Shown here piece after piece: positions 1 to 64,000 of a DNA stretch of 64,000 bases. The stretch spans positions 1 to 64,000 of the forward strand of contig NZ_AKIV01000043.1 in NCBI RefSeq assembly GCF_000282655.1, in the 5' to 3' direction. Within the stretch, counting starts at the first letter, position 1, and each line of letters opens with the position of its first letter. The notes under the pieces were generated by a model. The model worked only from the letters and a program-made list of their open reading frames with translations, was not told the origin of the DNA and searched no databases. The position numbers and the translations under genes were made by a program. This DNA comes from Polaromonas sp. CF318 (GTDB lineage: Bacteria; Pseudomonadota; Gammaproteobacteria; Burkholderiales; Burkholderiaceae_C).

Positions 1-110
1 GCCGGGGTCAAAAACAACTCGCTTCGCTCAAACAAGTTTTTGCCCTGATCCGTCTGGCCCTGCGCTCCTCGGCGCATCCACAAGGGGGTGGGACAGGAAT
101 ACCAGATACC
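1..110. repeat. Structured intergenic sequence at the window edge
   Basis: No convincing gene is seen here. Positions 5-15 and 36-45 form a hairpin (GGG plus CAAAAAC against GTTTTTG plus CCC, with one bulged T) around a loop containing CGCTTCGCTC. The stretch up to about 110 is GC-rich and resembles intergenic repeats I associate with Comamonadaceae genomes. Only one copy is visible in this window, so the repeat status is inference. It could also be a terminator for a gene to the left. Confidence 0.3.
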
Positions 111-221
111 CGAAAGCCATTGTTATGCAAAAAGCAAGATAAATTAAGAGCGATATATTCTTTTGCGTTTTAACGCTTGCTCCCCACAATGCTTTGATCA
201 AGCAACCTCAAGGAGCAAACC

Positions 222-872
222 ATGGCCACCCTCAGACTCGGCGACACCGCCCCCGACTTCACCCAGGACTCCACCGCGGGCAAAATTTCCTTTCATGAAT
301 GGGCCGGCGATTCCTGGGTGGTGCTGTTTTCGCACCCCGCTGATTTCACCCCCGTTTGCACCACCGAACTCGGCAAAACCGCCGCCCTGGGCGGTGAATT
401 CGCCAAGCGCAATGTCAAGCCGATCGCGGTCAGCGTCGATCCGCTGGACTCCCACAGCAAGTGGGTCAACGACATCAACGAAACGCAGAACACCACGGTG
501 AATTTCCCCATCCTGGCCGATGCGGACCGCAAGGTGGCCGGGCTCTACGACATGATCCACCCGAATGCCCTGAGCACCGGCCCCACTGCCACGGTCCGCA
601 GCGTGTTCATCATCGACCCGAAGAAGGCGATACGCACCACCTTCACCTATCCCGCCAGCACGGGCCGCAATTTCGATGAAATCCTGCGCGTCATCGATTC
701 GCTGCAGCTGACCGACGGCTATAAGGTCGCCACACCGGTGAACTGGAAGGACGGCGACGACGTGATCATCGTGCCCAGCCTGCAGGACCCTGCCGAAATC
801 GCCCAGCGTTTCCCCAAGGGCTTCAAGGCCATCAAGCCGTATTTGCGCGTCACGCCGCAGCCCAATAAATAA
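222..872 (+). CDS. Peroxiredoxin, 1-Cys (Prx6) type
   Basis: This 216-residue thiol peroxidase of the AhpC/TSA family reduces hydrogen peroxide and organic hydroperoxides in the cytoplasm. The peroxidatic cysteine is C46 in the motif PVCTTE, preceded by the FSHPADFTP segment typical of the family. The long C-terminal part (about residue 150 on, with a DGDDVIIVPS segment) is the Prx6/1-Cys arrangement, and no classical C-terminal resolving Cys motif of 2-Cys enzymes is seen. The length matches the family (210-220). The start is supported by AAGGAG seven bases upstream. A weak promoter-like pair (TTGCGT at 163, CACAAT at 185) lies in front. The next gene follows after 20 bases on the same strand. 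Confidence 0.93.
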   Translation: MATLRLGDTAPDFTQDSTAGKISFHEWAGDSWVVLFSHPADFTPVCTTELGKTAALGGEFAKRNVKPIAVSVDPLDSHSKWVNDINETQNTTVNFPILADADRKVAGLYDMIHPNALSTGPTATVRSVFIIDPKKAIRTTFTYPASTGRNFDEILRVIDSLQLTDGYKVATPVNWKDGDDVIIVPSLQDPAEIAQRFPKGFKAIKPYLRVTPQPNK

Positions 873-892
873 GACAGACGGGTTTACGCAGC

Positions 893-1492
893 GTGCGCTT
901 CATCATCGTTCCCGGCTGGCGCGACTCCGGCCCCGGCCACTGGCAAAGCCTGTGGGCCGAGCGCCTGAGCAATGCGGTGCGTGTGCGGCAGGACGACTGG
1001 ATCACGCCTTCGCGCAAAGCCTGGGTGGCGTCGCTGGCCAACACCATCCTGCTGCAGAACGAGCCTGTGGTGGTCGTGGCGCACAGCCTGGGCTGCATCG
1101 CGACAACGCACCTGCCGCCCGAGGCGGCCGGGCGTATACAGGGCGCCTTGCTGGTGGCGCCGGCCGACCCGGAGCGCCGCGCCGTGCTGAGCGATTTCGC
1201 GCCCGTGCCTTACCAGAAGCTGCCTTACCGCAGCGTGCTGGTGGCCAGCAGCAACGACCCTTTCTGTCCGGTGCGCCTGGCCGGCGCCTATGCCCGTGCC
1301 TGGGGCAGCGAGTTTGTGCGCCTGCAGGATGCAGGCCACATCAACGTCGAATCGGGCCACGGCGAATGGCCGCTGGGCATCGCGCTGCTGCAGTCGCTGG
1401 CGGGCGATGCCTCCCTCACGGCCGGCCGCCTTGATTTTTCCTCTTCACAGACTTCTTCCTCTTCTTCTTTCGGATCCCTGGAAACGGCATGA
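893..1492 (+). CDS. RBBP9/YdeN-type alpha/beta hydrolase
   Basis: This 199-residue small serine hydrolase has the N-terminal VPGWRDSGPGHW segment and the nucleophile motif AHSLGC (GXSXG-like), both typical of the RBBP9/YdeN family, with an N-D-P-F and a late D-A-G-H-I-N segment supplying the Asp and His of the triad. The substrate is unknown. The start is a GTG; no better ATG lies upstream. The C-terminus is unusual: a Ser-rich tail (SSSQTSSSSS) encoded by a pyrimidine-rich tract at about 1437-1475, just before the sbp start. The stop overlaps the sbp start by four bases (ATGA), so the hydrolase is translationally coupled to the sulfate importer operon. Confidence 0.85.
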   Translation: MRFIIVPGWRDSGPGHWQSLWAERLSNAVRVRQDDWITPSRKAWVASLANTILLQNEPVVVVAHSLGCIATTHLPPEAAGRIQGALLVAPADPERRAVLSDFAPVPYQKLPYRSVLVASSNDPFCPVRLAGAYARAWGSEFVRLQDAGHINVESGHGEWPLGIALLQSLAGDASLTAGRLDFSSSQTSSSSSFGSLETA

Positions 1493-2490
1493 CTTCCCCA
1501 CAATTCAAAATCGCTCTTGCCGCCCTGGCCCTGGCAACGAGCGGTATCGTCCCGGCGCAGGCGCAAACGCTGCTCAACGGCTCTTACGACGTGGCGCGCG
1601 AGTTCTACAAGGACTACAACGCGGCCTTTATCGCCCACTACAAAAAGACCACCGGCAAGGACGTGAAGGTGGACCAGTCGCACGGCGGTTCCAGTGCCAT
1701 TGCGCGTTCGGTGGCCGACGGCCTGGACGCCGATGTGGTCACCATGAACACCTCGACGGACGTGGACTTCCTGGCCAGTGCCGGTGTGGTCGCCAGGGAC
1801 TGGGCAAAAAAGTTTCCGGACAACGCCTCGCCCACCACCTCGACCATGCTGTTCCTGGTGCGCAACGGCAATCCCAAGGGCATCAAGGACTGGGATGACC
1901 TGGTCAAGCCCGGCATACAGGTCGTCCTGGTGAATCCCAAGACCGGCGGCAACGGCCGCTACGCCTACCTGGCTGCCTGGGGTTACGCCAAGAAGAAAGG
2001 CGGCACCGACGCGCAAGCCGCTGAGTTCGTCGGCAAGCTCTACAAAAACGTGCCGGTGCTGGGCAAGGGCGGGCGCGATGCGACCACCGTCTTCCTGCAG
2101 CGCAATATCGGCGACGTGCTGATCACCTTTGAATCCGAAGTGCTGTCGGTGAACCGGGAGTTCGGCGAAGGCAAGGTGGACGCGGTGTACCCGTCCATCA
2201 GCATCCTCGCGGAGAACCCGGTGGCGGTGGTGGAGCGCACCGTGGCCAAGAAGGGCACGGCCGACCTGGCCAAGGCCTACCTTAATTACCTCTACTCGGA
2301 CGAGGGCCAGGAAATCGCCGCGCGCCATGCGCTCCGCCCGCGCTCGCAGGCCATGCTCAGGAAATACGCGAGCACCTTCAAGCCGCTGCAGCTGTTCACG
2401 GTGCAGGACGTCTTCGGCAGCCTCGGTGAAGCGCAAAAAGTGCACTTCAACGACGGCGGGCAGTTCGACAAGCTGTACACGATTAAATAA
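1489..2490 (+). CDS. sbp: Sulfate ABC transporter, periplasmic sulfate-binding protein
   Basis: This 333-residue periplasmic binding protein delivers sulfate (or thiosulfate) to the CysTW permease. A signal peptide is visible at the N-terminus (hydrophobic ALAALALATSG, then AQAQT as probable cleavage site). The mature start LLNGSYDVAREFYKDYN and the segments VDQSHGGSSAIARSV and NPKTGGNGRYAY are hallmarks of the Sbp/CysP family. It is the first gene of the importer set, eight bases before cysT. Whether it is closer to Sbp or CysP cannot be settled by eye. CysB, encoded at 24366-25310, is the expected regulator. Confidence 0.95.
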   Translation: MTSPQFKIALAALALATSGIVPAQAQTLLNGSYDVAREFYKDYNAAFIAHYKKTTGKDVKVDQSHGGSSAIARSVADGLDADVVTMNTSTDVDFLASAGVVARDWAKKFPDNASPTTSTMLFLVRNGNPKGIKDWDDLVKPGIQVVLVNPKTGGNGRYAYLAAWGYAKKKGGTDAQAAEFVGKLYKNVPVLGKGGRDATTVFLQRNIGDVLITFESEVLSVNREFGEGKVDAVYPSISILAENPVAVVERTVAKKGTADLAKAYLNYLYSDEGQEIAARHALRPRSQAMLRKYASTFKPLQLFTVQDVFGSLGEAQKVHFNDGGQFDKLYTIK

Positions 2491-2498
2491 GTCAAGCC

Positions 2499-3392
2499 AT
2501 GACTGCCTTGTCTTCTGTGGCGCCGCCTTCCGCGGTGGTGCCGGGCATCCCTGCGGGTGGCAAAAGGGCTGCCAGGCGCGTGCTGCCCGGCTTCCGGCTG
2601 ACGCTGGGCTACACGGTGCTGTACCTGAGCCTGATCGTGCTGATCCCGATCTCGGCGCTGTTCTTCAAGACCTTCACGATGAGCTGGGAGCAGTTCGTCA
2701 CCGCGGTGACCTCGCCGCGCGTGCTGGCCTCTTACCGGCTCACCTTCGGCGCTTCGCTGATTGCGGCGCTGGTCAACCTGGTCTTCGGCCTGCTGCTGGC
2801 CTGGGTGCTGGTGCGCTACAAGTTTGCAGGCAAAAAGATCGTCGACGCGCTGGTCGATTTGCCTTTTGCGCTGCCCACGGCCGTGGCCGGTATTTCGCTC
2901 ACGGCCTTGCTGGCCGGCAACGGCTGGATAGGCCAGTACCTGGAGCCCATGGGCATCAAGCTGGCCTTTACGCCGGCCGGCGTGGTGATCGCGCTGATTT
3001 TTATCGGCCTGCCGTTTGTGGTGCGCACGGTGCAGCCGGTGCTGGAAGACGCCGAAAAAGAGCTTGAGGAAGCCGCGACCTCGCTGGGCGCCACGCGCCT
3101 GCAGATTTTCACCAAGGTGATCTTGCCGCACATCACGCCGGCCTTGCTGACCGGCTTTGCCATGGCCTTCGCACGCGCGATCGGCGAGTACGGCTCGGTC
3201 ATCTTTATCGCCGGCAACATGCCCATGATTTCCGAGATCACACCGCTCATCATCATCGGCAAGCTCGAGCAGTACGACTACGCCGGCGCCACTGCCGTGG
3301 CCGTGGTGATGCTGCTGGTGTCCTTTGTGCTGCTGCTGGTGATCAACGGCCTGCAGGCCTGGCAGCGTCGTAACGCGGGGGCGCCGGCATGA
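2499..3392 (+). CDS. cysT: Sulfate ABC transporter permease CysT (CysU)
   Basis: This 297-residue inner-membrane permease forms the sulfate channel together with CysW. Multiple hydrophobic segments are visible (for example around residues 33-58, 80-105 and 120-140), and the cytoplasmic EAA loop reads [21 protein letters not shown]. The C-terminus has the usual hydrophobic stretch before a short charged tail. The length is close to the E. coli protein (277) with a somewhat longer N-terminus. The stop overlaps the cysW start by four bases, indicating coupled translation. Confidence 0.95.
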
Positions 3393-4399
3393 AACAGGCC
3401 CCCACGCTTGTCGCTTCGCGAGCCTCCGGCGGTACGCTGCCCCTCGATGCGAAAGAAGGGGCTGAGCTTGCTCGGGGCGGCCCTTCGCGGCGCTCGACGG
3501 CTTCCTCCCGCGCCGCACCGAGATCCGGAACGACCGAAGCCCCCTGGGTCCGCTACACGCTGACCACCGTGGCGCTGCTGTTTGTGCTGCTCTTCCTGGT
3601 GCTGCCGTTGGCGGCCGTGTTCACCGAGGCCTTGCGAAAAGGCTTTGGCGCCTACCTCGCCGCGCTACGCGAGCCCGACGCCTGGTCGGCCATTCAGCTG
3701 ACCTTGATCGCCGCCGTGATCGCCGTGCCGCTGAACCTGGTGTTCGGTGTGGCTGCCGCCTGGGCGATTGCCAAGTACGAGTTCCGCGGCAAGTCGGTGT
3801 TGACGACGCTGGTGGACCTGCCGTTTTCGGTCTCTCCCGTGGTGGCCGGCCTGATCTATGTGCTGATCTTCGGCGCGCAGGGCTGGTTCGGGCCCTGGCT
3901 GCTGGCGCATGACATCAAGATCATTTTTGCCGTGCCCGGCATCGTGCTGGCGACGGTGTTCGTGACCTTTCCCTTTATCGCGCGCGAGCTGATCCCGCTG
4001 ATGCAGGCGCAGGGCAACGACGAGGAGCAGGCCGCCATCGTGCTCGGCGCGACCGGCTGGCAGACTTTCTGGCACGTGACCTTGCCCAACATCAAGTGGG
4101 GCCTGATCTACGGCGTCATCCTGTGCAATGCGCGGGCCATGGGTGAGTTTGGGGCGGTCTCGGTGGTCTCGGGCCACATACGCGGGCAGACCAACACGCT
4201 GCCGCTGCACGTCGAAATCCTCTACAACGAATACCAGTCGGTGGCTGCCTTCGCCGTGGCCTCGCTGCTGGCCATCCTGGCGCTGGTCACGCTGGCCATC
4301 AAGTCGGTGGCCGAATGGCGCCACGAAGCCGACATGAAAGCCGCGGCGGACCTGCCACCAGAACGCCCGCGGGCTGTCGCAGGCGTGGCCGCCCCTTAA
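3389..4399 (+). CDS. cysW: Sulfate ABC transporter permease CysW with repeat-derived N-terminal extension
   Basis: This 336-residue permease is the second half of the sulfate channel. The family core starts at about residue 53 ([12 protein letters not shown], first membrane span) and contains the EAA loop [19 protein letters not shown]. CysW of E. coli is 291 residues, so this protein is about 45 longer. The excess is residues 4-50, a basic Ser/Arg/Gly-rich stretch without predicted fold. Its DNA (3398-3510) has the layout of the GC-rich intergenic repeat seen at 54528-54625. The start ATG overlaps the cysT stop, so translation through the insert is the simplest reading. A downstream GTG start cannot be excluded. 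Confidence 0.93.
3398..3510. repeat. Intergenic-type GC-rich repeat inside the cysW 5' end
   Basis: The segment contains GCCCCCACG (3398), AGCCTCC (3421), CTGCCCC (3437) and GGGGC (3458) in the same order as the intergenic element after typA (54528, 54545, 54578 and 54586 onward). CCCC at 3440 and GGGG at 3458 form a short palindrome. It lies between the cysT stop and the conserved CysW core and is translated in frame. Homology of the two elements is inferred from the shared order of motifs, not from an alignment. Confidence 0.45.
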
Positions 4400-4410
4400 A
4401 GGAACACACC

Positions 4411-5499
4411 ATGAGCATAGAAATCCGCAACGTCAGCAAACATTTTGGCGACTTCCAGGCCCTGGGCGACGTGAGCCTGGACATTGAATCGGGCGAGCTT
4501 GTCGCCTTGCTGGGCCCCTCGGGCTGCGGCAAGACCACGCTGCTGCGTATCATCGCCGGCCTGGAAACCGCCGACCGCGGCAGCATCCTCTTTAGCGGCG
4601 AAGACACCACCGACGTGCATGTGCGCGAGCGCCAGGTCGGCTTTGTGTTCCAGCACTACGCGCTGTTCCGTCACATGACGGTGTTCGAGAACGTGGCCTT
4701 CGGCCTGCGCGTCAAGCCGCGAGGCCTCAGACCCAGCGAGGCGCAGATCAAGGAAAAAGTGCATTCGCTGCTCAACCTGGTGCAGCTCGACTGGCTGGCC
4801 GACCGCTTTCCCTCGCAGCTGTCGGGCGGCCAGCGCCAGCGTATCGCCCTGGCGCGCGCGCTGGCGGTGGAGCCCAAGGTGCTGCTGCTTGATGAACCCT
4901 TTGGCGCGCTCGACGCCAAGGTGCGCAAGGAACTGCGCCGCTGGCTGCGCCGCCTGCATGACGACCTGCACGTCACCAGCATTTTTGTGACGCACGACCA
5001 GGAAGAAGCGCTGGAAGTGGCCGACCGCGTGGTGCTGATGAACGCCGGCAAGGTCGAGCAGATAGGCTCGCCGCAGCAGGTCTGGGACCACCCGGCCAGC
5101 CCTTTCGTCTACGGTTTCCTGGGCGACGTCAATTTATTCCACGGCCGCGCCCACGAGGGCGAGGTGCAGCTCGAAGGCCTGCGCCTCAATTCTCCCGAGC
5201 ACGCCGGCGCGCAGGACGCCAAAGCCTTTGCCTATGTGCGCCCGCACGACCTGGACGTGCAGCGCTACGCGCCGGGCGCCGAAGGCATCGTCGCCCACCT
5301 GGAGCGTGCCATCGTCATAGGCCCCATCGCGCGGCTGGAACTGATTCCCGCTGAAGGCTTTGAGCAAAAAGGCAATGTTTCCGGCGATTCAATCATCGAA
5401 GCCCAGATGACTTCACAGCAATTTTCCGATATGGGCTTGCGCGAAGGCGACATGCTGGTGGTGACGCCGCGCAAGGCGAGGGTGTTTGTGGAGGGGTGA
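4411..5499 (+). CDS. cysA: Sulfate/thiosulfate ABC transporter ATP-binding protein CysA
   Basis: This 362-residue ATPase drives sulfate import through CysTW. Walker A is GPSGCGKTT (residues 35-43), the signature is [15 protein letters not shown], Walker B is LLLDEP followed by FGALDAKVR, and the switch His is in FVTHDQEEA. The C-terminal third is the TOBE-like regulatory domain ([15 protein letters not shown]). The start ATG at 4411 has GGA about seven bases upstream and gives the standard family N-terminus [15 protein letters not shown]. It is the last gene of the operon, 11 bases after cysW. The downstream gene is on the opposite strand. Confidence 0.97.
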
Positions 5500-5522
5500 G
5501 TGTGCTGTGCTCTGAAACCGGC

Positions 5523-6008
5523 TCACTCGATCCCAAGTATGCTGGGCACGCACTGCTCCAGCATTTCTATCAGTTCCTTGTCCATGAATTTGTAGTCGTC
5601 AGGGATATCAAGAACATGCACAGTCTTGCCATCAAGCAGCCTGGTGAACTCTGCAGTCAACCTCGACTTGTGTTTTTCCTCCATGACAAGGATCACGTCG
5701 GACCACCGGATGTCTTCTACGGAAACGGTGTGACGCGCATTGGGGCTGGTACCGCCGGAGCGGGTTAGCAGTTGCGGGTGCTTGCGCCAGAGTTGTTCGG
5801 CTGTCGGACTCCGCCATTGATTACGGCTGCACACGAACAGAACTTTGAGGCGCTCAGTGCTGCGGGCGGTTTCTTCTTTCTGCACAAGTTGCTTTGCTGT
5901 CGTGCGGGGGTAATCGAGGCCCAGCTGCTCTGCACGCGCAACTTTTGTTGACCGGATGTACAGGTCTTTCCAGCGTTTCTCCCTGGGCCAATCGTCTTTG
6001 GTCGTCAT
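5523..6008 (-). CDS. Low-molecular-weight protein tyrosine phosphatase-like protein, N-terminally extended
   Basis: The C-terminal 105 residues of this 161-residue protein match the small LMW-PTP-like family: the P-loop CSRNQWRSPT places C60 and R66 in the CX5R(S/T) arrangement, SDVILVMEE is the middle block, and VLDIPDDYKFMD carries the probable general acid Asp. Residues 1-54 are an extra hydrophilic, basic segment (KRWKDLYIRSTKVAR) not part of the phosphatase fold; I do not recognise it. No ATG lies nearer the core, so the extension seems real, although the ribosome-binding site is weak. The gene and its upstream 150 bases are roughly half GC, clearly lower than its flanks, and it is alone between two unrelated units. 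Horizontal acquisition is likely. The substrate is unknown. Confidence 0.8.
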   Translation of the reverse strand: MTTKDDWPREKRWKDLYIRSTKVARAEQLGLDYPRTTAKQLVQKEETARSTERLKVLFVCSRNQWRSPTAEQLWRKHPQLLTRSGGTSPNARHTVSVEDIRWSDVILVMEEKHKSRLTAEFTRLLDGKTVHVLDIPDDYKFMDKELIEMLEQCVPSILGIE

Positions 6009-6158
6009 ATGAGCTTCATGCTTTTGTGAACCTGATTTATATCAGTCTTTAAGTGAAGCGAAGCCTTGAATAATCCCAAGGCAAGCCCGAACCGGATCCC
6101 CGCCGTGCTGGCAGGTATTTATTCCAGTATCGAAGTCCGGGAGATGGAATGACGCTTG

Positions 6159-6434
6159 TTACGGATTTGCGCCAAACCTGATTGCCGACCTGGCGCGCGC
6201 CCGTTCCGCCTCGACCTCGCGGTTGCGCGGCTCGGCATGGGTGACCAGCGAGCGGATCAAATCTCGCGCAGAGGCCGCCACTTCTTCCACGGCACGCTCG
6301 AACGCGGCTTCATTGGCCTTGGACGGGACGTTGAAGCCGCTGAGTTTTCTCACGAACTGCAGCGAGGCATCACGGATTTCCAGCTCGGTGGCGGGCGGCT
6401 CGAAGTTGAACAGGGTCTTGATGTTGCGGCACAT
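6159..6434 (-). CDS. DUF2277 domain-containing protein
   Basis: This 91-residue protein begins MCRNIKTLFNFEPPAT, the characteristic opening of DUF2277, and continues with a Cys-free helical region (FVRKLSGFNVPSKAN) and a basic C-terminus (RARARSAIRF). Function is not known for the family. It is the last gene of a minus-strand group with the two VOC genes upstream (47-base gap), so co-transcription is possible. Confidence 0.88.
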   Translation of the reverse strand: MCRNIKTLFNFEPPATELEIRDASLQFVRKLSGFNVPSKANEAAFERAVEEVAASARDLIRSLVTHAEPRNREVEAERARARSAIRFGANP

Positions 6435-6481
6435 GCCGGCTCCTTGAGGCGAAGGCTTCGCGTTGAAATCCCTGGCTCTGC

Positions 6482-6892
6482 CTAGCCGGCGGGCTTGATC
6501 ACCACCGACTCGGCCGAAGCCACAAAAGGCCCATGGTAGACCGCCTCGATGTTGTTGCCGTCCGGGTCCAGCACAAAGGCGCCGTAGTAGCCCGGGTGGT
6601 ATTTCCGCTCGCCCGGCGCGCCGTTGTCGGTGCCGCCCGCGGCCAGGGCCGCTTCGTAAAAGGCTTTGACGGCCGCCTGGTCCTTGGCCTGGAAAGCCAG
6701 GTGGACGTGGGATGTGGCGCCGTCGGCCTGGTCTATCCAGAGTTCGTCGGCCGAGAAATGGCTGTCGGCTTCCTGGATGGCGCCGGCCTTGCCCAGCGAC
6801 TGCAGCACGGCGCGGTAAAAGCGCTTGCTGGCCGCGAGGTCATGGGCGCGCAGGTGGATGTGGTCGACGAGGCGGCCGCGGTGGAATTCCAT
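6482..6892 (-). CDS. VOC (glyoxalase/bleomycin resistance) family protein
   Basis: This 136-residue vicinal-oxygen-chelate fold protein shows DHIHLRAHDLAASKRFYRAVL at the N-terminus and ends with FVLDPDGNNIEAVYHG, the usual metal-ligand Glu segment. The central H-V-H-L-A-F segment supplies a further ligand. Such proteins are dioxygenases, lyases or binding proteins, and the substrate cannot be told from the sequence. It lies 29 bases downstream of a second VOC gene that differs in sequence, so the pair is not a recent duplication. Confidence 0.88.
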   Translation of the reverse strand: MEFHRGRLVDHIHLRAHDLAASKRFYRAVLQSLGKAGAIQEADSHFSADELWIDQADGATSHVHLAFQAKDQAAVKAFYEAALAAGGTDNGAPGERKYHPGYYGAFVLDPDGNNIEAVYHGPFVASAESVVIKPAG

Positions 6893-6921
6893 GGTTCTAT
6901 CCTTCCTGTTTTCTCAGGTTT

Positions 6922-7275
6922 TCAGCGTATCACGCCGGGCATCAGGGCTTCGGCGATCGCGATGTGGTTGCCGTCGGGGTCGGTGATCATCACCGTGCGG
7001 ACCTTGTCACTGGAGGTTTTATGGCTGGTGTCTATGCCCAGCTTTTCCAGGTGCTCGATTTCCGGCTCAAGGTCGTTGACGGCCAGGGTGACCGAGCCTT
7101 CGCCGGCGCGCTCAGGCAGTTCATAAAGCTGCAGGCCGCCGCCGCGCTGGAACTGCCATTCGCCGACTTCGGGCATGGGGCGGCTGGCTTTGGCGTCCAA
7201 TAATTTTTCATACCAGGGCAGGGCGGTGGCCAGCTTGCGCACGGCGACACTGGCGAGGGCGTTTTGCACCATCAT
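6922..7275 (-). CDS. VOC family protein (glyoxalase-like)
   Basis: This 117-residue protein has the VOC repeat signature: VAVRKLATALPWYEKLL at the N-terminus, LAVNDLEPEIEHLEKLGI in the middle and MITDPDGNHIAIAEAL at the end. The start MMVQNAL at 7275 is chosen because GGAG lies about seven bases upstream; a longer open frame to 7353 lacks family similarity. It is first in a three-gene minus-strand group with another VOC gene and DUF2277. The substrate is unknown. Confidence 0.85.
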   Translation of the reverse strand: MMVQNALASVAVRKLATALPWYEKLLDAKASRPMPEVGEWQFQRGGGLQLYELPERAGEGSVTLAVNDLEPEIEHLEKLGIDTSHKTSSDKVRTVMITDPDGNHIAIAEALMPGVIR

Positions 7276-7485
7276 GATGAGTCTCCAAAAAGGTTGCAGT
7301 CCTGAAAATTTACGCCCGCCGGGGAACTCACCCTGTAGGACAAGTACCGGCAAATTGTGCTGAAAGCGCGGCGCGGGACGACCAGGATTGGCCCTGAATG
7401 AATCGCGGAAGGGAACTTATCCCGGTCCAAACGCCCGAACCCCTGGACCATTCATAATCCACCCAGAAAAAAAGAGGGCTCCCTG

Positions 7486-7992
7486 ATGTTTTTGACGTAT
7501 TTCGATGCCATGCCGCGCCGCGTGCTGGTGCTGGTGGCCGCGGCCTGCGTGGCCATGCTGGCTTTTGGCCTTTACCTGCAGCATGTGGTCGGGCTGGAGC
7601 CTTGCCCCATGTGCATCGTGCAGCGTTACGCGCTGGTGCTGGTGGCGCTGGTGGCGGGCGTCACGGCCATTGCCAGAAGCCGCAGCCTCCTGATGGCCGG
7701 CTCGGGCGTAATGGTGCTGCTGGCCGGGTTCGGTGCATTCGTGGCGGCGCGCCAGAGCTTTTTGCAGTGGTACCCGCCGGAGATCGCCTCCTGCGGCCGC
7801 GATTTTTACGGAATGATCGAGACCTTCCCGCTCAAGCGCGCCATTCCCATGATCTTCAAGGGCAGCGGCGACTGCACCAAGATCGACTGGACCTTTCTGG
7901 GCGGCTCGATTGCCAACTGGTCGTTTGTCTGCTTCGTGGTGATCGCGCTGGTGGGCCTGCTGCTGGTGGCCCGGCTGGCGCGCAAGTCCTGA
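7486..7992 (+). CDS. dsbB: Disulfide bond formation protein DsbB
   Basis: This 168-residue inner-membrane quinone reductase reoxidises DsbA and passes electrons to ubiquinone. Four membrane segments are visible. The first periplasmic loop carries C40-P-M-C43, and the second carries C103 (ASCGRDFYG) and C130 (GSGDCTK), giving the two required cysteine pairs. The start follows GAGGGCTCCCTG. It is divergent from the VOC group, with about 210 bases between, and convergent with the small-protein gene that ends nine bases downstream. Confidence 0.95.
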   Translation: MFLTYFDAMPRRVLVLVAAACVAMLAFGLYLQHVVGLEPCPMCIVQRYALVLVALVAGVTAIARSRSLLMAGSGVMVLLAGFGAFVAARQSFLQWYPPEIASCGRDFYGMIETFPLKRAIPMIFKGSGDCTKIDWTFLGGSIANWSFVCFVVIALVGLLLVARLARKS

Positions 7993-8001
7993 GCGCCTTG
8001 T

Positions 8002-8268
8002 TCAGACTTCGGCCACGCTGATGGTGTTGAGGTTCACCGTCACATTGAGCGTGTGGTCACCGGGGTAGTCGGGGCGCACCTCCAGCGTGATGGAGATGCT
8101 CGGCGGTTGTGTCGTCTTGAAAACAGTCAGGGGCTGGAATCCCGCCGGGACCTGCTGGACGGTGCCGTAGGCCTGGCCGTTCTGTCCCCATCGCTGCGGC
8201 CCCACGGTCACCGCCGTGGTATTTTCCTGTTCTGTTCCACCCACAACATATACGCGTATACCGGCCAT
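8002..8268 (-). CDS. Small protein of unknown family, tandem paralogue 2
   Basis: I do not recognise this 88-residue protein. It is clearly related to its upstream neighbour at 8367-8639: both share an opening GG-x3-EN-x-T-A segment, RWG-N/E-NG, QQV-x-AG, LT-V/I-x-KTT and a C-terminal stretch of alternating hydrophobic and Asn/Thr residues (TLNVTVNLN against TLNVQVNQN). It contains no Cys, no signal peptide and no membrane segment, and beta-rich structure is likely. The start at 8268 has a strong ribosome-binding site (AAGGAGG). The 100 bases upstream also resemble those of the neighbour, so the duplicated unit is about 370 bases. The function is unknown. Confidence 0.72.
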   Translation of the reverse strand: MAGIRVYVVGGTEQENTTAVTVGPQRWGQNGQAYGTVQQVPAGFQPLTVFKTTQPPSISITLEVRPDYPGDHTLNVTVNLNTISVAEV

Positions 8269-8353
8269 ATTTCCTCCTTGGGGTGTTGGCAAAAAATTGC
8301 CCTCGTGTTGCTCAAGAGGGTGAAGCCAATTTACGGCGGCGGTCCTGGCAAAG

Positions 8354-8370
8354 CCATTACGGGGGATTAC
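8354..8370 (-). promoter_or_regulatory. Duplicated upstream motif, copy 2
   Basis: On the minus strand this reads GTAATCCCCCGTAATGG. It lies about 85-102 bases before the start at 8268 and overlaps the stop codon of the upstream paralogue. The counterpart at 8727-8743 reads GTAATGCCCTGTAATGG at the same distance from its gene. Two GTAAT half-sites ten bases apart suggest a protein-binding site, but simple retention from the gene duplication is equally possible. Confidence 0.4.
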
Positions 8371-8639
8371 ACCCCGCTCTGGGAAACCGTCATGTCGTTC
8401 TGGTTCACCTGCACGTTCAAGGTGAAGTCGCCGTTGTCGGTCACGTCCACGGCGATGGACAGCTGGCGAGGTGCCGTTGTCTTGTAGATCGTGAGGGTGG
8501 TGCCGCCGGCGTTGACTTGCTGGGCCTGGCCAAACCGCGCCGTGCCGTTTTCCCCCCATCGCTTGTTGGCCAATGTGGCGGCCGTGACGTTTTCCTTGTC
8601 CGATCCGCCCGAAATGTTCACGGTGATGTTGGTGGCCAT
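8367..8639 (-). CDS. Small protein of unknown family, tandem paralogue 1
   Basis: This is a 90-residue protein starting MATNITVNISGG. It shares its whole length with the gene at 8002-8268 (about 40 percent identical by eye), including ENVTAATL, RWGENG and LTIYKTTAP. It is rich in Asn, Thr and Val with alternating hydrophobic patterns, has no Cys, no signal peptide and no membrane segment, and is therefore probably a cytoplasmic beta-sheet protein. A good ribosome-binding site (AAGGAGAAG) precedes the ATG. It is divergent from imuA, with 269 bases between the two starts; that gap holds a motif shared with its paralogue and the LexA box of imuA. No function can be assigned. Confidence 0.75.
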   Translation of the reverse strand: MATNITVNISGGSDKENVTAATLANKRWGENGTARFGQAQQVNAGGTTLTIYKTTAPRQLSIAVDVTDNGDFTLNVQVNQNDMTVSQSGV

Positions 8640-8726
8640 GTTTCTTCTCCTTCAGGGTTGAAAAATCTTTCCCGGCCTGCTTGCAGGCGGGGGAGGCGCC
8701 AATGTACGGGCGCCGTGGAGGAGGCG

Positions 8727-8743
8727 CCATTACAGGGCATTAC
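8727..8743 (-). promoter_or_regulatory. Duplicated upstream motif, copy 1
   Basis: On the minus strand this reads GTAATGCCCTGTAATGG, 88-104 bases upstream of the start at 8639. It matches the motif in front of the second paralogue, and the following bases (CGCC or CTTTG, then CCGTA and ATTGGC) are also partly shared. A binding-site role is inference. Confidence 0.4.
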
Positions 8744-8840
8744 GCATTCCTCCGTTTTTTGGGCCCCGGCCGCCTCGGGGATGGCAAGAGCGCGCTGATG
8801 GCGCTTCTTGCATAGGTGACGCTTTTAAAGGGCCAAGGGA

Positions 8841-8868
8841 TTGCGGCCAAGGGCGGCATCGATATACT
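8841..8868 (+). promoter_or_regulatory. imuA promoter
   Basis: TTGCGG at 8841-8846 and TATACT at 8863-8868 are separated by 16 bases and form a plausible sigma-70 promoter. The LexA box overlaps the -10 element, the expected geometry for repression. Confidence 0.6.
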
Positions 8869-8884
8869 GTACATAAATACAGTA
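8865..8884. promoter_or_regulatory. LexA operator (SOS box)
   Basis: The core CTGTACATAAATACAG (8867-8882) matches CTGT-N8-ACAG perfectly and the dyad extends to TACTG...CAGTA. It overlaps the -10 element of the imuA promoter and lies 27 bases before the imuA start codon. This is the known control arrangement of imuA-imuB-dnaE2 cassettes. Confidence 0.92.
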
Positions 8885-8908
8885 TTTATCCGAATTTGAC
8901 CTCCCGCC

Positions 8909-9733
8909 ATGCTTTCGCCAACCTCCGCAGCCCGCGCCTTGCCGGACTTCGCCAATGCCCATATCTGGCGCGCCGGCGAGTTGGGCGGCGCGAGTGTGCA
9001 GACCGTCGCCACGGGCTATGCGGGGCTGGACGCCGTGCTGCCCGGCGGCGGCTGGCCGCGGGGGGCCTTGATCGAGCTTTTGCAGCCCCAGGCCGGCGTG
9101 CATGAATGGGGCCTGGTGGCGCCGGCCCTGGCGGCCTTGCAGGCGCAGGCCCGCGAATTGACGGTGCTGGTGGGCGCGCCCTGGCTGCCATTCGGCCCGG
9201 CGCTGGGCGCGCGATCCCTGGACATGCGGCGCCTGCTCAGCATCGAAGGGCAGCCCGGCGATGCGCCCTCGCTGCTGTGGGCGACGCGCGAGGCCCTGCA
9301 ATGCGCCGACGTGCACAGCGTGCTGGCCTGGTTGCCCGATGCGCGCAGTGCGCACCTGCGCCGCCTGCAGATCGCCGCCCATGCGCACCACAAGCTGCTG
9401 TTTGTGTTCCGGCCGCTGCGGGCGCAGCAGGAATCCTCGCCCGCGCCGCTGCGTTTGCGGCTGGAGGGCGCGGCCCAGGAGGCGGGCACGCTGCGGGTCG
9501 ATGTCTTCAAGCGGCGCGGCCCGCCGCTGGCCGCGCCGCTGCTGCTGGACACCCGGCCGGCCCGTCTGGCCGCGCTGCTGGCGGCCAGCCGTGAAAGGGT
9601 GTGGCGCCAGCGCGAAGAAGCCGGTATCCCGGTGCCGCTGCTGCTGCCGTCGCGGGTGGCGCTTCCCCTCAACTCACCCGAGAGCCCCATCCATGCGTTG
9701 CTGGATCGCATTGCGCATCTCGACCACCACTGA
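8909..9733 (+). CDS. imuA: Translesion synthesis protein ImuA (RecA-like)
   Basis: This 274-residue RecA-fold protein is the first gene of the SOS mutasome. The segment GLDAVLPGGGWPRGALIELL aligns with the start of the RecA ATPase core, but no intact Walker A (GxxxxGKT) follows, as is usual for ImuA/SulA-like proteins. In established models ImuA works with ImuB and DnaE2 in damage-induced mutagenesis. LexA control is explicit in the sequence (8865-8884). The end overlaps imuB by 41 bases. Confidence 0.92.
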   Translation: MLSPTSAARALPDFANAHIWRAGELGGASVQTVATGYAGLDAVLPGGGWPRGALIELLQPQAGVHEWGLVAPALAALQAQARELTVLVGAPWLPFGPALGARSLDMRRLLSIEGQPGDAPSLLWATREALQCADVHSVLAWLPDARSAHLRRLQIAAHAHHKLLFVFRPLRAQQESSPAPLRLRLEGAAQEAGTLRVDVFKRRGPPLAAPLLLDTRPARLAALLAASRERVWRQREEAGIPVPLLLPSRVALPLNSPESPIHALLDRIAHLDHH

Positions 9734-11147
9734 GGCGGGCCAGCCGGCCTGCGCCATGGATGCCGCCGCGCTGCAACAGGCGGCGGCCAGCCTGGCGCTG
9801 GGCCTGACGCCGCGCGTAGCGCTGGTCGATGAGGCGGTGCTGATGGACGTGACGGCCAGCCTGCGCCTCTTCGGCGGGCTGGCGCGGCTGATGCAACTGC
9901 TGGCGCAGCGCCTGGCGGCCTTTTTCGGCGAGAACGGGCTGCGGGCCGAAGTTCAACGCGCGCAGGGCGCGACTTCCCTGATCGCGCTGGGCCGCTTGCG
10001 TGTGCTGGGCGAGGGCGGGGCCGCCGTCAAAAAACGCGTGGCCGAGCTGCCCATGCACACGCTGACGGCCGCCCGCCCGCACCTGGGTGTGCTCGAGCGC
10101 ATAGGTTGCCGTACCTGGGACGACCTGCTGCGCCTGCCGCGTGACGGCGTGGCGCGGCGCTTCGGCGCGGAACTGCTGGAAGCGCTGGACCGCGCGCGCG
10201 GTAGCGCACCCGACGACTATGAGTGGCTGCTGCTGCCCGAGCACTTTGAGGAAAAACTCGAGCTCAACGCGCTGGTGACCCACGCCCCCGCGCTGATGGC
10301 CGGCGTGGAGCGCTTGCTGGTGCAACTGCATGCCTGGCTGCTCGGGCGCCAGAGCGGCTTGTGCGCCCTGAAAATCACCTGGCACCTGGACAAGCGCCGC
10401 GACGTGCCGCCCACCGGCGAGCTCGACGTGCGCACGGCCCAGCCCGCGCAAGACCTGCGCCATGTGGCGCGCCTGATATCGGAGCACCTGGCGCAGCAAA
10501 AGCTGCCGGCACCGGTGCACAGCCTGAGCTTGCGCTCGCTGGCTACCGAGCTGCTGGCCGACGCGGCCGCCGCCACCGGCAGCCTGCTGATGGAGGCGCG
10601 CCAGCAGGGCGACGGCGTGGTGGAACTGGTCGAGCGCCTGAGCGCCCGCCTGGGTGATGCGCGGGTGCGGGCCTGGCAGCCTTGCGCCGACCACCGGCCG
10701 GAACTGATGCAGCGCTGGGTGCCGGCCCGGGGCGTGATCTCATCGATACGCGCGCAGCTCAATCCTGAGCGGCCCGGTCGCAAGCGCTCAAAGGGTTCGA
10801 AAGCGGCTTCCAGCAGCCCACTCCCGGAGACCAAAACCGATGCCCTGTACCCGGCCTGGCTGCTGCCCGAGCCGCTCAAGCTGGCCGCCGCCGGCAACAA
10901 CCCGGTTTACCAGGGCCCGCTGCGCCGCCTGGCCGGGCCGCAGCGGCTGGAGGCCGCCGAGTGGCTGCTGGCGGACAGCGAGGCCGCGCGCGGTGCCGGC
11001 CTGTCTGAAAAACCGTGGGCGCTGCGCGACTACTTCATTTACCGCAGCCAGCAGGGCGGCCTGCTCTGGATTTACAGCGAGCGCCTGGGTGCGACGCCCG
11101 AGGGCGCGCGGCAGCGCGCCTGGTATTTGCACGGTTTTTTTGCCTGA
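9693..11147 (+). CDS. imuB: ImuB, Y-family polymerase-like mutasome protein
   Basis: This is a 484-residue protein of the DNA polymerase Y family with the recognisable LTPRVALVDEAVLMDVTASL and RLFGG segments, helix-hairpin-helix-like LERIGCRTWDDLLRLP, and the C-terminal ImuB block RDYFIYRSQQGGLLWIY. The start at 9693 (MRCWIALRIST) agrees with the usual MxWIAL opening. The stretch between that opening and the palm motif is short, so the acidic residues of an active Y polymerase are probably missing; ImuB is known to be a non-catalytic hub binding the beta clamp and DnaE2. It overlaps imuA, and dnaE2 follows after 11 bases. Confidence 0.9.
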   Translation: MRCWIALRISTTTEAGQPACAMDAAALQQAAASLALGLTPRVALVDEAVLMDVTASLRLFGGLARLMQLLAQRLAAFFGENGLRAEVQRAQGATSLIALGRLRVLGEGGAAVKKRVAELPMHTLTAARPHLGVLERIGCRTWDDLLRLPRDGVARRFGAELLEALDRARGSAPDDYEWLLLPEHFEEKLELNALVTHAPALMAGVERLLVQLHAWLLGRQSGLCALKITWHLDKRRDVPPTGELDVRTAQPAQDLRHVARLISEHLAQQKLPAPVHSLSLRSLATELLADAAAATGSLLMEARQQGDGVVELVERLSARLGDARVRAWQPCADHRPELMQRWVPARGVISSIRAQLNPERPGRKRSKGSKAASSSPLPETKTDALYPAWLLPEPLKLAAAGNNPVYQGPLRRLAGPQRLEAAEWLLADSEAARGAGLSEKPWALRDYFIYRSQQGGLLWIYSERLGATPEGARQRAWYLHGFFA

Positions 11148-11158
11148 GACCCGCCGCC

Positions 11159-14100
11159 ATGTCCGCCCACGCGCTGCCCGATTACGCCGAGCTGCATGCC
11201 CTGAGCAACTTCAGCTTCCAGCGCGGCGCCTCGCATGCCGACGAGCTGGCCGAGCGGGCGGCCGAGCTGGGCTACAAGGCGCTGGCCGTCACCGACGAAT
11301 GTTCGGTCGCCGGTGTCGTGAAGGCGCATGAGGCGGCCCGGGCGCACGGGCTCAAGCTGCTGCCGGGGGCCGAATTCCTGGTGCAGGCCGCTGATGCCTT
11401 CAGGCTGGTGGTGCTGCCCCACAATGCGGCGGGCTGGGGCAACCTGTGCGAGTTCATCACCGAGGCACGCCGGGCCGGCGACGAGGTCGAGAAGGGCAGC
11501 TACCGCGTCGCGCTGGACGAGACCGATTTTTCGCGGCTGGCCGATTGTGAAATCCTGCTCTCGCCCCTGCCCGAGGCCATCAATGCGCAGGCGCTGGGCG
11601 CGCACGCCGCTTGGGCGCTGCGGCTGTTCGGGACGGCCGCCTGGCTGGCCGTCGAGCTGCAGCAGGGCCTGGACGACGCGCTGCGCCTGCAGCAGCTGCA
11701 GGAGGTGGCGGCGCGCACCGGCATAGGCCTGGTGGCGGCCGGCAATGTGCTGATGCACAAGCGCTCGCGCAAGCCGCTGCACGACGTGATGACGGCCATC
11801 AAGCTGGGCCGGCCGGTGCATGAGTGCGGCTTTGCGCTGCAGGCCAATGCCGAGGCGCACCTGCGTCCGCGCATGCGGCTGGCCGGCATCTACCCGGCCG
11901 CGCTGCTGCGCGCCACGCTGGTGGTGGCGGCACGCTGCAATTTCAGCCTTGACGAGATCCGCGACCTCTACCGCTACCCCCGGGATGACATGGTGCCGCC
12001 GGCCGAAACGCCGGCGCGCTGGCTCAGGCGGCTGAGCTGGCAAGGCGCCCACACACGCTATCCGCAGGGCATTCCGCGCAAGGTCAGGAAGCAGCTGGGC
12101 TTCGAGCTGGCCCTGATCGAAGAGCTGGAATACGAGATGTTCTTCATCACCGTGCACGACATCGTGCGCTTTGCGAGGCAGGAAGGCATCCTGTGCCAGG
12201 GGCGCGGCTCGGCGGCCAACTCGGTGGTGTGTTTCTGCCTGGGCGTCACGGCCGTCAACCCGGCGGAAAGCAAGCTGCTGTTCGAGCGCTTCATCAGCCG
12301 CGAGCGCCGCGAGCCGCCCGACATCGACGTGGACTTCGAGCATGAGCGGCGCGAGGAGGTCATCCAGTACATCTACCGCAAATACGGCCACGACCGCGCC
12401 GCGATTGCCGCCACCATCATCAGCTACCGCCCGCGCAGCGCGATCCGCGACGTCGGCAAGGCGCTGGCCATGGAGCCGGAACTGATAGACCAGTTCGCCA
12501 AGGAGCATTTTTGGTTTGACGGCAGCGAGGTGCTGCGGGAAAAAATCCGCCAGGCCGGCCTGGCGGGCAGGGAAGGGCCGGTGCTGCAGTGGCTGGACCT
12601 GTCGGCGCAGCTGATCGGTTTTCCGCGCCACCTGAGCCAGCATGTGGGCGGCTTTGTGCTCACGCAGGGCAAGCTCACGCGGCTGGTGCCGGTACAGCCG
12701 GCCTCCATGGAGGAGCGTCGCATCATCCAGTGGGACAAGGACGACCTCGAAGCCATGGGCCTGCTCAAGGTCGACGTGCTGGCGCTGGGCATGCTGTCGG
12801 CCATACGGCGCTGCCTGGCGCTGGTGAACCAGGTGCGCGGCACCACGCTGCAAATGCACGAGGTCAAGCCCGACGAGAAAACCTACGACATGATCTGCGC
12901 GGCCGACACGGTGGGCGTGTTCCAGATCGAGAGCCGCGCCCAGATGTCCATGCTGCCGCGGCTGCAGCCGCGCAGCTACTACGACCTGGTGGTCGAGGTC
13001 GCCATCGTGCGGCCCGGGCCCATCCAGGGCGGCATGGTCCATCCCTACCTGAAGAACCGCGAAGCCCAGAGGCGCGGGGAAACCATCACCCCCGAATACC
13101 CGGCGCTCAACCCGGCCCTGGAGCGCACGCTGGGCATCCCCATCTTCCAGGAGCAGGTGATGCAGATCGCGATGATCGCCGCCGACTTCACGCCCGGCGA
13201 GGCCGACGACCTGCGCCGCTCCATGGCGGCCTGGAAGCGCAAGGGCGGGGTGGAGCGTTTTCACGGCCGCCTGGTCCAGGCCATGGTCAGGAACGGCTAT
13301 AGCGCTGAATTCGCCGAACGCATCTTCAGCCAGATCCTGGGCTTCGGCGACTACGGTTTTCCCGAAAGCCATGCCGCCAGCTTTGCCAAGCTGGTGTATG
13401 TGAGCTGCTGGTTCAAGTGCCATGAGCCGGCCTGTTTCCTGGCGGCCATGGTCAACTCGCAACCCATGGGGTTTTACACGCCCTCGCAGCTGGTGCAGGA
13501 CGCCGTGCGCCACGGCGTGGAGGTGCGCGCCGTGGACGTGATGCACAGCCACTGGGACTGCATGCTGGAGCCGGACGGCGTGCTGCCGGCCGGCACGCAG
13601 CCGGCGGTGCGCCTGGGCCTGCGCCTGGTGGCCGGCCTGCGCGAGGACGCGGCCCTGCGCCTGGTGGCGGCGCGGGCGCAAACCCCTTTCAACTCGACCG
13701 AAGACCTGGTGTCACGGGCGCAACTGGGCACGCTCGAAATCAACGCGCTGGCCGCCGCCGATGCCTTGCTGCCGCTGTCGGGCCACAGGCGCCAGCAGGT
13801 ATGGGAGGCCTCGGCCATCAAGCCGGCGCCGCGCCTGCTCAAGTCCGTGCCCACGCATGAAACGCCGCTGGTGCTGCCCGATACGCCCGAAGGCGAAAAC
13901 ATCCTGTTCGACTACCGGGCCACCGGCCTCACGCTGCGGCGCCACCCGGTCGCGCTGCTGCGCGAGCGGCTGGCGCGCAAGGGCCTGCTGAGCGCCAGCG
14001 AACTCAATGCCTTGCCCGACGGCGAGGAAGCGGCGGGCTGCGGCATCGTCACCGTGCGCCAGCAGCCGCAAACCGCCAAGGGCACCATCTTCGTCACGCT

Positions 14101-14332
14101 GGAGGACGAAACCGGGCCGGTCAATGTGATCGTCTGGAAGTCGCTGCGCGAAGCGCAGCGCGCCGAGCTGCTGCATTCACGTTTGCTGGCGGTCTACGGG
14201 GTGTGGCAGCGCAGCGAGGAAAGCGGCACCGCCAAGGGCTATGGCGCGGTGCGCAACCTGGTGGCGCGGCGGCTGGAAGACTTGACGCCGCTGCTGGGGC
14301 GGCTGGGAACCTCCAGCCGCGACTTTCATTGA
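11159..14332 (+). CDS. dnaE2: Error-prone DNA polymerase DnaE2 (ImuC)
   Basis: This 1057-residue C-family polymerase alpha subunit extends DNA past lesions in the SOS response. A PHP domain is at the N-terminus (YAELHALSNFSFQRGASH), the catalytic acidic pair lies in PPDIDVDFEHERREEV, the region GRGSAANSVVCFCLG precedes it, and a C-terminal OB-type domain follows (GCGIVTVRQQPQTAKG). The start at 11159 gives MSAHALPDYAELH, the standard family opening. It is third in the LexA-controlled operon. Its last seven bases overlap the convergent phosphoribosyltransferase gene. Confidence 0.96.
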   Translation: MSAHALPDYAELHALSNFSFQRGASHADELAERAAELGYKALAVTDECSVAGVVKAHEAARAHGLKLLPGAEFLVQAADAFRLVVLPHNAAGWGNLCEFITEARRAGDEVEKGSYRVALDETDFSRLADCEILLSPLPEAINAQALGAHAAWALRLFGTAAWLAVELQQGLDDALRLQQLQEVAARTGIGLVAAGNVLMHKRSRKPLHDVMTAIKLGRPVHECGFALQANAEAHLRPRMRLAGIYPAALLRATLVVAARCNFSLDEIRDLYRYPRDDMVPPAETPARWLRRLSWQGAHTRYPQGIPRKVRKQLGFELALIEELEYEMFFITVHDIVRFARQEGILCQGRGSAANSVVCFCLGVTAVNPAESKLLFERFISRERREPPDIDVDFEHERREEVIQYIYRKYGHDRAAIAATIISYRPRSAIRDVGKALAMEPELIDQFAKEHFWFDGSEVLREKIRQAGLAGREGPVLQWLDLSAQLIGFPRHLSQHVGGFVLTQGKLTRLVPVQPASMEERRIIQWDKDDLEAMGLLKVDVLALGMLSAIRRCLALVNQVRGTTLQMHEVKPDEKTYDMICAADTVGVFQIESRAQMSMLPRLQPRSYYDLVVEVAIVRPGPIQGGMVHPYLKNREAQRRGETITPEYPALNPALERTLGIPIFQEQVMQIAMIAADFTPGEADDLRRSMAAWKRKGGVERFHGRLVQAMVRNGYSAEFAERIFSQILGFGDYGFPESHAASFAKLVYVSCWFKCHEPACFLAAMVNSQPMGFYTPSQLVQDAVRHGVEVRAVDVMHSHWDCMLEPDGVLPAGTQPAVRLGLRLVAGLREDAALRLVAARAQTPFNSTEDLVSRAQLGTLEINALAAADALLPLSGHRRQQVWEASAIKPAPRLLKSVPTHETPLVLPDTPEGENILFDYRATGLTLRRHPVALLRERLARKGLLSASELNALPDGEEAAGCGIVTVRQQPQTAKGTIFVTLEDETGPVNVIVWKSLREAQRAELLHSRLLAVYGVWQRSEESGTAKGYGAVRNLVARRLEDLTPLLGRLGTSSRDFH

Positions 14333-15006
14333 GGCCGGCCGGCTTGCCGCGCGTGCTCCCGGTGCGCATCGTCCAGCAACTGCCGCACCTCTTCGTCCGT
14401 GGCCTGGGGAAAGTCCACATACCACTGGCTCACGGCGCCGAAATAGTCCAGGCGGGCCGGGCAGACGACTTCCGTGCCCTGGTCTTCCAGTTCGCTGCAC
14501 CCTTGCCCGGAACCGACCGGCACGGCCACCACCAGCTGCGCCGGCTGCTGCTGCCGTATCGCCAGCACGGCCGCGCGCAGGGTGGCGCCTGTGGCCAGGC
14601 CGTCGTCCACCACGATGACGCTGCGGCCCGCGATGGCGGGCGCCGGGCGCTGCTGGCGGTAGAGCTGCTCACGGCGCAGCAATTCGGCTTCTTCCCGGGC
14701 CAGAACGGCGGCCACGGCCTGCGGCTGTGGCGCCGCGCCGGGCGGCGGGTTCATCATCACCCGCACACCGCCGCTGGCGATGGCGCCCATGGCGTATTCC
14801 TCATGCCCCGGATAACCGAGCTTGCGCACCACAAAGACGTCCAGCGGCGCTTCGAGTTCCCGGGCCACCTCGCGCCCCACGGCCACGCCGCCGCGCGGCA
14901 GGGCCAGCACCAGCAGGCCGGGGCGGCCGCGGTAAGCCGCCAGGGCGCCGGCCAGCAGGCGCCCGGCATGGACGCGGTCACGGTAGGGCAGTACCGGGTC
15001 CGTCAC
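14326..15006 (-). CDS. Phosphoribosyltransferase family protein
   Basis: This 226-residue type I phosphoribosyltransferase-fold protein has the PRPP-binding loop VIVVDDGLATGAT and an N-terminal LALPRGGVAVGREVARELEAP that is typical of the uncharacterised PRTase group often found beside dienelactone-hydrolase or erythromycin-esterase genes. Its substrate is unknown; it is not a recognisable purine or pyrimidine salvage enzyme. It is convergent with dnaE2 (seven-base overlap) and follows the LysE-family gene by 27 bases on the same strand. Confidence 0.88.
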   Translation of the reverse strand: MTDPVLPYRDRVHAGRLLAGALAAYRGRPGLLVLALPRGGVAVGREVARELEAPLDVFVVRKLGYPGHEEYAMGAIASGGVRVMMNPPPGAAPQPQAVAAVLAREEAELLRREQLYRQQRPAPAIAGRSVIVVDDGLATGATLRAAVLAIRQQQPAQLVVAVPVGSGQGCSELEDQGTEVVCPARLDYFGAVSQWYVDFPQATDEEVRQLLDDAHREHARQAGRPQ

Positions 15007-15033
15007 GCGTATGCTCCCGCCGGCGCTGCAAAC

Positions 15034-15666
15034 CTAGCTGTTGGCGCGCCGGTAAAACGCCAGAGAACCCGCCAGCGCCAGCAGCGCGCCGCCGCAGGCG
15101 CGGTCTATCCAGCGCGTGGCCGAGGCCTTGAGCAGGCGTATCGCCCGCGCGCCCACAAAGGCGTAGCCCAACATCACGGAAAAATCGATGCCCGCGAACA
15201 CCAGCGCAATCGCGAGGTACTGGGGCGCCTGGGCGGCCGCCGGGTCGATGAACTGCGGCAGCAGGGCCGAGCAGAACAGGTAGCCCTTGGGATTGGTCAC
15301 CGCCACCAGGAAGGATTTCATGAAAATCGCCCGGCCGCCGTGCTGCGTGCCGGCGGCGCCTTCGGTGGGAATCTCAAACCCACCGCGCGAGCGCAGCAGG
15401 CGCAGGCCCAGCCAGGCCAGGTAGGCCGCGCCGGCCCACTTGAGCACCGAAAACCAGAACTCGGAGGCGGCCAGCAGCGCGCCCAGGCCCAGGGCCACCG
15501 CGCCCACCAGCACAAAATCGGAAACCACCGCGCCCAGCATGCCGGGCACAGAGCGGCGCACGCCGTAGCGCGAGCCGTTGGCCAGCGCCAGCAGCACCGT
15601 GGGGCCGGGCGTGGCGATGGCCACCAGCGCGACGACGGAAAACAGCAGCAGGGTGGTGGTGTTCAT
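15034..15666 (-). CDS. LysE/RhtB family amino acid exporter
   Basis: This 210-residue membrane protein has the family opening FSVVALVAIATPGPTVLLAL, the TNPKGYLFCSALLPQFI segment and six hydrophobic stretches. Members export homoserine, threonine, leucine or similar compounds; the substrate is not predictable here. The start at 15666 overlaps the stop of the DUF1272 gene (ATGA), so the two are translationally coupled. Confidence 0.9.
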   Translation of the reverse strand: MNTTTLLLFSVVALVAIATPGPTVLLALANGSRYGVRRSVPGMLGAVVSDFVLVGAVALGLGALLAASEFWFSVLKWAGAAYLAWLGLRLLRSRGGFEIPTEGAAGTQHGGRAIFMKSFLVAVTNPKGYLFCSALLPQFIDPAAAQAPQYLAIALVFAGIDFSVMLGYAFVGARAIRLLKASATRWIDRACGGALLALAGSLAFYRRANS

Positions 15667-15914
15667 GCGGCTGCCGCTCCGCAGCCTTCTGGCTTGTAGA
15701 CGCGCTCGGTCGAAGGCGGGTATTTCGCGAGAAGGCGCTCGGGGCGGCTGGGCCGCACGGTGAAGCCGCCGCCGCAGTTGGGGCAGACGCCCTTGAGCCG
15801 GGTGTCGGCGCAGTCGGCGCAAAACGTGCATTCAAAGGTGCAGATGCGCGCCTCGGCCGACTCGTTGGGCAAGTCCTTGTTGCAGCATTCGCAGTTGGGT
15901 CGCATTTGGAGCAT
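15663..15914 (-). CDS. DUF1272 domain-containing Cys-rich protein
   Basis: This 83-residue protein has eight cysteines in zinc-finger-like pairs before the tail (CECC, CTFECTFC, CADC, CPNC), matching DUF1272. It probably binds zinc; its function is not known. It overlaps the LysE-type exporter gene by four bases, a pairing consistent with a joint operon. Confidence 0.9.
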   Translation of the reverse strand: MLQMRPNCECCNKDLPNESAEARICTFECTFCADCADTRLKGVCPNCGGGFTVRPSRPERLLAKYPPSTERVYKPEGCGAAAA

Positions 15915-15987
15915 GGAGAAGTCCTGTGTGAAGGGGGGATTGACCCGATGCTAAAGAAAAATCCCTGCGAGGGAAACCCCGGCCGGG

Positions 15988-17337
15988 TCAGGACAGCTTC
16001 TTGACCAGCACCTGGCTCTTGCGGTCCCAGTTGTATTTGCGCTTGCGGCCTTCGGGCAGCCAGTCCGGGTCCACCTGCACAAAACCGCGCTTGATGAACC
16101 AGTGCATGGTGCGGGTGGTCAGCACAAAAATGCTTTGCAGGCCGGCGGCGCGGGCGCGCTGCTCTATGCGTTTCAGGATTTTTTCGCCGTCGCCCTGGCC
16201 CTGGCTTTGCGGCGAGACGGTGAGCGCCGCCATTTCCGCCGTTTTGGCTTCCGGGTAGGGGTAGAGCGCCGCGCAGGCGAAGATCACGCCGTCGTGCTCG
16301 ATGATGCTGTAGTTGGCGGCGTCGCGCTCGATCTCGGTGCGGCTGCGCTTGACCAGGGTGCCGTCGTTTTCAAAAGGCTCTATCAGCTGCAGGATGCCGC
16401 CCACGTCGTCCCCGGTGGCTTCGCGCAGCTCTTCGAGTTTCTCATCGACCACCATGGTGCCTATGCCGTCGTGCACATAGATTTCCAGCAGCAGCGAGCC
16501 GTCCACCGCAAAGGGCAGGATGTGGCTGCGCTCCACGCCGGCTTTGCAGGCCTTGACGCAGTGCTGCAGGTAAAAGCCGGTGTCGGTGGGGCGCTCGCCG
16601 TTGGGCAGGGTGGCCAGCAGCTTTTCGGCGGCGGCCAGCGGCAGCTCGGTGTCTATGGGGTTGTCTTCGCTTTCGGGCTGGTCGTGGTGTATGCGTATGC
16701 CCGGGATTTCGGTCAGGAAGATCAGCTTGTCGGCCTGCATGGCGATGGCCACCGAGGTGGCGACCTCTTCCATGGTCAGGTTGAAGGCCTCGCCGGTGGG
16801 TGAGAAGCCGAAGGGCGAGAGCAGCACCATGGCGCCGAAATCCAGCACCCGGCCTATGGCGGCGGTGTCCACCTTGCGCACCAGGCCCGAGTGCTTGAAG
16901 TCCACGCCGTCCAGGATGCCGACCGGGCGCGCGGTGATGAAGTTGCCCGAAATCACCCGTACCGTGGAGCCGGCCATGGGGGTGTTGGGCAGGCCCTGGC
17001 TGAAAGCCGCCTCGATTTCATAACGCAGCTGGCCGGCGGCCTCCTGGGCGCTGTCCAGGGCGACCTCATCGGTGATGCGCATGCCGTGTGAGTACTTGGC
17101 CGTATGGCCCTTGGCCTTGAGCTGTTCGTTGACCTGCGGGCGAAATCCGTGCACCAGCACGATCTTCACGCCCATGCTCTGGATCAGCGCCAGGTCCTGG
17201 GCGATGTGCTGCAGCTTGCCGGCGGCGATGGCTTCACCGGCCAGGCCCACCACAAAGGTCTTGCCGCGGTGCGTGTGGATGTAGGGTGCGACCGAGCGGA
17301 ACCAGGGCACAAAGGTGAAATTGAAGACGGCGGACAT
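15988..17337 (-). CDS. argA: N-acetylglutamate synthase
   Basis: This 449-residue enzyme makes N-acetylglutamate from glutamate and acetyl-CoA, the first step of arginine synthesis. The N-terminal amino-acid-kinase domain is marked by KIVLVHGFRPQVNEQL and LLSPFGFSPTGE. The C-terminal GNAT domain is marked by AALTVSPQSQGQGDGEKIL, with an acetyl-CoA-binding QGQGDG loop. The length matches E. coli ArgA (443). The start at 17337 (MSAVFNFTFVPWFRSVAPYI) fits the family; the open frame extends further upstream but is not conserved in character. Confidence 0.95.
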   Translation of the reverse strand: MSAVFNFTFVPWFRSVAPYIHTHRGKTFVVGLAGEAIAAGKLQHIAQDLALIQSMGVKIVLVHGFRPQVNEQLKAKGHTAKYSHGMRITDEVALDSAQEAAGQLRYEIEAAFSQGLPNTPMAGSTVRVISGNFITARPVGILDGVDFKHSGLVRKVDTAAIGRVLDFGAMVLLSPFGFSPTGEAFNLTMEEVATSVAIAMQADKLIFLTEIPGIRIHHDQPESEDNPIDTELPLAAAEKLLATLPNGERPTDTGFYLQHCVKACKAGVERSHILPFAVDGSLLLEIYVHDGIGTMVVDEKLEELREATGDDVGGILQLIEPFENDGTLVKRSRTEIERDAANYSIIEHDGVIFACAALYPYPEAKTAEMAALTVSPQSQGQGDGEKILKRIEQRARAAGLQSIFVLTTRTMHWFIKRGFVQVDPDWLPEGRKRKYNWDRKSQVLVKKLS

Positions 17338-17564
17338 GGGCGCGCTTTCGGGTCGTAAAGGGCAGGGCGGGAGCAGCCGGGGGCGGGGCGGCCGCAGGGC
17401 AAGGCACTGCTTCCCGGCGCTGCTTCTCCCCGCAATTTCCCGGCAAACGAAAAAGTCCAGTGAGTGTAAGGGAGACGCGGCCGGCCCGGGGAGGTCCATG
17501 GTGGCCGGCGTTGCGTCTTTTAGTGCTTGGCGAAGAAGGTGCGGCAGGTTATGGTCAGGGGGTC

Positions 17565-18785
17565 ATGGATAAATATGCGATCGGGTTCTGGGGCTGCTAC
17601 TTCGGGTCGGCCGGCCTGATGCTGGCCGGTTCGGTGTTTGCCTACATCCGGTCCCTGCGGCGCATTGCCGTCAATGCCGCCGCCTCGGCCCTGGCCTCGA
17701 CCTTTTTTGTGGTGGCCTTTCTGGGCGTCCTGCCGATAGGCGACGCCGACACGCAGGACCGTTTCCTGGCCCATGTGGCCAGCCTGGTGTCGGTTTTGCT
17801 GGCCTACCTGCTGTTCTCCATCCTGGGCATTTTGCGCAGCCCCTCGTCCCAGCGGCGCGCCTTGCTGCTGCTGGCGGGCGTTGCCGTGCTGGTCATCGGG
17901 CTGGGCTGGGCCGTGAGTCCGCAGCAGTCCCTGATGCTGAGCCTGGCCGCAGCCGCGCTGATGGGTTTTGTGGCCCTGGCCCTGAGCCTGCGCAGCGCCC
18001 TGCGCGGTGACCGCCTGGCCTGGGTGGCGGTGGCGGGCGTGGTTTTCATGCTGGTGGCCATCGTGGGCCTGAGTTGGGCGGCGCTGGACCGTGCCCATGT
18101 GCCCTGGCAGGCCCACGCCGTCGCCGCGCTGGCGGGCACGGCCTACCTGGCCACCATGGCGTCGGTGCTGTGGATACGCTATTCCTACCTGATCGAGCTG
18201 AACCAGGCCATGGCCTACGGCCCCAGCTATGACCCCGTCACCCGCATGCGCTCCAACAGCGAAACCAACAATATGTTGAACGGGGCTTTCAGGGATTACC
18301 GCGACAAGCCGGTGCCGATGGGCGTGATCGTGGTTTCCCTCGCCAACCTCTATGTGCTGGAAAAGCTCTATGGCCTGGCTGCCGTCAACCATGCGCTGTT
18401 TGTCTGCGCCGGGCGGCTGCGGCGCACCGTGCCGGCCCATGTGGAGATGGGGCGCCTGGGCGAGGACGGCTTTTTGCTGCTGATGCGCAACTGCCACGAC
18501 AGCGGCGACCTGATCCACCTGGCGCGCCGCGTGCAGGCCGCGCTGACGCGCACCGTGACGCTCAACACCAGCCTGGACGTCGGCACGGTAGCCGGCCAGC
18601 AGACGCCCTGGGCGGCGGAGGTCGGCCTGGGCGTGCTGCGGGTGTCCAAAACCGATGCGCGCGCCTCCTCGGCGGTGGGACTGGGGCGCGGCATGTCGCG
18701 CGCGGCGCTGGGTTATCCCAGCCGCATTGCCTGGTTTGACGAGGGCAGCGGGGAAATCGTCGACATGCCGGTGCTGGCGGCCTGA
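17565..18785 (+). CDS. Membrane protein with degenerate GGDEF domain
   Basis: This is a 406-residue protein. Residues 1-220 hold about seven hydrophobic segments, an integral sensor-like membrane domain. The C-terminal 170 residues resemble a GGDEF domain (YDPVTRMRSNSETNNMLNGA replaces the usual LTGLPNR block), but the signature position reads GRLGEDGFLLLM, so the G-G-D/E-E-F active site is broken and diguanylate cyclase activity is unlikely. It may bind c-di-GMP or GTP, or act by protein contact. It is divergent from argA and 95 bases before hrpA on the same strand. Confidence 0.75.
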   Translation: MDKYAIGFWGCYFGSAGLMLAGSVFAYIRSLRRIAVNAAASALASTFFVVAFLGVLPIGDADTQDRFLAHVASLVSVLLAYLLFSILGILRSPSSQRRALLLLAGVAVLVIGLGWAVSPQQSLMLSLAAAALMGFVALALSLRSALRGDRLAWVAVAGVVFMLVAIVGLSWAALDRAHVPWQAHAVAALAGTAYLATMASVLWIRYSYLIELNQAMAYGPSYDPVTRMRSNSETNNMLNGAFRDYRDKPVPMGVIVVSLANLYVLEKLYGLAAVNHALFVCAGRLRRTVPAHVEMGRLGEDGFLLLMRNCHDSGDLIHLARRVQAALTRTVTLNTSLDVGTVAGQQTPWAAEVGLGVLRVSKTDARASSAVGLGRGMSRAALGYPSRIAWFDEGSGEIVDMPVLAA

Positions 18786-18880
18786 GCCGGCACAGCCTCG
18801 GCACGCGGGGCTTTGCGGAAGCGCCGATAATTGGCGGCTTTGGCCGTCCCGGCCCCGCGCATTCCTTACGGCTCTTCCCT

Positions 18881-21800
18881 TTGTCCCCTGCTTTGACTCC
18901 CCTGACCATCACCTTTCCCGAATCGCTGCCCGTCTCCGGCAAGCGCGATGAGATCACCGCCGCGATGGCGGCCCACCAGGTCGTCATCGTCTGCGGCGAG
19001 ACCGGCTCGGGCAAGACCACTCAGCTGCCCAAGATCGCGCTGGCCATGGGCCGCGGCAAGCTCAACTACCCGCCGGGGCAGGGCCGGCTCATAGGCCACA
19101 CCCAGCCGCGCCGCATCGCCGCCTCCAGCGTGGCCAAGCGCATCGCCGAAGAACTCAAGACACCGCTGGGCGAGGTGGTGGGCTACAAGGTGCGCTTCCA
19201 GGACCGGCTCTCGCGCGATGCCTCGGTCAAGCTGATGACCGATGGCATTTTGCTGGCCGAGACGCAGACGGACCCGCTGCTGAAGGCCTACGACACCATC
19301 ATCATCGACGAGGCCCACGAACGCAGCCTGAATATCGACTTCCTGCTGGGCTATTTGCGCCAACTGCTGCCGCGCCGGCCCGACCTCAAGGTGGTCATCA
19401 CGTCGGCGACGATTGATGCCCAGCGCTTTGCCGATTACTTTGCCTCGGCCAAAGGCCCTGCGCCGGTCATCATGGTTTCCGGCCGCATGTTTCCGGTCGA
19501 ACAGCGCTACCGCCCGTTTGAAGAGTCGCGCGAGCACGACCTCAACGACGCGATCGCCGACGCGGTCGACGAGCTCTGGCTGAGCCCGCACAGCGCGGGC
19601 GACATCCTGGTGTTCCTGCCGGGCGAGCGCGAAATCCGCGAGGCGGCCGACCATTTGCGCAAGCACCTGGCGCACCAGCCGCTGACGCGCAATGCCGAGG
19701 TGCTGCCGCTGTTCGCGCGCCTGAGCCAGGCCGAGCAGGACCGGATTTTTGACGGCCACAGCGGCCGGCGCATCGTGCTGGCGACCAACGTGGCCGAAAC
19801 CTCGCTGACCGTGCCCGGCATCCGCTATGTGATCGATGCCGGCACCGCGCGCGTCAAGCGCTACAGCTTTCGCAACAAGGTCGAGCAACTGATGGTGGAG
19901 CCGGTGTCGCAAGCGGCGGCCAACCAGCGCGCCGGCCGCTGCGGCCGCGTGGCCGACGGCATCTGCATACGCCTTTACGACGAGAAGGACTTTCAGGGCC
20001 GCCAGCCCTTTACCGACCCGGAAATCCTGCGCAGCTCGCTGGCTTCGGTGATTCTGCGCATGAAGGCGCTGCACCTGGGCAATGTCGAGGAATTCGCTTT
20101 CATTGAGCCGCCGCAGCGCCGCGCCATTGCCGACGGCTACCAGCTGCTGGCCGAGCTCGGCGCCGTGGACGAGGACAACGAACTCACGCCCGTGGGCCGC
20201 ACGCTGGCCAAGCTGCCGCTGGACCCGCGTGTGGGCCGCATGATCCTCGAAGCCAGGGACCGCAATGCGCTGGACGAGGTGCTGGTGATCGCCAGTGCGC
20301 TCAGCGTGCAGGACGTGCGCGACCGGCCCATGGACAAGCAGGCCCAGGCCGACCAGCAGCACGCCAAGTTCGACGACGAAAAAAGCGAGTTCAGCGGCTA
20401 CCTCAAGCTCTGGAAATGGCTGGGCGATGCGCGCGGCGGCCATGGCGCGTCGCGCGGTCGCGTGACGCCTCCTGAAACAGCACCCGTGCTGCGGGCCGAA
20501 GGCCCCCAGCACAAGCTCTCGAATCGCCAGTATGAAAACCTGCTGCGCGAGAACTACGTCAACGTGCGCCGTGTGCGTGAATGGCGCGACATCCATTCGC
20601 AGCTGCATACAGTGGTGGGTGAACAGAAATGGGTGCTCAATGACAAGCCCGCCAGCTATGAGCAATTGCACCTGTCCATGCTGTGCGGCCTGCTGGGCAA
20701 TATAGGCTGCAAGAGCGACGAGGAAGACTGGTACCTGGGTGCGCGTGGCATCAAGTTTTACCGCCATCCCGGTGCGCGCCTGAGCAAAAAACCGGGCCGC
20801 TGGATCGTGGCGGCCGAACTGGTGGAAACCACGCGCCTATTCGGCCGCGGCATCGCCAATATAGACCCGGCCTGGATAGAGCAGGTGGCCGGCCATCTTT
20901 TGTCCAGACAGCTGCTGGACCCGCACTGGGAGAAAAAGGCCGCCCAGGTCACGGCGCTGGAGCGCGCCACGCTGTACGGCCTGGTGGTTTACAACGGGCG
21001 GCGCGTCAACTTCGGCCGGGTCGACCCGGTCACGGCGCGAGAGATCTTTATCCGCGAGGCACTGGTCGCCGGTAACTGGGACACCAGGCTGCCTTTTTTG
21101 GCGGCCAACCAGAAGCTGATCCAGCAGGTGCAGGACCTGGAACACAAGGCCAGGCGCCAGGATGTGCTGGTCGATGAGGAACTGATCTACGCCTTTTACG
21201 ACCAGCAATTGCCGGCCGACGTGCACAGCGGCGCGGGCTGCGAGCACTGGTACAAGGAAGAGTCGAAAAAGCAGCCGCAGCTCCTGCTGCTGACCCGCGA
21301 AGAACTGATGCGCCACGAAGCGGCCGGCATCACCACCCAGTCTTTCCCCAAAACCTTGCGCATGGGTGGGGTGGATTGCTTGGTGACCTACCTGCACGAG
21401 CCCGGCGACGCGCGCGACGGCGTGACCGTGGACGTGCCGCTGTTCGCGCTCAACCAGGTCAATGAGGAGCGCTGCGAGTGGCTGGTGCCGGGCATGCTCA
21501 AGGACAAGGTCCAGGCGCTGATCAAGACACTGCACCAGCGCCCGCGCTCGCGCCTAGTGCCGCTGCCCGAGACCGCGGCGCGCATGACGGAGCAGCTGCT
21601 GCAGCCCGAAGTCTTCGGCAGCGGTTCGCTCACGGACGCGGTGCTCAAGCTGGTGCGCGACGCGACCTCGCTGGACATCAAGCGCAACGACATGAAGCTG
21701 GACATGCTGCCGCCGCATCTGTTCATGAACTTCCGCGTGGTCGACGAGCACGGCCGCCAGCTGGGCGCGGGCCGCAACCTGGGCGCGCTCAAGGGCGAAC

Positions 21801-22825
21801 TGGGCTCGCAGGCGCGCGGCGCCTTCCAGGCGCTGGCGGGGCTCAAGAACCTCGCGAAAGCACCCGAGCCGGCCGCCCATCCAGGCAAGACTCCCCCTGC
21901 CGGCAAGCCCGGCGCTCCGGCAGCGGCGGAAAAACCGGCGGTCAAGGTGGCGGAGCGCTACACAGGCTGGAGTTTTGGCGAATTGCCCGAGCTCATGGAA
22001 ATCCGCAAGGGCTCGCAGACCTTGATAGGCTTTCCGGCGCTGATTGACCTGGGCGACGCGGTCACCATAGAGGTGTTCGACGAACCCGATGCGGCGGCCG
22101 CAAAACACCGTGCCGGCCTGCGCCGGCTGTTTGCGCTGCAGATCAAGGACGCGCTCAAATACCTCGAGAAGAACCTGCCCGAGCTGCAGAAGATGGCCAC
22201 GGCCTACATGCTGGTGGGCCGTGCGGCCGATAACTCCGGCGGCGGCACGCTCGAGGAACTGCGTGAGCAGATCATCGAGGTCGCGCTGGACCGTGCCTTC
22301 CTGCTCGATCCGTTGCCCACCAGCGAGGGCGAATTCAAGAAGCGCATCGAAGACGGCCGGGGCCGCCTGACCCTGATTGCCAGCGAGGTCGCCCGGCTGG
22401 CCGCGGGCATTCTCACCGAATTCGCCGCGGCCCAGCGCAAGATCAAGGACAGCAAAAACGCCGCCGAAGCCGCGGCCGACGCCGCCCAGCAACTGCAGCG
22501 CCTGGTGCCCAAGCGTTTTCTGGCGGTCACGCCTTATGCGCAACTGCAGCATTTCGCGCGCTACCTCAAAGCCATCACCTTGCGGCTGGAAAAATGGCGC
22601 GCCGACCCGGCACGCGACGCCGCGCGCCTGGCTGAACTGCGGCCGCAGGAACAGCGCTACTGGCGCCTGGTGGCCGAACGCAAGGGCGCGGTCGACGCGC
22701 GCATGCAGGAGTTCCGCTGGCTGCTGGAGGAATTGCGCGTGAGCTTTTTTGCGCAGGAGCTGCGCACGCCGCAACCGGTCAGCATCAAGAGGTTGGAAAA
22801 GGCCTGGGCTCAACTGAATAGTTGA
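18881..22825 (+). CDS. hrpA: ATP-dependent RNA helicase HrpA
   Basis: This is a 1314-residue DEAH-box helicase. Walker A is GETGSGKT (39-46), the DEAH box is at 143-146, SAT follows (VVITSATIDA), and motif VI reads QRAGRCGR. The long C-terminal region (DUF3418) is present, ending with PVSIKRLEKAW. The length is as in E. coli (1300). HrpA rescues ribosomes stalled on mRNA in E. coli. The start is a TTG at 18881 (another TTG at 18893); no ATG precedes the Walker A region. Residues around 521-540 contain a low-complexity insert (GGHGASRGRVTPPETAPV) not expected from the E. coli protein. Confidence 0.95.
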   Translation: MSPALTPLTITFPESLPVSGKRDEITAAMAAHQVVIVCGETGSGKTTQLPKIALAMGRGKLNYPPGQGRLIGHTQPRRIAASSVAKRIAEELKTPLGEVVGYKVRFQDRLSRDASVKLMTDGILLAETQTDPLLKAYDTIIIDEAHERSLNIDFLLGYLRQLLPRRPDLKVVITSATIDAQRFADYFASAKGPAPVIMVSGRMFPVEQRYRPFEESREHDLNDAIADAVDELWLSPHSAGDILVFLPGEREIREAADHLRKHLAHQPLTRNAEVLPLFARLSQAEQDRIFDGHSGRRIVLATNVAETSLTVPGIRYVIDAGTARVKRYSFRNKVEQLMVEPVSQAAANQRAGRCGRVADGICIRLYDEKDFQGRQPFTDPEILRSSLASVILRMKALHLGNVEEFAFIEPPQRRAIADGYQLLAELGAVDEDNELTPVGRTLAKLPLDPRVGRMILEARDRNALDEVLVIASALSVQDVRDRPMDKQAQADQQHAKFDDEKSEFSGYLKLWKWLGDARGGHGASRGRVTPPETAPVLRAEGPQHKLSNRQYENLLRENYVNVRRVREWRDIHSQLHTVVGEQKWVLNDKPASYEQLHLSMLCGLLGNIGCKSDEEDWYLGARGIKFYRHPGARLSKKPGRWIVAAELVETTRLFGRGIANIDPAWIEQVAGHLLSRQLLDPHWEKKAAQVTALERATLYGLVVYNGRRVNFGRVDPVTAREIFIREALVAGNWDTRLPFLAANQKLIQQVQDLEHKARRQDVLVDEELIYAFYDQQLPADVHSGAGCEHWYKEESKKQPQLLLLTREELMRHEAAGITTQSFPKTLRMGGVDCLVTYLHEPGDARDGVTVDVPLFALNQVNEERCEWLVPGMLKDKVQALIKTLHQRPRSRLVPLPETAARMTEQLLQPEVFGSGSLTDAVLKLVRDATSLDIKRNDMKLDMLPPHLFMNFRVVDEHGRQLGAGRNLGALKGELGSQARGAFQALAGLKNLAKAPEPAAHPGKTPPAGKPGAPAAAEKPAVKVAERYTGWSFGELPELMEIRKGSQTLIGFPALIDLGDAVTIEVFDEPDAAAAKHRAGLRRLFALQIKDALKYLEKNLPELQKMATAYMLVGRAADNSGGGTLEELREQIIEVALDRAFLLDPLPTSEGEFKKRIEDGRGRLTLIASEVARLAAGILTEFAAAQRKIKDSKNAAEAAADAAQQLQRLVPKRFLAVTPYAQLQHFARYLKAITLRLEKWRADPARDAARLAELRPQEQRYWRLVAERKGAVDARMQEFRWLLEELRVSFFAQELRTPQPVSIKRLEKAWAQLNS

Positions 22826-22845
22826 GGCCAGGCTTTCCAGGCGCA

Positions 22846-22878
22846 TAAAAAATGGCCTTGCATTGCAAGGCCATTTTT
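22846..22878. terminator. Bidirectional terminator after hrpA
   Basis: A near-perfect palindrome (AAAAATGGCCTTGCA, one base, then TGCAAGGCCATTTTT) with A and T runs at both sides can end transcription of hrpA and of the opposing DUF3309 gene. Confidence 0.8.
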
Positions 22879-22896
22879 CCTGGTGAAACCGCGTGG

Positions 22897-23055
22897 CTAG
22901 ATACGACCCATCAGCAGCAGGATGATGAGGATCAGCACGACCAAGCCAAGGCCGCCGCTGGGCCCGTAGCCCCAGCTGCGGCTGTGGCCCCAGGTGGGCA
23001 GGGCGCCGACCAGGATCAGGATCAGGACAATCAGCAGGATGAGCGATAGGGACAT
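22897..23055 (-). CDS. DUF3309 family small membrane protein
   Basis: This is a 52-residue protein with two hydrophobic stretches (SLILLIVLILILVGALP and LGLVVLILIILLLM) around the conserved PTWGHSRSWGYGPSGG centre, the exact layout of DUF3309. Function is unknown; members are common in Burkholderiales. A GGAG element lies about nine bases before the ATG at 23055. It is easily missed because of its size. It faces hrpA and shares the terminator at 22846-22878. Confidence 0.82.
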   Translation of the reverse strand: MSLSLILLIVLILILVGALPTWGHSRSWGYGPSGGLGLVVLILIILLLMGRI

Positions 23056-23163
23056 TTGGAGGCACTCCTAGTTATGTGTGTGCCTTGATTCTTGCCCGGG
23101 CCCCGGCCTGATCAAGCAGGAGGGGGGCCTGTCCAACCGTCGGTCAATGCTGACAGCCTTGGC

Positions 23164-24339
23164 CTACAGCCTGGCGAGTCGCTGCAGCGCAGTGTTCAGG
23201 GTTTCGTCCTTTTTGGCGAAGCAAAAGCGCACCACACGCTGGTCGAAGCCGTTGCCGTAAAAAGCCGACAGCGGAATGGCCGCGACGCCGATCTCGGTGG
23301 TCAGCCACTTGCAGAATTCGGCTTCATCGAGGTCGCTGACCTCGGAGATGTCCACGCACTGGAAGTAACTGCCTTCGCTGGGCAGCAGCTTGAAGCGGGT
23401 TTTGGCCAGGCCCTCACGGAACAGGTCGCGCTTGCGCTGGTAGAAGGCCGGCAGGCCCAGGTAGGGCTGCTCGTCGGCCATGTAGGCGGCCAGGCCATGC
23501 TGGACCGGCGTGTTGACCGTGAAGACATTGAACTGGTGCACCTTGCGGAATTCGGCCGTCAGCGCGGCGGGCGCGGCCACGTAGCCGACCTTCCAGCCGG
23601 TGACGTGATAGGTCTTGCCGAAGCTGCTCACGATAAAGGCGCGCGCGGCCAGGCCCGGGAAGCGCGCCGCGCTCTGGTGGATGCGGCCCTGGGCCGCGTC
23701 GAACACCATGTGCTCGTAGACCTCGTCGCTGATCAGCAGCACCTCGGTGGGCGCCAGCAGCTCCTGCAGCGCGAGCATGTCGGCTTCGCTCCAGACCGTG
23801 GCGCTGGGGTTGTGCGGCGAGTTGACGATGATGGCGCGCGTGCGCGGCGTGATGGCCGCGGCGATCTTGCCGAAGTCGGGGCGGAAGGTGCCGGGTGTCA
23901 GCGGCACTCGCACGACCTTGCCGCCGGCCAGCTCGATATTGGGCACGTAACTGTCGTAGCAGGGCTCCAGCACGATGACCTCATCGCCGGGATGGACCAC
24001 CGCCAGGATGATGGTGATGATGGCCTGCGTCGCGCCGGCGGTGATGGTGATCTCGCTATTGGCGTCGTAACGATGGCCGTAGAGCCTGGCCACCTTGGCC
24101 GAGATGGCCTCGCGCAGCACCGGCACGCCCGTCATGGGCGGGTACTGGTTCAGGCCTTTAGTCATGGCGTCGGTGACGGCATTGACCAGCTGCGGGTCGC
24201 ATTCAAAGTCAGGGAAACCCTGGCCCAGGTTGACGGCGCCTTTTTCGGCGGCCAAGGTGGACATGACCGTGAATATCGTGGTGCCTACGGCGGGCAATTT
24301 GGTTTGTAGCGTGGGGGTGCGTTCGAGGGTGGTGGTCAT
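23164..24339 (-). CDS. PLP-dependent aminotransferase, methionine aminotransferase (YbdL) type
   Basis: This 391-residue class I/II aminotransferase has NLGQGFPDFECDP at the N-terminus, the PLP-binding lysine in SSFGKTYHVTGWKVGY, the NSPHNPSATV segment and the C-terminal RFCFAKKDETL. These blocks are those of the YbdL group, which prefers methionine and aromatic amino acids. The start at 24339 follows the cysB gene by 26 bases on the same strand, so the two may be co-transcribed. That would fit a sulfur amino acid role (inference). Confidence 0.9.
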   Translation of the reverse strand: MTTTLERTPTLQTKLPAVGTTIFTVMSTLAAEKGAVNLGQGFPDFECDPQLVNAVTDAMTKGLNQYPPMTGVPVLREAISAKVARLYGHRYDANSEITITAGATQAIITIILAVVHPGDEVIVLEPCYDSYVPNIELAGGKVVRVPLTPGTFRPDFGKIAAAITPRTRAIIVNSPHNPSATVWSEADMLALQELLAPTEVLLISDEVYEHMVFDAAQGRIHQSAARFPGLAARAFIVSSFGKTYHVTGWKVGYVAAPAALTAEFRKVHQFNVFTVNTPVQHGLAAYMADEQPYLGLPAFYQRKRDLFREGLAKTRFKLLPSEGSYFQCVDISEVSDLDEAEFCKWLTTEIGVAAIPLSAFYGNGFDQRVVRFCFAKKDETLNTALQRLARL

Positions 24340-24365
24340 AGCTGCGGGGGCGCTTCGAGGGTGGA

Positions 24366-25310
24366 TCAAATCTCGTAATCGTTGACGCGGCCGGCCATTG
24401 CCTTGGTGATCAGGGCGCGGTCCAGCTTGTCGCTGAGCAATTCGGCGAATTTGTAGACAAAGTTGCGCAGGTAGGCGCTGCGCTTGAACGCCACGCGGGC
24501 CACGTTGATGCCGAACAGCGGGCCGGCCGGGATGGCGATCAGGTCGCTGTTGGTGCCGTCTTCCTTGATCGCCATTTCGGCCACGATGCCCACGCCCAGG
24601 CCCAGGCGCACATAGGTCTTGATGACGTCGGAGTCGATGGCCTCCAGCGCGATGCGCGGCTGCAGGCGCTTGGCGGCAAAAGCCAGGTCTATCTTGGTGC
24701 GGCCGGTGAAGGACGGGTGGTAGGTGATCAGCGGTTCTTCGGCCAGGTCTTCCAGCGAAATGTTTTCTTTTTTCGCCAGCGGATGGTCCACGGGGATCAC
24801 CAGCATGTGCTGCCATTCGTAGCAGGGCAGGGTGACGAGGTCGTCGTACTGCGTCAGTGACTCGGTGGCGATGCCGATTTCGGCGACCTCGTCGAGCACC
24901 ATGCGCGCCACCTGGTCGGGCGAGCCCTGGTGCAGGCTGACGTTGACTTTGGGAAAGGCCTCGCGCAGTTTGGCCACCGGCTGCGGCAGCACATAGCGGG
25001 CCTGGGTGTGCGTGGTGGCGATGGACAGCGTGCCGCTGTCCTGGGCCGAGAACTGCTCGCCGATGCGGCGCAGGTTGCCGACCTCGCGCATGATGAGCTC
25101 TATGCTTTTGAGCACATGCTCGCCGGGCTCAGTGACGCGCTTGAGGCGCTTGCCGTGCCGCGCGAAGATTTCCACGCCCAGTTCTTCCTCGAGTTCGATG
25201 ATGGCCTTGGAAACGCCGGGCTGCGAGGTATGCAGGGCCTTGGCGGTCTCGGTGAGGTTCAGGTTGCGCCGTACGGCCTCCTGGACAAATCGGAATTGGT
25301 GAAGGTTCAT
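24366..25310 (-). CDS. cysB: LysR-type transcriptional regulator CysB
   Basis: This is a 314-residue regulator. The N-terminal winged helix reads MNLHQFRFVQEAVRRNLNLT and TAKALHTSQPGVSKAI, which is the CysB/Cbl subgroup sequence. The effector domain contains the sulfate/acetylserine-binding features (TTHTQARYVLP, YHPSFTGR). CysB activates sulfate uptake and cysteine synthesis genes, so the sbp-cysTWA operon at 1489-5499 is a likely target. The neighbours, a methionine-type aminotransferase and a sirohydrochlorin chelatase, fit sulfur metabolism. Confidence 0.94.
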   Translation of the reverse strand: MNLHQFRFVQEAVRRNLNLTETAKALHTSQPGVSKAIIELEEELGVEIFARHGKRLKRVTEPGEHVLKSIELIMREVGNLRRIGEQFSAQDSGTLSIATTHTQARYVLPQPVAKLREAFPKVNVSLHQGSPDQVARMVLDEVAEIGIATESLTQYDDLVTLPCYEWQHMLVIPVDHPLAKKENISLEDLAEEPLITYHPSFTGRTKIDLAFAAKRLQPRIALEAIDSDVIKTYVRLGLGVGIVAEMAIKEDGTNSDLIAIPAGPLFGINVARVAFKRSAYLRNFVYKFAELLSDKLDRALITKAMAGRVNDYEI

Positions 25311-25400
25311 ATCGAATTCAGGCTAATTATTGACTTTATTATGCCCGTATACCGCTATAGAGACGGCTGGCAGCCTGTTTGCCGCCGCGCCGGCCAAGCC

Positions 25401-25784
25401 TTAGCCCAGCGCGATGCTGGCCATCAGGGCTGTGAGTTCGGGGTATTCGCCGGCGGTGGGCAGCAGTTCCACGGCGATGCCGGGATGGCTGGCCTGGACT
25501 TGCGCGACCAGCCTCGGCAAGTCCTCCCGGGCATGTTTGCCCACGCCGAAGAACAGCGGAAACACCCTGATGGCGCGTGCGCCGCCGGCGGCGAGTTCCG
25601 CCGCGGCCTCAGGCAGGGTGGGTGGGCAAAGCTCCAGGTAGGCGCAGAGCACGGACGTGCCGGGCGCGCTGACGCGCACCTGCGCGGCCACAGCCTCTAT
25701 GGGCGCGCGCCACAGCGGGTCGCGCGAGCCGTGGGCCAGCAGGATGATGCCGCGGGGCTGTGCTGCCGTGGTCGCCATCGCCAT
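25401..25784 (-). CDS. CbiX/SirB-type sirohydrochlorin chelatase
   Basis: This 127-residue single-domain protein carries the two metal-chelating histidines of the family, in LLAHGSRDPLW and FFGVGKHAREDLP. Such short chelatases insert cobalt or iron into sirohydrochlorin. Beside cysB, a ferrochelatase role in siroheme synthesis for sulfite reductase is the more likely one, but this is inference. It lies 12 bases downstream of lptG on the same strand. Confidence 0.88.
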   Translation of the reverse strand: MAMATTAAQPRGIILLAHGSRDPLWRAPIEAVAAQVRVSAPGTSVLCAYLELCPPTLPEAAAELAAGGARAIRVFPLFFGVGKHAREDLPRLVAQVQASHPGIAVELLPTAGEYPELTALMASIALG

Positions 25785-25796
25785 TCGTGTCTGTGC

Positions 25797-26936
25797 CTAG
25801 CGCCGCAGCACCAGCCAGCCGAAAGCGCCCAGCGAGACAGCCATGTAGAGCAGGCCGGGCGTGGCGGCCGCCAGCCAGGGCATCCAGTTGCGCAGGTTGC
25901 CGATGTAGCCGAACACGTTGTTGAGCAGGAAGAAGCTGATACCTATCATGACCCCGGCAAACACATAACCCGCGATGCCGCCGGAGCGAAAGTGCAGGTA
26001 GGCAAAGGGCAGGGCCAGGATCACCATCACCAGGCAGCTGAGCGGGTAGAACACCTTTTTCCAGAACTCGATTTCATAGCGCTGGGCCGTCTGGCCGTTG
26101 GCGTCCAGGTGGCGCACGTAGTTGAAGAGGTCTATGGTGCCCATGCGCTCGGGCTTGAGCAGCGCCACCGAGACCATTTCGGCGCTGATTTCAGTGGGCC
26201 AGCGGAAGGTCTCCAGCACCACCCGGTTGACCTTGGCGCTCTCCTGCGGCCTGGCGGCGCTGGGTGCGCCGCTGACCTCGAATTCCGCGCGCGTGGCCTG
26301 CTGCAGCTGCCAGGCATCGCCGGCGGCAAAGGTCGCCAGCGGCGCCTGGGTGGTGGAGACGATCAGCCCCTTGTTATTGAACTCAAACACCTGCACGCCC
26401 TGCATTTCGTTGTCGGGGGTGAGGGCTTTCACATTGACCACGTAGGTGTTGTAGGCCTGCTTTTCCTTGAGCCAGGCGCCGGTCTGGCCTATGGTGATCT
26501 TGCTCTGGTAGCGCGCCTTGAGCAGTTGCGCGGCTCGCTCGCTGGCGGGCGCCACGTAGTCGCCCACCACGAAGCTGAACACCACAAACAGCGCGCCCAG
26601 GACCAGCAGCAGCTTGAGCGCGCGCCAGGGGCCCAGGCCGCTGGTTCGCAAAATGGTGTATTCCGAACTTTGGGCCAGCCGCGCCATGACAAAAATCGTG
26701 CCTATCAGCACCGAAATGGGCAGCAGCTCGTAAAGGTGGTTGGGCACCAGCAGGCCCACATACAGCAGCGCATGGCGGATCTGGTAGATCTCGCCGGCGT
26801 TGATGCCGTTGCTTTTGCCGAGGTACTGCAGTTCATCGACCAGGTCGAAAAAGAAGAACAGGGCCAGAAAGCCCAGGGCCACCAGGGCGATGGCCGCCAG
26901 CACTTCCCCGTAAATCAGGCGGCGTATGGTTTTCAT
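25797..26936 (-). CDS. lptG: LPS export ABC transporter permease LptG
   Basis: This 379-residue inner-membrane protein has the N-terminal TM block RRLIYGEVLAAIALVALGFL, a large periplasmic beta-jellyroll region (about residues 100-270) and three C-terminal membrane spans. With LptF and LptB it extracts lipopolysaccharide from the inner membrane. Its start overlaps the lptF stop by four bases. Confidence 0.94.
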   Translation of the reverse strand: MKTIRRLIYGEVLAAIALVALGFLALFFFFDLVDELQYLGKSNGINAGEIYQIRHALLYVGLLVPNHLYELLPISVLIGTIFVMARLAQSSEYTILRTSGLGPWRALKLLLVLGALFVVFSFVVGDYVAPASERAAQLLKARYQSKITIGQTGAWLKEKQAYNTYVVNVKALTPDNEMQGVQVFEFNNKGLIVSTTQAPLATFAAGDAWQLQQATRAEFEVSGAPSAARPQESAKVNRVVLETFRWPTEISAEMVSVALLKPERMGTIDLFNYVRHLDANGQTAQRYEIEFWKKVFYPLSCLVMVILALPFAYLHFRSGGIAGYVFAGVMIGISFFLLNNVFGYIGNLRNWMPWLAAATPGLLYMAVSLGAFGWLVLRR

Positions 26937-28060
26937 GCTTGCTGGCTTTCGGAGTTGCGCACGGCCATCGGCTGGCGCCGGATGCGCCGGGCGGGCCTGA
27001 GCACCCAGTTGAACTGCCGCTTGGACAGCCAGGCCAGGCCCAGCAGCAGCACGCCGCCGTGCAGGGCCAGCAGGAAGTTGCTGAAGCTGATGAGGCCCAC
27101 AAAAATCCAGCTTTGCCCGAGGTTGACGAGGTTGTTGTAGACCACGAAGGTCAGCAGCACAAAAATCATGTTGCCGCTGCGCCCGCCGCGCGGGTTCACG
27201 CTGGCCAGGGCCACGGCCAGCACGACGAAGTTGATGGCTGCCAGCGCCAGCCCGATGCGCCAGGCCAGTTCGCTGAGGTTGCCGCGCGTGGGCGCCTTGA
27301 TGAGCGAGCGGGTGGACAGCAGCTTGGCTTCGGGTGCGTTTTCAGCGAGTGGATTCGAGTCGCCGGTCTTGGTGCCGTATTCCTCGAAGTCGCTGATCTT
27401 GAGCGCCGGCTGGCCGATCACGTTTTCCAGGCGTTGCCCGTTCTCGAGCATGAGGAACTGGGCGTCGTTCAGCACCTCGATGCGGCCGGAACGCGCGGTG
27501 GTGATGGAGCTTTTGCCTTTTTCGGTGGCGGCGATGAACACATTGTTGCTGGCCCGCGCGCCCGCCAGTTCGCGGTCTATGAAGAACACCCGGTTGCCGC
27601 TGGAGGACTCCTGGAACTGGCCGGGGGCGATGCGGTCGATGTCGCCGCGTTGCTCGTAGCGGCTTTGCATGTCCTTGGTCTGCTGGTTGGTCCAGGGCCA
27701 GACAAACAGCGCCATCAGCGTGATCACCAGCAGCACCGGCCAGGAAAAACGGAAAAGCGGCCGCAGAAAACCGGCCAGCCCCTGGCCGCTGGTGAACCAC
27801 ACCACCATCTCGCTGTCGCGGTACATGCGCGAGAGGGTGCTGACCATGGCGATGAAGAGCGACAGCGTGAGGATGGTCGGCAGGCGGCCCAGCGCGGAGT
27901 AGGCCATGAAGAGCATCACGTCCTGCGGATTGATGAAACCGCGCGAGGCCTGGCCCAGCGTGCGGATCAGCACAATGGTCATCACGATGGTGACCAACAC
28001 CACCAGCGTGGCCCCGAAACTGCGCGCCAGCTCTTTGCGAATCGAAGATTGGAATAACAT
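26933..28060 (-). CDS. lptF: LPS export ABC transporter permease LptF
   Basis: This 375-residue permease opens with MLFQSSIRKELARSF and a membrane span. It has the GRLPTILTLSLFIAMVSTLSR segment, a periplasmic domain (about 95-265) and C-terminal spans with the VYNNLVNLGQSW stretch. It is the partner of LptG. The start faces pepA across only 66 AT-rich bases that must hold both promoters. Confidence 0.94.
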   Translation of the reverse strand: MLFQSSIRKELARSFGATLVVLVTIVMTIVLIRTLGQASRGFINPQDVMLFMAYSALGRLPTILTLSLFIAMVSTLSRMYRDSEMVVWFTSGQGLAGFLRPLFRFSWPVLLVITLMALFVWPWTNQQTKDMQSRYEQRGDIDRIAPGQFQESSSGNRVFFIDRELAGARASNNVFIAATEKGKSSITTARSGRIEVLNDAQFLMLENGQRLENVIGQPALKISDFEEYGTKTGDSNPLAENAPEAKLLSTRSLIKAPTRGNLSELAWRIGLALAAINFVVLAVALASVNPRGGRSGNMIFVLLTFVVYNNLVNLGQSWIFVGLISFSNFLLALHGGVLLLGLAWLSKRQFNWVLRPARRIRRQPMAVRNSESQQA

Positions 28061-28126
28061 TGACTGAAATATCTGCGTTTGTTTTATTTTTTGTTTTACT
28101 TTGGTTTAACCACCAGACCCTGAATT

Positions 28127-29671
28127 ATGGACTTTGAACTCAAAACACTGACCCGCGCCCGCATTTGCAGTGAAAAAACCGACGCACTGCTTGTGCTGGT
28201 CCCCCAGGGCGGGGGCGTCGGCAGCGACCCGCTTTCGGCGCTCACGGCGCTGGCCATCAAGTCCGGCGACTTCGAGGCCAAGCCGGGCAAGCTGCTGGCC
28301 GCCTACCGGGCACCCGGCATCGCCGCCACGCGCCTGGTGCTGGCGGGGGTGGGTGATGCCAGCCCCAAAAATATCCGCACGGCCGTGGGCGCGGCCCTGG
28401 GTGCCGTGAAGAACGGCAACACGCAGCGCCTGGTGCTGTGCCTGGACCTGCTGGACGGGCTGCAGGCCGAGGCCGTTCGCGCCGCCGTGACGGCCTGTAG
28501 CGAAGTGGCTTACGTGTACACCACGACCAAATCCAAGGCCAGCCCTTCGAAGCTGCAGCGCGTGCTGCTGGCCGTGGGCGACGCCGCGAACGCCAAGGCG
28601 GCCAAGGCCGGCCTGGACAAGGGCGTGGCGCTGGTCAAAGGCCTGGAATTCGCCAAGGAATGGGCCAACCGGCCGTCCAACCACGCCACGCCGACCCTGC
28701 TGGCCGGCGCCGCCAGGGAGCTGGGCAAGCTGCGCAACATCAAGGTCGAGGTGCTGGGTCCCAAAGAGGTCGCCAAACTGGGCATGGGCTCCTTCATGGC
28801 CGTGGCCCAGGGCACGGCCGAGCCGCTGCGCTTCATCGTGCTGCGCTACGACGGCGCGGCCAGGTCTGCGGCGCCCGTGGTGCTGGTCGGCAAAGGCATC
28901 ACTTTTGACACGGGCGGCATTTCCATCAAGCCCGCCGCCGAGATGGACGAGATGAAGTTCGACATGTGCGGCGCCGCGAGCGTGCTGGGCACCTTCCGGG
29001 CCCTGGCCGAACTGCAGCCCGCGCTCAATGTGGTGGGCCTGATCCCGGCCTGTGAAAACATGCCGGGCGGCCGCGCCATCAAGCCGGGCGACGTGGTCAC
29101 CAGCATGAGCGGCCAGACCATAGAGATTCTGAATACCGACGCCGAGGGCCGCCTGGTGCTTTGCGATGCCTTGACCTACGCCGAGCGCTTCAAACCCAGG
29201 GCGGTGGTCGACATCGCCACGCTGACCGGCGCCTGCGTGATCGCGCTGGGCGGTGTGCGCAGCGGGATGTTCTCCACCGACGATGCCCTGGCCGAGGCGC
29301 TGGCGCAAGCCGGCGAATCGTCCATGGACCTGTGCTGGCGGATGCCGCTGGACGAGGACTACGCCGAAGGCCTGAAGACCAACTTTGCCGACGTCGCCAA
29401 TGTGGCCGGCAGGGCCGGCGGCGCGATTACGGCCGCCAAGTTCCTCCAGCGCTTTGCGGCCAGCTTCCCCTGGGCGCACCTGGACATCGCCGGCACCGCC
29501 TGGAAAGGCGGCGCCGCCAAGGGGGCCACCGGCCGGCCCGTGCCGCTGCTGCTTGACTACCTGCTCGGCCAGGCGGCTGCGGCCAAGCCCAAGGCACCCG
29601 CCAAACCCAAGGCATCGGGCAAACCCAAGGCATCGGGCAAACCCAAGGCCGCCGCCAGAACACGGGCATGA
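28127..29671 (+). CDS. pepA: Leucyl aminopeptidase PepA with Lys/Pro-rich tail
   Basis: This 514-residue M17 metallopeptidase removes N-terminal residues from peptides. The two-metal site is in VGKGITFDTGGISIKP, DMCGAASVLG and NTDAEGRLVLCDAL, all intact. Residues from about 486 are an added tail of repeated KPKASG units encoded by an 18-base tandem repeat (29584-29656). PepA proteins usually end soon after the PLLLDYLL-type segment, so the tail is extra. The stop overlaps holC by four bases. Confidence 0.95.
   Translation: MDFELKTLTRARICSEKTDALLVLVPQGGGVGSDPLSALTALAIKSGDFEAKPGKLLAAYRAPGIAATRLVLAGVGDASPKNIRTAVGAALGAVKNGNTQRLVLCLDLLDGLQAEAVRAAVTACSEVAYVYTTTKSKASPSKLQRVLLAVGDAANAKAAKAGLDKGVALVKGLEFAKEWANRPSNHATPTLLAGAARELGKLRNIKVEVLGPKEVAKLGMGSFMAVAQGTAEPLRFIVLRYDGAARSAAPVVLVGKGITFDTGGISIKPAAEMDEMKFDMCGAASVLGTFRALAELQPALNVVGLIPACENMPGGRAIKPGDVVTSMSGQTIEILNTDAEGRLVLCDALTYAERFKPRAVVDIATLTGACVIALGGVRSGMFSTDDALAEALAQAGESSMDLCWRMPLDEDYAEGLKTNFADVANVAGRAGGAITAAKFLQRFAASFPWAHLDIAGTAWKGGAAKGATGRPVPLLLDYLLGQAAAAKPKAPAKPKASGKPKASGKPKAAARTRA
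29584..29656 (+). repeat. 18-base tandem repeat in the 3' end of pepA
   Basis: The unit AAACCCAAGGCATCGGGC occurs twice exactly (29603 and 29621), flanked by one degenerate copy on each side. It encodes KPKASG-like repeats in the basic tail of PepA. Slippage could change the copy number without breaking the frame. Confidence 0.8.
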
Positions 29672-30105
29672 CCGAAATCGCTTTTCACTTCAACGTGCCC
29701 GACAAGCTGGCCTACAGCTGCCGGTTGCTACGAAAGGCTTACCTCAGCGGCGCGAGTGTGGTGGTGACGGGCGAGCCGGTGGTGTTGGCTGAGCTGGACC
29801 AGTTGATGTGGAGTTTTTCGCCGGCCGAGTTTGTGCCGCACTGCCGGGCCGGTTCGGCGCAAAGCACCTTGGCGGCCTCGCCCGTGGTGCTGGCCGAATC
29901 GCTGCAGGACTGCCCGCATTACGGCGTGCTGGTCAATCTGGGGCAGGGCATTCCGCCCGAGTTCGAGCGCTTTGAACGATTTATCGAAGTGGTGGCGCGT
30001 GAGGATGAAGACCGCCTCGCCGCGCGCAGCCGCTGGAAGCATTACACCGACAGGGGCTATGCGATGAAGCGGCATGACCTGGCCACGGCCGGGGAGGGCG
30101 CATGA
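29668..30105 (+). CDS. holC: DNA polymerase III chi subunit HolC
   Basis: This 145-residue protein shows the HolC fold features FHFNVPDKLAYSCRLLRKAY and GASVVVTG, with FVPHCRAGS and the later ILVNLGQ-like GVLVNLGQGIPP. Chi links the clamp loader to SSB at the replication fork. The pepA-holC order, with overlapping stop and start, is common in proteobacteria. The stop overlaps the next small gene by four bases. Confidence 0.92.
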   Translation: MTEIAFHFNVPDKLAYSCRLLRKAYLSGASVVVTGEPVVLAELDQLMWSFSPAEFVPHCRAGSAQSTLAASPVVLAESLQDCPHYGVLVNLGQGIPPEFERFERFIEVVAREDEDRLAARSRWKHYTDRGYAMKRHDLATAGEGA

Positions 30106-30455
30106 ACCGTCCGCCGCCCGCGCCGCCGCGCTTTGTGCCGACACTGACGGAAGTCGTGCGGCCCGTCGCCGCGCCCCTGCCGGCTTCGGGACCGGCCATC
30201 GCGGCACCCGCCTCGCCAGCGCAGCCGGCTGCGCTGGCGGCTTCACCGGACCTGCAGGAACAGATGGTGCAGCGCGTGCTGCAGCGTGTGGACCTGATGC
30301 TGGACCGGCGTCTGCGCGAGGTGGTGGGCCAGCTCATTCTTGAACAAACGCAAAGCCTGGCGCCGCGCCTTCGCGAGGAAATCGAGGACGTCGTTCGCCA
30401 GTCCGTGAGCCAGGCTTTCGCGAATGAAACCACGCCGCCTCCGGCCGGCGGATAG
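30102..30455 (+). CDS. Hypothetical protein, Pro/Ala-rich N-terminus with helical C-terminus
   Basis: This 117-residue protein has no family that I can name. Residues 1-48 are Pro/Ala-rich and probably disordered; residues 49-105 are strongly helical (QEQMVQRVLQRVDLMLDRRL, then LREEIEDVVRQSV). The gene overlaps holC by four bases (ATGA) and follows it in phase with the operon. Similar proteins are, from memory, common after holC in Burkholderiales. A replication-related role is only a guess from context. Confidence 0.7.
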   Translation: MNRPPPAPPRFVPTLTEVVRPVAAPLPASGPAIAAPASPAQPAALAASPDLQEQMVQRVLQRVDLMLDRRLREVVGQLILEQTQSLAPRLREEIEDVVRQSVSQAFANETTPPPAGG

Positions 30456-30690
30456 GTCGCCCAGGTGACTGTTTGTGCCCGCGTATTTTGCACTCGCGGC
30501 GCTATCGCGGGCGCTGCTGAAACACCCTCTCACATAAGCCGGGCTGCTCCCCGGGTAAACCCCCTTATCAGAAATTAACCTAGGGACGTTGCTATGGTGC
30601 GGGCCCGGAAATTGCGTTATGTTCGGCCCCGTTGAGTAAAAAAATTCGTTCTCAACCTTTAACGGTAATTTCCTAATCGGAGTGTTTTTT

Positions 30691-31821
30691 ATGCAAATGA
30701 AATTAAAACTGACAGTAGTGGCCGCCCTCGCTGCGGTGGCAGGTTTTTCTTCTGCCCAAGACGCAGTCGTCAAAATCGGTCACGTGGCGCCGCTGTCCGG
30801 CTCGCAGGCCCATTACGGCAAAGACAATGAGAACGGCGTGCGCATGGCCATCGAAGACCTGAACGCGCAAAACGTGGTCATCGGCGGCAAGAAGGTCAAG
30901 TTTGAAATTGTTGCTGAAGATGATGCTGCTGATCCAAAACAGGGCACGGCAGCCGCACAAAAACTGTGCGACTCCAAAGTCGCTGGCGTAGTCGGTCACC
31001 TGAATTCCGGTACGACGATTCCCGCTTCCAAGGTCTACAACGACTGCGGCATTCCCCACGTCACGGGCGCTGCAACCAACCCCAACCTGACCAAGCCAGG
31101 CTACAAAACCACCTACCGCATCATCGCCAACGACAACGCCCTGGGCGCTGGCCTGGCTTTCTATGCCGCCGACGCACTGAAGCTCAAGAAGGTCGCCATC
31201 ATCGACGACCGTACCGCTTACGGCCAAGGCGTTGCTGAAGTGTTCAAGAAGACGGCCCTGGCCAAAGGCATGACCGTCGTTGACGAACAGTTCACGACCG
31301 ACAAAGCCACCGACTTCATGGCCATCCTGACCGCGGTCAAGGCCAAGGCTCCTGACGCCATCTTCTTCGGCGGCATGGACCCACAAGGCGGCCCCATGCT
31401 GCGCCAGATGGAACAGCTCGGCATGAGCAACGTCAAGTACTTCGGCGGTGACGGCATCTGCACGGCCGAACTGGCCAAGCTGGCAGCCGGCGCCAAGACC
31501 ATCGGCAACGTGGTTTGCGCTGAAGGCGGCGCTTCCCTGGCAAAAATGCCCGGCGGCGAAGCCTGGAAAAAGCGTTACGACGCCAAGTACCCCAACCAGT
31601 TCCAGGTTTACAGCCCGTACACCTATGACGCGACTTTTGTCCTGGTTGACGCCATGAAGCGCGCCGGTTCCTGGGATCCAAAGGTTTACACCCCTGAACT
31701 GATCAAGACCAACTTCAAGGGCGTGACCACCACGATCTCTTTTGAACCCAATGGCGAACTGAAGAACCCCGCCATCACCCTGTACGTCTACAAGGACGGC
31801 AAGAAGTCCGCTCTGAACTGA
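30691..31821 (+). CDS. Branched-chain amino acid ABC transporter, periplasmic binding protein
   Basis: This 376-residue periplasmic binding protein of the LivJ/LivK type has a signal peptide (LKLTVVAALAAVAGFSSAQ) followed by the mature start VVKIGHVAPLSGSQAHYGKD, a family signature. The start ATG at 30691 has GGAG eight bases upstream. The permease and ATPase genes are not adjacent, so the protein is an orphan binding protein within this window. A terminator follows directly. The 235 bases upstream contain no gene and probably hold its promoter. Confidence 0.93.
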   Translation: MQMKLKLTVVAALAAVAGFSSAQDAVVKIGHVAPLSGSQAHYGKDNENGVRMAIEDLNAQNVVIGGKKVKFEIVAEDDAADPKQGTAAAQKLCDSKVAGVVGHLNSGTTIPASKVYNDCGIPHVTGAATNPNLTKPGYKTTYRIIANDNALGAGLAFYAADALKLKKVAIIDDRTAYGQGVAEVFKKTALAKGMTVVDEQFTTDKATDFMAILTAVKAKAPDAIFFGGMDPQGGPMLRQMEQLGMSNVKYFGGDGICTAELAKLAAGAKTIGNVVCAEGGASLAKMPGGEAWKKRYDAKYPNQFQVYSPYTYDATFVLVDAMKRAGSWDPKVYTPELIKTNFKGVTTTISFEPNGELKNPAITLYVYKDGKKSALN

Positions 31822-31835
31822 TCGTTCACCGCGAA

Positions 31836-31868
31836 CCAAAAAAGCCACCGCAAGGTGGCTTTTTTTTG
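31836..31868 (+). terminator. Terminator of the livK-type gene
   Basis: AAAAAGCCACC, CGCAA loop region and GGTGGCTTTTTTTT form a strong stem followed by eight T, 15 bases after the stop codon. Confidence 0.9.
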
Positions 31869-32073
31869 CCCGTTTTCCCGTGCGCCTTGCTGCTGCAGGC
31901 GGAGCAGGAAATCATGGAAACATTGTTCGCCAAAAGACAATGTCCTCCAACTCGTTGCGTTTGCCCGCCCAGAATGTTCCCAGGCAGGTTGTTGAACTTC
32001 CGGCAGGAAAAAGCCGGCGATGACCCGCCTGAAACGCACTCATTGGGTCAACCTTCTTCCTGGAGACATAAAA

Positions 32074-32463
32074 ATGGCTAAACCGCAAACACGCCTGGAA
32101 AGTCAGGCTGCACCCGGCGTCATGAGCGCCGCGGCCGACGAGGTCGTGGTACTCACCGACATCCTGGGACGTAAACTGAAAATCAAGCCCATCGACATCC
32201 TTTACGAGAGCCAGCTCACCCGGATGTTCGGCACCGAGGCGGCAGCCAACCTGCCTTACATGATGGGTTTTGTGTATCCCGCCGCCTCCGTGTGCGAAAT
32301 CGATGGGGTGGCTTATCCGCGCCCCACCAGCCAGCAGGAGGTCGACGAGGCGATCCAGCGTCTTGGCCGTGAGGGTTTTGCCGCGTTCCTGCAGCACATG
32401 CAATCGGAAATGGAAAAGCTCAAGCAGGTGGCCGAAAGCGGCGCGGAGCCAAAACCGGAATAG
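32074..32463 (+). CDS. Hypothetical protein, possibly phage tail-assembly-like
   Basis: This is a 129-residue protein with no certain family. The pattern LTDILGRKLKIKPIDILYES, then AANLPYMMGFVYP, IDGV and EVDEAIQRLGREGFAAFL recalls small phage tail-assembly chaperone proteins, but this is from memory and weak. The start at 32074 has GGAG nine bases before it (TGGAGACATAAAA). No other phage gene is nearby. The gene sits on the 3' side of the tRNA-Ser gene, a usual phage integration site, which makes a prophage remnant conceivable. An inverted repeat ACATTGT-N10-ACAATGT lies at 31920-31943. Confidence 0.6.
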   Translation: MAKPQTRLESQAAPGVMSAAADEVVVLTDILGRKLKIKPIDILYESQLTRMFGTEAAANLPYMMGFVYPAASVCEIDGVAYPRPTSQQEVDEAIQRLGREGFAAFLQHMQSEMEKLKQVAESGAEPKPE

Positions 32464-32506
32464 ACCCAGGGCTTTGCAGTTGAGCCGGTATTCGGCGAAG
32501 CCAAAT

Positions 32507-32535
32507 GAAAAACGGGGCGCGAGGCCCCGTTTTTA
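32507..32535. terminator. Bidirectional terminator between the orphan gene and tRNA-Ser
   Basis: AAAAACGGGGC, GCGA loop and GGCCCCGTTTTT form a ten-base stem with A and T runs on either side. It can end the 32074 gene and the tRNA transcript from the other strand. Confidence 0.88.
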
Positions 32536-32544
32536 CTGACTCAT

Positions 32545-32634
32545 TGGCGGAAGAGGCGGGATTCGAACCCGCGGTAGGTTTAACCCTACGCACGCTTTCC
32601 AGGCGTGTGACTTAAACCACTCATCCACCCTTCC
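32545..32634 (-). tRNA. tRNA-Ser (anticodon GGA)
   Basis: A 90-base type II tRNA with an encoded CCA end. The acceptor pairs GGAAGGG with CTCTTCC (one G-T pair). The anticodon arm is CGCCTGGAAAGCG with anticodon GGA, which reads UCC and UCU. A long variable arm (CGTAGGGTTAAACCCTACC) and the T loop GGTTCGAATCC are present. A consensus -10 element lies just upstream. Confidence 0.96.
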
Positions 32635-32646
32635 GCGAAGCCTTTG

Positions 32647-32652
32647 ATTATA
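32647..32652 (-). promoter_or_regulatory. -10 element of tRNA-Ser
   Basis: On the minus strand this reads TATAAT, a perfect -10 hexamer 13 bases from the mature 5' end. The -35 region is weak. Confidence 0.6.
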
Positions 32653-32698
32653 GCAGTGCCTCGGCCTGCCGGCTGAAAACGCGCCACAAATGCGCGTG

Positions 32699-33073
32699 CT
32701 AATGCACGGCGCCCTGGAAACGATGTTTTTCCAGCTGGGCCATGGTGACGAATTCCAGTGCTTTGCTGTGGGTGGATTCCAGCACGACGGGCGGCGCCAG
32801 GCCGGCCTCCAGCGCCTCCCGCCAACGATTGGCGCACAGGCACCAGCGATCGCCCGGCTTGAGCCCGGCAAAACGGTGAGCCGGCCGCGGTGTGCTCAGG
32901 TCATTGCCGCGCAAGGCGGAAAATGCCAGGAATTCGGTGGTCACCCGCACGCAGACCAGGTGGGAGCCGAGGTCCGAGGCGTCCGTGTTGCAGCAGCCGT
33001 CCCGGAAATAGCCGGTGAGCGGGTCGTAGGAGCAGGGCACAAGGTCCGTGCCCAGGACATTTTTTGCGGTCAT
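32699..33073 (-). CDS. DUF2237 family protein
   Basis: This 124-residue protein matches DUF2237: it opens NVLGTDLVPCSYDPLTGYFRDG, continues CCNTDASDLGSHLVC and contains GDRWCLCANRWREAL. Five cysteines are conserved in character. The function of the family is unknown. It is the third gene of a minus-strand run after the NfeD and SPFH genes, 25 bases downstream of the latter. Confidence 0.92.
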   Translation of the reverse strand: MTAKNVLGTDLVPCSYDPLTGYFRDGCCNTDASDLGSHLVCVRVTTEFLAFSALRGNDLSTPRPAHRFAGLKPGDRWCLCANRWREALEAGLAPPVVLESTHSKALEFVTMAQLEKHRFQGAVH

Positions 33074-33098
33074 GGCGTGTGTTCCCGGCAGGCCCGTG

Positions 33099-34016
33099 TC
33101 ACGCCTTGTTGGCCTGCACCATTTTCATGGCCGAACCGATCAGGGCGCCGACTTCGGTCATGTTGCTGGGCACGATCAGGGTGGTGGTGGCGTCCTTGGC
33201 CACCTTGGAATAGGCGTCCACCGCCTGCTGGGCGACCTTGAGCTGCACGGCTTGCTCGCCGCCGGGCTGGCGGATGGCGGCCGCCACCATTTCGATGGCT
33301 TTCGCATTGGCATCGGCAACGGCCATGATGGCCGCCGCTTCGCCCTGGGCGTTGTTGATGGCGGCCAGTTTTTCGCCTTCGGAGCGGGCGATGAAGGCCT
33401 CGCGTTCACCGGTGGCGATGTTGATCTGTTCCTGGCGGCGGCCTTCCGATGCCGCGATCAGCGCGCGCTTTTCACGTTCGGCGGTGATCTGCGACTGCAT
33501 GGCGTGCAGGATTTCCTTGGGCGGCGTCAAGTCCTTGATTTCATAGCGCAGGACTTTCACGCCCCAGTTCAGCGCCGCTTCGTCGATGGCGGCCACGACC
33601 TGCGCATTGATGATGTCGCGCTCTTCAAAGGTTTTGTCGAGCTCCAGCTTGCCGATGACGGAGCGCAGCGAGGTCTGGGCCAGCTGCGTGACGGCCACGA
33701 TGTAGTTGGACGAGCCGTAGCTGGCGCGCATCGGGTCGGTCACCTGGAAGTACAGGATGCCGTCCACCTGCAGCTGGGTGTTGTCGCGCGTGATGCAAAC
33801 CTGGCTGGGCACGTCCAGCGGGATTTCCTTGAGGCTGTGCTTGTAGGCGACGCGGTCGACAAAGGGAATCAGCCAGTTCAGGCCGGGAGTCAGGGTTCCC
33901 GCATATTTTCCCAGGCGTTCCTTGACCCAGGCGTTCTGCTGCGGTACGACCTTGATGGCGCGGATGACAAAGATCATCGCGACGATAAAAACGATAAGTG
34001 CTACATAAGACGACAT
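33099..34016 (-). CDS. SPFH/band 7 membrane protein (QmcA/stomatin-like)
   Basis: This is a 305-residue protein with one N-terminal membrane span (YVALIVFIVAMIFVI), the band 7 domain (about 25-190, VVPQQNAWVKERLGKY and LGKL-ELDKTFEERD) and a long coiled-coil region (EKRALIAASEGRRQEQI, EREAFIARSEGEKLAAI). It belongs to the paraslipin/QmcA group and is paired with an NfeD gene just upstream, the usual partner arrangement for membrane microdomain proteins. Confidence 0.92.
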   Translation of the reverse strand: MSSYVALIVFIVAMIFVIRAIKVVPQQNAWVKERLGKYAGTLTPGLNWLIPFVDRVAYKHSLKEIPLDVPSQVCITRDNTQLQVDGILYFQVTDPMRASYGSSNYIVAVTQLAQTSLRSVIGKLELDKTFEERDIINAQVVAAIDEAALNWGVKVLRYEIKDLTPPKEILHAMQSQITAEREKRALIAASEGRRQEQINIATGEREAFIARSEGEKLAAINNAQGEAAAIMAVADANAKAIEMVAAAIRQPGGEQAVQLKVAQQAVDAYSKVAKDATTTLIVPSNMTEVGALIGSAMKMVQANKA

Positions 34017-34026
34017 GGTGATTCCC

Positions 34027-34452
34027 TCAGATTTTTTCTACGACCAGTTTGCTGCCAATGACTTCCCGGATACGGTGCAGGCCCGCGGATGGCGCTGCGC
34101 CGCCCGCCTGCACGACCGCCCACTGCGCGCCGCGGTAGCGCACCAGCGCCGTGCCGTCGGCTTGCCAGTCGTCGACCTGCACGGTTTCGCCGACATCCAT
34201 GTTGACGTCCGGATTGGTTCCGGGCGGCAGGGCTTCGGGCCCCCGGCTCCGGACAAAATGGGCAATGCCGACGGTGGCCGAGCCCACCACGGCCGCGGTA
34301 ACGAGCTGCACGGACGTTGAGGCGCCCAGGTGGGCGGCAATGGCCGCAGCCGCCAGCCCTATGGCCACCATCAGCAGGTAAAACGTTCCCGTCGCCAGCT
34401 CCACCGCGACCGCCACGCCGGCCAGCAGCCACCAGATCGTCGATTCACTCAT
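34027..34452 (-). CDS. NfeD family membrane protein
   Basis: This 141-residue protein has two to three N-terminal membrane spans (TIWWLLAGVAVAVELATG, LAAAAIAAHL) and a C-terminal OB-type domain (MDVGETVQVDDWQADGTALV, YRGAQWAVV). It is the short NfeD1b-like form that accompanies SPFH proteins; the SPFH gene follows after 10 bases. The ATG is preceded by AAGGAGGAAG, a strong ribosome-binding site. Confidence 0.92.
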   Translation of the reverse strand: MSESTIWWLLAGVAVAVELATGTFYLLMVAIGLAAAAIAAHLGASTSVQLVTAAVVGSATVGIAHFVRSRGPEALPPGTNPDVNMDVGETVQVDDWQADGTALVRYRGAQWAVVQAGGAAPSAGLHRIREVIGSKLVVEKI

Positions 34453-34577
34453 GCTTCCTCCTTTTGTCGGTCATCCGCTACATTTTGGGGCAATTAGACC
34501 CCAAGACAAGCGTAGCGCAACAATATGTCCTTACACTTCGCTGCTTGGAAAAAGCTTCACTCCCGCCGCTCGGGCTC

Positions 34578-34628
34578 AACCTGTCTATGCCTTTTGAGCG
34601 TTCCCCATGCCCTCCGACAGGTTCAGGG
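34578..34628. repeat. Inverted repeat with GACAGGTTCAGGG in the decarboxylase leader
   Basis: AACCTGTC (34578-34585) and GACAGGTT (34616-34623) can pair. The 13-base word GACAGGTTCAGGG (34616-34628) occurs again at 51535-51547 before truB. Both copies lie in leaders close to a start codon, so this is probably one dispersed repeat family. Confidence 0.5.
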
Positions 34629-34652
34629 CGCCCTTGAACTGCTCTCCCCGCC

Positions 34653-36941
34653 ATGAAATTCCGCTTTCCCATCGTCATCATTGACGAAGATTTCCGTTCC
34701 GAAAACACCTCCGGCCTGGGTATTCGCGCGCTGGCGCAGGCCATCGAGAGCGAAGGCTTCGAGGTGCTGGGCGTCACCAGTTACGGCGACCTCTCGCAGT
34801 TCGCCCAGCAGCAAAGCCGGGCCAGCGCCTTTATCCTGTCGATCGACGATGAGGAGTTCTCACCGGGCCCCGACCTCGATCCCGCCGTGCTGAACCTGCG
34901 CACCTTCATCGAGGAGGTGCGCCGCAAGAACCTGGACGTGCCGATTTACGTCTATGGCGAGACCAAGACCTCGCGCCACATCCCCAACGACATCCTGCGC
35001 GAGCTGCACGGCTTCATCCACATGTTCGAGGACACGCCCGAGTTCGTCGCGCGCCACATCCTGCGCGAGGCCAAGAGCTACCTGGAAGGCGTGCAGCCGC
35101 CGTTTTTCAAGGCTTTGCTGGACTACGCCGAGGACGGCTCCTATTCCTGGCACTGTCCCGGCCATTCCGGCGGCGTGGCTTTTCTCAAAAGCCCGGTCGG
35201 GCAGATGTTCCACCAGTTTTTCGGCGAGAACATGCTGCGCGCCGACGTCTGCAACGCGGTGGAGGAACTCGGCCAGTTGCTGGACCACGACGGCGCGATA
35301 GGCGCCAGCGAGCGCAATGCGGCGCGCATTTTCAACGCCGACCACTGCTTCTTCGTGACCAACGGCACTTCCACCAGCAACAAGATGGTCTGGCACCACA
35401 CGGTGGCGCCCGGCGACGTGGTGGTGGTCGACCGCAACTGCCACAAGTCCATCCTGCACTCCATCATCATGACCGGGGCAATCCCGGTGTTCCTGAAGCC
35501 GACGCGCAACCATTTCGGCATCATCGGCCCGATTCCGCAGAGCGAATTCGAGCCGGACGCCATCCGCGCCAAGATAGACGCCAACCCGTTGCTCAAGGGC
35601 GTGGACAGCAGCAAGGTCAGGCCGCGTGTGCTGACGCTGACGCAGTCGACCTATGACGGCGTGCTCTACAACACCGAAACCATCAAGGGCATGCTGGACG
35701 GCTACATCGACAACCTGCACTTTGACGAAGCCTGGCTGCCGCACGCCGCCTTCCACCCCTTCTACGGCGCTTACCACGCCATGGGCAAAAACCGCGTCCG
35801 GCCGAAAAATGCCGTGGTGTACGCCACGCAGTCCATCCACAAGCTGCTCGCCGGCATCAGCCAGGCCAGCCACGTGCTGGTGCAGGACTCGCAGGACGTG
35901 AAGCTCGACAGGCACCTCTTCAATGAGGCCTACCTGATGCACACCTCCACCTCGCCGCAGTACAGCATCATCGCCAGCTGCGATGTGGCCGCGGCCATGA
36001 TGGAGCCACCCGGCGGCACCGCGCTGGTCGAGGAGAGCATCGCCGAATCACTGGACTTTCGCCGCGCCATGCGCAAGATCGACGAAGAGTACGGCGACGA
36101 CTGGTGGTTCAAGGTCTGGGGGCCGGACAAGCTGGTCGAAGAGGGCATAGGCGAGGCCCAGGACTGGATCATCAAGGGCGAATCCCGCAGCGCCAAGATG
36201 GCGAAAAACGGCGCCAACAACTGGCACGGCTTCGGCCAGATGGCCACCGGCTTCAACATGCTGGACCCGATCAAGTCCACCATCGTCACGCCCGGCCTGG
36301 ACCTGAACGGCAAGTTCGCCAAAACCGGCATCCCGGCCAGCATCGTGACCAAGTTCCTGGCCGAACACGGCGTGATCGTCGAAAAAACCGGCCTCTACAG
36401 CTTCTTCATCATGTTCACCATCGGCATCACCAAGGGCCGCTGGAACACGCTGCTGACGGCGCTGCAGCAGTTCAAGGACGACTACGACAAGAACCAGCCG
36501 ATGTGGCGCATCCTGCCCGAGTTCTGCCAGAAGTACCCCAAGTACGAGCGCATGGGCCTGGCCGACCTGTGCCAGCACATCCACACCTTGTACGCCAAGT
36601 ACGACATCGCGCGGCTGACGACCGAGGTCTACCTGAGTGACCTGGCACCCGCCATGAAGCCCAGCGACGCCTATGCCCACATCGCCCACCGTACGACGGA
36701 GCGCGTCGAGATCGACCAGCTGGAAGGCCGCATCACCGTGGGCCTGGTGACGCCTTACCCGCCAGGTATCCCGCTCTTGATTCCGGGTGAGGTGTTCAAC
36801 AAGCGCATCGTGGACTACCTGAAGTTCTCGCGCGAATTCAACGCGCAGTGCCCGGGTTTCGAGACCGACATCCACGGCCTGGTGGAAGAGGTTGATGCCA
36901 AGGGCAAGACCCGTTATTACGCCGACTGCGTCAAGAAGTAG
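34653..36941 (+). CDS. Arginine/lysine/ornithine decarboxylase
   Basis: This 762-residue PLP enzyme of the fold-I acid-inducible family has the N-terminal wing domain (FPIVIIDEDFRSENTSGLGI), the PLP site with K397 in ATQSIHKLLAGISQ, the SWHCPGHSGG segment and the C-terminal domain (TPYPPGIPLLIPGE). The length is closest to biodegradative arginine decarboxylase AdiA (755), but substrate choice between arginine, lysine and ornithine is not decided by eye. The enzyme makes the corresponding polyamine precursor and consumes protons. No antiporter gene is next to it, so a biosynthetic role is at least as likely as acid resistance. Confidence 0.92.
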   Translation: MKFRFPIVIIDEDFRSENTSGLGIRALAQAIESEGFEVLGVTSYGDLSQFAQQQSRASAFILSIDDEEFSPGPDLDPAVLNLRTFIEEVRRKNLDVPIYVYGETKTSRHIPNDILRELHGFIHMFEDTPEFVARHILREAKSYLEGVQPPFFKALLDYAEDGSYSWHCPGHSGGVAFLKSPVGQMFHQFFGENMLRADVCNAVEELGQLLDHDGAIGASERNAARIFNADHCFFVTNGTSTSNKMVWHHTVAPGDVVVVDRNCHKSILHSIIMTGAIPVFLKPTRNHFGIIGPIPQSEFEPDAIRAKIDANPLLKGVDSSKVRPRVLTLTQSTYDGVLYNTETIKGMLDGYIDNLHFDEAWLPHAAFHPFYGAYHAMGKNRVRPKNAVVYATQSIHKLLAGISQASHVLVQDSQDVKLDRHLFNEAYLMHTSTSPQYSIIASCDVAAAMMEPPGGTALVEESIAESLDFRRAMRKIDEEYGDDWWFKVWGPDKLVEEGIGEAQDWIIKGESRSAKMAKNGANNWHGFGQMATGFNMLDPIKSTIVTPGLDLNGKFAKTGIPASIVTKFLAEHGVIVEKTGLYSFFIMFTIGITKGRWNTLLTALQQFKDDYDKNQPMWRILPEFCQKYPKYERMGLADLCQHIHTLYAKYDIARLTTEVYLSDLAPAMKPSDAYAHIAHRTTERVEIDQLEGRITVGLVTPYPPGIPLLIPGEVFNKRIVDYLKFSREFNAQCPGFETDIHGLVEEVDAKGKTRYYADCVKK

Positions 36942-36986
36942 GCCCAAGCCGGCCCGGGCGCGCGGACGACGCCTGCCCCGGCTGCC

Positions 36987-37928
36987 TTAAACGGCGGCGT
37001 CCCGCACCCGCATGAAACTGGCAAAGCGCGGAATGCCGCTGTCGTTCAGGCCGCGGAAACGGTAGCTCACGGTGCTGCCCACGGGCGGCGGGTTCTGGCG
37101 CAGCTCGTCGCTCAGGCCGCTGCCCAGCTTGAAGCGACGGCCGGGCTTGCCGTCGGCGGCCGGCATCTCCACCAGCAGCGCGCCCACCATGCCCGCATAT
37201 TTGCCCTGGCCTGGAATGTGCGCCACCACGCGGGCTTCGTCGTCTTCGTGCGGCTTGGCCTTGAGCAGGTCGTCGCTGCGCTGGCCCCTGTAAAGCGAGG
37301 CCCCGCGGTGCAGCATCAGGCCTTCGCCGCCGTGCTTGACGGTGGTGGCCAACAAAGCCTGCAGGGCCGCATGGCTGGCGACCTTGGATTGGGCCACGGC
37401 CTGTACCCAGGGCTGGTCGATGCGGCTCACCACGCCGTTCAGGGCCGGGATGCGCTCGTTGAAGCGGCCGCCCTGCGTGGGCAGGTCGAACACCATGAAG
37501 CGCATGGCCCGCCAGGCCGCCGGATCGGGGCTTTGCTGGCGCACCGTGGACATCGCGCGGGCGAACTGCCCGTGGCCCGCCCACAATTCGCCGTCCAGCG
37601 GCACCTTGGGCCAGCCCGCCGTGAACCAGGCCGGCGCCGCGATGCGTTCCCCGTTGCGCGTCAGCAGCTTTTCGCCGTCCCAGTAGCCGCGTATGCCGTC
37701 GTATTTTTCGCTGACCCAGTAGTCGGCCAGGGGGATGCCCGGGCGGTAGGCTTTGGCCAGCATGAGCTGCGGCGCCTCGGGAGCAGTCGCGGCGGCAAAG
37801 GCCGGGCCGGACAGGGTGGGCGTGAGCAGGCCTGCGACGACCAGCAGCAACTGGAGGGCTTTAAGGCGAAAAACCGCCGTGGAGGTTGAAATGTGGGAGG
37901 TGGGTGTTTGTGCTGGGTGCGGTGCCAT
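36987..37928 (-). CDS. Secreted ATP-dependent DNA ligase, Lig E type
   Basis: This is a 313-residue protein. Residues 20-47 form a signal peptide (LKALQLLLVVAGLL, then GPAFAAA as probable cleavage site). The nucleotidyltransferase motif I is SEKYDGIRGYWDG with the adenylated lysine at K75. Motif III-like LDGELW, motif IV-like HGGEGLMLH and motif V-like DDLLKAKP follow, and the small OB domain ends with PRFASFMRVRD. No additional domains occur, matching the minimal periplasmic Lig E group. A perfect CTGT-N8-ACAG box lies 17 bases before the start, suggesting SOS control (inference). The ribosome-binding site is weak. Confidence 0.88.
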   Translation of the reverse strand: MAPHPAQTPTSHISTSTAVFRLKALQLLLVVAGLLTPTLSGPAFAAATAPEAPQLMLAKAYRPGIPLADYWVSEKYDGIRGYWDGEKLLTRNGERIAAPAWFTAGWPKVPLDGELWAGHGQFARAMSTVRQQSPDPAAWRAMRFMVFDLPTQGGRFNERIPALNGVVSRIDQPWVQAVAQSKVASHAALQALLATTVKHGGEGLMLHRGASLYRGQRSDDLLKAKPHEDDEARVVAHIPGQGKYAGMVGALLVEMPAADGKPGRRFKLGSGLSDELRQNPPPVGSTVSYRFRGLNDSGIPRFASFMRVRDAAV

Positions 37929-37945
37929 GTTTCTTTGACTTTTGG

Positions 37946-37961
37946 CTGTATGAATGTACAG
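37946..37961. promoter_or_regulatory. Candidate LexA operator before the Lig E gene
   Basis: CTGTATGAATGTACAG matches CTGT-N8-ACAG in all eight fixed positions, like the imuA box. It sits in the 142-base divergent gap, 17 bases before the ligase start codon. On the minus strand a promoter-like TTGCCG (37983-37988) and TAGACT, 17 bases apart, overlap it. An 8-base fixed match occurs about once by chance in a window of this size, so position is the main support. Confidence 0.62.
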
Positions 37962-38070
37962 TCTATAGTCCCGTGCCGGGCGCGGCAAGCGTTGCTCCAG
38001 GAAACTGTCGAGGGCGCGCCACATGCGCCTGGTTCCCCCGCAAATCATTGAGAAAAAAGGATGCAAAAAC

Positions 38071-38418
38071 ATGACCCACCAAGGAAGCTGCCACTGCGGA
38101 AGGATTGCCTTTGAGGTCGAGGGCGAGCCCGCCAGCGCGCTGGCCTGCAACTGCTCCATGTGCTCGCGCAAGGGCTCGCTGCTCTGGTTTGTTCCGCGCG
38201 AGCAGTTGCGCCTGCTCACGCCCGACGAGAACGCCAGTACCTATCTGTTCAACAAGCACCTCATCCAGCACCGGTTTTGCCCCACCTGCGGCATCCACCC
38301 CTATGGCGAAGGCACGGGCCCGGACGGCAAGCGCATGGCCGCCATCAACCTGCGCTGCGTGCAGGATCTGGACCTCGCCGCCATCCCCGTCCAGCATTTC
38401 AACGGGCGGGCTGCATGA
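38071..38418 (+). CDS. GFA (CENP-V/GFA) family protein
   Basis: This is a 115-residue zinc protein of the glutathione-dependent formaldehyde-activating family fold: QGSCHCGRIAFEVEG at the N-terminus, CNCSMCSRKGSL in the centre and FCPTCGIHPYGEG near the C-terminus supply the conserved cysteines. Most such proteins have no proven activity. The start at 38071 has AAAAAAGG about ten bases upstream. The stop overlaps the GNAT gene by four bases. It is divergent from the ligase gene. Confidence 0.92.
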   Translation: MTHQGSCHCGRIAFEVEGEPASALACNCSMCSRKGSLLWFVPREQLRLLTPDENASTYLFNKHLIQHRFCPTCGIHPYGEGTGPDGKRMAAINLRCVQDLDLAAIPVQHFNGRAA

Positions 38419-39155
38419 CCCCCAGCGATATCGAATCCATAGAGCGGGCCACCCTGGCCGCGGTGTCTCCCGAAGCCGTCGAGGAATTCCAGGGCTGGCT
38501 GCTGCCTTTTGACGGTGGCACGGTCAGCCGGGCCCACAGCGCCGTGCCGCTGCGCCATGTGCCGGCGGGCGTGGGCATGGTCGAGCAGATAGAAGCGCGC
38601 TACCGGGCGCGCGGCCTGCGCACGGTGTTCCGTCTGGCCAATGAGGGCTGCTTCGACGGCCTGCGGCAGGAACTGGCGCGGCGCGGCTACCAATCGGGAA
38701 AGCCGGTGCTGGTTCAGGTGGCGCCGGTGCAGGCCATGCGCGCGGCCAGTGCGGCAGCGCCGGCCGAAACCGCCGATGTGCCCGATGCGGCCTGGGCCGC
38801 GCTGTTCCTGGCCGAAGGTTTTGACCCGGTAGACGGCGCGAGCCGCGTCAAGGCCTTGAGCCGCGCCCGCGGTTCGGTCTATGCCAGCGTGCGCGAAAAC
38901 GGCAAAACCGTGGCGGCGGGCGCCGGCGCCTTCAGCCATGGCTGGTCCAGCGTGCACGGCATGCGCACCGACCAGGCCTGCAGGGGCAGGGGACTGGCCG
39001 GGCGCGTGCTGGCCGGCATCGCCGCCGTGGCCGAACAGCGCGGCATCGCGCGGGCTTTTTTGCAGGTGGAAGACGTCAATGCCCCGGCGCTGGCGCTGTA
39101 CCGGCGCGCGGGTTTTGAGACCGTCTGGAGTTACGACTACTGGCGGCAACCGTAG
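38415..39155 (+). CDS. GNAT family N-acetyltransferase
   Basis: This is a 246-residue protein with the acetyl-CoA-binding segment in its C-terminal half (MRTDQACRGRGLAGRVLAGI) and the late ALALYRRAGFETVWSYDYW, both standard for GNAT enzymes. The N-terminal half resembles a second, degenerate GNAT-like domain. The substrate is unknown. It is coupled to the GFA gene through an ATGA overlap. Confidence 0.88.
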   Translation: MTPSDIESIERATLAAVSPEAVEEFQGWLLPFDGGTVSRAHSAVPLRHVPAGVGMVEQIEARYRARGLRTVFRLANEGCFDGLRQELARRGYQSGKPVLVQVAPVQAMRAASAAAPAETADVPDAAWAALFLAEGFDPVDGASRVKALSRARGSVYASVRENGKTVAAGAGAFSHGWSSVHGMRTDQACRGRGLAGRVLAGIAAVAEQRGIARAFLQVEDVNAPALALYRRAGFETVWSYDYWRQP

Positions 39156-39169
39156 GTGGCTGCCCAGGC

Positions 39170-39979
39170 TCAGGCCGCTTCGGCCGGCTCGGCGATGCCG
39201 CCCACGACGTGGCTGAAACCGCCGTCGACATAAGTGATCTCGGCGCTCACGCCGCCGGCCAGGTCGCTCAGCAGGAAAGCCGCCACATTGCCCACGTCCT
39301 CGATCGTCACGTTGCGGCGAATCGGGGAGGCTTCGGCGACCACGCTCAGAATCTTGCCGAAGCCCTTGATGCCGCTGGCGGCCAGGGTCTTGATGGGGCC
39401 GGCGCTGATGCCGTTAACGCGCATGCCCTTGGGGCCCAGCGATTCGGCCAGGTAGCGTACCGAGGCTTCCAGGCTGGCCTTGGCCAGGCCCATGGTGTTG
39501 TAGTTGGGCACGGTGCGCACTGCGCCCAGGTAGGTCAGCGTGAGCAGCGCCGATTTCGGGTTCAGGTAGGGCAGGGCCGCCTTGGCCATGGCCGGAAAGC
39601 TGTAGGCGCTGATGTCGTGGGCGATCTTGAAGCCCTCGCGCGACAGGCCGTCGAGGAAGTCGCCGGCAATCGCCTCGCGCGGCGCATAGCCTATGCTGTG
39701 CACAAAGCCGTCAAACGTCGGCCATGTCTGGGACAGGTCGGAAAACAGCTTGGCAATCTGCGCGTCGTCGCCCACGTCGCAGTCAAAAATCAGTTTCGAA
39801 TCGAAATCGGCGGCGAATTCCGTGATGCGGTCCTTGAAACGCTCCCCGACGTAGCTGAAGGCCAGTTCGGCGCCCTGGGCGTGGCAGGCCTTGGCGATGC
39901 CGTAGGCGATGGAGCGGTTGGACAGCACGCCCGTGATCAACAGTTTTTTGCCAGTGAGGAATCCGGTGTGTGTCGCCAT
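39170..39979 (-). CDS. fabI: Enoyl-ACP reductase FabI
   Basis: This is a 269-residue short-chain dehydrogenase-type enzyme that reduces trans-2-enoyl-ACP with NADH in fatty acid elongation. It shows the atypical cofactor motif [19 protein letters not shown], the catalytic [12 protein letters not shown] (Tyr and Lys of YX6K) and [15 protein letters not shown], all of FabI type. It is the target class of triclosan. The start at 39979 is divergent from yejA with 96 bases between; fabI beside yejABEF is a familiar order in Burkholderiales. Confidence 0.96.
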
Positions 39980-40075
39980 GCAGGTGCTCCAGTAAATGTG
40001 CGGAAGATATGCCGGCAAGGGGCGCGAGATTCGCGCGCCGGAAATTTGCCGACCTAAGTAGGGCAGAATTGTCGC

Positions 40076-41893
40076 ATGCGAAGTTTGCTGGTCTGGCTCC
40101 TGCTGGTAGTTTCTGCGCCGTCATGGGCCGCGCACGGTTACGCGCTCTGGGGCGATCTCAAGTACCCCGCGGGTTTTACCCATTTCGACTACGTCAATCC
40201 CGTGGCGCCCAAAGGCGGCGAGCTGCGACTGGTCAGCAACCTGCGTTATTCGACCTTCGACAAATACAACCCTTTCACGATCAAGGGCTCGGCACCCGCC
40301 TATCTGTCGGTACTGATGTTCGATTCGCTGCTGGCCGGCTCCATGGACGAAACCGCCGCGGGCTATGGCCTGCTGGCAGAGGACGTGCAGGTGGCACCCG
40401 ACCGGCTGAGCGTGGTGTTCCGCCTGCGCCCGCAGGCGAAGTTCCACAATGGGATGCCGGTGGAGGCCGCGGACGTCAAGCATAGCTACGACACGCTGAT
40501 GGGCCCCTACACCTCACCCGGCTACAAGACCGCGTTGGAGGATGTGGCGGGCTGCGACGTGATCGACGCGCGCACCGTGCGTTTCCGGTTCAAGAAGCCC
40601 AACCGCGAATTGCCCCTGACCGTGGGTGGCCTGCCGGTGTTCAGCCGTGTCTGGGGCATGGTGGGCGGCAAGCCCAAGCGCTTCGACGAAGTTGTGATGG
40701 ACATACCCATAGGCAGCGGGCCCTACAAGATCGGCCCGGTGCGTTTCGGCAAGGACATCACTTATGTGCGCGACCCCGACTACTGGGCCCGTGATTTGAA
40801 CGTGCGGCGCGGCGGCTATAACTTCGATCGCATCACCGTGAAGATCTACAAGGACAACACGGCGCGGCTGGAGGCCCTGAAGGCGGCCGAGTTCGACATG
40901 ATGAGCTTCTACTCGGCCGGCGACTGGGCGCGCCGCGTGACGGGCAAGCGCTTTGATTCGGGTGAGCTGGTCAAGCAGGATTTCCCGCACCGCCAGCCGG
41001 CCGGGTTCCAGAGCTATGTGCTCAACAGCCGCAAGCCCATGCTGTCCGACCCGCGTGTACGCGAGGCTCTCGGCCTGGCGCTGGACTATGAGTGGATGAA
41101 CCGGCAGATGTTCTACAACGGCTATCCGCGCGTGATGGATCTGTTCGGCAACACGGACTGCGCCGCAACCGGCCAGCCGTCTCCGGAGGAACTGGCCCTG
41201 CTGGAGCCCTTGCGCGCCAAGGTGCCCGCCGCGGTCTTCGGGCCCATGTACCAGCCGCCCAGGACGACCGGTGAAGGCCAGTCGCTGCGCAACAACCTGC
41301 GCAAGGCGCAGGCCCTGCTCAAGGATGCCGGCTGGACCTACCGCGACGGCGCGCTGCGCAACGCCAAGGGCGACGCCATGGTGCTCGACTATCTGGACAG
41401 CCGCGACACGGGCGTGCGCACGATCGCGCCCTGGATGCGCAACCTGGAAAAGCTGGGTATCACGCTGCGCTTCTCGCCGGTGGACTTTGCGCTCTACCAG
41501 CAGCGACTGGACAAATTCGAGTTCGACATCACGACCATCAACTTCCCGGGCACGCACGACCCGGGCCAGCAACTGAGCGACATTTTCGGCAGCAAGGCGG
41601 CCGACACCGAAAGCTCGGGCAATTACTTTGGCGTCAAGAGCCCGGCCGTGGACGCGCTGGTCACCGCGGCGGTCGGCGCCAGGACCAAGGCTGAGCTGAT
41701 CCCGGCCTGCCGGGCGCTGGACCGCGTGATCATGCACAGCCACTACCTGATCCCCCAGTGGACGCTGACCTCGCACCGCGTCGCCTACAACGCCTGGCGG
41801 CTGGGCTTCAAACCGCCGATGCCGCCTTATGCCGGGGCGGAAGACTGGGTCATGCTGGCCTGGTGGGCCAAACCCGTGCCCCAAGGAAAGTAG
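40076..41893 (+). CDS. yejA: Oligopeptide-type ABC transporter binding protein YejA
   Basis: This 605-residue SBP_bac_5 family protein has a signal peptide ([15 protein letters not shown], cleavage after AAHG region). The family blocks are [38 protein letters not shown] and [11 protein letters not shown]. YejA-type proteins deliver peptides such as microcin C in enteric bacteria. It is the first of four ordered genes, yejB following after four bases. Confidence 0.94.
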
Positions 41894-41897
41894 CCAG

Positions 41898-42923
41898 ATG
41901 TTCGCCTACGCCCTCAAACGCCTGCTGCTGATGATTCCCACCTTGCTGGGCGTGCTGCTGATCACCTTTGCCGTGATCCAGTTCGTGCCCGGCGGGCCGG
42001 TGGAGCAATACTTGTCGGACGCCAAAGGCGGCTTCGGCGGTGTGGAGTCGGGCGGCTCCAGCTACCGGGGCAACCAGGGCGTGGACCCCAAGCGCCTGGA
42101 GGCGATCAAGGCCTTATACGGTTTCGACAAGCCGGCCCATGAGCGGCTGGTGCAGATGCTGGGCCAGTTCGCGCGCTTCGACCTGGGCAAGAGCTTTTTC
42201 CAGAACAAGGACGTGTGGACGCTGATCCTGGAGAAGCTGCCGGTGTCCATCAGCCTGGGGCTGTGGACTTTTTTCATCAGTTACGGCGTCGCCGTGCCCT
42301 TGGGCGTGGCCAAGGCAGTCAGGGCGGGGAGCAAGTTCGACCTGATCACCACCTTGCTGATCCTGGTGGGCTATGCCATTCCGGGTTTTGTGCTGGGCGT
42401 TGTGTTGCTTGTGATCTTTGGCGGCCAGCTGCAGTGGTTTCCCTTGCGCGGGCTGACCTCGCCGAACTGGGACGAACTGAGCGTGGGCGCGAAGATCGTG
42501 GACTACCTCTGGCACATCACCCTGCCGGTGACCGCCATGGTATTCGGCAGCTTCGCGGTGACGGCCATGCTGACCAAGAACTCGTTCCTGGAAGAGATTC
42601 GCAAGCAATATGTGCTGACCGCGCGCGCCAAGGGTCTGGCCGAAAACCGTGTGCTCTGGAAACACGTGTTCCGCAATGCGCTGATTCCCATCATCACCGG
42701 TTTTCCGGGCGCGTTCATCGGCGCGTTCTTCACGGGGTCGCTGCTGATCGAGACGCTGTTCTCCCTGGACGGCCTGGGCCTGCTCAGCTACGAGAGCGTG
42801 ATCCGGCGCGACTATCCCGTGGTGCTCGGAACGCTCTACCTGTTCACATTGATCGGGCTTTTAACCAAACTGGTCAGCGACCTCTCTTACGTACTGGTGG
42901 ATCCACGTGTCAAATTCGACTAG
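41898..42923 (+). CDS. yejB: ABC transporter permease YejB
   Basis: This 341-residue inner-membrane permease has the DppB-type opening MFAYALKRLLLMIPTLLGVL, a large first periplasmic loop with DPKRLEAIKALYGFDKP, and the EAA-like loop RAKGLAENRVLWKHVFRNAL. It overlaps yejE by 17 bases. Confidence 0.95.
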   Translation: MFAYALKRLLLMIPTLLGVLLITFAVIQFVPGGPVEQYLSDAKGGFGGVESGGSSYRGNQGVDPKRLEAIKALYGFDKPAHERLVQMLGQFARFDLGKSFFQNKDVWTLILEKLPVSISLGLWTFFISYGVAVPLGVAKAVRAGSKFDLITTLLILVGYAIPGFVLGVVLLVIFGGQLQWFPLRGLTSPNWDELSVGAKIVDYLWHITLPVTAMVFGSFAVTAMLTKNSFLEEIRKQYVLTARAKGLAENRVLWKHVFRNALIPIITGFPGAFIGAFFTGSLLIETLFSLDGLGLLSYESVIRRDYPVVLGTLYLFTLIGLLTKLVSDLSYVLVDPRVKFD

Positions 42924-43986
42924 CAATGGCGCCCCTGCGCCGGCGGCCGACGCCGCGTCGGCGCTCCACATCAGCCCCGCCCGCCGCGCCTGGCGGCGAT
43001 TTCGCCGCAATCCGCTGGGTTTCTGGAGCTTGGTGATCTTCTGTGTGATGGTGGTGCTCAGCCTGTTCGCCGAAGTCATCTCCAACGACCGTCCGCTGGT
43101 CGTGCGCTACGAGGGCACCCTTTATTTCCCCATCGTCAAGGATTACTCCGAGCAGACCTTCGGTGGCGATTTCCCCACGCCCGCGGACTACCTGGACCCT
43201 TTCATCCGCGACCGCATCACTGCCGGCGCCAACTGGGCGATATATGCACCCAATCCTTACGGCCCCAAAACCCTGAACTACTTCGCCAAGTCCCCCAGTC
43301 CGGCCGCGCCCACGCGCGACAACTGGTTCGGCACCGACGACCGGGGGCGCGACCTGCTGGCGCAACTGATCTACGGATTTCGCGTCAGTGTCCTTTTCGG
43401 TCTGGCGCTGACCGTGATCGGCACGGCGTTGGGCATCCTGGCGGGTGCGGTACAAGGGTATTTCGCGGGTAAAACCGACCTGGTGATGCAGCGCCTGATC
43501 GAGATCTGGACTGCGATGCCCGAACTTTATTTGCTCATCATCTTCAGTGCCATTTTCGCGCCCAGCATCGCGCTGCTGCTAATCCTGTTGTCGGTGTTCG
43601 GCTGGATGGGTCTGGCCGATTACGTGCGCGCGGAGTTCCTGCGCAACCGCCAGATGGACTATGTGCGGGCGGCCAGGGCCCTGGGCGTCAGCAATTTGCA
43701 GATCATGTGGCGGCACATCCTGCCCAACAGCATGACGCCAGTCGTGACCTTCCTGCCGTTTCGCATGAGCGGTTCCATCCTGGCGTTGACCTCGCTGGAC
43801 TTCCTGGGCCTGGGTGTGCCGCCCGGTACGCCTTCGCTCGGCGAACTGCTGTCGCAGGGCAAGAACAACATAGACGCCTGGTGGATTTCACTGTCCACCT
43901 TCTTGGTGCTGGTCATGACATTGCTGCTGCTCACCTTCATGGGCGATGCTTTGCGCGACGCCATGGACCCCAGGAAGGCCGACTGA
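42907..43986 (+). CDS. yejE: ABC transporter permease YejE
   Basis: This is a 359-residue DppC-type permease with the cytoplasmic N-terminus RRAWRRFRRNPLGFWSLV, the periplasmic insertion between spans 1 and 2 (NWFGTDDRGRDLLAQLIYGF) and the EAA loop RAARALGVSNLQIMWRHILP. The start is a GTG inside the end of yejB; no better start is seen. The stop overlaps the yejF start (TGATG). Confidence 0.94.
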   Translation: MSNSTSNGAPAPAADAASALHISPARRAWRRFRRNPLGFWSLVIFCVMVVLSLFAEVISNDRPLVVRYEGTLYFPIVKDYSEQTFGGDFPTPADYLDPFIRDRITAGANWAIYAPNPYGPKTLNYFAKSPSPAAPTRDNWFGTDDRGRDLLAQLIYGFRVSVLFGLALTVIGTALGILAGAVQGYFAGKTDLVMQRLIEIWTAMPELYLLIIFSAIFAPSIALLLILLSVFGWMGLADYVRAEFLRNRQMDYVRAARALGVSNLQIMWRHILPNSMTPVVTFLPFRMSGSILALTSLDFLGLGVPPGTPSLGELLSQGKNNIDAWWISLSTFLVLVMTLLLLTFMGDALRDAMDPRKAD

Positions 43987-45626
43987 TGGGCGCGCCGCTG
44001 CTTGACGTCCAGAACCTGCGGATCTCGTTTGCGGGCAAATCCGTGGTCCATGGCATTGATTTCTCCATCGCCCCCGGCGAAAAGCTGGCGCTGGTGGGCG
44101 AGTCCGGCTCGGGCAAGACCGTGACCGCGCTCAGCCTGTTGAGGCTGGCGCAGAATGCCGCGGTGAGCGGGAAAGCCGTTTTCGCCGGTGTGGATGCGGC
44201 CGAACGCACGGCCAGCGGGGCGCCGCCCAAGGCTCCCGTCGATTTGCTGTCCCTGCCGGAGTCCTCCCTGCGTGGGATTCGCGGCCGCGACATCGCCATG
44301 ATCTTCCAGGAGCCCATGACGGCGCTCAACCCGCTCTACAGCGTGGGCGACCAGATTGCCGAAGTGCTGGAACTCCACAAAAGCCTGTCCCGCGCCGAAG
44401 CCATGCAAGGCGCCATCCAGCTGCTGGCCGACACCGGCATTCCCGAGCCCGCGCGCCGCGCCATGGCTTTTCCGCACCAGCTCTCGGGCGGGCAGCGGCA
44501 GCGGGCCATGATCGCCATGGCGCTCGCCTGCCAACCCGGGCTGCTGCTGGCCGACGAGCCCACCACGGCGCTGGACGTCACCCTGCGCGGCCAGATCCTG
44601 GACCTGCTGGGCGATCTGCAGCAGCGCAACGGCATGGCCGTGCTGCTGATCACCCACGACCTCAATCTGGTGCGCAGGTTCGCCGACCGGGTCGCGGTGA
44701 TGGAAAACGGCCGCATCGTGGAGCAGGGTGTCGTGGCCGAGGTCTTCGCCCGGCCGCAGCACCCCTATACCCGCAAGCTGATCGACAGCAAGCCGCGGCG
44801 CGACGGGCTGGCGGCGGCCAGTGCCGCGGCGGATGCCGCCATCACGATGAAGGCCCAAGGGCTGCGCGTGAGCTATCCGGTGCCGCTTCCCGGCATACGA
44901 GGTTGGTTCCGACGCGGTGAGTTTGTGGCGGTGAAAGAAGCCAGCTTCCAGATTCCGGCCGGCAGAACCTTGGGCGTGATTGGCGAGTCGGGCTCCGGCA
45001 AGTCCACCCTGGCGCTGGCCAGCTTGGGGCTGCTGCCCTTCTCAGGGCAGTTGCAGGCGGCCGGCCAGGTATGGGGCCGCGAGGCCGCGCGTGACAAAAC
45101 CATGCGCCGCGCGGTCCAGGTGGTGTTCCAGGATCCGTTTTCCTCGCTGTCGCCGCGCATGAGCGTCGAAGCCATCGTGGAGGAGGGCCTGCGTGTGCAC
45201 GAGCCCGATCTGGCGCCTTCCGTCCGGCGCGAGCGGGCCATACAGGCGCTGGCCGATGTCGGCATGACCGAAGCCCAGTTTCCGGGCCTGCTGCAGCGTT
45301 ACCCGCACGAGTTTTCGGGCGGACAGCGCCAGCGCCTGGCGATTGCCCGGGCGCTCATCATCAACCCCAGCCTGCTGGTGCTGGACGAACCGACCAGCGC
45401 ACTGGACGTGACCATCCAGAAGCAGGTGCTGGGCCTGCTGCAAAAACTCCAGCGCGAGCGCAGCCTCAGCTATTTGCTGATCACGCACGACGTGGACGTG
45501 ATACGCGCCATGGCGCATGAGGTCATGGTGATGAAGGACGGCGATGTGCTGGAATCCGGCTCGCTCAGCGAGGTGCTGGATTCGCCGCGTCATCCCTATA
45601 CGCGTGTACTTGTGACGGCCGCATAA
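43986..45626 (+). CDS. yejF: Double ABC ATPase YejF
   Basis: This is a 546-residue protein with two complete ABC domains in one chain. Domain 1 has GESGSGKT (near residue 40), [15 protein letters not shown] and ADEPTTALD. Domain 2 has GESGSGKST, FSGGQRQRLAIARAL and LDEPTSALD. It energises YejBE. The fused arrangement is normal for YejF. It is last in the operon. Confidence 0.95.
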   Translation: MGAPLLDVQNLRISFAGKSVVHGIDFSIAPGEKLALVGESGSGKTVTALSLLRLAQNAAVSGKAVFAGVDAAERTASGAPPKAPVDLLSLPESSLRGIRGRDIAMIFQEPMTALNPLYSVGDQIAEVLELHKSLSRAEAMQGAIQLLADTGIPEPARRAMAFPHQLSGGQRQRAMIAMALACQPGLLLADEPTTALDVTLRGQILDLLGDLQQRNGMAVLLITHDLNLVRRFADRVAVMENGRIVEQGVVAEVFARPQHPYTRKLIDSKPRRDGLAAASAAADAAITMKAQGLRVSYPVPLPGIRGWFRRGEFVAVKEASFQIPAGRTLGVIGESGSGKSTLALASLGLLPFSGQLQAAGQVWGREAARDKTMRRAVQVVFQDPFSSLSPRMSVEAIVEEGLRVHEPDLAPSVRRERAIQALADVGMTEAQFPGLLQRYPHEFSGGQRQRLAIARALIINPSLLVLDEPTSALDVTIQKQVLGLLQKLQRERSLSYLLITHDVDVIRAMAHEVMVMKDGDVLESGSLSEVLDSPRHPYTRVLVTAA

Positions 45627-45869
45627 GACCGTCAGTCTTCAAGTCTTACTTCAAATTATCAAAAAATCCCTATGATTTCATTGGAGATTTTGATGTTGAC
45701 CTGTGGGCGTCGTTGAAAAACAATGTGCGGCGCCCATCTTTGTTGCTACCGGTCCCGCCACAAGCTGGCGATCAATGAATGACGGTGTGATGGCTTGACA
45801 AAAAGGGTTAGGGCGGGCTGCTCCCGCCGGAGTTTTTAGCGGCGACTCTCGTTTCAGGCACGGAAATTG
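45627..45869. other. Lower-GC gap between yejF and the rimP promoter
   Basis: No gene is supported here; a minus-strand open frame of 84 codons has no ribosome-binding site or family features. The first half is clearly AT-richer than its surroundings. Inverted repeats are visible: ATCAAAAAATC with GATTTTGAT (about 45658-45695), GGGCG with CGCCC around a TTGAAAAACAA centre (about 45705-45738), and GGCGGG-CTGCT-CCCGCC followed by GGAGTTTTT (45812-45837), which may be a weak terminator. A lone consensus -35 TTGACA is at 45795. Confidence 0.5.
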
Positions 45870-45898
45870 TTTGCATCGAGGGGCGCAGCGCGTTACAA
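45870..45898 (+). promoter_or_regulatory. rimP-nusA-infB promoter
   Basis: TTGCAT (45870-45875) and TACAAT (45893-45898) are separated by exactly 17 bases. The expected transcript start is near 45905, only about ten bases before the terminator hairpin at 45915. Confidence 0.8.
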
Positions 45899-45914
45899 TA
45901 AGAGCTTCACGACC

Positions 45915-45946
45915 AAATGGGCGGGTTTTCACCGCCCATTTTTTTT
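45915..45946 (+). terminator. Terminator in the rimP leader (candidate attenuator)
   Basis: AAATGGGCGG and CCGCCCATTT pair perfectly over ten bases around GTTTTCA, followed by further T. It lies between the promoter and the rimP start at 45998, so transcripts must read through it to reach the operon. Confidence 0.82.
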
Positions 45947-45997
45947 GGGCGTTTGTTTTTGAACTATTGAACTAATAGAGCGGGTTTTAGAGACTGA

Positions 45998-46585
45998 ATG
46001 GCATTGCAAGAGACGATTGAGCAAACTGTGACGGGGCTGGGCTACGAACTGGTCGAGATCGAGCGCACCGGCGGCGGTTTGCTGCGTGTCACGATCGACA
46101 TGCCTTACGTCCAGGGCGCCGAGCAGTTCATCAATGCCGAAGACTGCGAAAAAGTCACCCGCCAGCTGCAGTTTGTGCTGGAAGTCGAGGGCGTCGAGTA
46201 CGCCCGGCTGGAGGTCAGCTCCCCCGGCATCGACAGGCTTTTGCGCAGCGAAAAGGATTTTGAGCGTTTTGCCGGCGAGTTGGTCGACATCACGCTGAAG
46301 GCGCCTATTGGCGTGGCGGCCAGCGCCGGCTCGACGGTGACGGCCAGCCGCAAGAAATTCCGCGGCACGCTGGAGCGTGCCGAGGCCGGCTGGCAGGTCG
46401 TCTGGAGTGACGAGCCTCCCGCCAAACCCGGCCAGAAGATTAGCAAGAAGAGGATTCCCGCGCCGCTGCAGGCGCTGGGTTTCACGCTCGACGAGCTTCA
46501 CCAGGCGCGGCTTGCGCCCGTGGTGGACTTCAAGGGCCGCAAACCCAGGCCGGCCCCCGGTGCCGCCTCCTCCACAGAGAATTAA
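45998..46585 (+). CDS. rimP: Ribosome maturation factor RimP
   Basis: This 195-residue protein is needed for 30S subunit maturation. It opens with LQETIEQTVTGLGYELVEIE, has the family DCEKVTRQLQFVLEVE and EVSSPGIDRLL-type ('VSSPGIDRLLRSEKDF') blocks and a C-terminal SH3-like domain. The C-terminus is extended beyond E. coli RimP (150) by a basic Pro/Arg-rich stretch, common in Comamonadaceae as far as I recall. It is first in the nusA operon. Confidence 0.93.
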   Translation: MALQETIEQTVTGLGYELVEIERTGGGLLRVTIDMPYVQGAEQFINAEDCEKVTRQLQFVLEVEGVEYARLEVSSPGIDRLLRSEKDFERFAGELVDITLKAPIGVAASAGSTVTASRKKFRGTLERAEAGWQVVWSDEPPAKPGQKISKKRIPAPLQALGFTLDELHQARLAPVVDFKGRKPRPAPGAASSTEN

Positions 46586-46618
46586 ATTTCAAGAAATGAA
46601 GAAAGGCAGGCTTGTGAA

Positions 46619-48145
46619 ATGAATCGCGAACTGTTGATGTTGGTTGACGCCATCTCGCGTGAAAAAAATGTGGAGCGCGACGTCGTGTTCGGCGCTGTTG
46701 AGCTCGCGCTCGCCTCGGCCACCAAAAAAGTGTACGAAGGCGAAGTGGACATCCGCGTGGTGATCGACCGTGACAGCGGCAACTACGAAACCTTCCGCCG
46801 CTGGCTGGTGGTGCCGGACGAAGCCGGCCTGCAAAACCCCGAAGCCGAAGAACTGGTGAGCGATGCGCGCGACGAAATCCCCGACATCGAAGAGGGCGAC
46901 TACATCGAGAAGCCGGTTGAAAGCCTGCCCATAGGCCGTATCGGCGCGCAAGCGGCCAAACAGGTCATCCTGCAGAAAATCCGCGACGCCGAGCGCGAAA
47001 TGCTGCTTAACGACTTCATGTCGCGCGGCGACAAGATTTTTGTCGGTACCGTCAAGCGCATGGACAAGGGCGACATCATCGTCGAGTCCGGCCGCGTCGA
47101 GGGCCGCCTGCGCCGTGGGGACATGATCCCCAAGGAAAACCTGCGCTCCGGCGACCGCGTCCGCGCCATGATCATGGAAGTCGACACCACCCTGCGCGGC
47201 GCGCCCATCATCCTCTCGCGCACCGCGCCCGAGTACATGATCGAGCTGTTCCGCCAGGAAGTGCCTGAGATCGAGCAGGGCCTGCTGGAGATCAAGTCCT
47301 GCGCCCGTGACCCCGGCTCGCGCGCCAAGATCGCCGTGCTCTCGCACGACAAGCGCGTCGACCCCATAGGCACCTGCGTCGGCGTGCGCGGCACCCGCGT
47401 CAACGGCGTGACCAACGAGCTCGCCGGCGAACGCGTCGACATCGTGCTCTGGAGCGAAGACCCGGCCCAGTTCGTCATCGGCGCGCTGGCCCCGGCCAAT
47501 GTGTCGTCCATCGTGGTCGACGAAGAACGCCATGCCATGGACGTCGTCGTCGACGAGGAAAACCTGGCCATCTCCATCGGCCGCGGCGGCCAGAACGTGC
47601 GCCTTGCCGCCGAGCTGACCGGCTGGAAGATCAACATCATGACGGCCGACGAGTCCGCCCAGAAGCAGGCCAGCGAAACCGACACCAGCCGCAAGCTCTT
47701 CATGGAAAAGCTCGACGTGGACGAGGAAATCGCCGACATCCTGATCTCCGAAGGCTTCACCAGCCTCGAAGAAGTGGCTTATGTGCCGCTGCAGGAAATG
47801 CTGGAGATCGAATCCTTTGACGAAGACACCGTCAATGAGCTGCGCACGCGCGCCAAAGACGCGCTGCTGACGATGGAAATCGCCAAGGAAGAAAATGCCG
47901 AAGGCGTTTCGCAGAACCTGCGCGACGTCCAAGGCCTCACGCCAGAGCTGATCGCCAAACTCACGGAAGCGGGCATCACCACCCGCGACGACCTGGCCGA
48001 CCTGGCTGTGGACGAACTCACCGATATCACCGGCCAGTCTGCGGACGAGGCCAAAGCCCTGATCATGACCGCTCGCGCGCATTGGTTTACCGATGAGCCC
48101 GCTGCCGCTGACACCCCTGCACCCGCAGCGGCCCAAGAGCAATGA
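46619..48145 (+). CDS. nusA: Transcription termination/antitermination factor NusA
   Basis: This 508-residue RNA polymerase elongation factor has the N-terminal domain ([18 protein letters not shown]), S1 ([17 protein letters not shown]), two KH domains ([14 protein letters not shown] and [19 protein letters not shown]) and the C-terminal acidic repeats ([20 protein letters not shown] and a second copy near the end). The length is as expected. NusA is known to control its own operon in E. coli; the leader terminator here is a possible site. Confidence 0.96.
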
Positions 48146-48173
48146 TCATGAAAGGCCTGCAGGAAAAAAACAT

Positions 48174-51074
<2,901 letters not shown>

Positions 51075-51143
51075 AACGGACCGGCCTGCCGCATTCCCGC
51101 GGCGGGCTTTCCAGACAAGACAAGATTCCGCTCCATTCACTCC

Positions 51144-51512
51144 ATGCGTAAAAAGTCATCCACCCCCAACCGCGGCTTTCGTGTCGCCGATCAGATCCAG
51201 CGCGACCTGACGGAGCTGATCGCGCGCGAGCTGAAGGACCCGCGGGTCGGGATGGTGACCATCCAGGCCGTCGAGGTGACGGCCGACTACGCGCACGCCA
51301 AGGTGTTCTTCAGCGTGCTCGTCGGCGACCCGAAGGAGTGCGAGGAAGCGCTCAACCAGGCCGCCGGCTTCCTGCGCAACGGCCTGTTCAAGCGCCTGAT
51401 GACGCACACGGTGCCGACCCTGCATTTCCACTTCGACCGCACCACCGAGCGTGCGGCCGACATGAACGCCTTGATTGCCAAGGCGGTCTCTTCCCGCGCG
51501 CACGACGACTGA
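51144..51512 (+). CDS. rbfA: Ribosome-binding factor A
   Basis: This 122-residue KH-type protein is required for 16S rRNA 5' end processing and cold adaptation. Family blocks are [41 protein letters not shown] and [18 protein letters not shown]. The length matches. It lies 69 bases after infB. Confidence 0.95.
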
Positions 51513-51534
51513 GTTCGCGCCGTTCCCCTTGATG

Positions 51535-51596
51535 ACAGGTTCAGGGACAACGGCGCCAACGAAGCGCCGGGCTTGTCCCGTGCGCCGAGCCTGTCG
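51535..51596. repeat. Nested inverted repeat between rbfA and truB
   Basis: Three nested stems are visible: GACAGG (51535) with CCTGTC (51591), GGGACAA (51545) with TTGTCCC (51574), and GGCGC (51553) with GCGCC (51565). The word GACAGGTTCAGGG is shared with 34616-34628. The structure ends seven bases before the truB ATG and may cover its ribosome-binding site. There is no T run, so it is not a typical terminator. Confidence 0.6.
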
Positions 51597-51602
51597 GAAC
51601 TT

Positions 51603-52643
51603 ATGACGCAAACTTCTTCTCATCGCCAGAAAATCCAGCGACGTCCCGTGCACGGCGTGCTGCTGCTCGACAAGCCGCTGGGCCTGTCGAGCAACCAGGC
51701 CTTGCAGAAGGCCAAATGGCTGCTGCGCGCGGACAAGGCCGGCCACACCGGCACGCTGGATCCGCTGGCCACCGGCGTGCTGCCGCTGTGCTTTGGCGCG
51801 GCCACCAAGTTCAGCCAGATCCAGCTCGATGCCGACAAGACCTACGAGGCCGTCCTGCTGCTGGGCAAAAAAACCAGTACGGCCGACGCCGAAGGCGAGG
51901 TCATCGAAACCCGGCCCGTGCCCGAGATCACGCCGGCCCTGCTGCAAGGCCTGACGGCGCGCTTCACCGGCCCTCTGGCGCAGGTGCCGCCCATGTATTC
52001 GGCGCTCAAGAAAGACGGCAAGGCCCTCTATGAGTACGCCCGCAAGGGCCAGGAAGTCGAGCGCGAAGCCCGCCACATCACCATTTTCAAACTGGAAATG
52101 GCGCAGGTCCACGACGAACGCGCGCCGGCCGCCATCAAAATCACCGTGACCTGCAGCAAGGGCACTTACATCCGCACGCTGGGCGAAGACATCGGCGAGG
52201 CCATAGGCTGCGGTGCCCACCTGGGCTCGCTCCGGCGGCTGGAGACCGGCGGCTACACCACGCAGCAGTGCGTGAGCCTGCCGGCGCTGGAAGCCATGAC
52301 CGAGCCCGAGCGCGAAGCCTGCCTGCTGCCGGCCCAGTCCCTGGTCTCAGCGTATCCGTCTGTCACATTGGACGCCGACAATGCGGGGCGGTTTTTAAGC
52401 GGGCTGCGCCGCCGGGGCGAGCCTGGCCAATGGGGTGCCGACGCGCCGCTGGTGCAGGTCTACGGTCCCGCGGCGGGGCAGGGCGGCGACGCCCCGGCCT
52501 TTCTGGGCTCGGCCCACATCACGGCGGACGAGTTGATTCCGCAGCGCCTGCTGAGCCCGATCGAGATCCAGGACATCCTGGCAGCCGCACAGAGTTCCGG
52601 CCATGCCGCACCCGCGAGTGCGGCGGCCCTTGTTCACCATTAA
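51603..52643 (+). CDS. truB: tRNA pseudouridine(55) synthase TruB
   Basis: This is a 346-residue enzyme. The catalytic Asp is in [15 protein letters not shown], preceded by [18 protein letters not shown], with the later [13 protein letters not shown] block. It makes the pseudouridine of the T loop in tRNAs. The ATG at 51603 is chosen over a TTG at 51573 that would start within a hairpin. The C-terminal PUA-like part includes a stretch ([14 protein letters not shown]) typical of longer beta-proteobacterial forms. Confidence 0.95.
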
Positions 52644-52644
52644 A

Positions 52645-52674
52645 AGTTTTGACAGTTTTTGCCAGTTTTTGACG
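52645..52674 (+). repeat. Direct repeats before typA
   Basis: Three near-identical ten-base units (AGTTTTGAC, AGTTTTTGCC, AGTTTTTGAC) follow the truB stop codon. They are AT-rich and may enhance a promoter or be slippage products. A TTGACA occurs at 52649, but no matching -10 is seen at 16-18 bases. Confidence 0.55.
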
Positions 52675-52699
52675 TTTTAAAGTTCCCAGAAAGCCAACC

Positions 52700-54526
52700 A
52701 TGAGCCACAAACAGATCCGCAATATCGCCATCATCGCCCACGTTGACCATGGCAAAACCACCATGGTCGACCAGTTGCTGCGCCAGTCCGGCACCTTCGC
52801 CGAACACGAAAAAGTGGTCGACACCGTGATGGACAACAATGCCATCGAAAAAGAACGCGGTATCACCATCCTGGCCAAGAACTGCGCCGTGACCTGGGAA
52901 GGCACGCACATCAACATCGTCGACACTCCGGGCCACGCCGACTTCGGCGGTGAAGTCGAGCGCGCGCTGTCCATGGTCGACGGCGTGGTGCTGCTGATCG
53001 ACGCGCAGGAAGGCCCCATGCCGCAGACGCGCTTCGTGACCAAGAAGGCGCTGGCCCTGGGCTTGAAGCCCATCGTCGTGGTCAACAAGGTCGACAAGCC
53101 GGGCGCCAACCCCGACAAGGTGGTCAACGCCGCCTTCGACCTGTTCGACAAGCTGGGCGCGACCGACGAGCAACTGGACTTCCCCGTGGTTTACGCCTCC
53201 GGCATCAACGGCTGGTCCTCGCTCGAGGAAGGCCCTCCCAACGAGCAGTGGGGCCCCGACATGTCGGCCCTGTTCAACACCATCCTCAAGCACGTGCCGT
53301 CACAGAAGGGCGACCCGGCGGCGCCGCTGCAGCTGCAGATTTCCGCGCTCGACTTCTCGACCTTCGTCGGCCGCATCGGCGTGGGCCGCATCAGCCAGGG
53401 CACCATCAAGCCCATGATGGACGTGGTCGTCACGGAAGGCCCGGACGGCAAGGCCATCAAGGGCCGCATCAACCAGGTCCTGACCTTCCAGGGCCTGGAG
53501 CGCGTGCAGGCCACCGAAGCCGGCCCCGGCGAGATCGTGCTGATCAACGGTATTGCCGACATCGGCATCGGCGTGACCATCACCGACCCGGTCAACCCCG
53601 CGCCGCTGCCCATGCTCAAGGTCGACGAACCGACCCTGACCATGAACTTCTGCGTCAACACCAGCCCGCTGGCCGGCCGCGAAGGGAAGTACGTCACCAG
53701 CCGCCAGATCTGGGACCGCCTGCAGAAAGAGCTGCAACACAACGTGGCCCTGCGCGTCAAGGAAACCGACGAAGAAGGCATTTTTGAAGTCATGGGCCGC
53801 GGCGAGCTGCACCTGACCATCCTGCTGGAAAACATGCGCCGCGAGGGCTATGAACTGGCCGTCTCCAAGCCGCGCGTGGTGTTCAAGGACGTCAACGGCG
53901 AGAAACACGAGCCTATCGAGCTGGTCACCGCCGACATCGAAGACCAGCACCAGGGCGGCGTGATGCAGGCCCTGGGCGAGCGCAAGGGCGAACTGGTGAA
54001 CATGGAACCGGACGGCCGCGGCCGTGTGCGCCTCGAGTACCGCATCCCGGCACGCGGCCTGATCGGTTTCACCAACGAGTTCCTGAACCTGACGCGCGGC
54101 TCGGGCCTGATCTCCAACATCTTCGACAGCTACGAGCCGCACAAGGGCGACATCGGCGGCCGCAAGAACGGCGTGCTGATTTCCATGGACGACGGTGAAA
54201 TCTTCACCTACGCCCTGGGCAAGCTGGACGACCGCGGCCGCATGTTCGTGCGCGCCAACGACCCGGTGTACGAAGGCATGATCGTCGGCATCCACAGCCG
54301 CGACAACGACCTGGTGGTCAACGCCACGCGCACCAAGCAGCTGACCAACTTCCGCGTCAGCGGCAAGGAAGACGCGATCAAGATCACGCCGCCGATTGAA
54401 TGCACGCTGGAATACGGCGTGGAATTCATCGAGGACGACGAGCTGGTTGAAATCACGCCCAAGTCCATCCGCCTGCGCAAGCGCCACCTGAAAGAAAGCG
54501 ACCGCAAGCGCGCCGGCAGGTCTTGA
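52700..54526 (+). CDS. typA: Ribosome-associated GTPase TypA/BipA
   Basis: This 608-residue translational GTPase has [15 protein letters not shown] near residue 14, the effector region [44 protein letters not shown] and the BipA-specific C-terminal domain ([29 protein letters not shown]). It is involved in ribosome assembly at low temperature and under stress. The 56-base gap after truB contains three direct repeats of about ten bases. Confidence 0.96.
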
Positions 54527-54527
54527 T

Positions 54528-54625
54528 GCCCCCACGGTGAGCAGAGCCTCCACGTTCGCTCACTGCGTGTAGCTCTCTGCCCCCGAGGGGGCCGCTGCGC
54601 CTGCGGCCCGGCAAAGCCGGTTCCG
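54528..54625. repeat. GC-rich palindromic intergenic repeat after typA
   Basis: The element starts two bases after the typA stop codon, with GCCCCCACG (54528), AGCCTCC (54545), a CCCCCGAGGGGG palindrome (54580-54591) and further stems GCCGC-TGCGCCTG-CGGC-type and CCGGC-AAA-GCCGG. It is of the type widespread in Comamonadaceae intergenic regions, from memory. A similar ordered motif set is inside cysW at 3398-3510. Confidence 0.6.
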
Positions 54626-54663
54626 CGGCCCCTGCTGGTAACGGAGGAGCGCGCTTGAAAACC

Positions 54664-54697
54664 AGGCCGCTGTGTGTGCAAGCTCCAGCGGCCTTTT
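54664..54697 (+). terminator. Terminator after typA
   Basis: AGGCCGCTG (54664-54672) pairs with CAGCGGCCT (54686-54694) around a 13-base loop and is followed by TTT. It is the probable end of the rimP-to-typA transcription unit. Confidence 0.7.
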
Positions 54698-54732
54698 ATG
54701 TTTGCCTAGCAGCCTGAAATGATTGCAAGCCC

Positions 54733-55608
54733 ATGAAACTCACGCATTCCCGCGCCGTTTTCCTGATGATCCTGGTGACCATGATGTGGTCCATCGCCGG
54801 TGTGGTGACCCGCCACCTGGAGTCGGCCCGCAGCTTTGAAGTCACCTTCTGGCGCAGCTTTTTCACGGTGGTGTCGCTGCTGGTCATCCTGCCGTTTTTC
54901 CAGGGCAGGGCGGTGTTTAGCAAGATCCGCAACGGCGGCTTGGCCTTCTGGCTGTCGGGTGTCTGCTGGAGCATGATGTTCACCGCCTTCATGGTCGCGC
55001 TCACGCTGACCACCGTGGCCAACGTGCTGGTGACCATGGCGGTCAGCCCCTTCATCACGGCCTTGCTGGCCCGCGCCTTCATCGGCCACAAGATTCCGGC
55101 ACGCACCTGGCTGGCGATTGCCATGGCTGGCGCCGGCATTGCCTGGATGTACGGCGGCCAGATGGACCTTTCCAGCCACATCGGCGGAACCCTGGTGGCT
55201 CTGATGGTGCCGCTGGCCAGCGCCAGCAACTGGACGGTGGTGCAGCACAGCCGCGCCCACGGCAAGAATGTCGACCTGGTGCCCGCGGTACTGCTGGGCG
55301 CGGTGATTTCTACGCTGGCGACCTTGCCGCTGTCGCTGCCGTTTTCCGCCACGGCGCATGACGTCGGCCTGCTGGCGCTGCTGGGCCTGGTGCAACTGGC
55401 CATTCCCTGCGTGCTGTCGGTGATGTGCGCCGGCGTGCTCAAGGCGCCGGAAGTCGCCTTGCTGGCGCTGCTGGAAGTGATTTTCGGGATCCTGCTGGCC
55501 TGGTTCGGCGCGGGCGAGGTGCCCGGCGCCAGCGTGCTGACGGGCGGTGCGCTGGTCATAGGCGCGCTGGTGGTCAATGAACTGATTGGATGGAGGCAGC
55601 GGGCATGA
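54733..55608 (+). CDS. DMT (EamA) family transporter
   Basis: This is a 291-residue integral membrane protein with ten hydrophobic segments in two EamA halves (ILVTMMWSIAGVVTRHLE opening, and the second half around ASNWTVVQHSRAHG). The drug/metabolite transporter superfamily exports amino acids, nucleosides or other metabolites; the substrate cannot be predicted. Its stop overlaps the next gene by four bases. Confidence 0.9.
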   Translation: MKLTHSRAVFLMILVTMMWSIAGVVTRHLESARSFEVTFWRSFFTVVSLLVILPFFQGRAVFSKIRNGGLAFWLSGVCWSMMFTAFMVALTLTTVANVLVTMAVSPFITALLARAFIGHKIPARTWLAIAMAGAGIAWMYGGQMDLSSHIGGTLVALMVPLASASNWTVVQHSRAHGKNVDLVPAVLLGAVISTLATLPLSLPFSATAHDVGLLALLGLVQLAIPCVLSVMCAGVLKAPEVALLALLEVIFGILLAWFGAGEVPGASVLTGGALVIGALVVNELIGWRQRA

Positions 55609-56732
55609 GCGGCATGAACACGGAGACGAGGACCGAGGTGCTGCTCGAGCGCCGCGGCGGCGCCGGGCTCATCACCCTGAACCGCCCCAAGGCGCTCAAT
55701 GCGCTGTCCCTGGGCATGATTCGGGCCTTATCCGCCGCCTTGCTGGCCTGGCGCGACGACCCGGCGGTCCATGTCGTGGCCATACGCGGCAGCAACAAAA
55801 AAGGCCAGCCCGGCACACCGCAGAGCCTGTTCGGCGGCTTTTGCGCGGGTGGTGACATTCGCTTTTTCCACCAGGCGGTGTTCGCGGGGGATTCCGCGCT
55901 GGAGGATTTCTTCACCGAGGAGTACGCCCTCAACCACCTGATCCATACCTACCCCAAGCCTTACGTCGCCTTCATGGACGGTGTGGTCATGGGCGGCGGG
56001 ATGGGAATCAGCCAAGGGGCTCGCGTGCGCATCGTGACCGAGCACACCAAGATGGCCATGCCGGAAACCAATATCGGCCTGTTTCCCGATGTGGGCGGCG
56101 GTTATTTCCTGGGCCGCTGCCCCGGCCACGCCGGCGAATACCTCGCGCTGACGGGTGATGTCATTGGCGCGGAGGAGGCGATGGACTACGGCCTGGCCGA
56201 CATCCAGGTCGAGGCGGCCCGCCTGCCTGAACTGTGGGAAGCGCTGGGCGACCAGGCCTTTGCTTCGGCCGCGGACGCCCAGGCATGGATAGCGGCGCAG
56301 TGGACAGTGGGCCGTACCCGCCAGCCCAAGGCCGACAGCCGGATCGACGGCTATTTTTCCCTGCAGCGGGTGAAACATATCGTCGACGCGCTGGAAGCCT
56401 CGCCGGATCCATGGGCGGCTAAAACCGCCGCGACCTTGCGCAAACGCTCGCCGTTGATGCTGCACGTCACGCTGGAGCAGATCCGCCGCGCGCGCGGCAT
56501 GGGCCTGGCCGACGACCTGCGCATGGAGCGCGACATGGTGCACCACTGCTTTCACCTGCGCCCAGGCGCAGCCGGCGAGACCGTCGAAGGCATACGCGCG
56601 CTGGCGATTGACAAGGACTACAAGCCGCAATGGAACCCGGCGCGCATCGAAGACGTCAAGCCTGGCATGGCGGATGCGTTTTTTGCCAGCCCCTGGATGC
56701 CTGAAACGCATCCCCTGCGCGGGCTGAAGTAA
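55605..56732 (+). CDS. Enoyl-CoA hydratase/isomerase family, 3-hydroxyisobutyryl-CoA hydrolase-like
   Basis: This 375-residue crotonase-fold protein has the HIBCH-type features: NRPKALNALSLGMIRALSAA, GGFCAGGDIRFFHQA (oxyanion region), VMGGGMGISQGARVRIVTE, and the catalytic PETNIGLFPDVGGGYFL. HIBCH acts in valine breakdown. The start at 55605 has GGAGG eight bases upstream and overlaps the DMT stop (ATGA). Length (375) agrees with HIBCH rather than simple hydratases (260). Confidence 0.9.
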   Translation: MSGMNTETRTEVLLERRGGAGLITLNRPKALNALSLGMIRALSAALLAWRDDPAVHVVAIRGSNKKGQPGTPQSLFGGFCAGGDIRFFHQAVFAGDSALEDFFTEEYALNHLIHTYPKPYVAFMDGVVMGGGMGISQGARVRIVTEHTKMAMPETNIGLFPDVGGGYFLGRCPGHAGEYLALTGDVIGAEEAMDYGLADIQVEAARLPELWEALGDQAFASAADAQAWIAAQWTVGRTRQPKADSRIDGYFSLQRVKHIVDALEASPDPWAAKTAATLRKRSPLMLHVTLEQIRRARGMGLADDLRMERDMVHHCFHLRPGAAGETVEGIRALAIDKDYKPQWNPARIEDVKPGMADAFFASPWMPETHPLRGLK

Positions 56733-56746
56733 GAGAGCCCGCAGGC

Positions 56747-57601
56747 TCAGAGCTGCTGGTACACCCGCTGCGCCAGCTTCATCAATTCATCGCGCGAGAC
56801 GGCCCCGCTCAGCGCATAACCGAAACCCTGGTCCACCCAGTAAAACGAGGGAACCGGACCGTCGCCGCTGTAGCGGAAGGCGGTTTCCTGCGTGGCCTGG
56901 GAGGGCGGCTGGGGCGCCGACGCGGCGGCTGAAACCGCATCCACGGCGCCCAGGTACAGCGTCAGGCGCAGCCCGGCCGCGTTCTGGAACATGAATTGCG
57001 CGCGGGCGCCGCCGTCACCGGACAGCAACCTGCCGCCGACCAGCTCATAACCTTCGGCCGCCAGCACCGGTACTTTCAGCGGCCGGCCCACACGCTTTGA
57101 CAGCCACTGCACCAGGTGCTCCTGCTGCGCGGCGGTGACTTCGACGGGATGGCGCACCTCGGGTGAAAACACCGCATGCGCCAGCGAAGCCTGGCGCACA
57201 AAGGATTGCGCCGAACGCGCGGAGGCCAGCTGCTGCGGTGCCGGGCTGCCGGGCTGCCCATGCGACAGCCAGCCCATGCTAAAGGCCAGCACCACGGCGG
57301 CCGCCATGCCGCCCCAGCGCCGCCATTGGTCGATGTGCTGCTTGGCCGCCTGGCCGCGGCGCGCGGCGGCCAGCAAGGCGTCAGGGATGGCCTCGTCCAG
57401 CAAGGGACGGTGCAGGGCGCGCAAGGCCTCGCGCTGCGCCGTCCAGGCTTGCAAGGTCTCGCGGGCGGCGGTGTCTTCGCCCAGTTGCGCCTCGAGTTCA
57501 GCCTGCCGGGCCGTCGGCAAGCGGCCGTCGACCAGGGCGTTGATCCGGTCGTGCAGGACTTCGCCTTGGGGGGCATGCGATGCGTCGTGGGGTTTTTCCA
57601 T
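56747..57601 (-). CDS. Anti-sigma factor
   Basis: This is a 284-residue protein with a short cytoplasmic helical domain (residues 15-85, LHDRINALVDGRLPTARQAE), one membrane span (GGMAAAVVLAFSMGWLSH) and a periplasmic domain. No HXXXCXXC zinc motif is seen, so it is not the classic ZAS type. The gene follows an ECF sigma factor by 12 bases, the usual partner order. The signal sensed is unknown. Confidence 0.85.
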   Translation of the reverse strand: MEKPHDASHAPQGEVLHDRINALVDGRLPTARQAELEAQLGEDTAARETLQAWTAQREALRALHRPLLDEAIPDALLAAARRGQAAKQHIDQWRRWGGMAAAVVLAFSMGWLSHGQPGSPAPQQLASARSAQSFVRQASLAHAVFSPEVRHPVEVTAAQQEHLVQWLSKRVGRPLKVPVLAAEGYELVGGRLLSGDGGARAQFMFQNAAGLRLTLYLGAVDAVSAAASAPQPPSQATQETAFRYSGDGPVPSFYWVDQGFGYALSGAVSRDELMKLAQRVYQQL

Positions 57602-57613
57602 GGGGTCCTGCCT

Positions 57614-58135
57614 TTACTTCAGGCGCCTGAGCTGGGCCGGTGCGACGGCCACCGGGGCCGGGCCGTCCATCAATTCGCGCAATCGGCTGCGCGCGCGCGA
57701 CAGCCGGGACATCACCGTTCCGACCGGCACGCCGGTGATTTTTGCGACTTCCTCATAGCTGAGGTCTTCGAGGCTGACCAGCAGCAGCACGGCCCGCTGG
57801 TCTTCGGGCAGGCGCAGCAGGCAGCGCTGCAGGTCCAGCGACTGGGCGGTGCCGGCCTCCGGCGCCGCAAGCTCGTTCTCGACCTCATCGACATTGACCG
57901 TCGCGCCCGCAGCCGCCTGCCGCAGGGAGCGGCGAACCTGGTTGACGAAGATGTTGTGCATCAGCGTGAACAGCCAGGCACGCAGGTCGCTGCCCACCAC
58001 CCACAGCCGCCATTTGGCGCAGGCGCGTTCCAGCGTGTCCTGCACCAGGTCGTCGGCCGTCCAGGCGTCGCCCGTCAGCGCACGCGCATAGCGCCGCAGG
58101 CTGGGGATATGGTCGGTCAGCGGGAAATTTGTCAT
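57614..58135 (-). CDS. ECF-family RNA polymerase sigma factor
   Basis: This is a 173-residue sigma factor with region 2 (SLRRYARALTGDAWTADDLV, then TLERACAKWRLW and WLFTLMHNIFVN) and region 4 (LPEDQRAVLLLVSLEDLSYE, VAKITGVPVGTVMSRLSRAR). It is followed directly by its probable anti-sigma factor. It is preceded by a small lipoprotein gene (27 bases), which may be an operon member or target. The regulon is unknown; no ECF-type promoter was identified by eye. Confidence 0.93.
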   Translation of the reverse strand: MTNFPLTDHIPSLRRYARALTGDAWTADDLVQDTLERACAKWRLWVVGSDLRAWLFTLMHNIFVNQVRRSLRQAAAGATVNVDEVENELAAPEAGTAQSLDLQRCLLRLPEDQRAVLLLVSLEDLSYEEVAKITGVPVGTVMSRLSRARSRLRELMDGPAPVAVAPAQLRRLK

Positions 58136-58162
58136 GCAAGTCTTCCCGCTTCAGCCGATCGC

Positions 58163-58537
58163 TCAGGGTTTCGCGACGCGCCAGACGTTCTGCACGCCGT
58201 CGCCGGTCTTGTCCCCGGGCTTGCTGTCCTTGATCCAGTAGTACAGCGGCTTGCCCTTCATGGCCCACTGGCGGCTACCGTCATCCCGGGTTATGAGGGT
58301 GTATTCACCCAGCGGCTGGGCCGTGGGCGTGGCAATCAGGGGCGGCCAGTTGGTCGCGCAGGGGCCGTTGCAAACGGACTTGCCGCTACCTGCCGTATCG
58401 CGGTCAAAGGTGTAAAGCGTCATTCCACTGGGGCCGACCAGCACGCCGTCGGCGACGGTGGCAGGATGTTTGGACGTCATGCTGGCACAGCCGCCGAGCA
58501 GGACGGCGGTCAGGAAGGCAATGGACAGGAATTTCAT
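58163..58537 (-). CDS. COG4315-type lipoprotein
   Basis: This is a 124-residue protein with a lipobox (AVLLGGCAS, Cys at about residue 17) after a signal peptide, and two repeats of the Y-x-[FWY]-x-x-D type motif (LYTFDRD and LYYWIKD), the PF03640 secreted repeat. The conserved CNGPCATNWPPL lies between them. Function is unknown, but such proteins are often placed beside ECF sigma factors. It is first in the group with the sigma and anti-sigma genes. Confidence 0.9.
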   Translation of the reverse strand: MKFLSIAFLTAVLLGGCASMTSKHPATVADGVLVGPSGMTLYTFDRDTAGSGKSVCNGPCATNWPPLIATPTAQPLGEYTLITRDDGSRQWAMKGKPLYYWIKDSKPGDKTGDGVQNVWRVAKP

Positions 58538-58638
58538 GGAAGTCTCCGGGTGAGGGTTGAGGCAGAAGCTGTCTGCACCGGGATAAACACCGGCAAGGCG
58601 GCCTTTATTCCATCCAGCCCGAAAAATACCCGAATCCG

Positions 58639-59172
58639 CTAGCGGTTGCGGGATTTCATTGCGCGTTCGACCTCGCGCTTGCCTTCGCGGTCCTTGATGG
58701 TGTCGCGCTTGTCGTGTTCGCCCTTGCCCTTGGCCAGGCCGATCTCGCACTTCACCTTGCCGGCCTTCCAGTGCATGTTCAGCGGCACCAGGGTGAAGCC
58801 TTTTTGCTCGACCTTGCCGACCAGCCTGCGGATTTCTTCCTTGTGCATCAGCAGCTTTTTGGTCCGCACCGAGTCGGGCCGCACATGGGTGGAGGCCGTG
58901 CCCAGCGGATTGATCTGGCAGCCGATGATGAACAGCTCGCCGCCGCGCACCACGACATAACCGTCGGTGAGCTGCACCTTGCCTTCGCGCAGGGACTTCA
59001 CTTCCCAGCCTTCGAGCACCATGCCCGCCTCAAAGCGCTCCTCGATGTGGTAATTGAAGAGGGCTTTTTTGTTGTCGGCAATGCGCACGGCGGCAGCAGC
59101 GGCCTTGGGGGACAGCTTGGCGGAAGGCGTTGCGGCCGTTTTTTTGGAGGAGGATGCTTCTTTGGTGGCCAT
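58639..59172 (-). CDS. smpB: SsrA-binding protein SmpB
   Basis: This 177-residue protein binds tmRNA in trans-translation. The core [35 protein letters not shown] and the C-terminal [16 protein letters not shown] are intact. The N-terminal 33 residues are an Ala/Lys-rich extension absent from E. coli SmpB (160). No tmRNA gene is in this window. It is divergent from ratA over 67 bases, where TACAAT at 59214 may be a -10 for ratA. Confidence 0.95.
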
Positions 59173-59239
59173 GGATAAAGAATGGGGGCGAAAACCGGAA
59201 AGTACAGTGCCAATACAATTGCGCCCAGCCTTCCATTGT

Positions 59240-59686
59240 ATGAAAACCGTTCACAAGTCCGTTTTAATCTGGTACAGCGCCGCCGAGATGTATGCCCTGG
59301 TCACCGACGTCGCGCGCTATCCCGAGTTTTTGCCGTGGTGCGATCAGGCCTCGGTGCTGGAAGAAAACGCGCAGGGCATGACGGCCAAGGTCGGCATTTC
59401 CATCGCCGGCCTTTCACAAAGCTTCACCACACGCAACATCCACGAAAAGGACCGCAAGGTCAGCCTCAAGCTGGTCGACGGCCCGTTTTCAAAGCTGGAC
59501 GGCCACTGGGACTTCACGCCCGTGGGCAAGGGCGGCGAACGCGCCTGCAAGGTGGAGTTCAGCCTGCGCTACGACTTCGACAATGCCGCGCTGGCGGCGC
59601 TGGTCGGTCCCGTGTTCGACAAGATCGCGGGCAGCCTGGTCGATGCTTTTGTCAAAAGAGCCTCGGACGTCTATGGCGAGCCCTGA
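59240..59686 (+). CDS. ratA: RatA-like SRPBCC (START/coenzyme Q-binding COQ10) protein
   Basis: This 148-residue protein begins [20 protein letters not shown] and has [14 protein letters not shown], the typical RatA/COQ10 opening. In E. coli the gene is annotated as a ribosome association toxin beside ratB and smpB. Family members also act as ubiquinone-binding chaperones, and the toxin role is disputed. The start at 59240 matches the family. It overlaps ratB by 14 bases. Confidence 0.9.
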
Positions 59687-60029
59687 GGGCGGTACGCCGC
59701 TGGCAATCACCCTGGTTTATTCCCCCGCGCCGCGGCAGGTGCGTGAATGGACGCTGGAGCTGGCAGCCGGCGCAACGGTCGCCCAGTCCCTGGCGGTCAG
59801 CGGAATATTGGACGAATTTCCCGAACTGCGGACCGTCCGCCTGGTGCTGGGCATCTGGGGCCGCAAAACCACGCCGGGACATGTGCTGCACAACCAGGAC
59901 AGGGTGGAAATCTACCGCGGCCTGCGCGTGGACCCCAAGGTGGCGCGCCGGGAGAGGTTCAACCGCCAGGGCGCCAAGCGGGCCGGGCTGTTTGCCAAAA
60001 CCCGGGCCGGCGCCAAGGCCGGCTATTGA
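59673..60029 (+). CDS. RnfH/RatB family ubiquitin-like fold protein
   Basis: This 118-residue beta-grasp protein follows ratA as in many proteobacteria. Blocks are LVYSPAPRQVREWTLELAAGAT, LVLGIWGRKTTPGHVLHNQD and VEIYRGLRVDPKVARRERF, all of the RnfH family. Its role is unknown. The start overlaps the end of ratA. Confidence 0.9.
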   Translation: MASPEGGTPLAITLVYSPAPRQVREWTLELAAGATVAQSLAVSGILDEFPELRTVRLVLGIWGRKTTPGHVLHNQDRVEIYRGLRVDPKVARRERFNRQGAKRAGLFAKTRAGAKAGY

Positions 60030-60072
60030 AATGAAGAGCAGGGGCGAGGCCCGCGGGCTCAACGCCTCCTGC

Positions 60073-60609
60073 CTATTTACAGTCGCTGCTCACAATACCT
60101 TGGGTACGCTTGATTTCCGCGGCCCTGGCGTTGTCATCCATGTAGTCGCGTTCGCCCTTGGCATTGGTGATGGGGACCCGCTGGCCTGATTGCAGGCCTG
60201 CCAGCGATTTTTTCGCCCGTTCGCAGTTCTCCGCCTTGGCTTTGGAGACTTGCTCCTCCTGCGCCTGCTTTTTCGCGGCCGCCTCGTCTTCCGCCTGCTT
60301 TTTCTTGGCTTCGAGCTGCGCGTCCTTGCCGGTCAGCTTGGGTGCGTTCGGATCACTTTTCGGTGCCGAGGCGGCTGCGGCGGAAGCCGTCGCCGTCTCC
60401 TCTGGGACCGAAACCATTCCGGACTTCCCCTTGCCGCCGCGCGGCATTTTGAGGATGTTTTTTTCCGGGATGTCGGACGGTGGGGATCGGTCGCTATAGA
60501 CCTTGCGGCCGTCCTTGTCTATCCATTGCCATTGCGCCAGGGCGGTCAGTGAAAATGCGCCGCCGGCGACGGCCAGTATGAGTGTTCTTGAGACGAGTTT
60601 GAGGTCCAT
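60073..60609 (-). CDS. DUF4124 domain-containing secreted protein
   Basis: This is a 178-residue protein with a signal peptide (TLILAVAGGAFSLTALAQ), the DUF4124 motif (QWQWIDKDGRKVYSDRSPPS) and a coiled-coil Lys/Glu/Ala-rich region. The C-terminus carries two cysteines (AENCERAKKSLAGLQSGQRV and the terminal SSDCK) that may form a disulfide. The function of the family is not known. It is divergent from guaB, with 199 bases between. Confidence 0.88.
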   Translation of the reverse strand: MDLKLVSRTLILAVAGGAFSLTALAQWQWIDKDGRKVYSDRSPPSDIPEKNILKMPRGGKGKSGMVSVPEETATASAAAASAPKSDPNAPKLTGKDAQLEAKKKQAEDEAAAKKQAQEEQVSKAKAENCERAKKSLAGLQSGQRVPITNAKGERDYMDDNARAAEIKRTQGIVSSDCK

Positions 60610-60808
60610 TTCGCCAGTGTAGCGCTGTGTGGCGCGGTTTTTTGCCCGTTCGGACGCAAACGGGGCGCAAAGAGGAGGCAAAGCAGCCTTTTTACAACCT
60701 GGGCGCAACAACGGTGAGAGCGGTGCCAGGGCGGCGGCGGAAGGGCTAGGGGTTAGTACCGACGGGTTTTTGCGACAAGGGTACAATCGTGTTTTTGGAG
60801 CCATCCCT

Positions 60809-62278
60809 ATGCGCCTACTCGGCAAAGCGCTCACCTTCGACGACGTATTGTTGGTGCCAGCGTTCTCCCAGGTCCTGCCCAAGGACACTTCACTTTCCAC
60901 CCAATTTTCCCGAAACATCCGCCTGAACCTGCCGCTCGTGTCGGCGGCCATGGACACGGTCACCGAAGCCCGGTTGGCCATCGCCATCGCCCAGGAAGGC
61001 GGCATAGGCATCGTCCACAAAAACCTCACGGCCCAGCAGCAGGCCGCTGAAGTCGCCAAGGTCAAGCGCTACGAAAGCGGCGTCCTGCGCGACCCGGTCG
61101 TCATCACCCCCACCCACACCGTGCGCCAGGTCATGGCGCTCAGCGAGCAGCTCGGCATTTCCGGCTTCCCCGTCATTGACGGCGGCCGGGTGGTCGGCAT
61201 CGTGACGGGACGTGACATGCGCTTCGAATCGCGCATGGACGTGCCAGTCAGCACCATCATGACGCCGCGCGAGCGCCTGATCACCATCTCCGAAACCGCC
61301 TCGCTGTCCGACGCCAAGGCGCTGCTCAACAAGCACCGCCTGGAGCGCGTGCTGCTGGTCAACGACAACTTCGAGCTCAAGGGCCTGATCACCGTCAAGG
61401 ACATCACCAAGCAGACCACCTTCCCGAACGCCGCGCGTGACTCGCACGGCCAGCTGCGTGTGGGCGCCGCCGTCGGCGTGGGCGAGGGCACCGAAGAGCG
61501 CGTCGAGGCCCTGGTCAAGGCCGGCGTCGACGCCATCGTGGTCGATACCGCCCACGGCCACAGCAAGGGCGTGCTCGACCGGGTGCGCTGGGTCAAGCAG
61601 AACTATCCCCAGGTCGACGTCATTGGCGGCAATATCGCCACCGGCGCAGCGGCGCTGGCGCTGGTCGAAGCCGGCGCCGACGGCGTCAAGGTCGGCATAG
61701 GCCCCGGCAGCATCTGTACCACCCGCATCGTCGCCGGCGTCGGCGTGCCGCAGATCATGGCCATCGACAACGTCGCCACCGCGCTGCGCGGCACCGGCGT
61801 CCCCCTGATCGGTGACGGCGGCATCCGCTACAGCGGTGACATCGCCAAGGCCATCGCGGCCGGCGCCAACACGGTCATGATGGGCGGCATGTTCGCCGGC
61901 ACCGAGGAAGCCCCGGGCGAAGTCATCCTGTTCCAGGGCCGCAGCTACAAGAGCTACCGCGGCATGGGCAGCATAGGCGCCATGCAGCAGGGCAGCGCCG
62001 ACCGCTACTTCCAGGAATCGAGCACCGGCAACCCGAACGCCGACAAGCTGGTGCCCGAGGGCATCGAAGGCCGGGTTCCCTACAAGGGTTCCATGGTCGC
62101 CATCGTGTTCCAGATGGCCGGCGGCCTGCGGGCCAGCATGGGTTACTGCGGTTGCCCCACCATCGAGGACATGCGCGAGAAGGCCGAATTCGTCGAAATC
62201 ACCTCGGCAGGCATTCGTGAAAGCCACGTACACGACGTGCAGATCACGAAAGAAGCGCCAAACTACCGCGCCGATTGA
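60809..62278 (+). CDS. guaB: IMP dehydrogenase
   Basis: This 489-residue enzyme converts IMP to XMP, the first committed step of GMP synthesis. The catalytic cysteine C303 is in [15 protein letters not shown]; two CBS domains (about 90-205, [16 protein letters not shown] and [12 protein letters not shown]) are present; the flap [10 protein letters not shown] is intact. The start at 60809 has GGAG nine bases before. A TACAAT at 60782 may be its -10. guaA follows after 67 bases with a terminator between. Confidence 0.97.
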
Positions 62279-62296
62279 GTTTGACCCAGCCGGCCA

Positions 62297-62327
62297 GGGC
62301 GTCTTGAAAGACGCCCTTTCTTTTTTT
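62297..62327 (+). terminator. Terminator between guaB and guaA
   Basis: AGGGCGTCTT (62297-62306) pairs with AAGACGCCCT (62309-62318) over ten bases, followed by TTCTTTTTTT. It ends 19 bases before the guaA start, so it can reduce read-through into guaA. Confidence 0.88.
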
Positions 62328-62345
62328 GCCTTGAAGAAGCCCCTC

Positions 62346-63965
62346 ATGCAACACCAGAAAATCCTCATCCTCGATTTCGGCTCCCAGGTCACCCAGCTGA
62401 TTGCCCGCCGCGTGCGCGACGCCCACGTCTTCTGCGAAGTCCACCCCTGCGACGTCAGCGACGAATGGGTCCGCGAATACGCCAAGGACGGCACGCTCAA
62501 AGGCGTGATCCTCTCCGGCAGCCACGCCAGTATTTACGAGGAAACCACCGACAAGGCGCCGCAATCCGTCTTCGAGCTCGGCATTCCGGTACTGGGCATT
62601 TGCTATGGCATGCAGGCCATGGCGCACCAGCTGGGCGGCAAGGTCGAAGGCGGCCACAAGCGCGAATTCGGCTCCGCCGACGTGCGCGCCCGCGGCCACA
62701 CGGCGCTGCTCAAGGACATCGCCGACTACACCACGCCCGAAGGCCAGGGCATGCTCGACGTCTGGATGAGCCACGGCGACAAGGTCACCGAAATGCCGCC
62801 CGGCTTCAAGCTCATGGCTTCCACCGATTCCTGCCCCATCGCCGGCATGGCCGATGAGGAGCGCCGCTTCTACGCGGTGCAGTTCCACCCCGAGGTCACG
62901 CACACCAAGCAGGGCAACGCCATCCTCAAGCGTTTTGTGCTCGATATTTGCGGGACGCGCCAGGACTGGGTCATGGGGGACTACATCAGCGAAGCCGTCG
63001 AAAAAATCCGCCAGCAGGTCGGCGACGAGGAAGTCATCCTGGGCCTGTCGGGCGGCGTCGATTCCTCGGTGGCCGCGGCCCTGATCCACCGCGCCATCGG
63101 CGACCAGCTGACCTGCGTTTTCGTCGACCACGGCCTGCTGCGCCTGAACGAGGGCGACATGGTGATGGACATGTTTGTCGGCAAGCTGCACGCCAAGGTG
63201 ATCCGCGTCGACGCGAGCGACCAGTTCCTCGGCCACCTGGCCGGTGTGAGCGAGCCCGAGGCCAAGCGCAAGATCATAGGCCGCGAGTTCGTCGAGGTGT
63301 TCAAGGCCGAGGCTGCACGCCTCAAGGCCGGCGACGGCGGCCACAAGGGCGCCAAGTGGCTGGCTCAGGGCACGATTTACCCCGACGTCATCGAATCCGG
63401 CGGCGCCAAGAGCAAAAAAGCCGTCACCATCAAAAGCCACCACAACGTCGGCGGCCTGCCCGAGCAGCTGGGCCTGAAGCTGCTGGAACCGCTGCGCGAA
63501 CTGTTCAAGGACGAGGTCCGCGAACTCGGTGTGGCACTGGGCCTGCCGCACGACATGGTCTACCGCCACCCGTTCCCGGGTCCCGGCCTGGGCGTGCGCA
63601 TCCTGGGCGAAGTCAAAAAGGAATACGCCGACCTGCTGCGCCGCGCCGATGCGATCTTCATCGAGGAACTGCGCAACTTCAAGGACGCGGCCAGCGGCAA
63701 GACCTGGTATGAACTCACCAGCCAGGCCTTCACCGTCTTCCTGCCGGTCAAAAGCGTGGGCGTGATGGGGGACGGCCGGACCTACGACTATGTGGTGGCA
63801 TTGCGCGCGGTGCAGACCAGCGACTTCATGACCGCCGACTGGGCCGAGTTGCCTTATGCTTTGCTCAAAAAGGTCTCCGGCCGCATCATCAACGAGGTGC
63901 GCGGCATCAACCGCGTGACCTACGACGTCAGCAGCAAGCCGCCGGCCACCATCGAGTGGGAGTGA
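62346..63965 (+). CDS. guaA: GMP synthase (glutamine-hydrolysing)
   Basis: This is a 539-residue enzyme that aminates XMP to GMP. The N-terminal glutamine amidotransferase has catalytic C86 in VLGICYGMQ and the His-Glu pair in FHPEVTHT. The ATP pyrophosphatase loop [10 protein letters not shown] is near residue 235, and the dimerisation domain ends with [18 protein letters not shown]. The start ATG is at 62346. The length matches the family (525). Confidence 0.97.
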
Positions 63966-63985
63966 CTGGAGTGGAGGCCTGAACC

Positions 63986-64000
63986 ATGCCTGGGCAATCC
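63986..64000 (+). CDS. Possible start of a further gene (truncated by the window edge)
   Basis: An ATG at 63986 follows GGAGG by eight bases and opens MPGQS before the window ends. Five codons are too few to name a product. Confidence 0.3.

Follow-up and report, generated by a model that had tools for sequence, protein, structure and literature searches.

A putative LexA box over the promoter of ligE, the gene for a predicted exported DNA ligase, in one group of Polaromonas species

The ligE locus and its product

The stretch of DNA analysed here (hereinafter the window) comprises 64,000 nucleotides from Polaromonas sp. CF318. Among its genes is ligE, whose product is, judging by its sequence, a Lig E-type DNA ligase (Table 1). 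Two domains were detected in it at a Pfam E-value of 0.001, DNA_ligase_A_M (PF01068) and DNA_ligase_OB_2 (PF14743), with no third family at that threshold, and this pair is the one that defines Lig E (PMC8455567, accessible part). The NCBIfam equivalog NF006592 scores 374.5 bits (cut-off 200), and in the PDB the protein best matches 4d05 (E 2e-70) and 6gdr (8.6e-69). Counted on the alignment to 4d05, the lysine of the KYDG motif is K75, and two further nucleotidyltransferase motifs, EGLMLH and LLKAK, align with the same structure. These matches bear out the sequence-only reading of this DNA, which had recognised a Lig E-type ligase with a minimal nucleotidyltransferase plus OB layout and K75-Y-D-G. 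Before the first domain, inspection by eye reveals a charged segment, a core of hydrophobic residues and an AFA-A site, which together resemble a Sec leader. The Lig E of strain JS666 is 93% identical to that of the window.

Table 1. Features of the window discussed in the text (positions count from the first letter of the window)
Feature	Position	Strand	Basis and remarks
Second candidate LexA box of the window	8867..8882	.	upstream of imuA; internal positive control
imuA	8909..9733	plus	NF033429, 198.6 bits against a cut-off of 150
ligE	36987..37928	minus	313 aa; PF01068 + PF14743, NF006592, PDB alignment, leader read by eye
Possible divergent promoter TTGACT-16-TACAGT toward GFA-GNAT	37935..37962	plus	promoter scan, 9/12; shares the box
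Candidate LexA box CTGTACATTCATACAG (minus-strand reading)	37946..37961	.	exact CTGT-N8-ACAG; 17 nt upstream of the ligE ATG
Putative ligE -10, TAGACT	37960..37965	minus	overlaps the box; TAnACT in 7/7 box-bearing genomes
Alternative putative ligE -10, TATAGA	37962..37967	minus	
Putative ligE -35, TTGCCG	37983..37988	minus	17 nt from TAGACT
GFA-family gene	38071..38418	plus	divergent neighbour, possible second target; family scan from 38074
GNAT-like acetyltransferase gene	38415..39155	plus	overlaps the GFA stop; named by eye, no family call

The order fabI, ligE, Orn/Lys/Arg decarboxylase (34653-39982 in the window) is widespread among the named loci of the Comamonadaceae. In 56 of the 80 loci of this named set, fabI lies directly upstream of ligE and codirectional with it, the two protein matches being separated by -3 to 344 nt, and the decarboxylase gene is usually found on the far side of ligE from fabI. 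Some Polaromonas have a GNAT gene, or GFA and GNAT genes, inserted between fabI and ligE.

A candidate LexA box over the ligE promoter

The sequence-only reading had drawn attention to a perfect CTGT-N8-ACAG dyad upstream of ligE, and both the exact match and its spacing from the start codon were confirmed. It had further placed the dyad over a plausible minus-strand promoter. The hexamers are plausible and, as described below, conserved, but by hand count TTGCCG-17-TAGACT agrees with the consensus in just 8/12 positions, under the threshold of 9 of the promoter scanner, which did not list it. What the scanner reported across the dyad were two plus-strand promoters, the one given in Table 1 and TTGGCT-16-TATAGT.

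A single match of this kind is weak against chance, as had been cautioned at the outset, and shuffled sequence agrees: it yields about one exact CTGT-N8-ACAG per 116 kb, or a mean of 0.55 per 64 kb, against two in the window, and 10 of 100 shuffles reach at least two. In the whole genome (5.0 Mb), 24 exact dyads stand against 7 for the reversed control, and the stricter form CTGTAY-N4-RTACAG occurs 7 times against 0 reversed controls, the ligE site being among the 7. The other dyad of the window lies 26 nt upstream of imuA, a classical LexA target and textbook SOS gene.

Conservation of the box and the history of the locus

Conservation was examined at three levels, namely the genus, the named set and the class. 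Of 87 Polaromonas genomes, 71 had a match to the Lig E protein; five with only long ORFs, presumed LigD (G001, G033, G042, G059 and G060), and two with fragments (G058 and G084) were left out, and about 300 nt upstream of ligE were scanned at 65 loci in the remaining 64 genomes. Four second copies (L173-L176, of L107, L114, L108 and L111, respectively) were counted once, and at L112 about 242 nt were readable. The exact dyad precedes ligE at seven of the 65 loci (G000, G061, G031, G016, G063, G020 and G006), and an eighth (G036, which is L029 of the named set) has seven of the eight box bases. The other 57, including L119, which is without readable upstream DNA, show neither the exact nor the 7-of-8 dyad within this distance.

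The least similar of the seven box-bearing loci has a Lig E protein identity of 71%, and the DNA around the box has drifted: 12 of the 16 box columns are identical throughout, whereas among 45 columns on either side only 4 upstream and 1 downstream are. In six of the seven genomes the TTG of the ligE -35 hexamer stands 27 nt before the box, in G006 28 nt before it, and TAnA directly precedes the box in all seven, which gives the arrangement TTGnnn-17-TAnACT (18 in G006) with the -10 hexamer entering the box. In six genomes the nearest in-frame ATG follows the box at 17, 17, 17, 18, 51 and 145 nt, and in G020 about 114 nt separate the box from the sole in-frame start. As this distance varies, the box goes with the promoter rather than with the coding region.

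Beyond this group the picture changes. In the named set, the exact dyad occurs within 350 nt of ligE at five of 80 loci, four of them Polaromonas with the strict form and the fifth L087, whose dyad has a GC-rich centre and stands 9 nt ahead of where the protein match begins; the remaining 75 are without an exact dyad in this range, and at L029, L069, L096 and L099 the best site has 7/8 bases. At the class level 59 of 370 genomes were matched, some only to long ligases presumed to be LigD, and the 29 loci scanned besides that of the window include one exact dyad (L232, GC-rich in its centre, with the aligned start 136 nt further on) and three 7/8 sites (L240, L241 and L245). We take isolated matches outside the Polaromonas group, such as L087 and L232, to be probable chance occurrences. 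LexA control as a general trait of Lig E is rejected by these counts, the exact dyad being missing at 75 of 80 named and 57 of 65 genus loci. Since most ligE loci are without it, LexA control would not be needed for Lig E function in general, and it does not appear to be general in the Comamonadaceae. The earlier reading, that LexA controls ligE, is supported by a conserved box and an SOS motif, within one Polaromonas group.

A tree of Lig E (73 rows, by a quick method with SH-aLRT support only; L094, with only 49 aa readable, omitted) unites five box-bearing Lig E in a single clade with an SH-aLRT of 96. The sequence-only reading had named absence of the dyad from close orthologues as a finding that would speak against it; this refuting case did not arise, as all five members of the window's clade have the exact dyad. 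The other two box-bearing loci fall in the sister group. Of its eight rows, one more is the 7-of-8 locus and five are box-less. The distribution of the box on this tree needs three changes, and a single clade of box loci was not rejected in a test on the quick tree from which ten long-branch rows were excluded (p-AU 0.305, or 0.389 with the 7-of-8 locus included).

The box may have originated when ligE became separated from fabI. In the named set an insert between these two genes is present at three of the four box loci. A tie between the box and this insertion was nevertheless set aside as only a trend, with six insert-bearing loci of the same set (L032, L034, L037, L042, L045 and L050) being without a box.

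The SOS motif in Polaromonas genomes

The seven box-bearing genomes together contain 41 sites of the strict form CTGTAY-N4-RTACAG, against 0 reversed controls. Twenty-two of these adjoin SOS or repair genes, seven adjoin ligE and 12 lie elsewhere; as the genomes were chosen for having the ligE box, its presence in 7/7 is not independent evidence. By adjoining gene, the SOS and repair sites are found at imuA in six of the seven genomes, parE in six, a PA0069-family radical SAM gene in five, a putative repair gene of TIGR03915 in four and lexA in one (G020). The 12 remaining sites comprise one at the start of an integron integrase, five at a conserved small ORF and six others. Family models were run on the window-genome copies of imuA, the radical SAM, TIGR03915 and integrase genes and on a 60-aa ParE start; the remaining gene copies beside strict sites were recognised by near-identical starts. 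In G006, just two strict sites occur genome-wide, at imuA and ligE. Nine Polaromonas genomes without the ligE box have 20 strict sites against 0 controls, none of them at ligE as judged by contig and position. Weaker sites accompany the core genes of the response in the window genome, where two 7-of-8 boxes, CTGGATATTAAAACAG and CTGGATGAAAATACAG, precede lexA and one, CTGTGATTAAAAGCAG, precedes recA.

Several of the genes beside strict boxes merit separate mention. At parE, which encodes topoisomerase IV subunit B, the strict box stands 47 nt before the ATG in six of the seven genomes (L014, L193, L200, L201, L207 and L215). In five of the seven, a conserved ORF of 74-104 aa with the signature WPFYVQAxRP...VNAxRVLETxARYFF has a strict box at its start or close to it (G000:C47:1339, which is L012, and L196, L203, L211 and L212); its window-genome copy has no Pfam match, and it is a candidate small SOS protein. 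Another small ORF, of 76-80 aa with CAERLH and LEEVA motifs, lies beside strict boxes at L212 (G063:C8) and L206 (G061:C8), with two boxes in G061; the G063 copy likewise has no Pfam match. The integron integrase start (G000:C12:14938, L008, ORF 1525-1974 on the minus strand) has a strict box 12 nt before its likely ATG and matches NF011946 with 169.9 bits, below the cut-off of 435; the ORF has 149 aa where the model has 337 positions, and the gene may be truncated. Finally, a 365-aa ORF at L208 (G061:C15:527279), which on visual inspection resembles an acyltransferase-3 membrane protein, has a strict box 21 nt upstream.

LexA control of ligE and what it would serve

Taken together, the fixed place of the box in a conserved promoter and its shared form with the SOS sites of the same genomes make it very probable that ligE is under LexA (SOS) control in one group of Polaromonas species. 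Counting against such control are the better-scoring plus-strand promoter over the box, the 12 strict sites away from ligE and from recognised SOS or repair genes, and the N. gonorrhoeae survival data given below. A LexA dimer at the box would cover the -10 hexamer and the start of the ligE promoter, and thereby shut it. Upon DNA damage, RecA loaded on single-stranded DNA would trigger the self-cleavage of LexA, and the ligE promoter would open. LexA binding and induction of ligE, as well as the nick-sealing activity of its product, we infer from the known families. Lig E would then be exported via its Sec-like leader and, with ATP found there, seal nicked double-stranded DNA either in the periplasm or beyond the cell. 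Candidate substrates are DNA under uptake and DNA freed by damaged or dying kin; a ComEC-type competence domain is encoded in the genome. Export, the substrate, the source of ATP outside the cytoplasm and the benefit to the cell we only infer. The conserved box and the predicted export together suggest that sealing of DNA beyond the cytoplasm is turned on by DNA damage. A wider proposal, somewhat less likely than not, is that the SOS response of these bacteria reaches outside the cytoplasm by means of an exported ligase; by mending nicked double-stranded DNA in the periplasm or surroundings, it would leave DNA from damaged kin sufficiently intact to be taken up as a repair template or to serve in the biofilm.

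LexA control could also be real with the ligase acting on the chromosome in the cytoplasm, its leader being unused or part of the protein being retained, such that Lig E would take part in ordinary SOS repair. The other recognised LexA targets, by their known families, work on chromosomal DNA, and the Lig E of N. gonorrhoeae has been proposed to meet chromosomal DNA broken under nalidixic acid (PMC10799422, accessible part). We nonetheless regard a cytoplasmic role as unlikely. The leader-like stretch is retained, although its sequence drifts, in the six box-bearing species examined for it (all but G020), and among 208 canonical Lig E representatives from bacteria, 144 have a predicted leader (PMC8455567, in the portion open to us). 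Moreover, in N. gonorrhoeae deletion of Lig E leaves survival of UV and peroxide unchanged, raises survival of nalidixic acid and reduces biofilm (PMC10799422, same portion), phenotypes which argue against a plain chromosome-repair role. Uptake of DNA and biofilm DNA are the roles that have been suggested for the enzyme (PMC10799422 and PMC8455567, as far as their accessible parts go).

A different objection concerns the gene that the box serves. It may sit between two overlapping divergent promoters, and it could be that it mainly serves the GFA-GNAT pair, with ligE a mere neighbour or a minor second target. The plus-strand promoter toward this pair outscores that of ligE; its TTGACT is retained at the equivalent place in five of the seven genomes (G000, G061, G016, G063 and G006), with TTGCCA in G020; and GFA starts 109 nt from the box, with GNAT overlapping the end of GFA. 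In five of the seven box-bearing genomes ligE is indeed adjoined by GFA and GNAT in the opposite direction. However, G020 has neither, its upstream neighbour being fabI, codirectional with ligE, so that there is no divergent gene to serve; G031 is without GFA, with the start of GNAT about 370 nt away; the 7-of-8 box of G036 is adjoined by a codirectional ORF; and in G004 GFA and GNAT are present and the box is absent. As the two genomes without GFA keep the box, ligE emerges as its constant partner, and the TTG of the ligE -35 hexamer is present in all seven, shifted by one base in G006. A box chiefly for the divergent pair is hence improbable in our view.

That LexA is the regulator in question is favoured by the company the box keeps. 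The identity of a dyad-binding protein cannot come from sequence alone, and a repressor other than LexA, for example one of the phage-type S24 or XRE kind, might use the dyad; against this, the same strict motif stands at imuA, parE, lexA (G020) and the radical SAM gene in box-bearing genomes, and the lexA model has one match in the window genome, the product of which aligns with E. coli-type LexA in its DNA-binding domain (GFKSANAAEEHL versus GFRSPNAAEEHL of 7ocj). On this alignment it is a canonical LexA with an E. coli-type DNA-binding helix, and we give another repressor very little credence. Least credible of all is a chance match, which the background of about 0.55 exact dyads per 64 kb and the chance-like L087 and L232 would allow, and which the conservation test rejects: at seven loci with diverged flanks the dyad keeps the same place relative to the conserved promoter hexamers, and its strict motif is found 41 times against 0 in controls.

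The enzyme and the regulator are both known, and what appears to be new is the link between LexA and Lig E, confined to one species group. The biological role of Lig E has been described as not known, and its gene neighbourhood gave no partners (PMC8455567, accessible part). Membership in the LexA regulon is a clue of the sort lacking until now, in that it would tie a predicted exported ligase to DNA damage, and the link is directly testable in environmental species. If export holds true, this would be, in our own judgement, an unusual instance in which DNA repair chemistry beyond the cytoplasm is under SOS control.

Relation to known systems

In the open-access literature, surveyed by titles and the opening of abstracts, we found no description of LexA control of Lig E. 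The accessible text of one Lig E paper contains neither SOS nor LexA (PMC10799422), and that of another does not contain SOS (PMC8455567). The window genome also encodes, elsewhere, a long ligase-like ORF (an 892 aa frame, E 5.6e-5), presumed to be LigD. LigD, of NHEJ, and LigC, of base excision repair, are like Lig E accessory ATP-dependent ligases, and they are not known to have a leader. Unlike Lig E, they act in intracellular repair with partner enzymes (PMC8455567, in the part available).

Regulation offers further points of comparison. Competence regulation of Lig E in Haemophilus was considered as a parallel and dropped: the CRP-S genes include a ligA, which is tabulated as the NAD-dependent ligase in the accessible part of PMC5809987. 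The closer comparison is with the LexA regulon of the Betaproteobacteria (lexA, recA, imuA-imuB-dnaE2 and splB; PMC3323433, seen in part), which shares with the ligE locus a CTGT-N8-ACAG box near or over the promoter. The window genome likewise has boxes at imuA, lexA, recA and the radical SAM gene. The ligE product differs from that regulon in being predicted to be exported, and the main text of that survey, to the extent accessible, has no word beginning with "ligase" (PMC3323433). With the known Lig E, periplasmic minimal ATP-dependent ligases of Proteobacteria (PDB 4d05 and 6gdr), the ligE product of the window has in common the PF01068 and PF14743 domains, the KYDG motif and a start that by eye looks leader-like, and its gene differs in the conserved candidate LexA box over the promoter.
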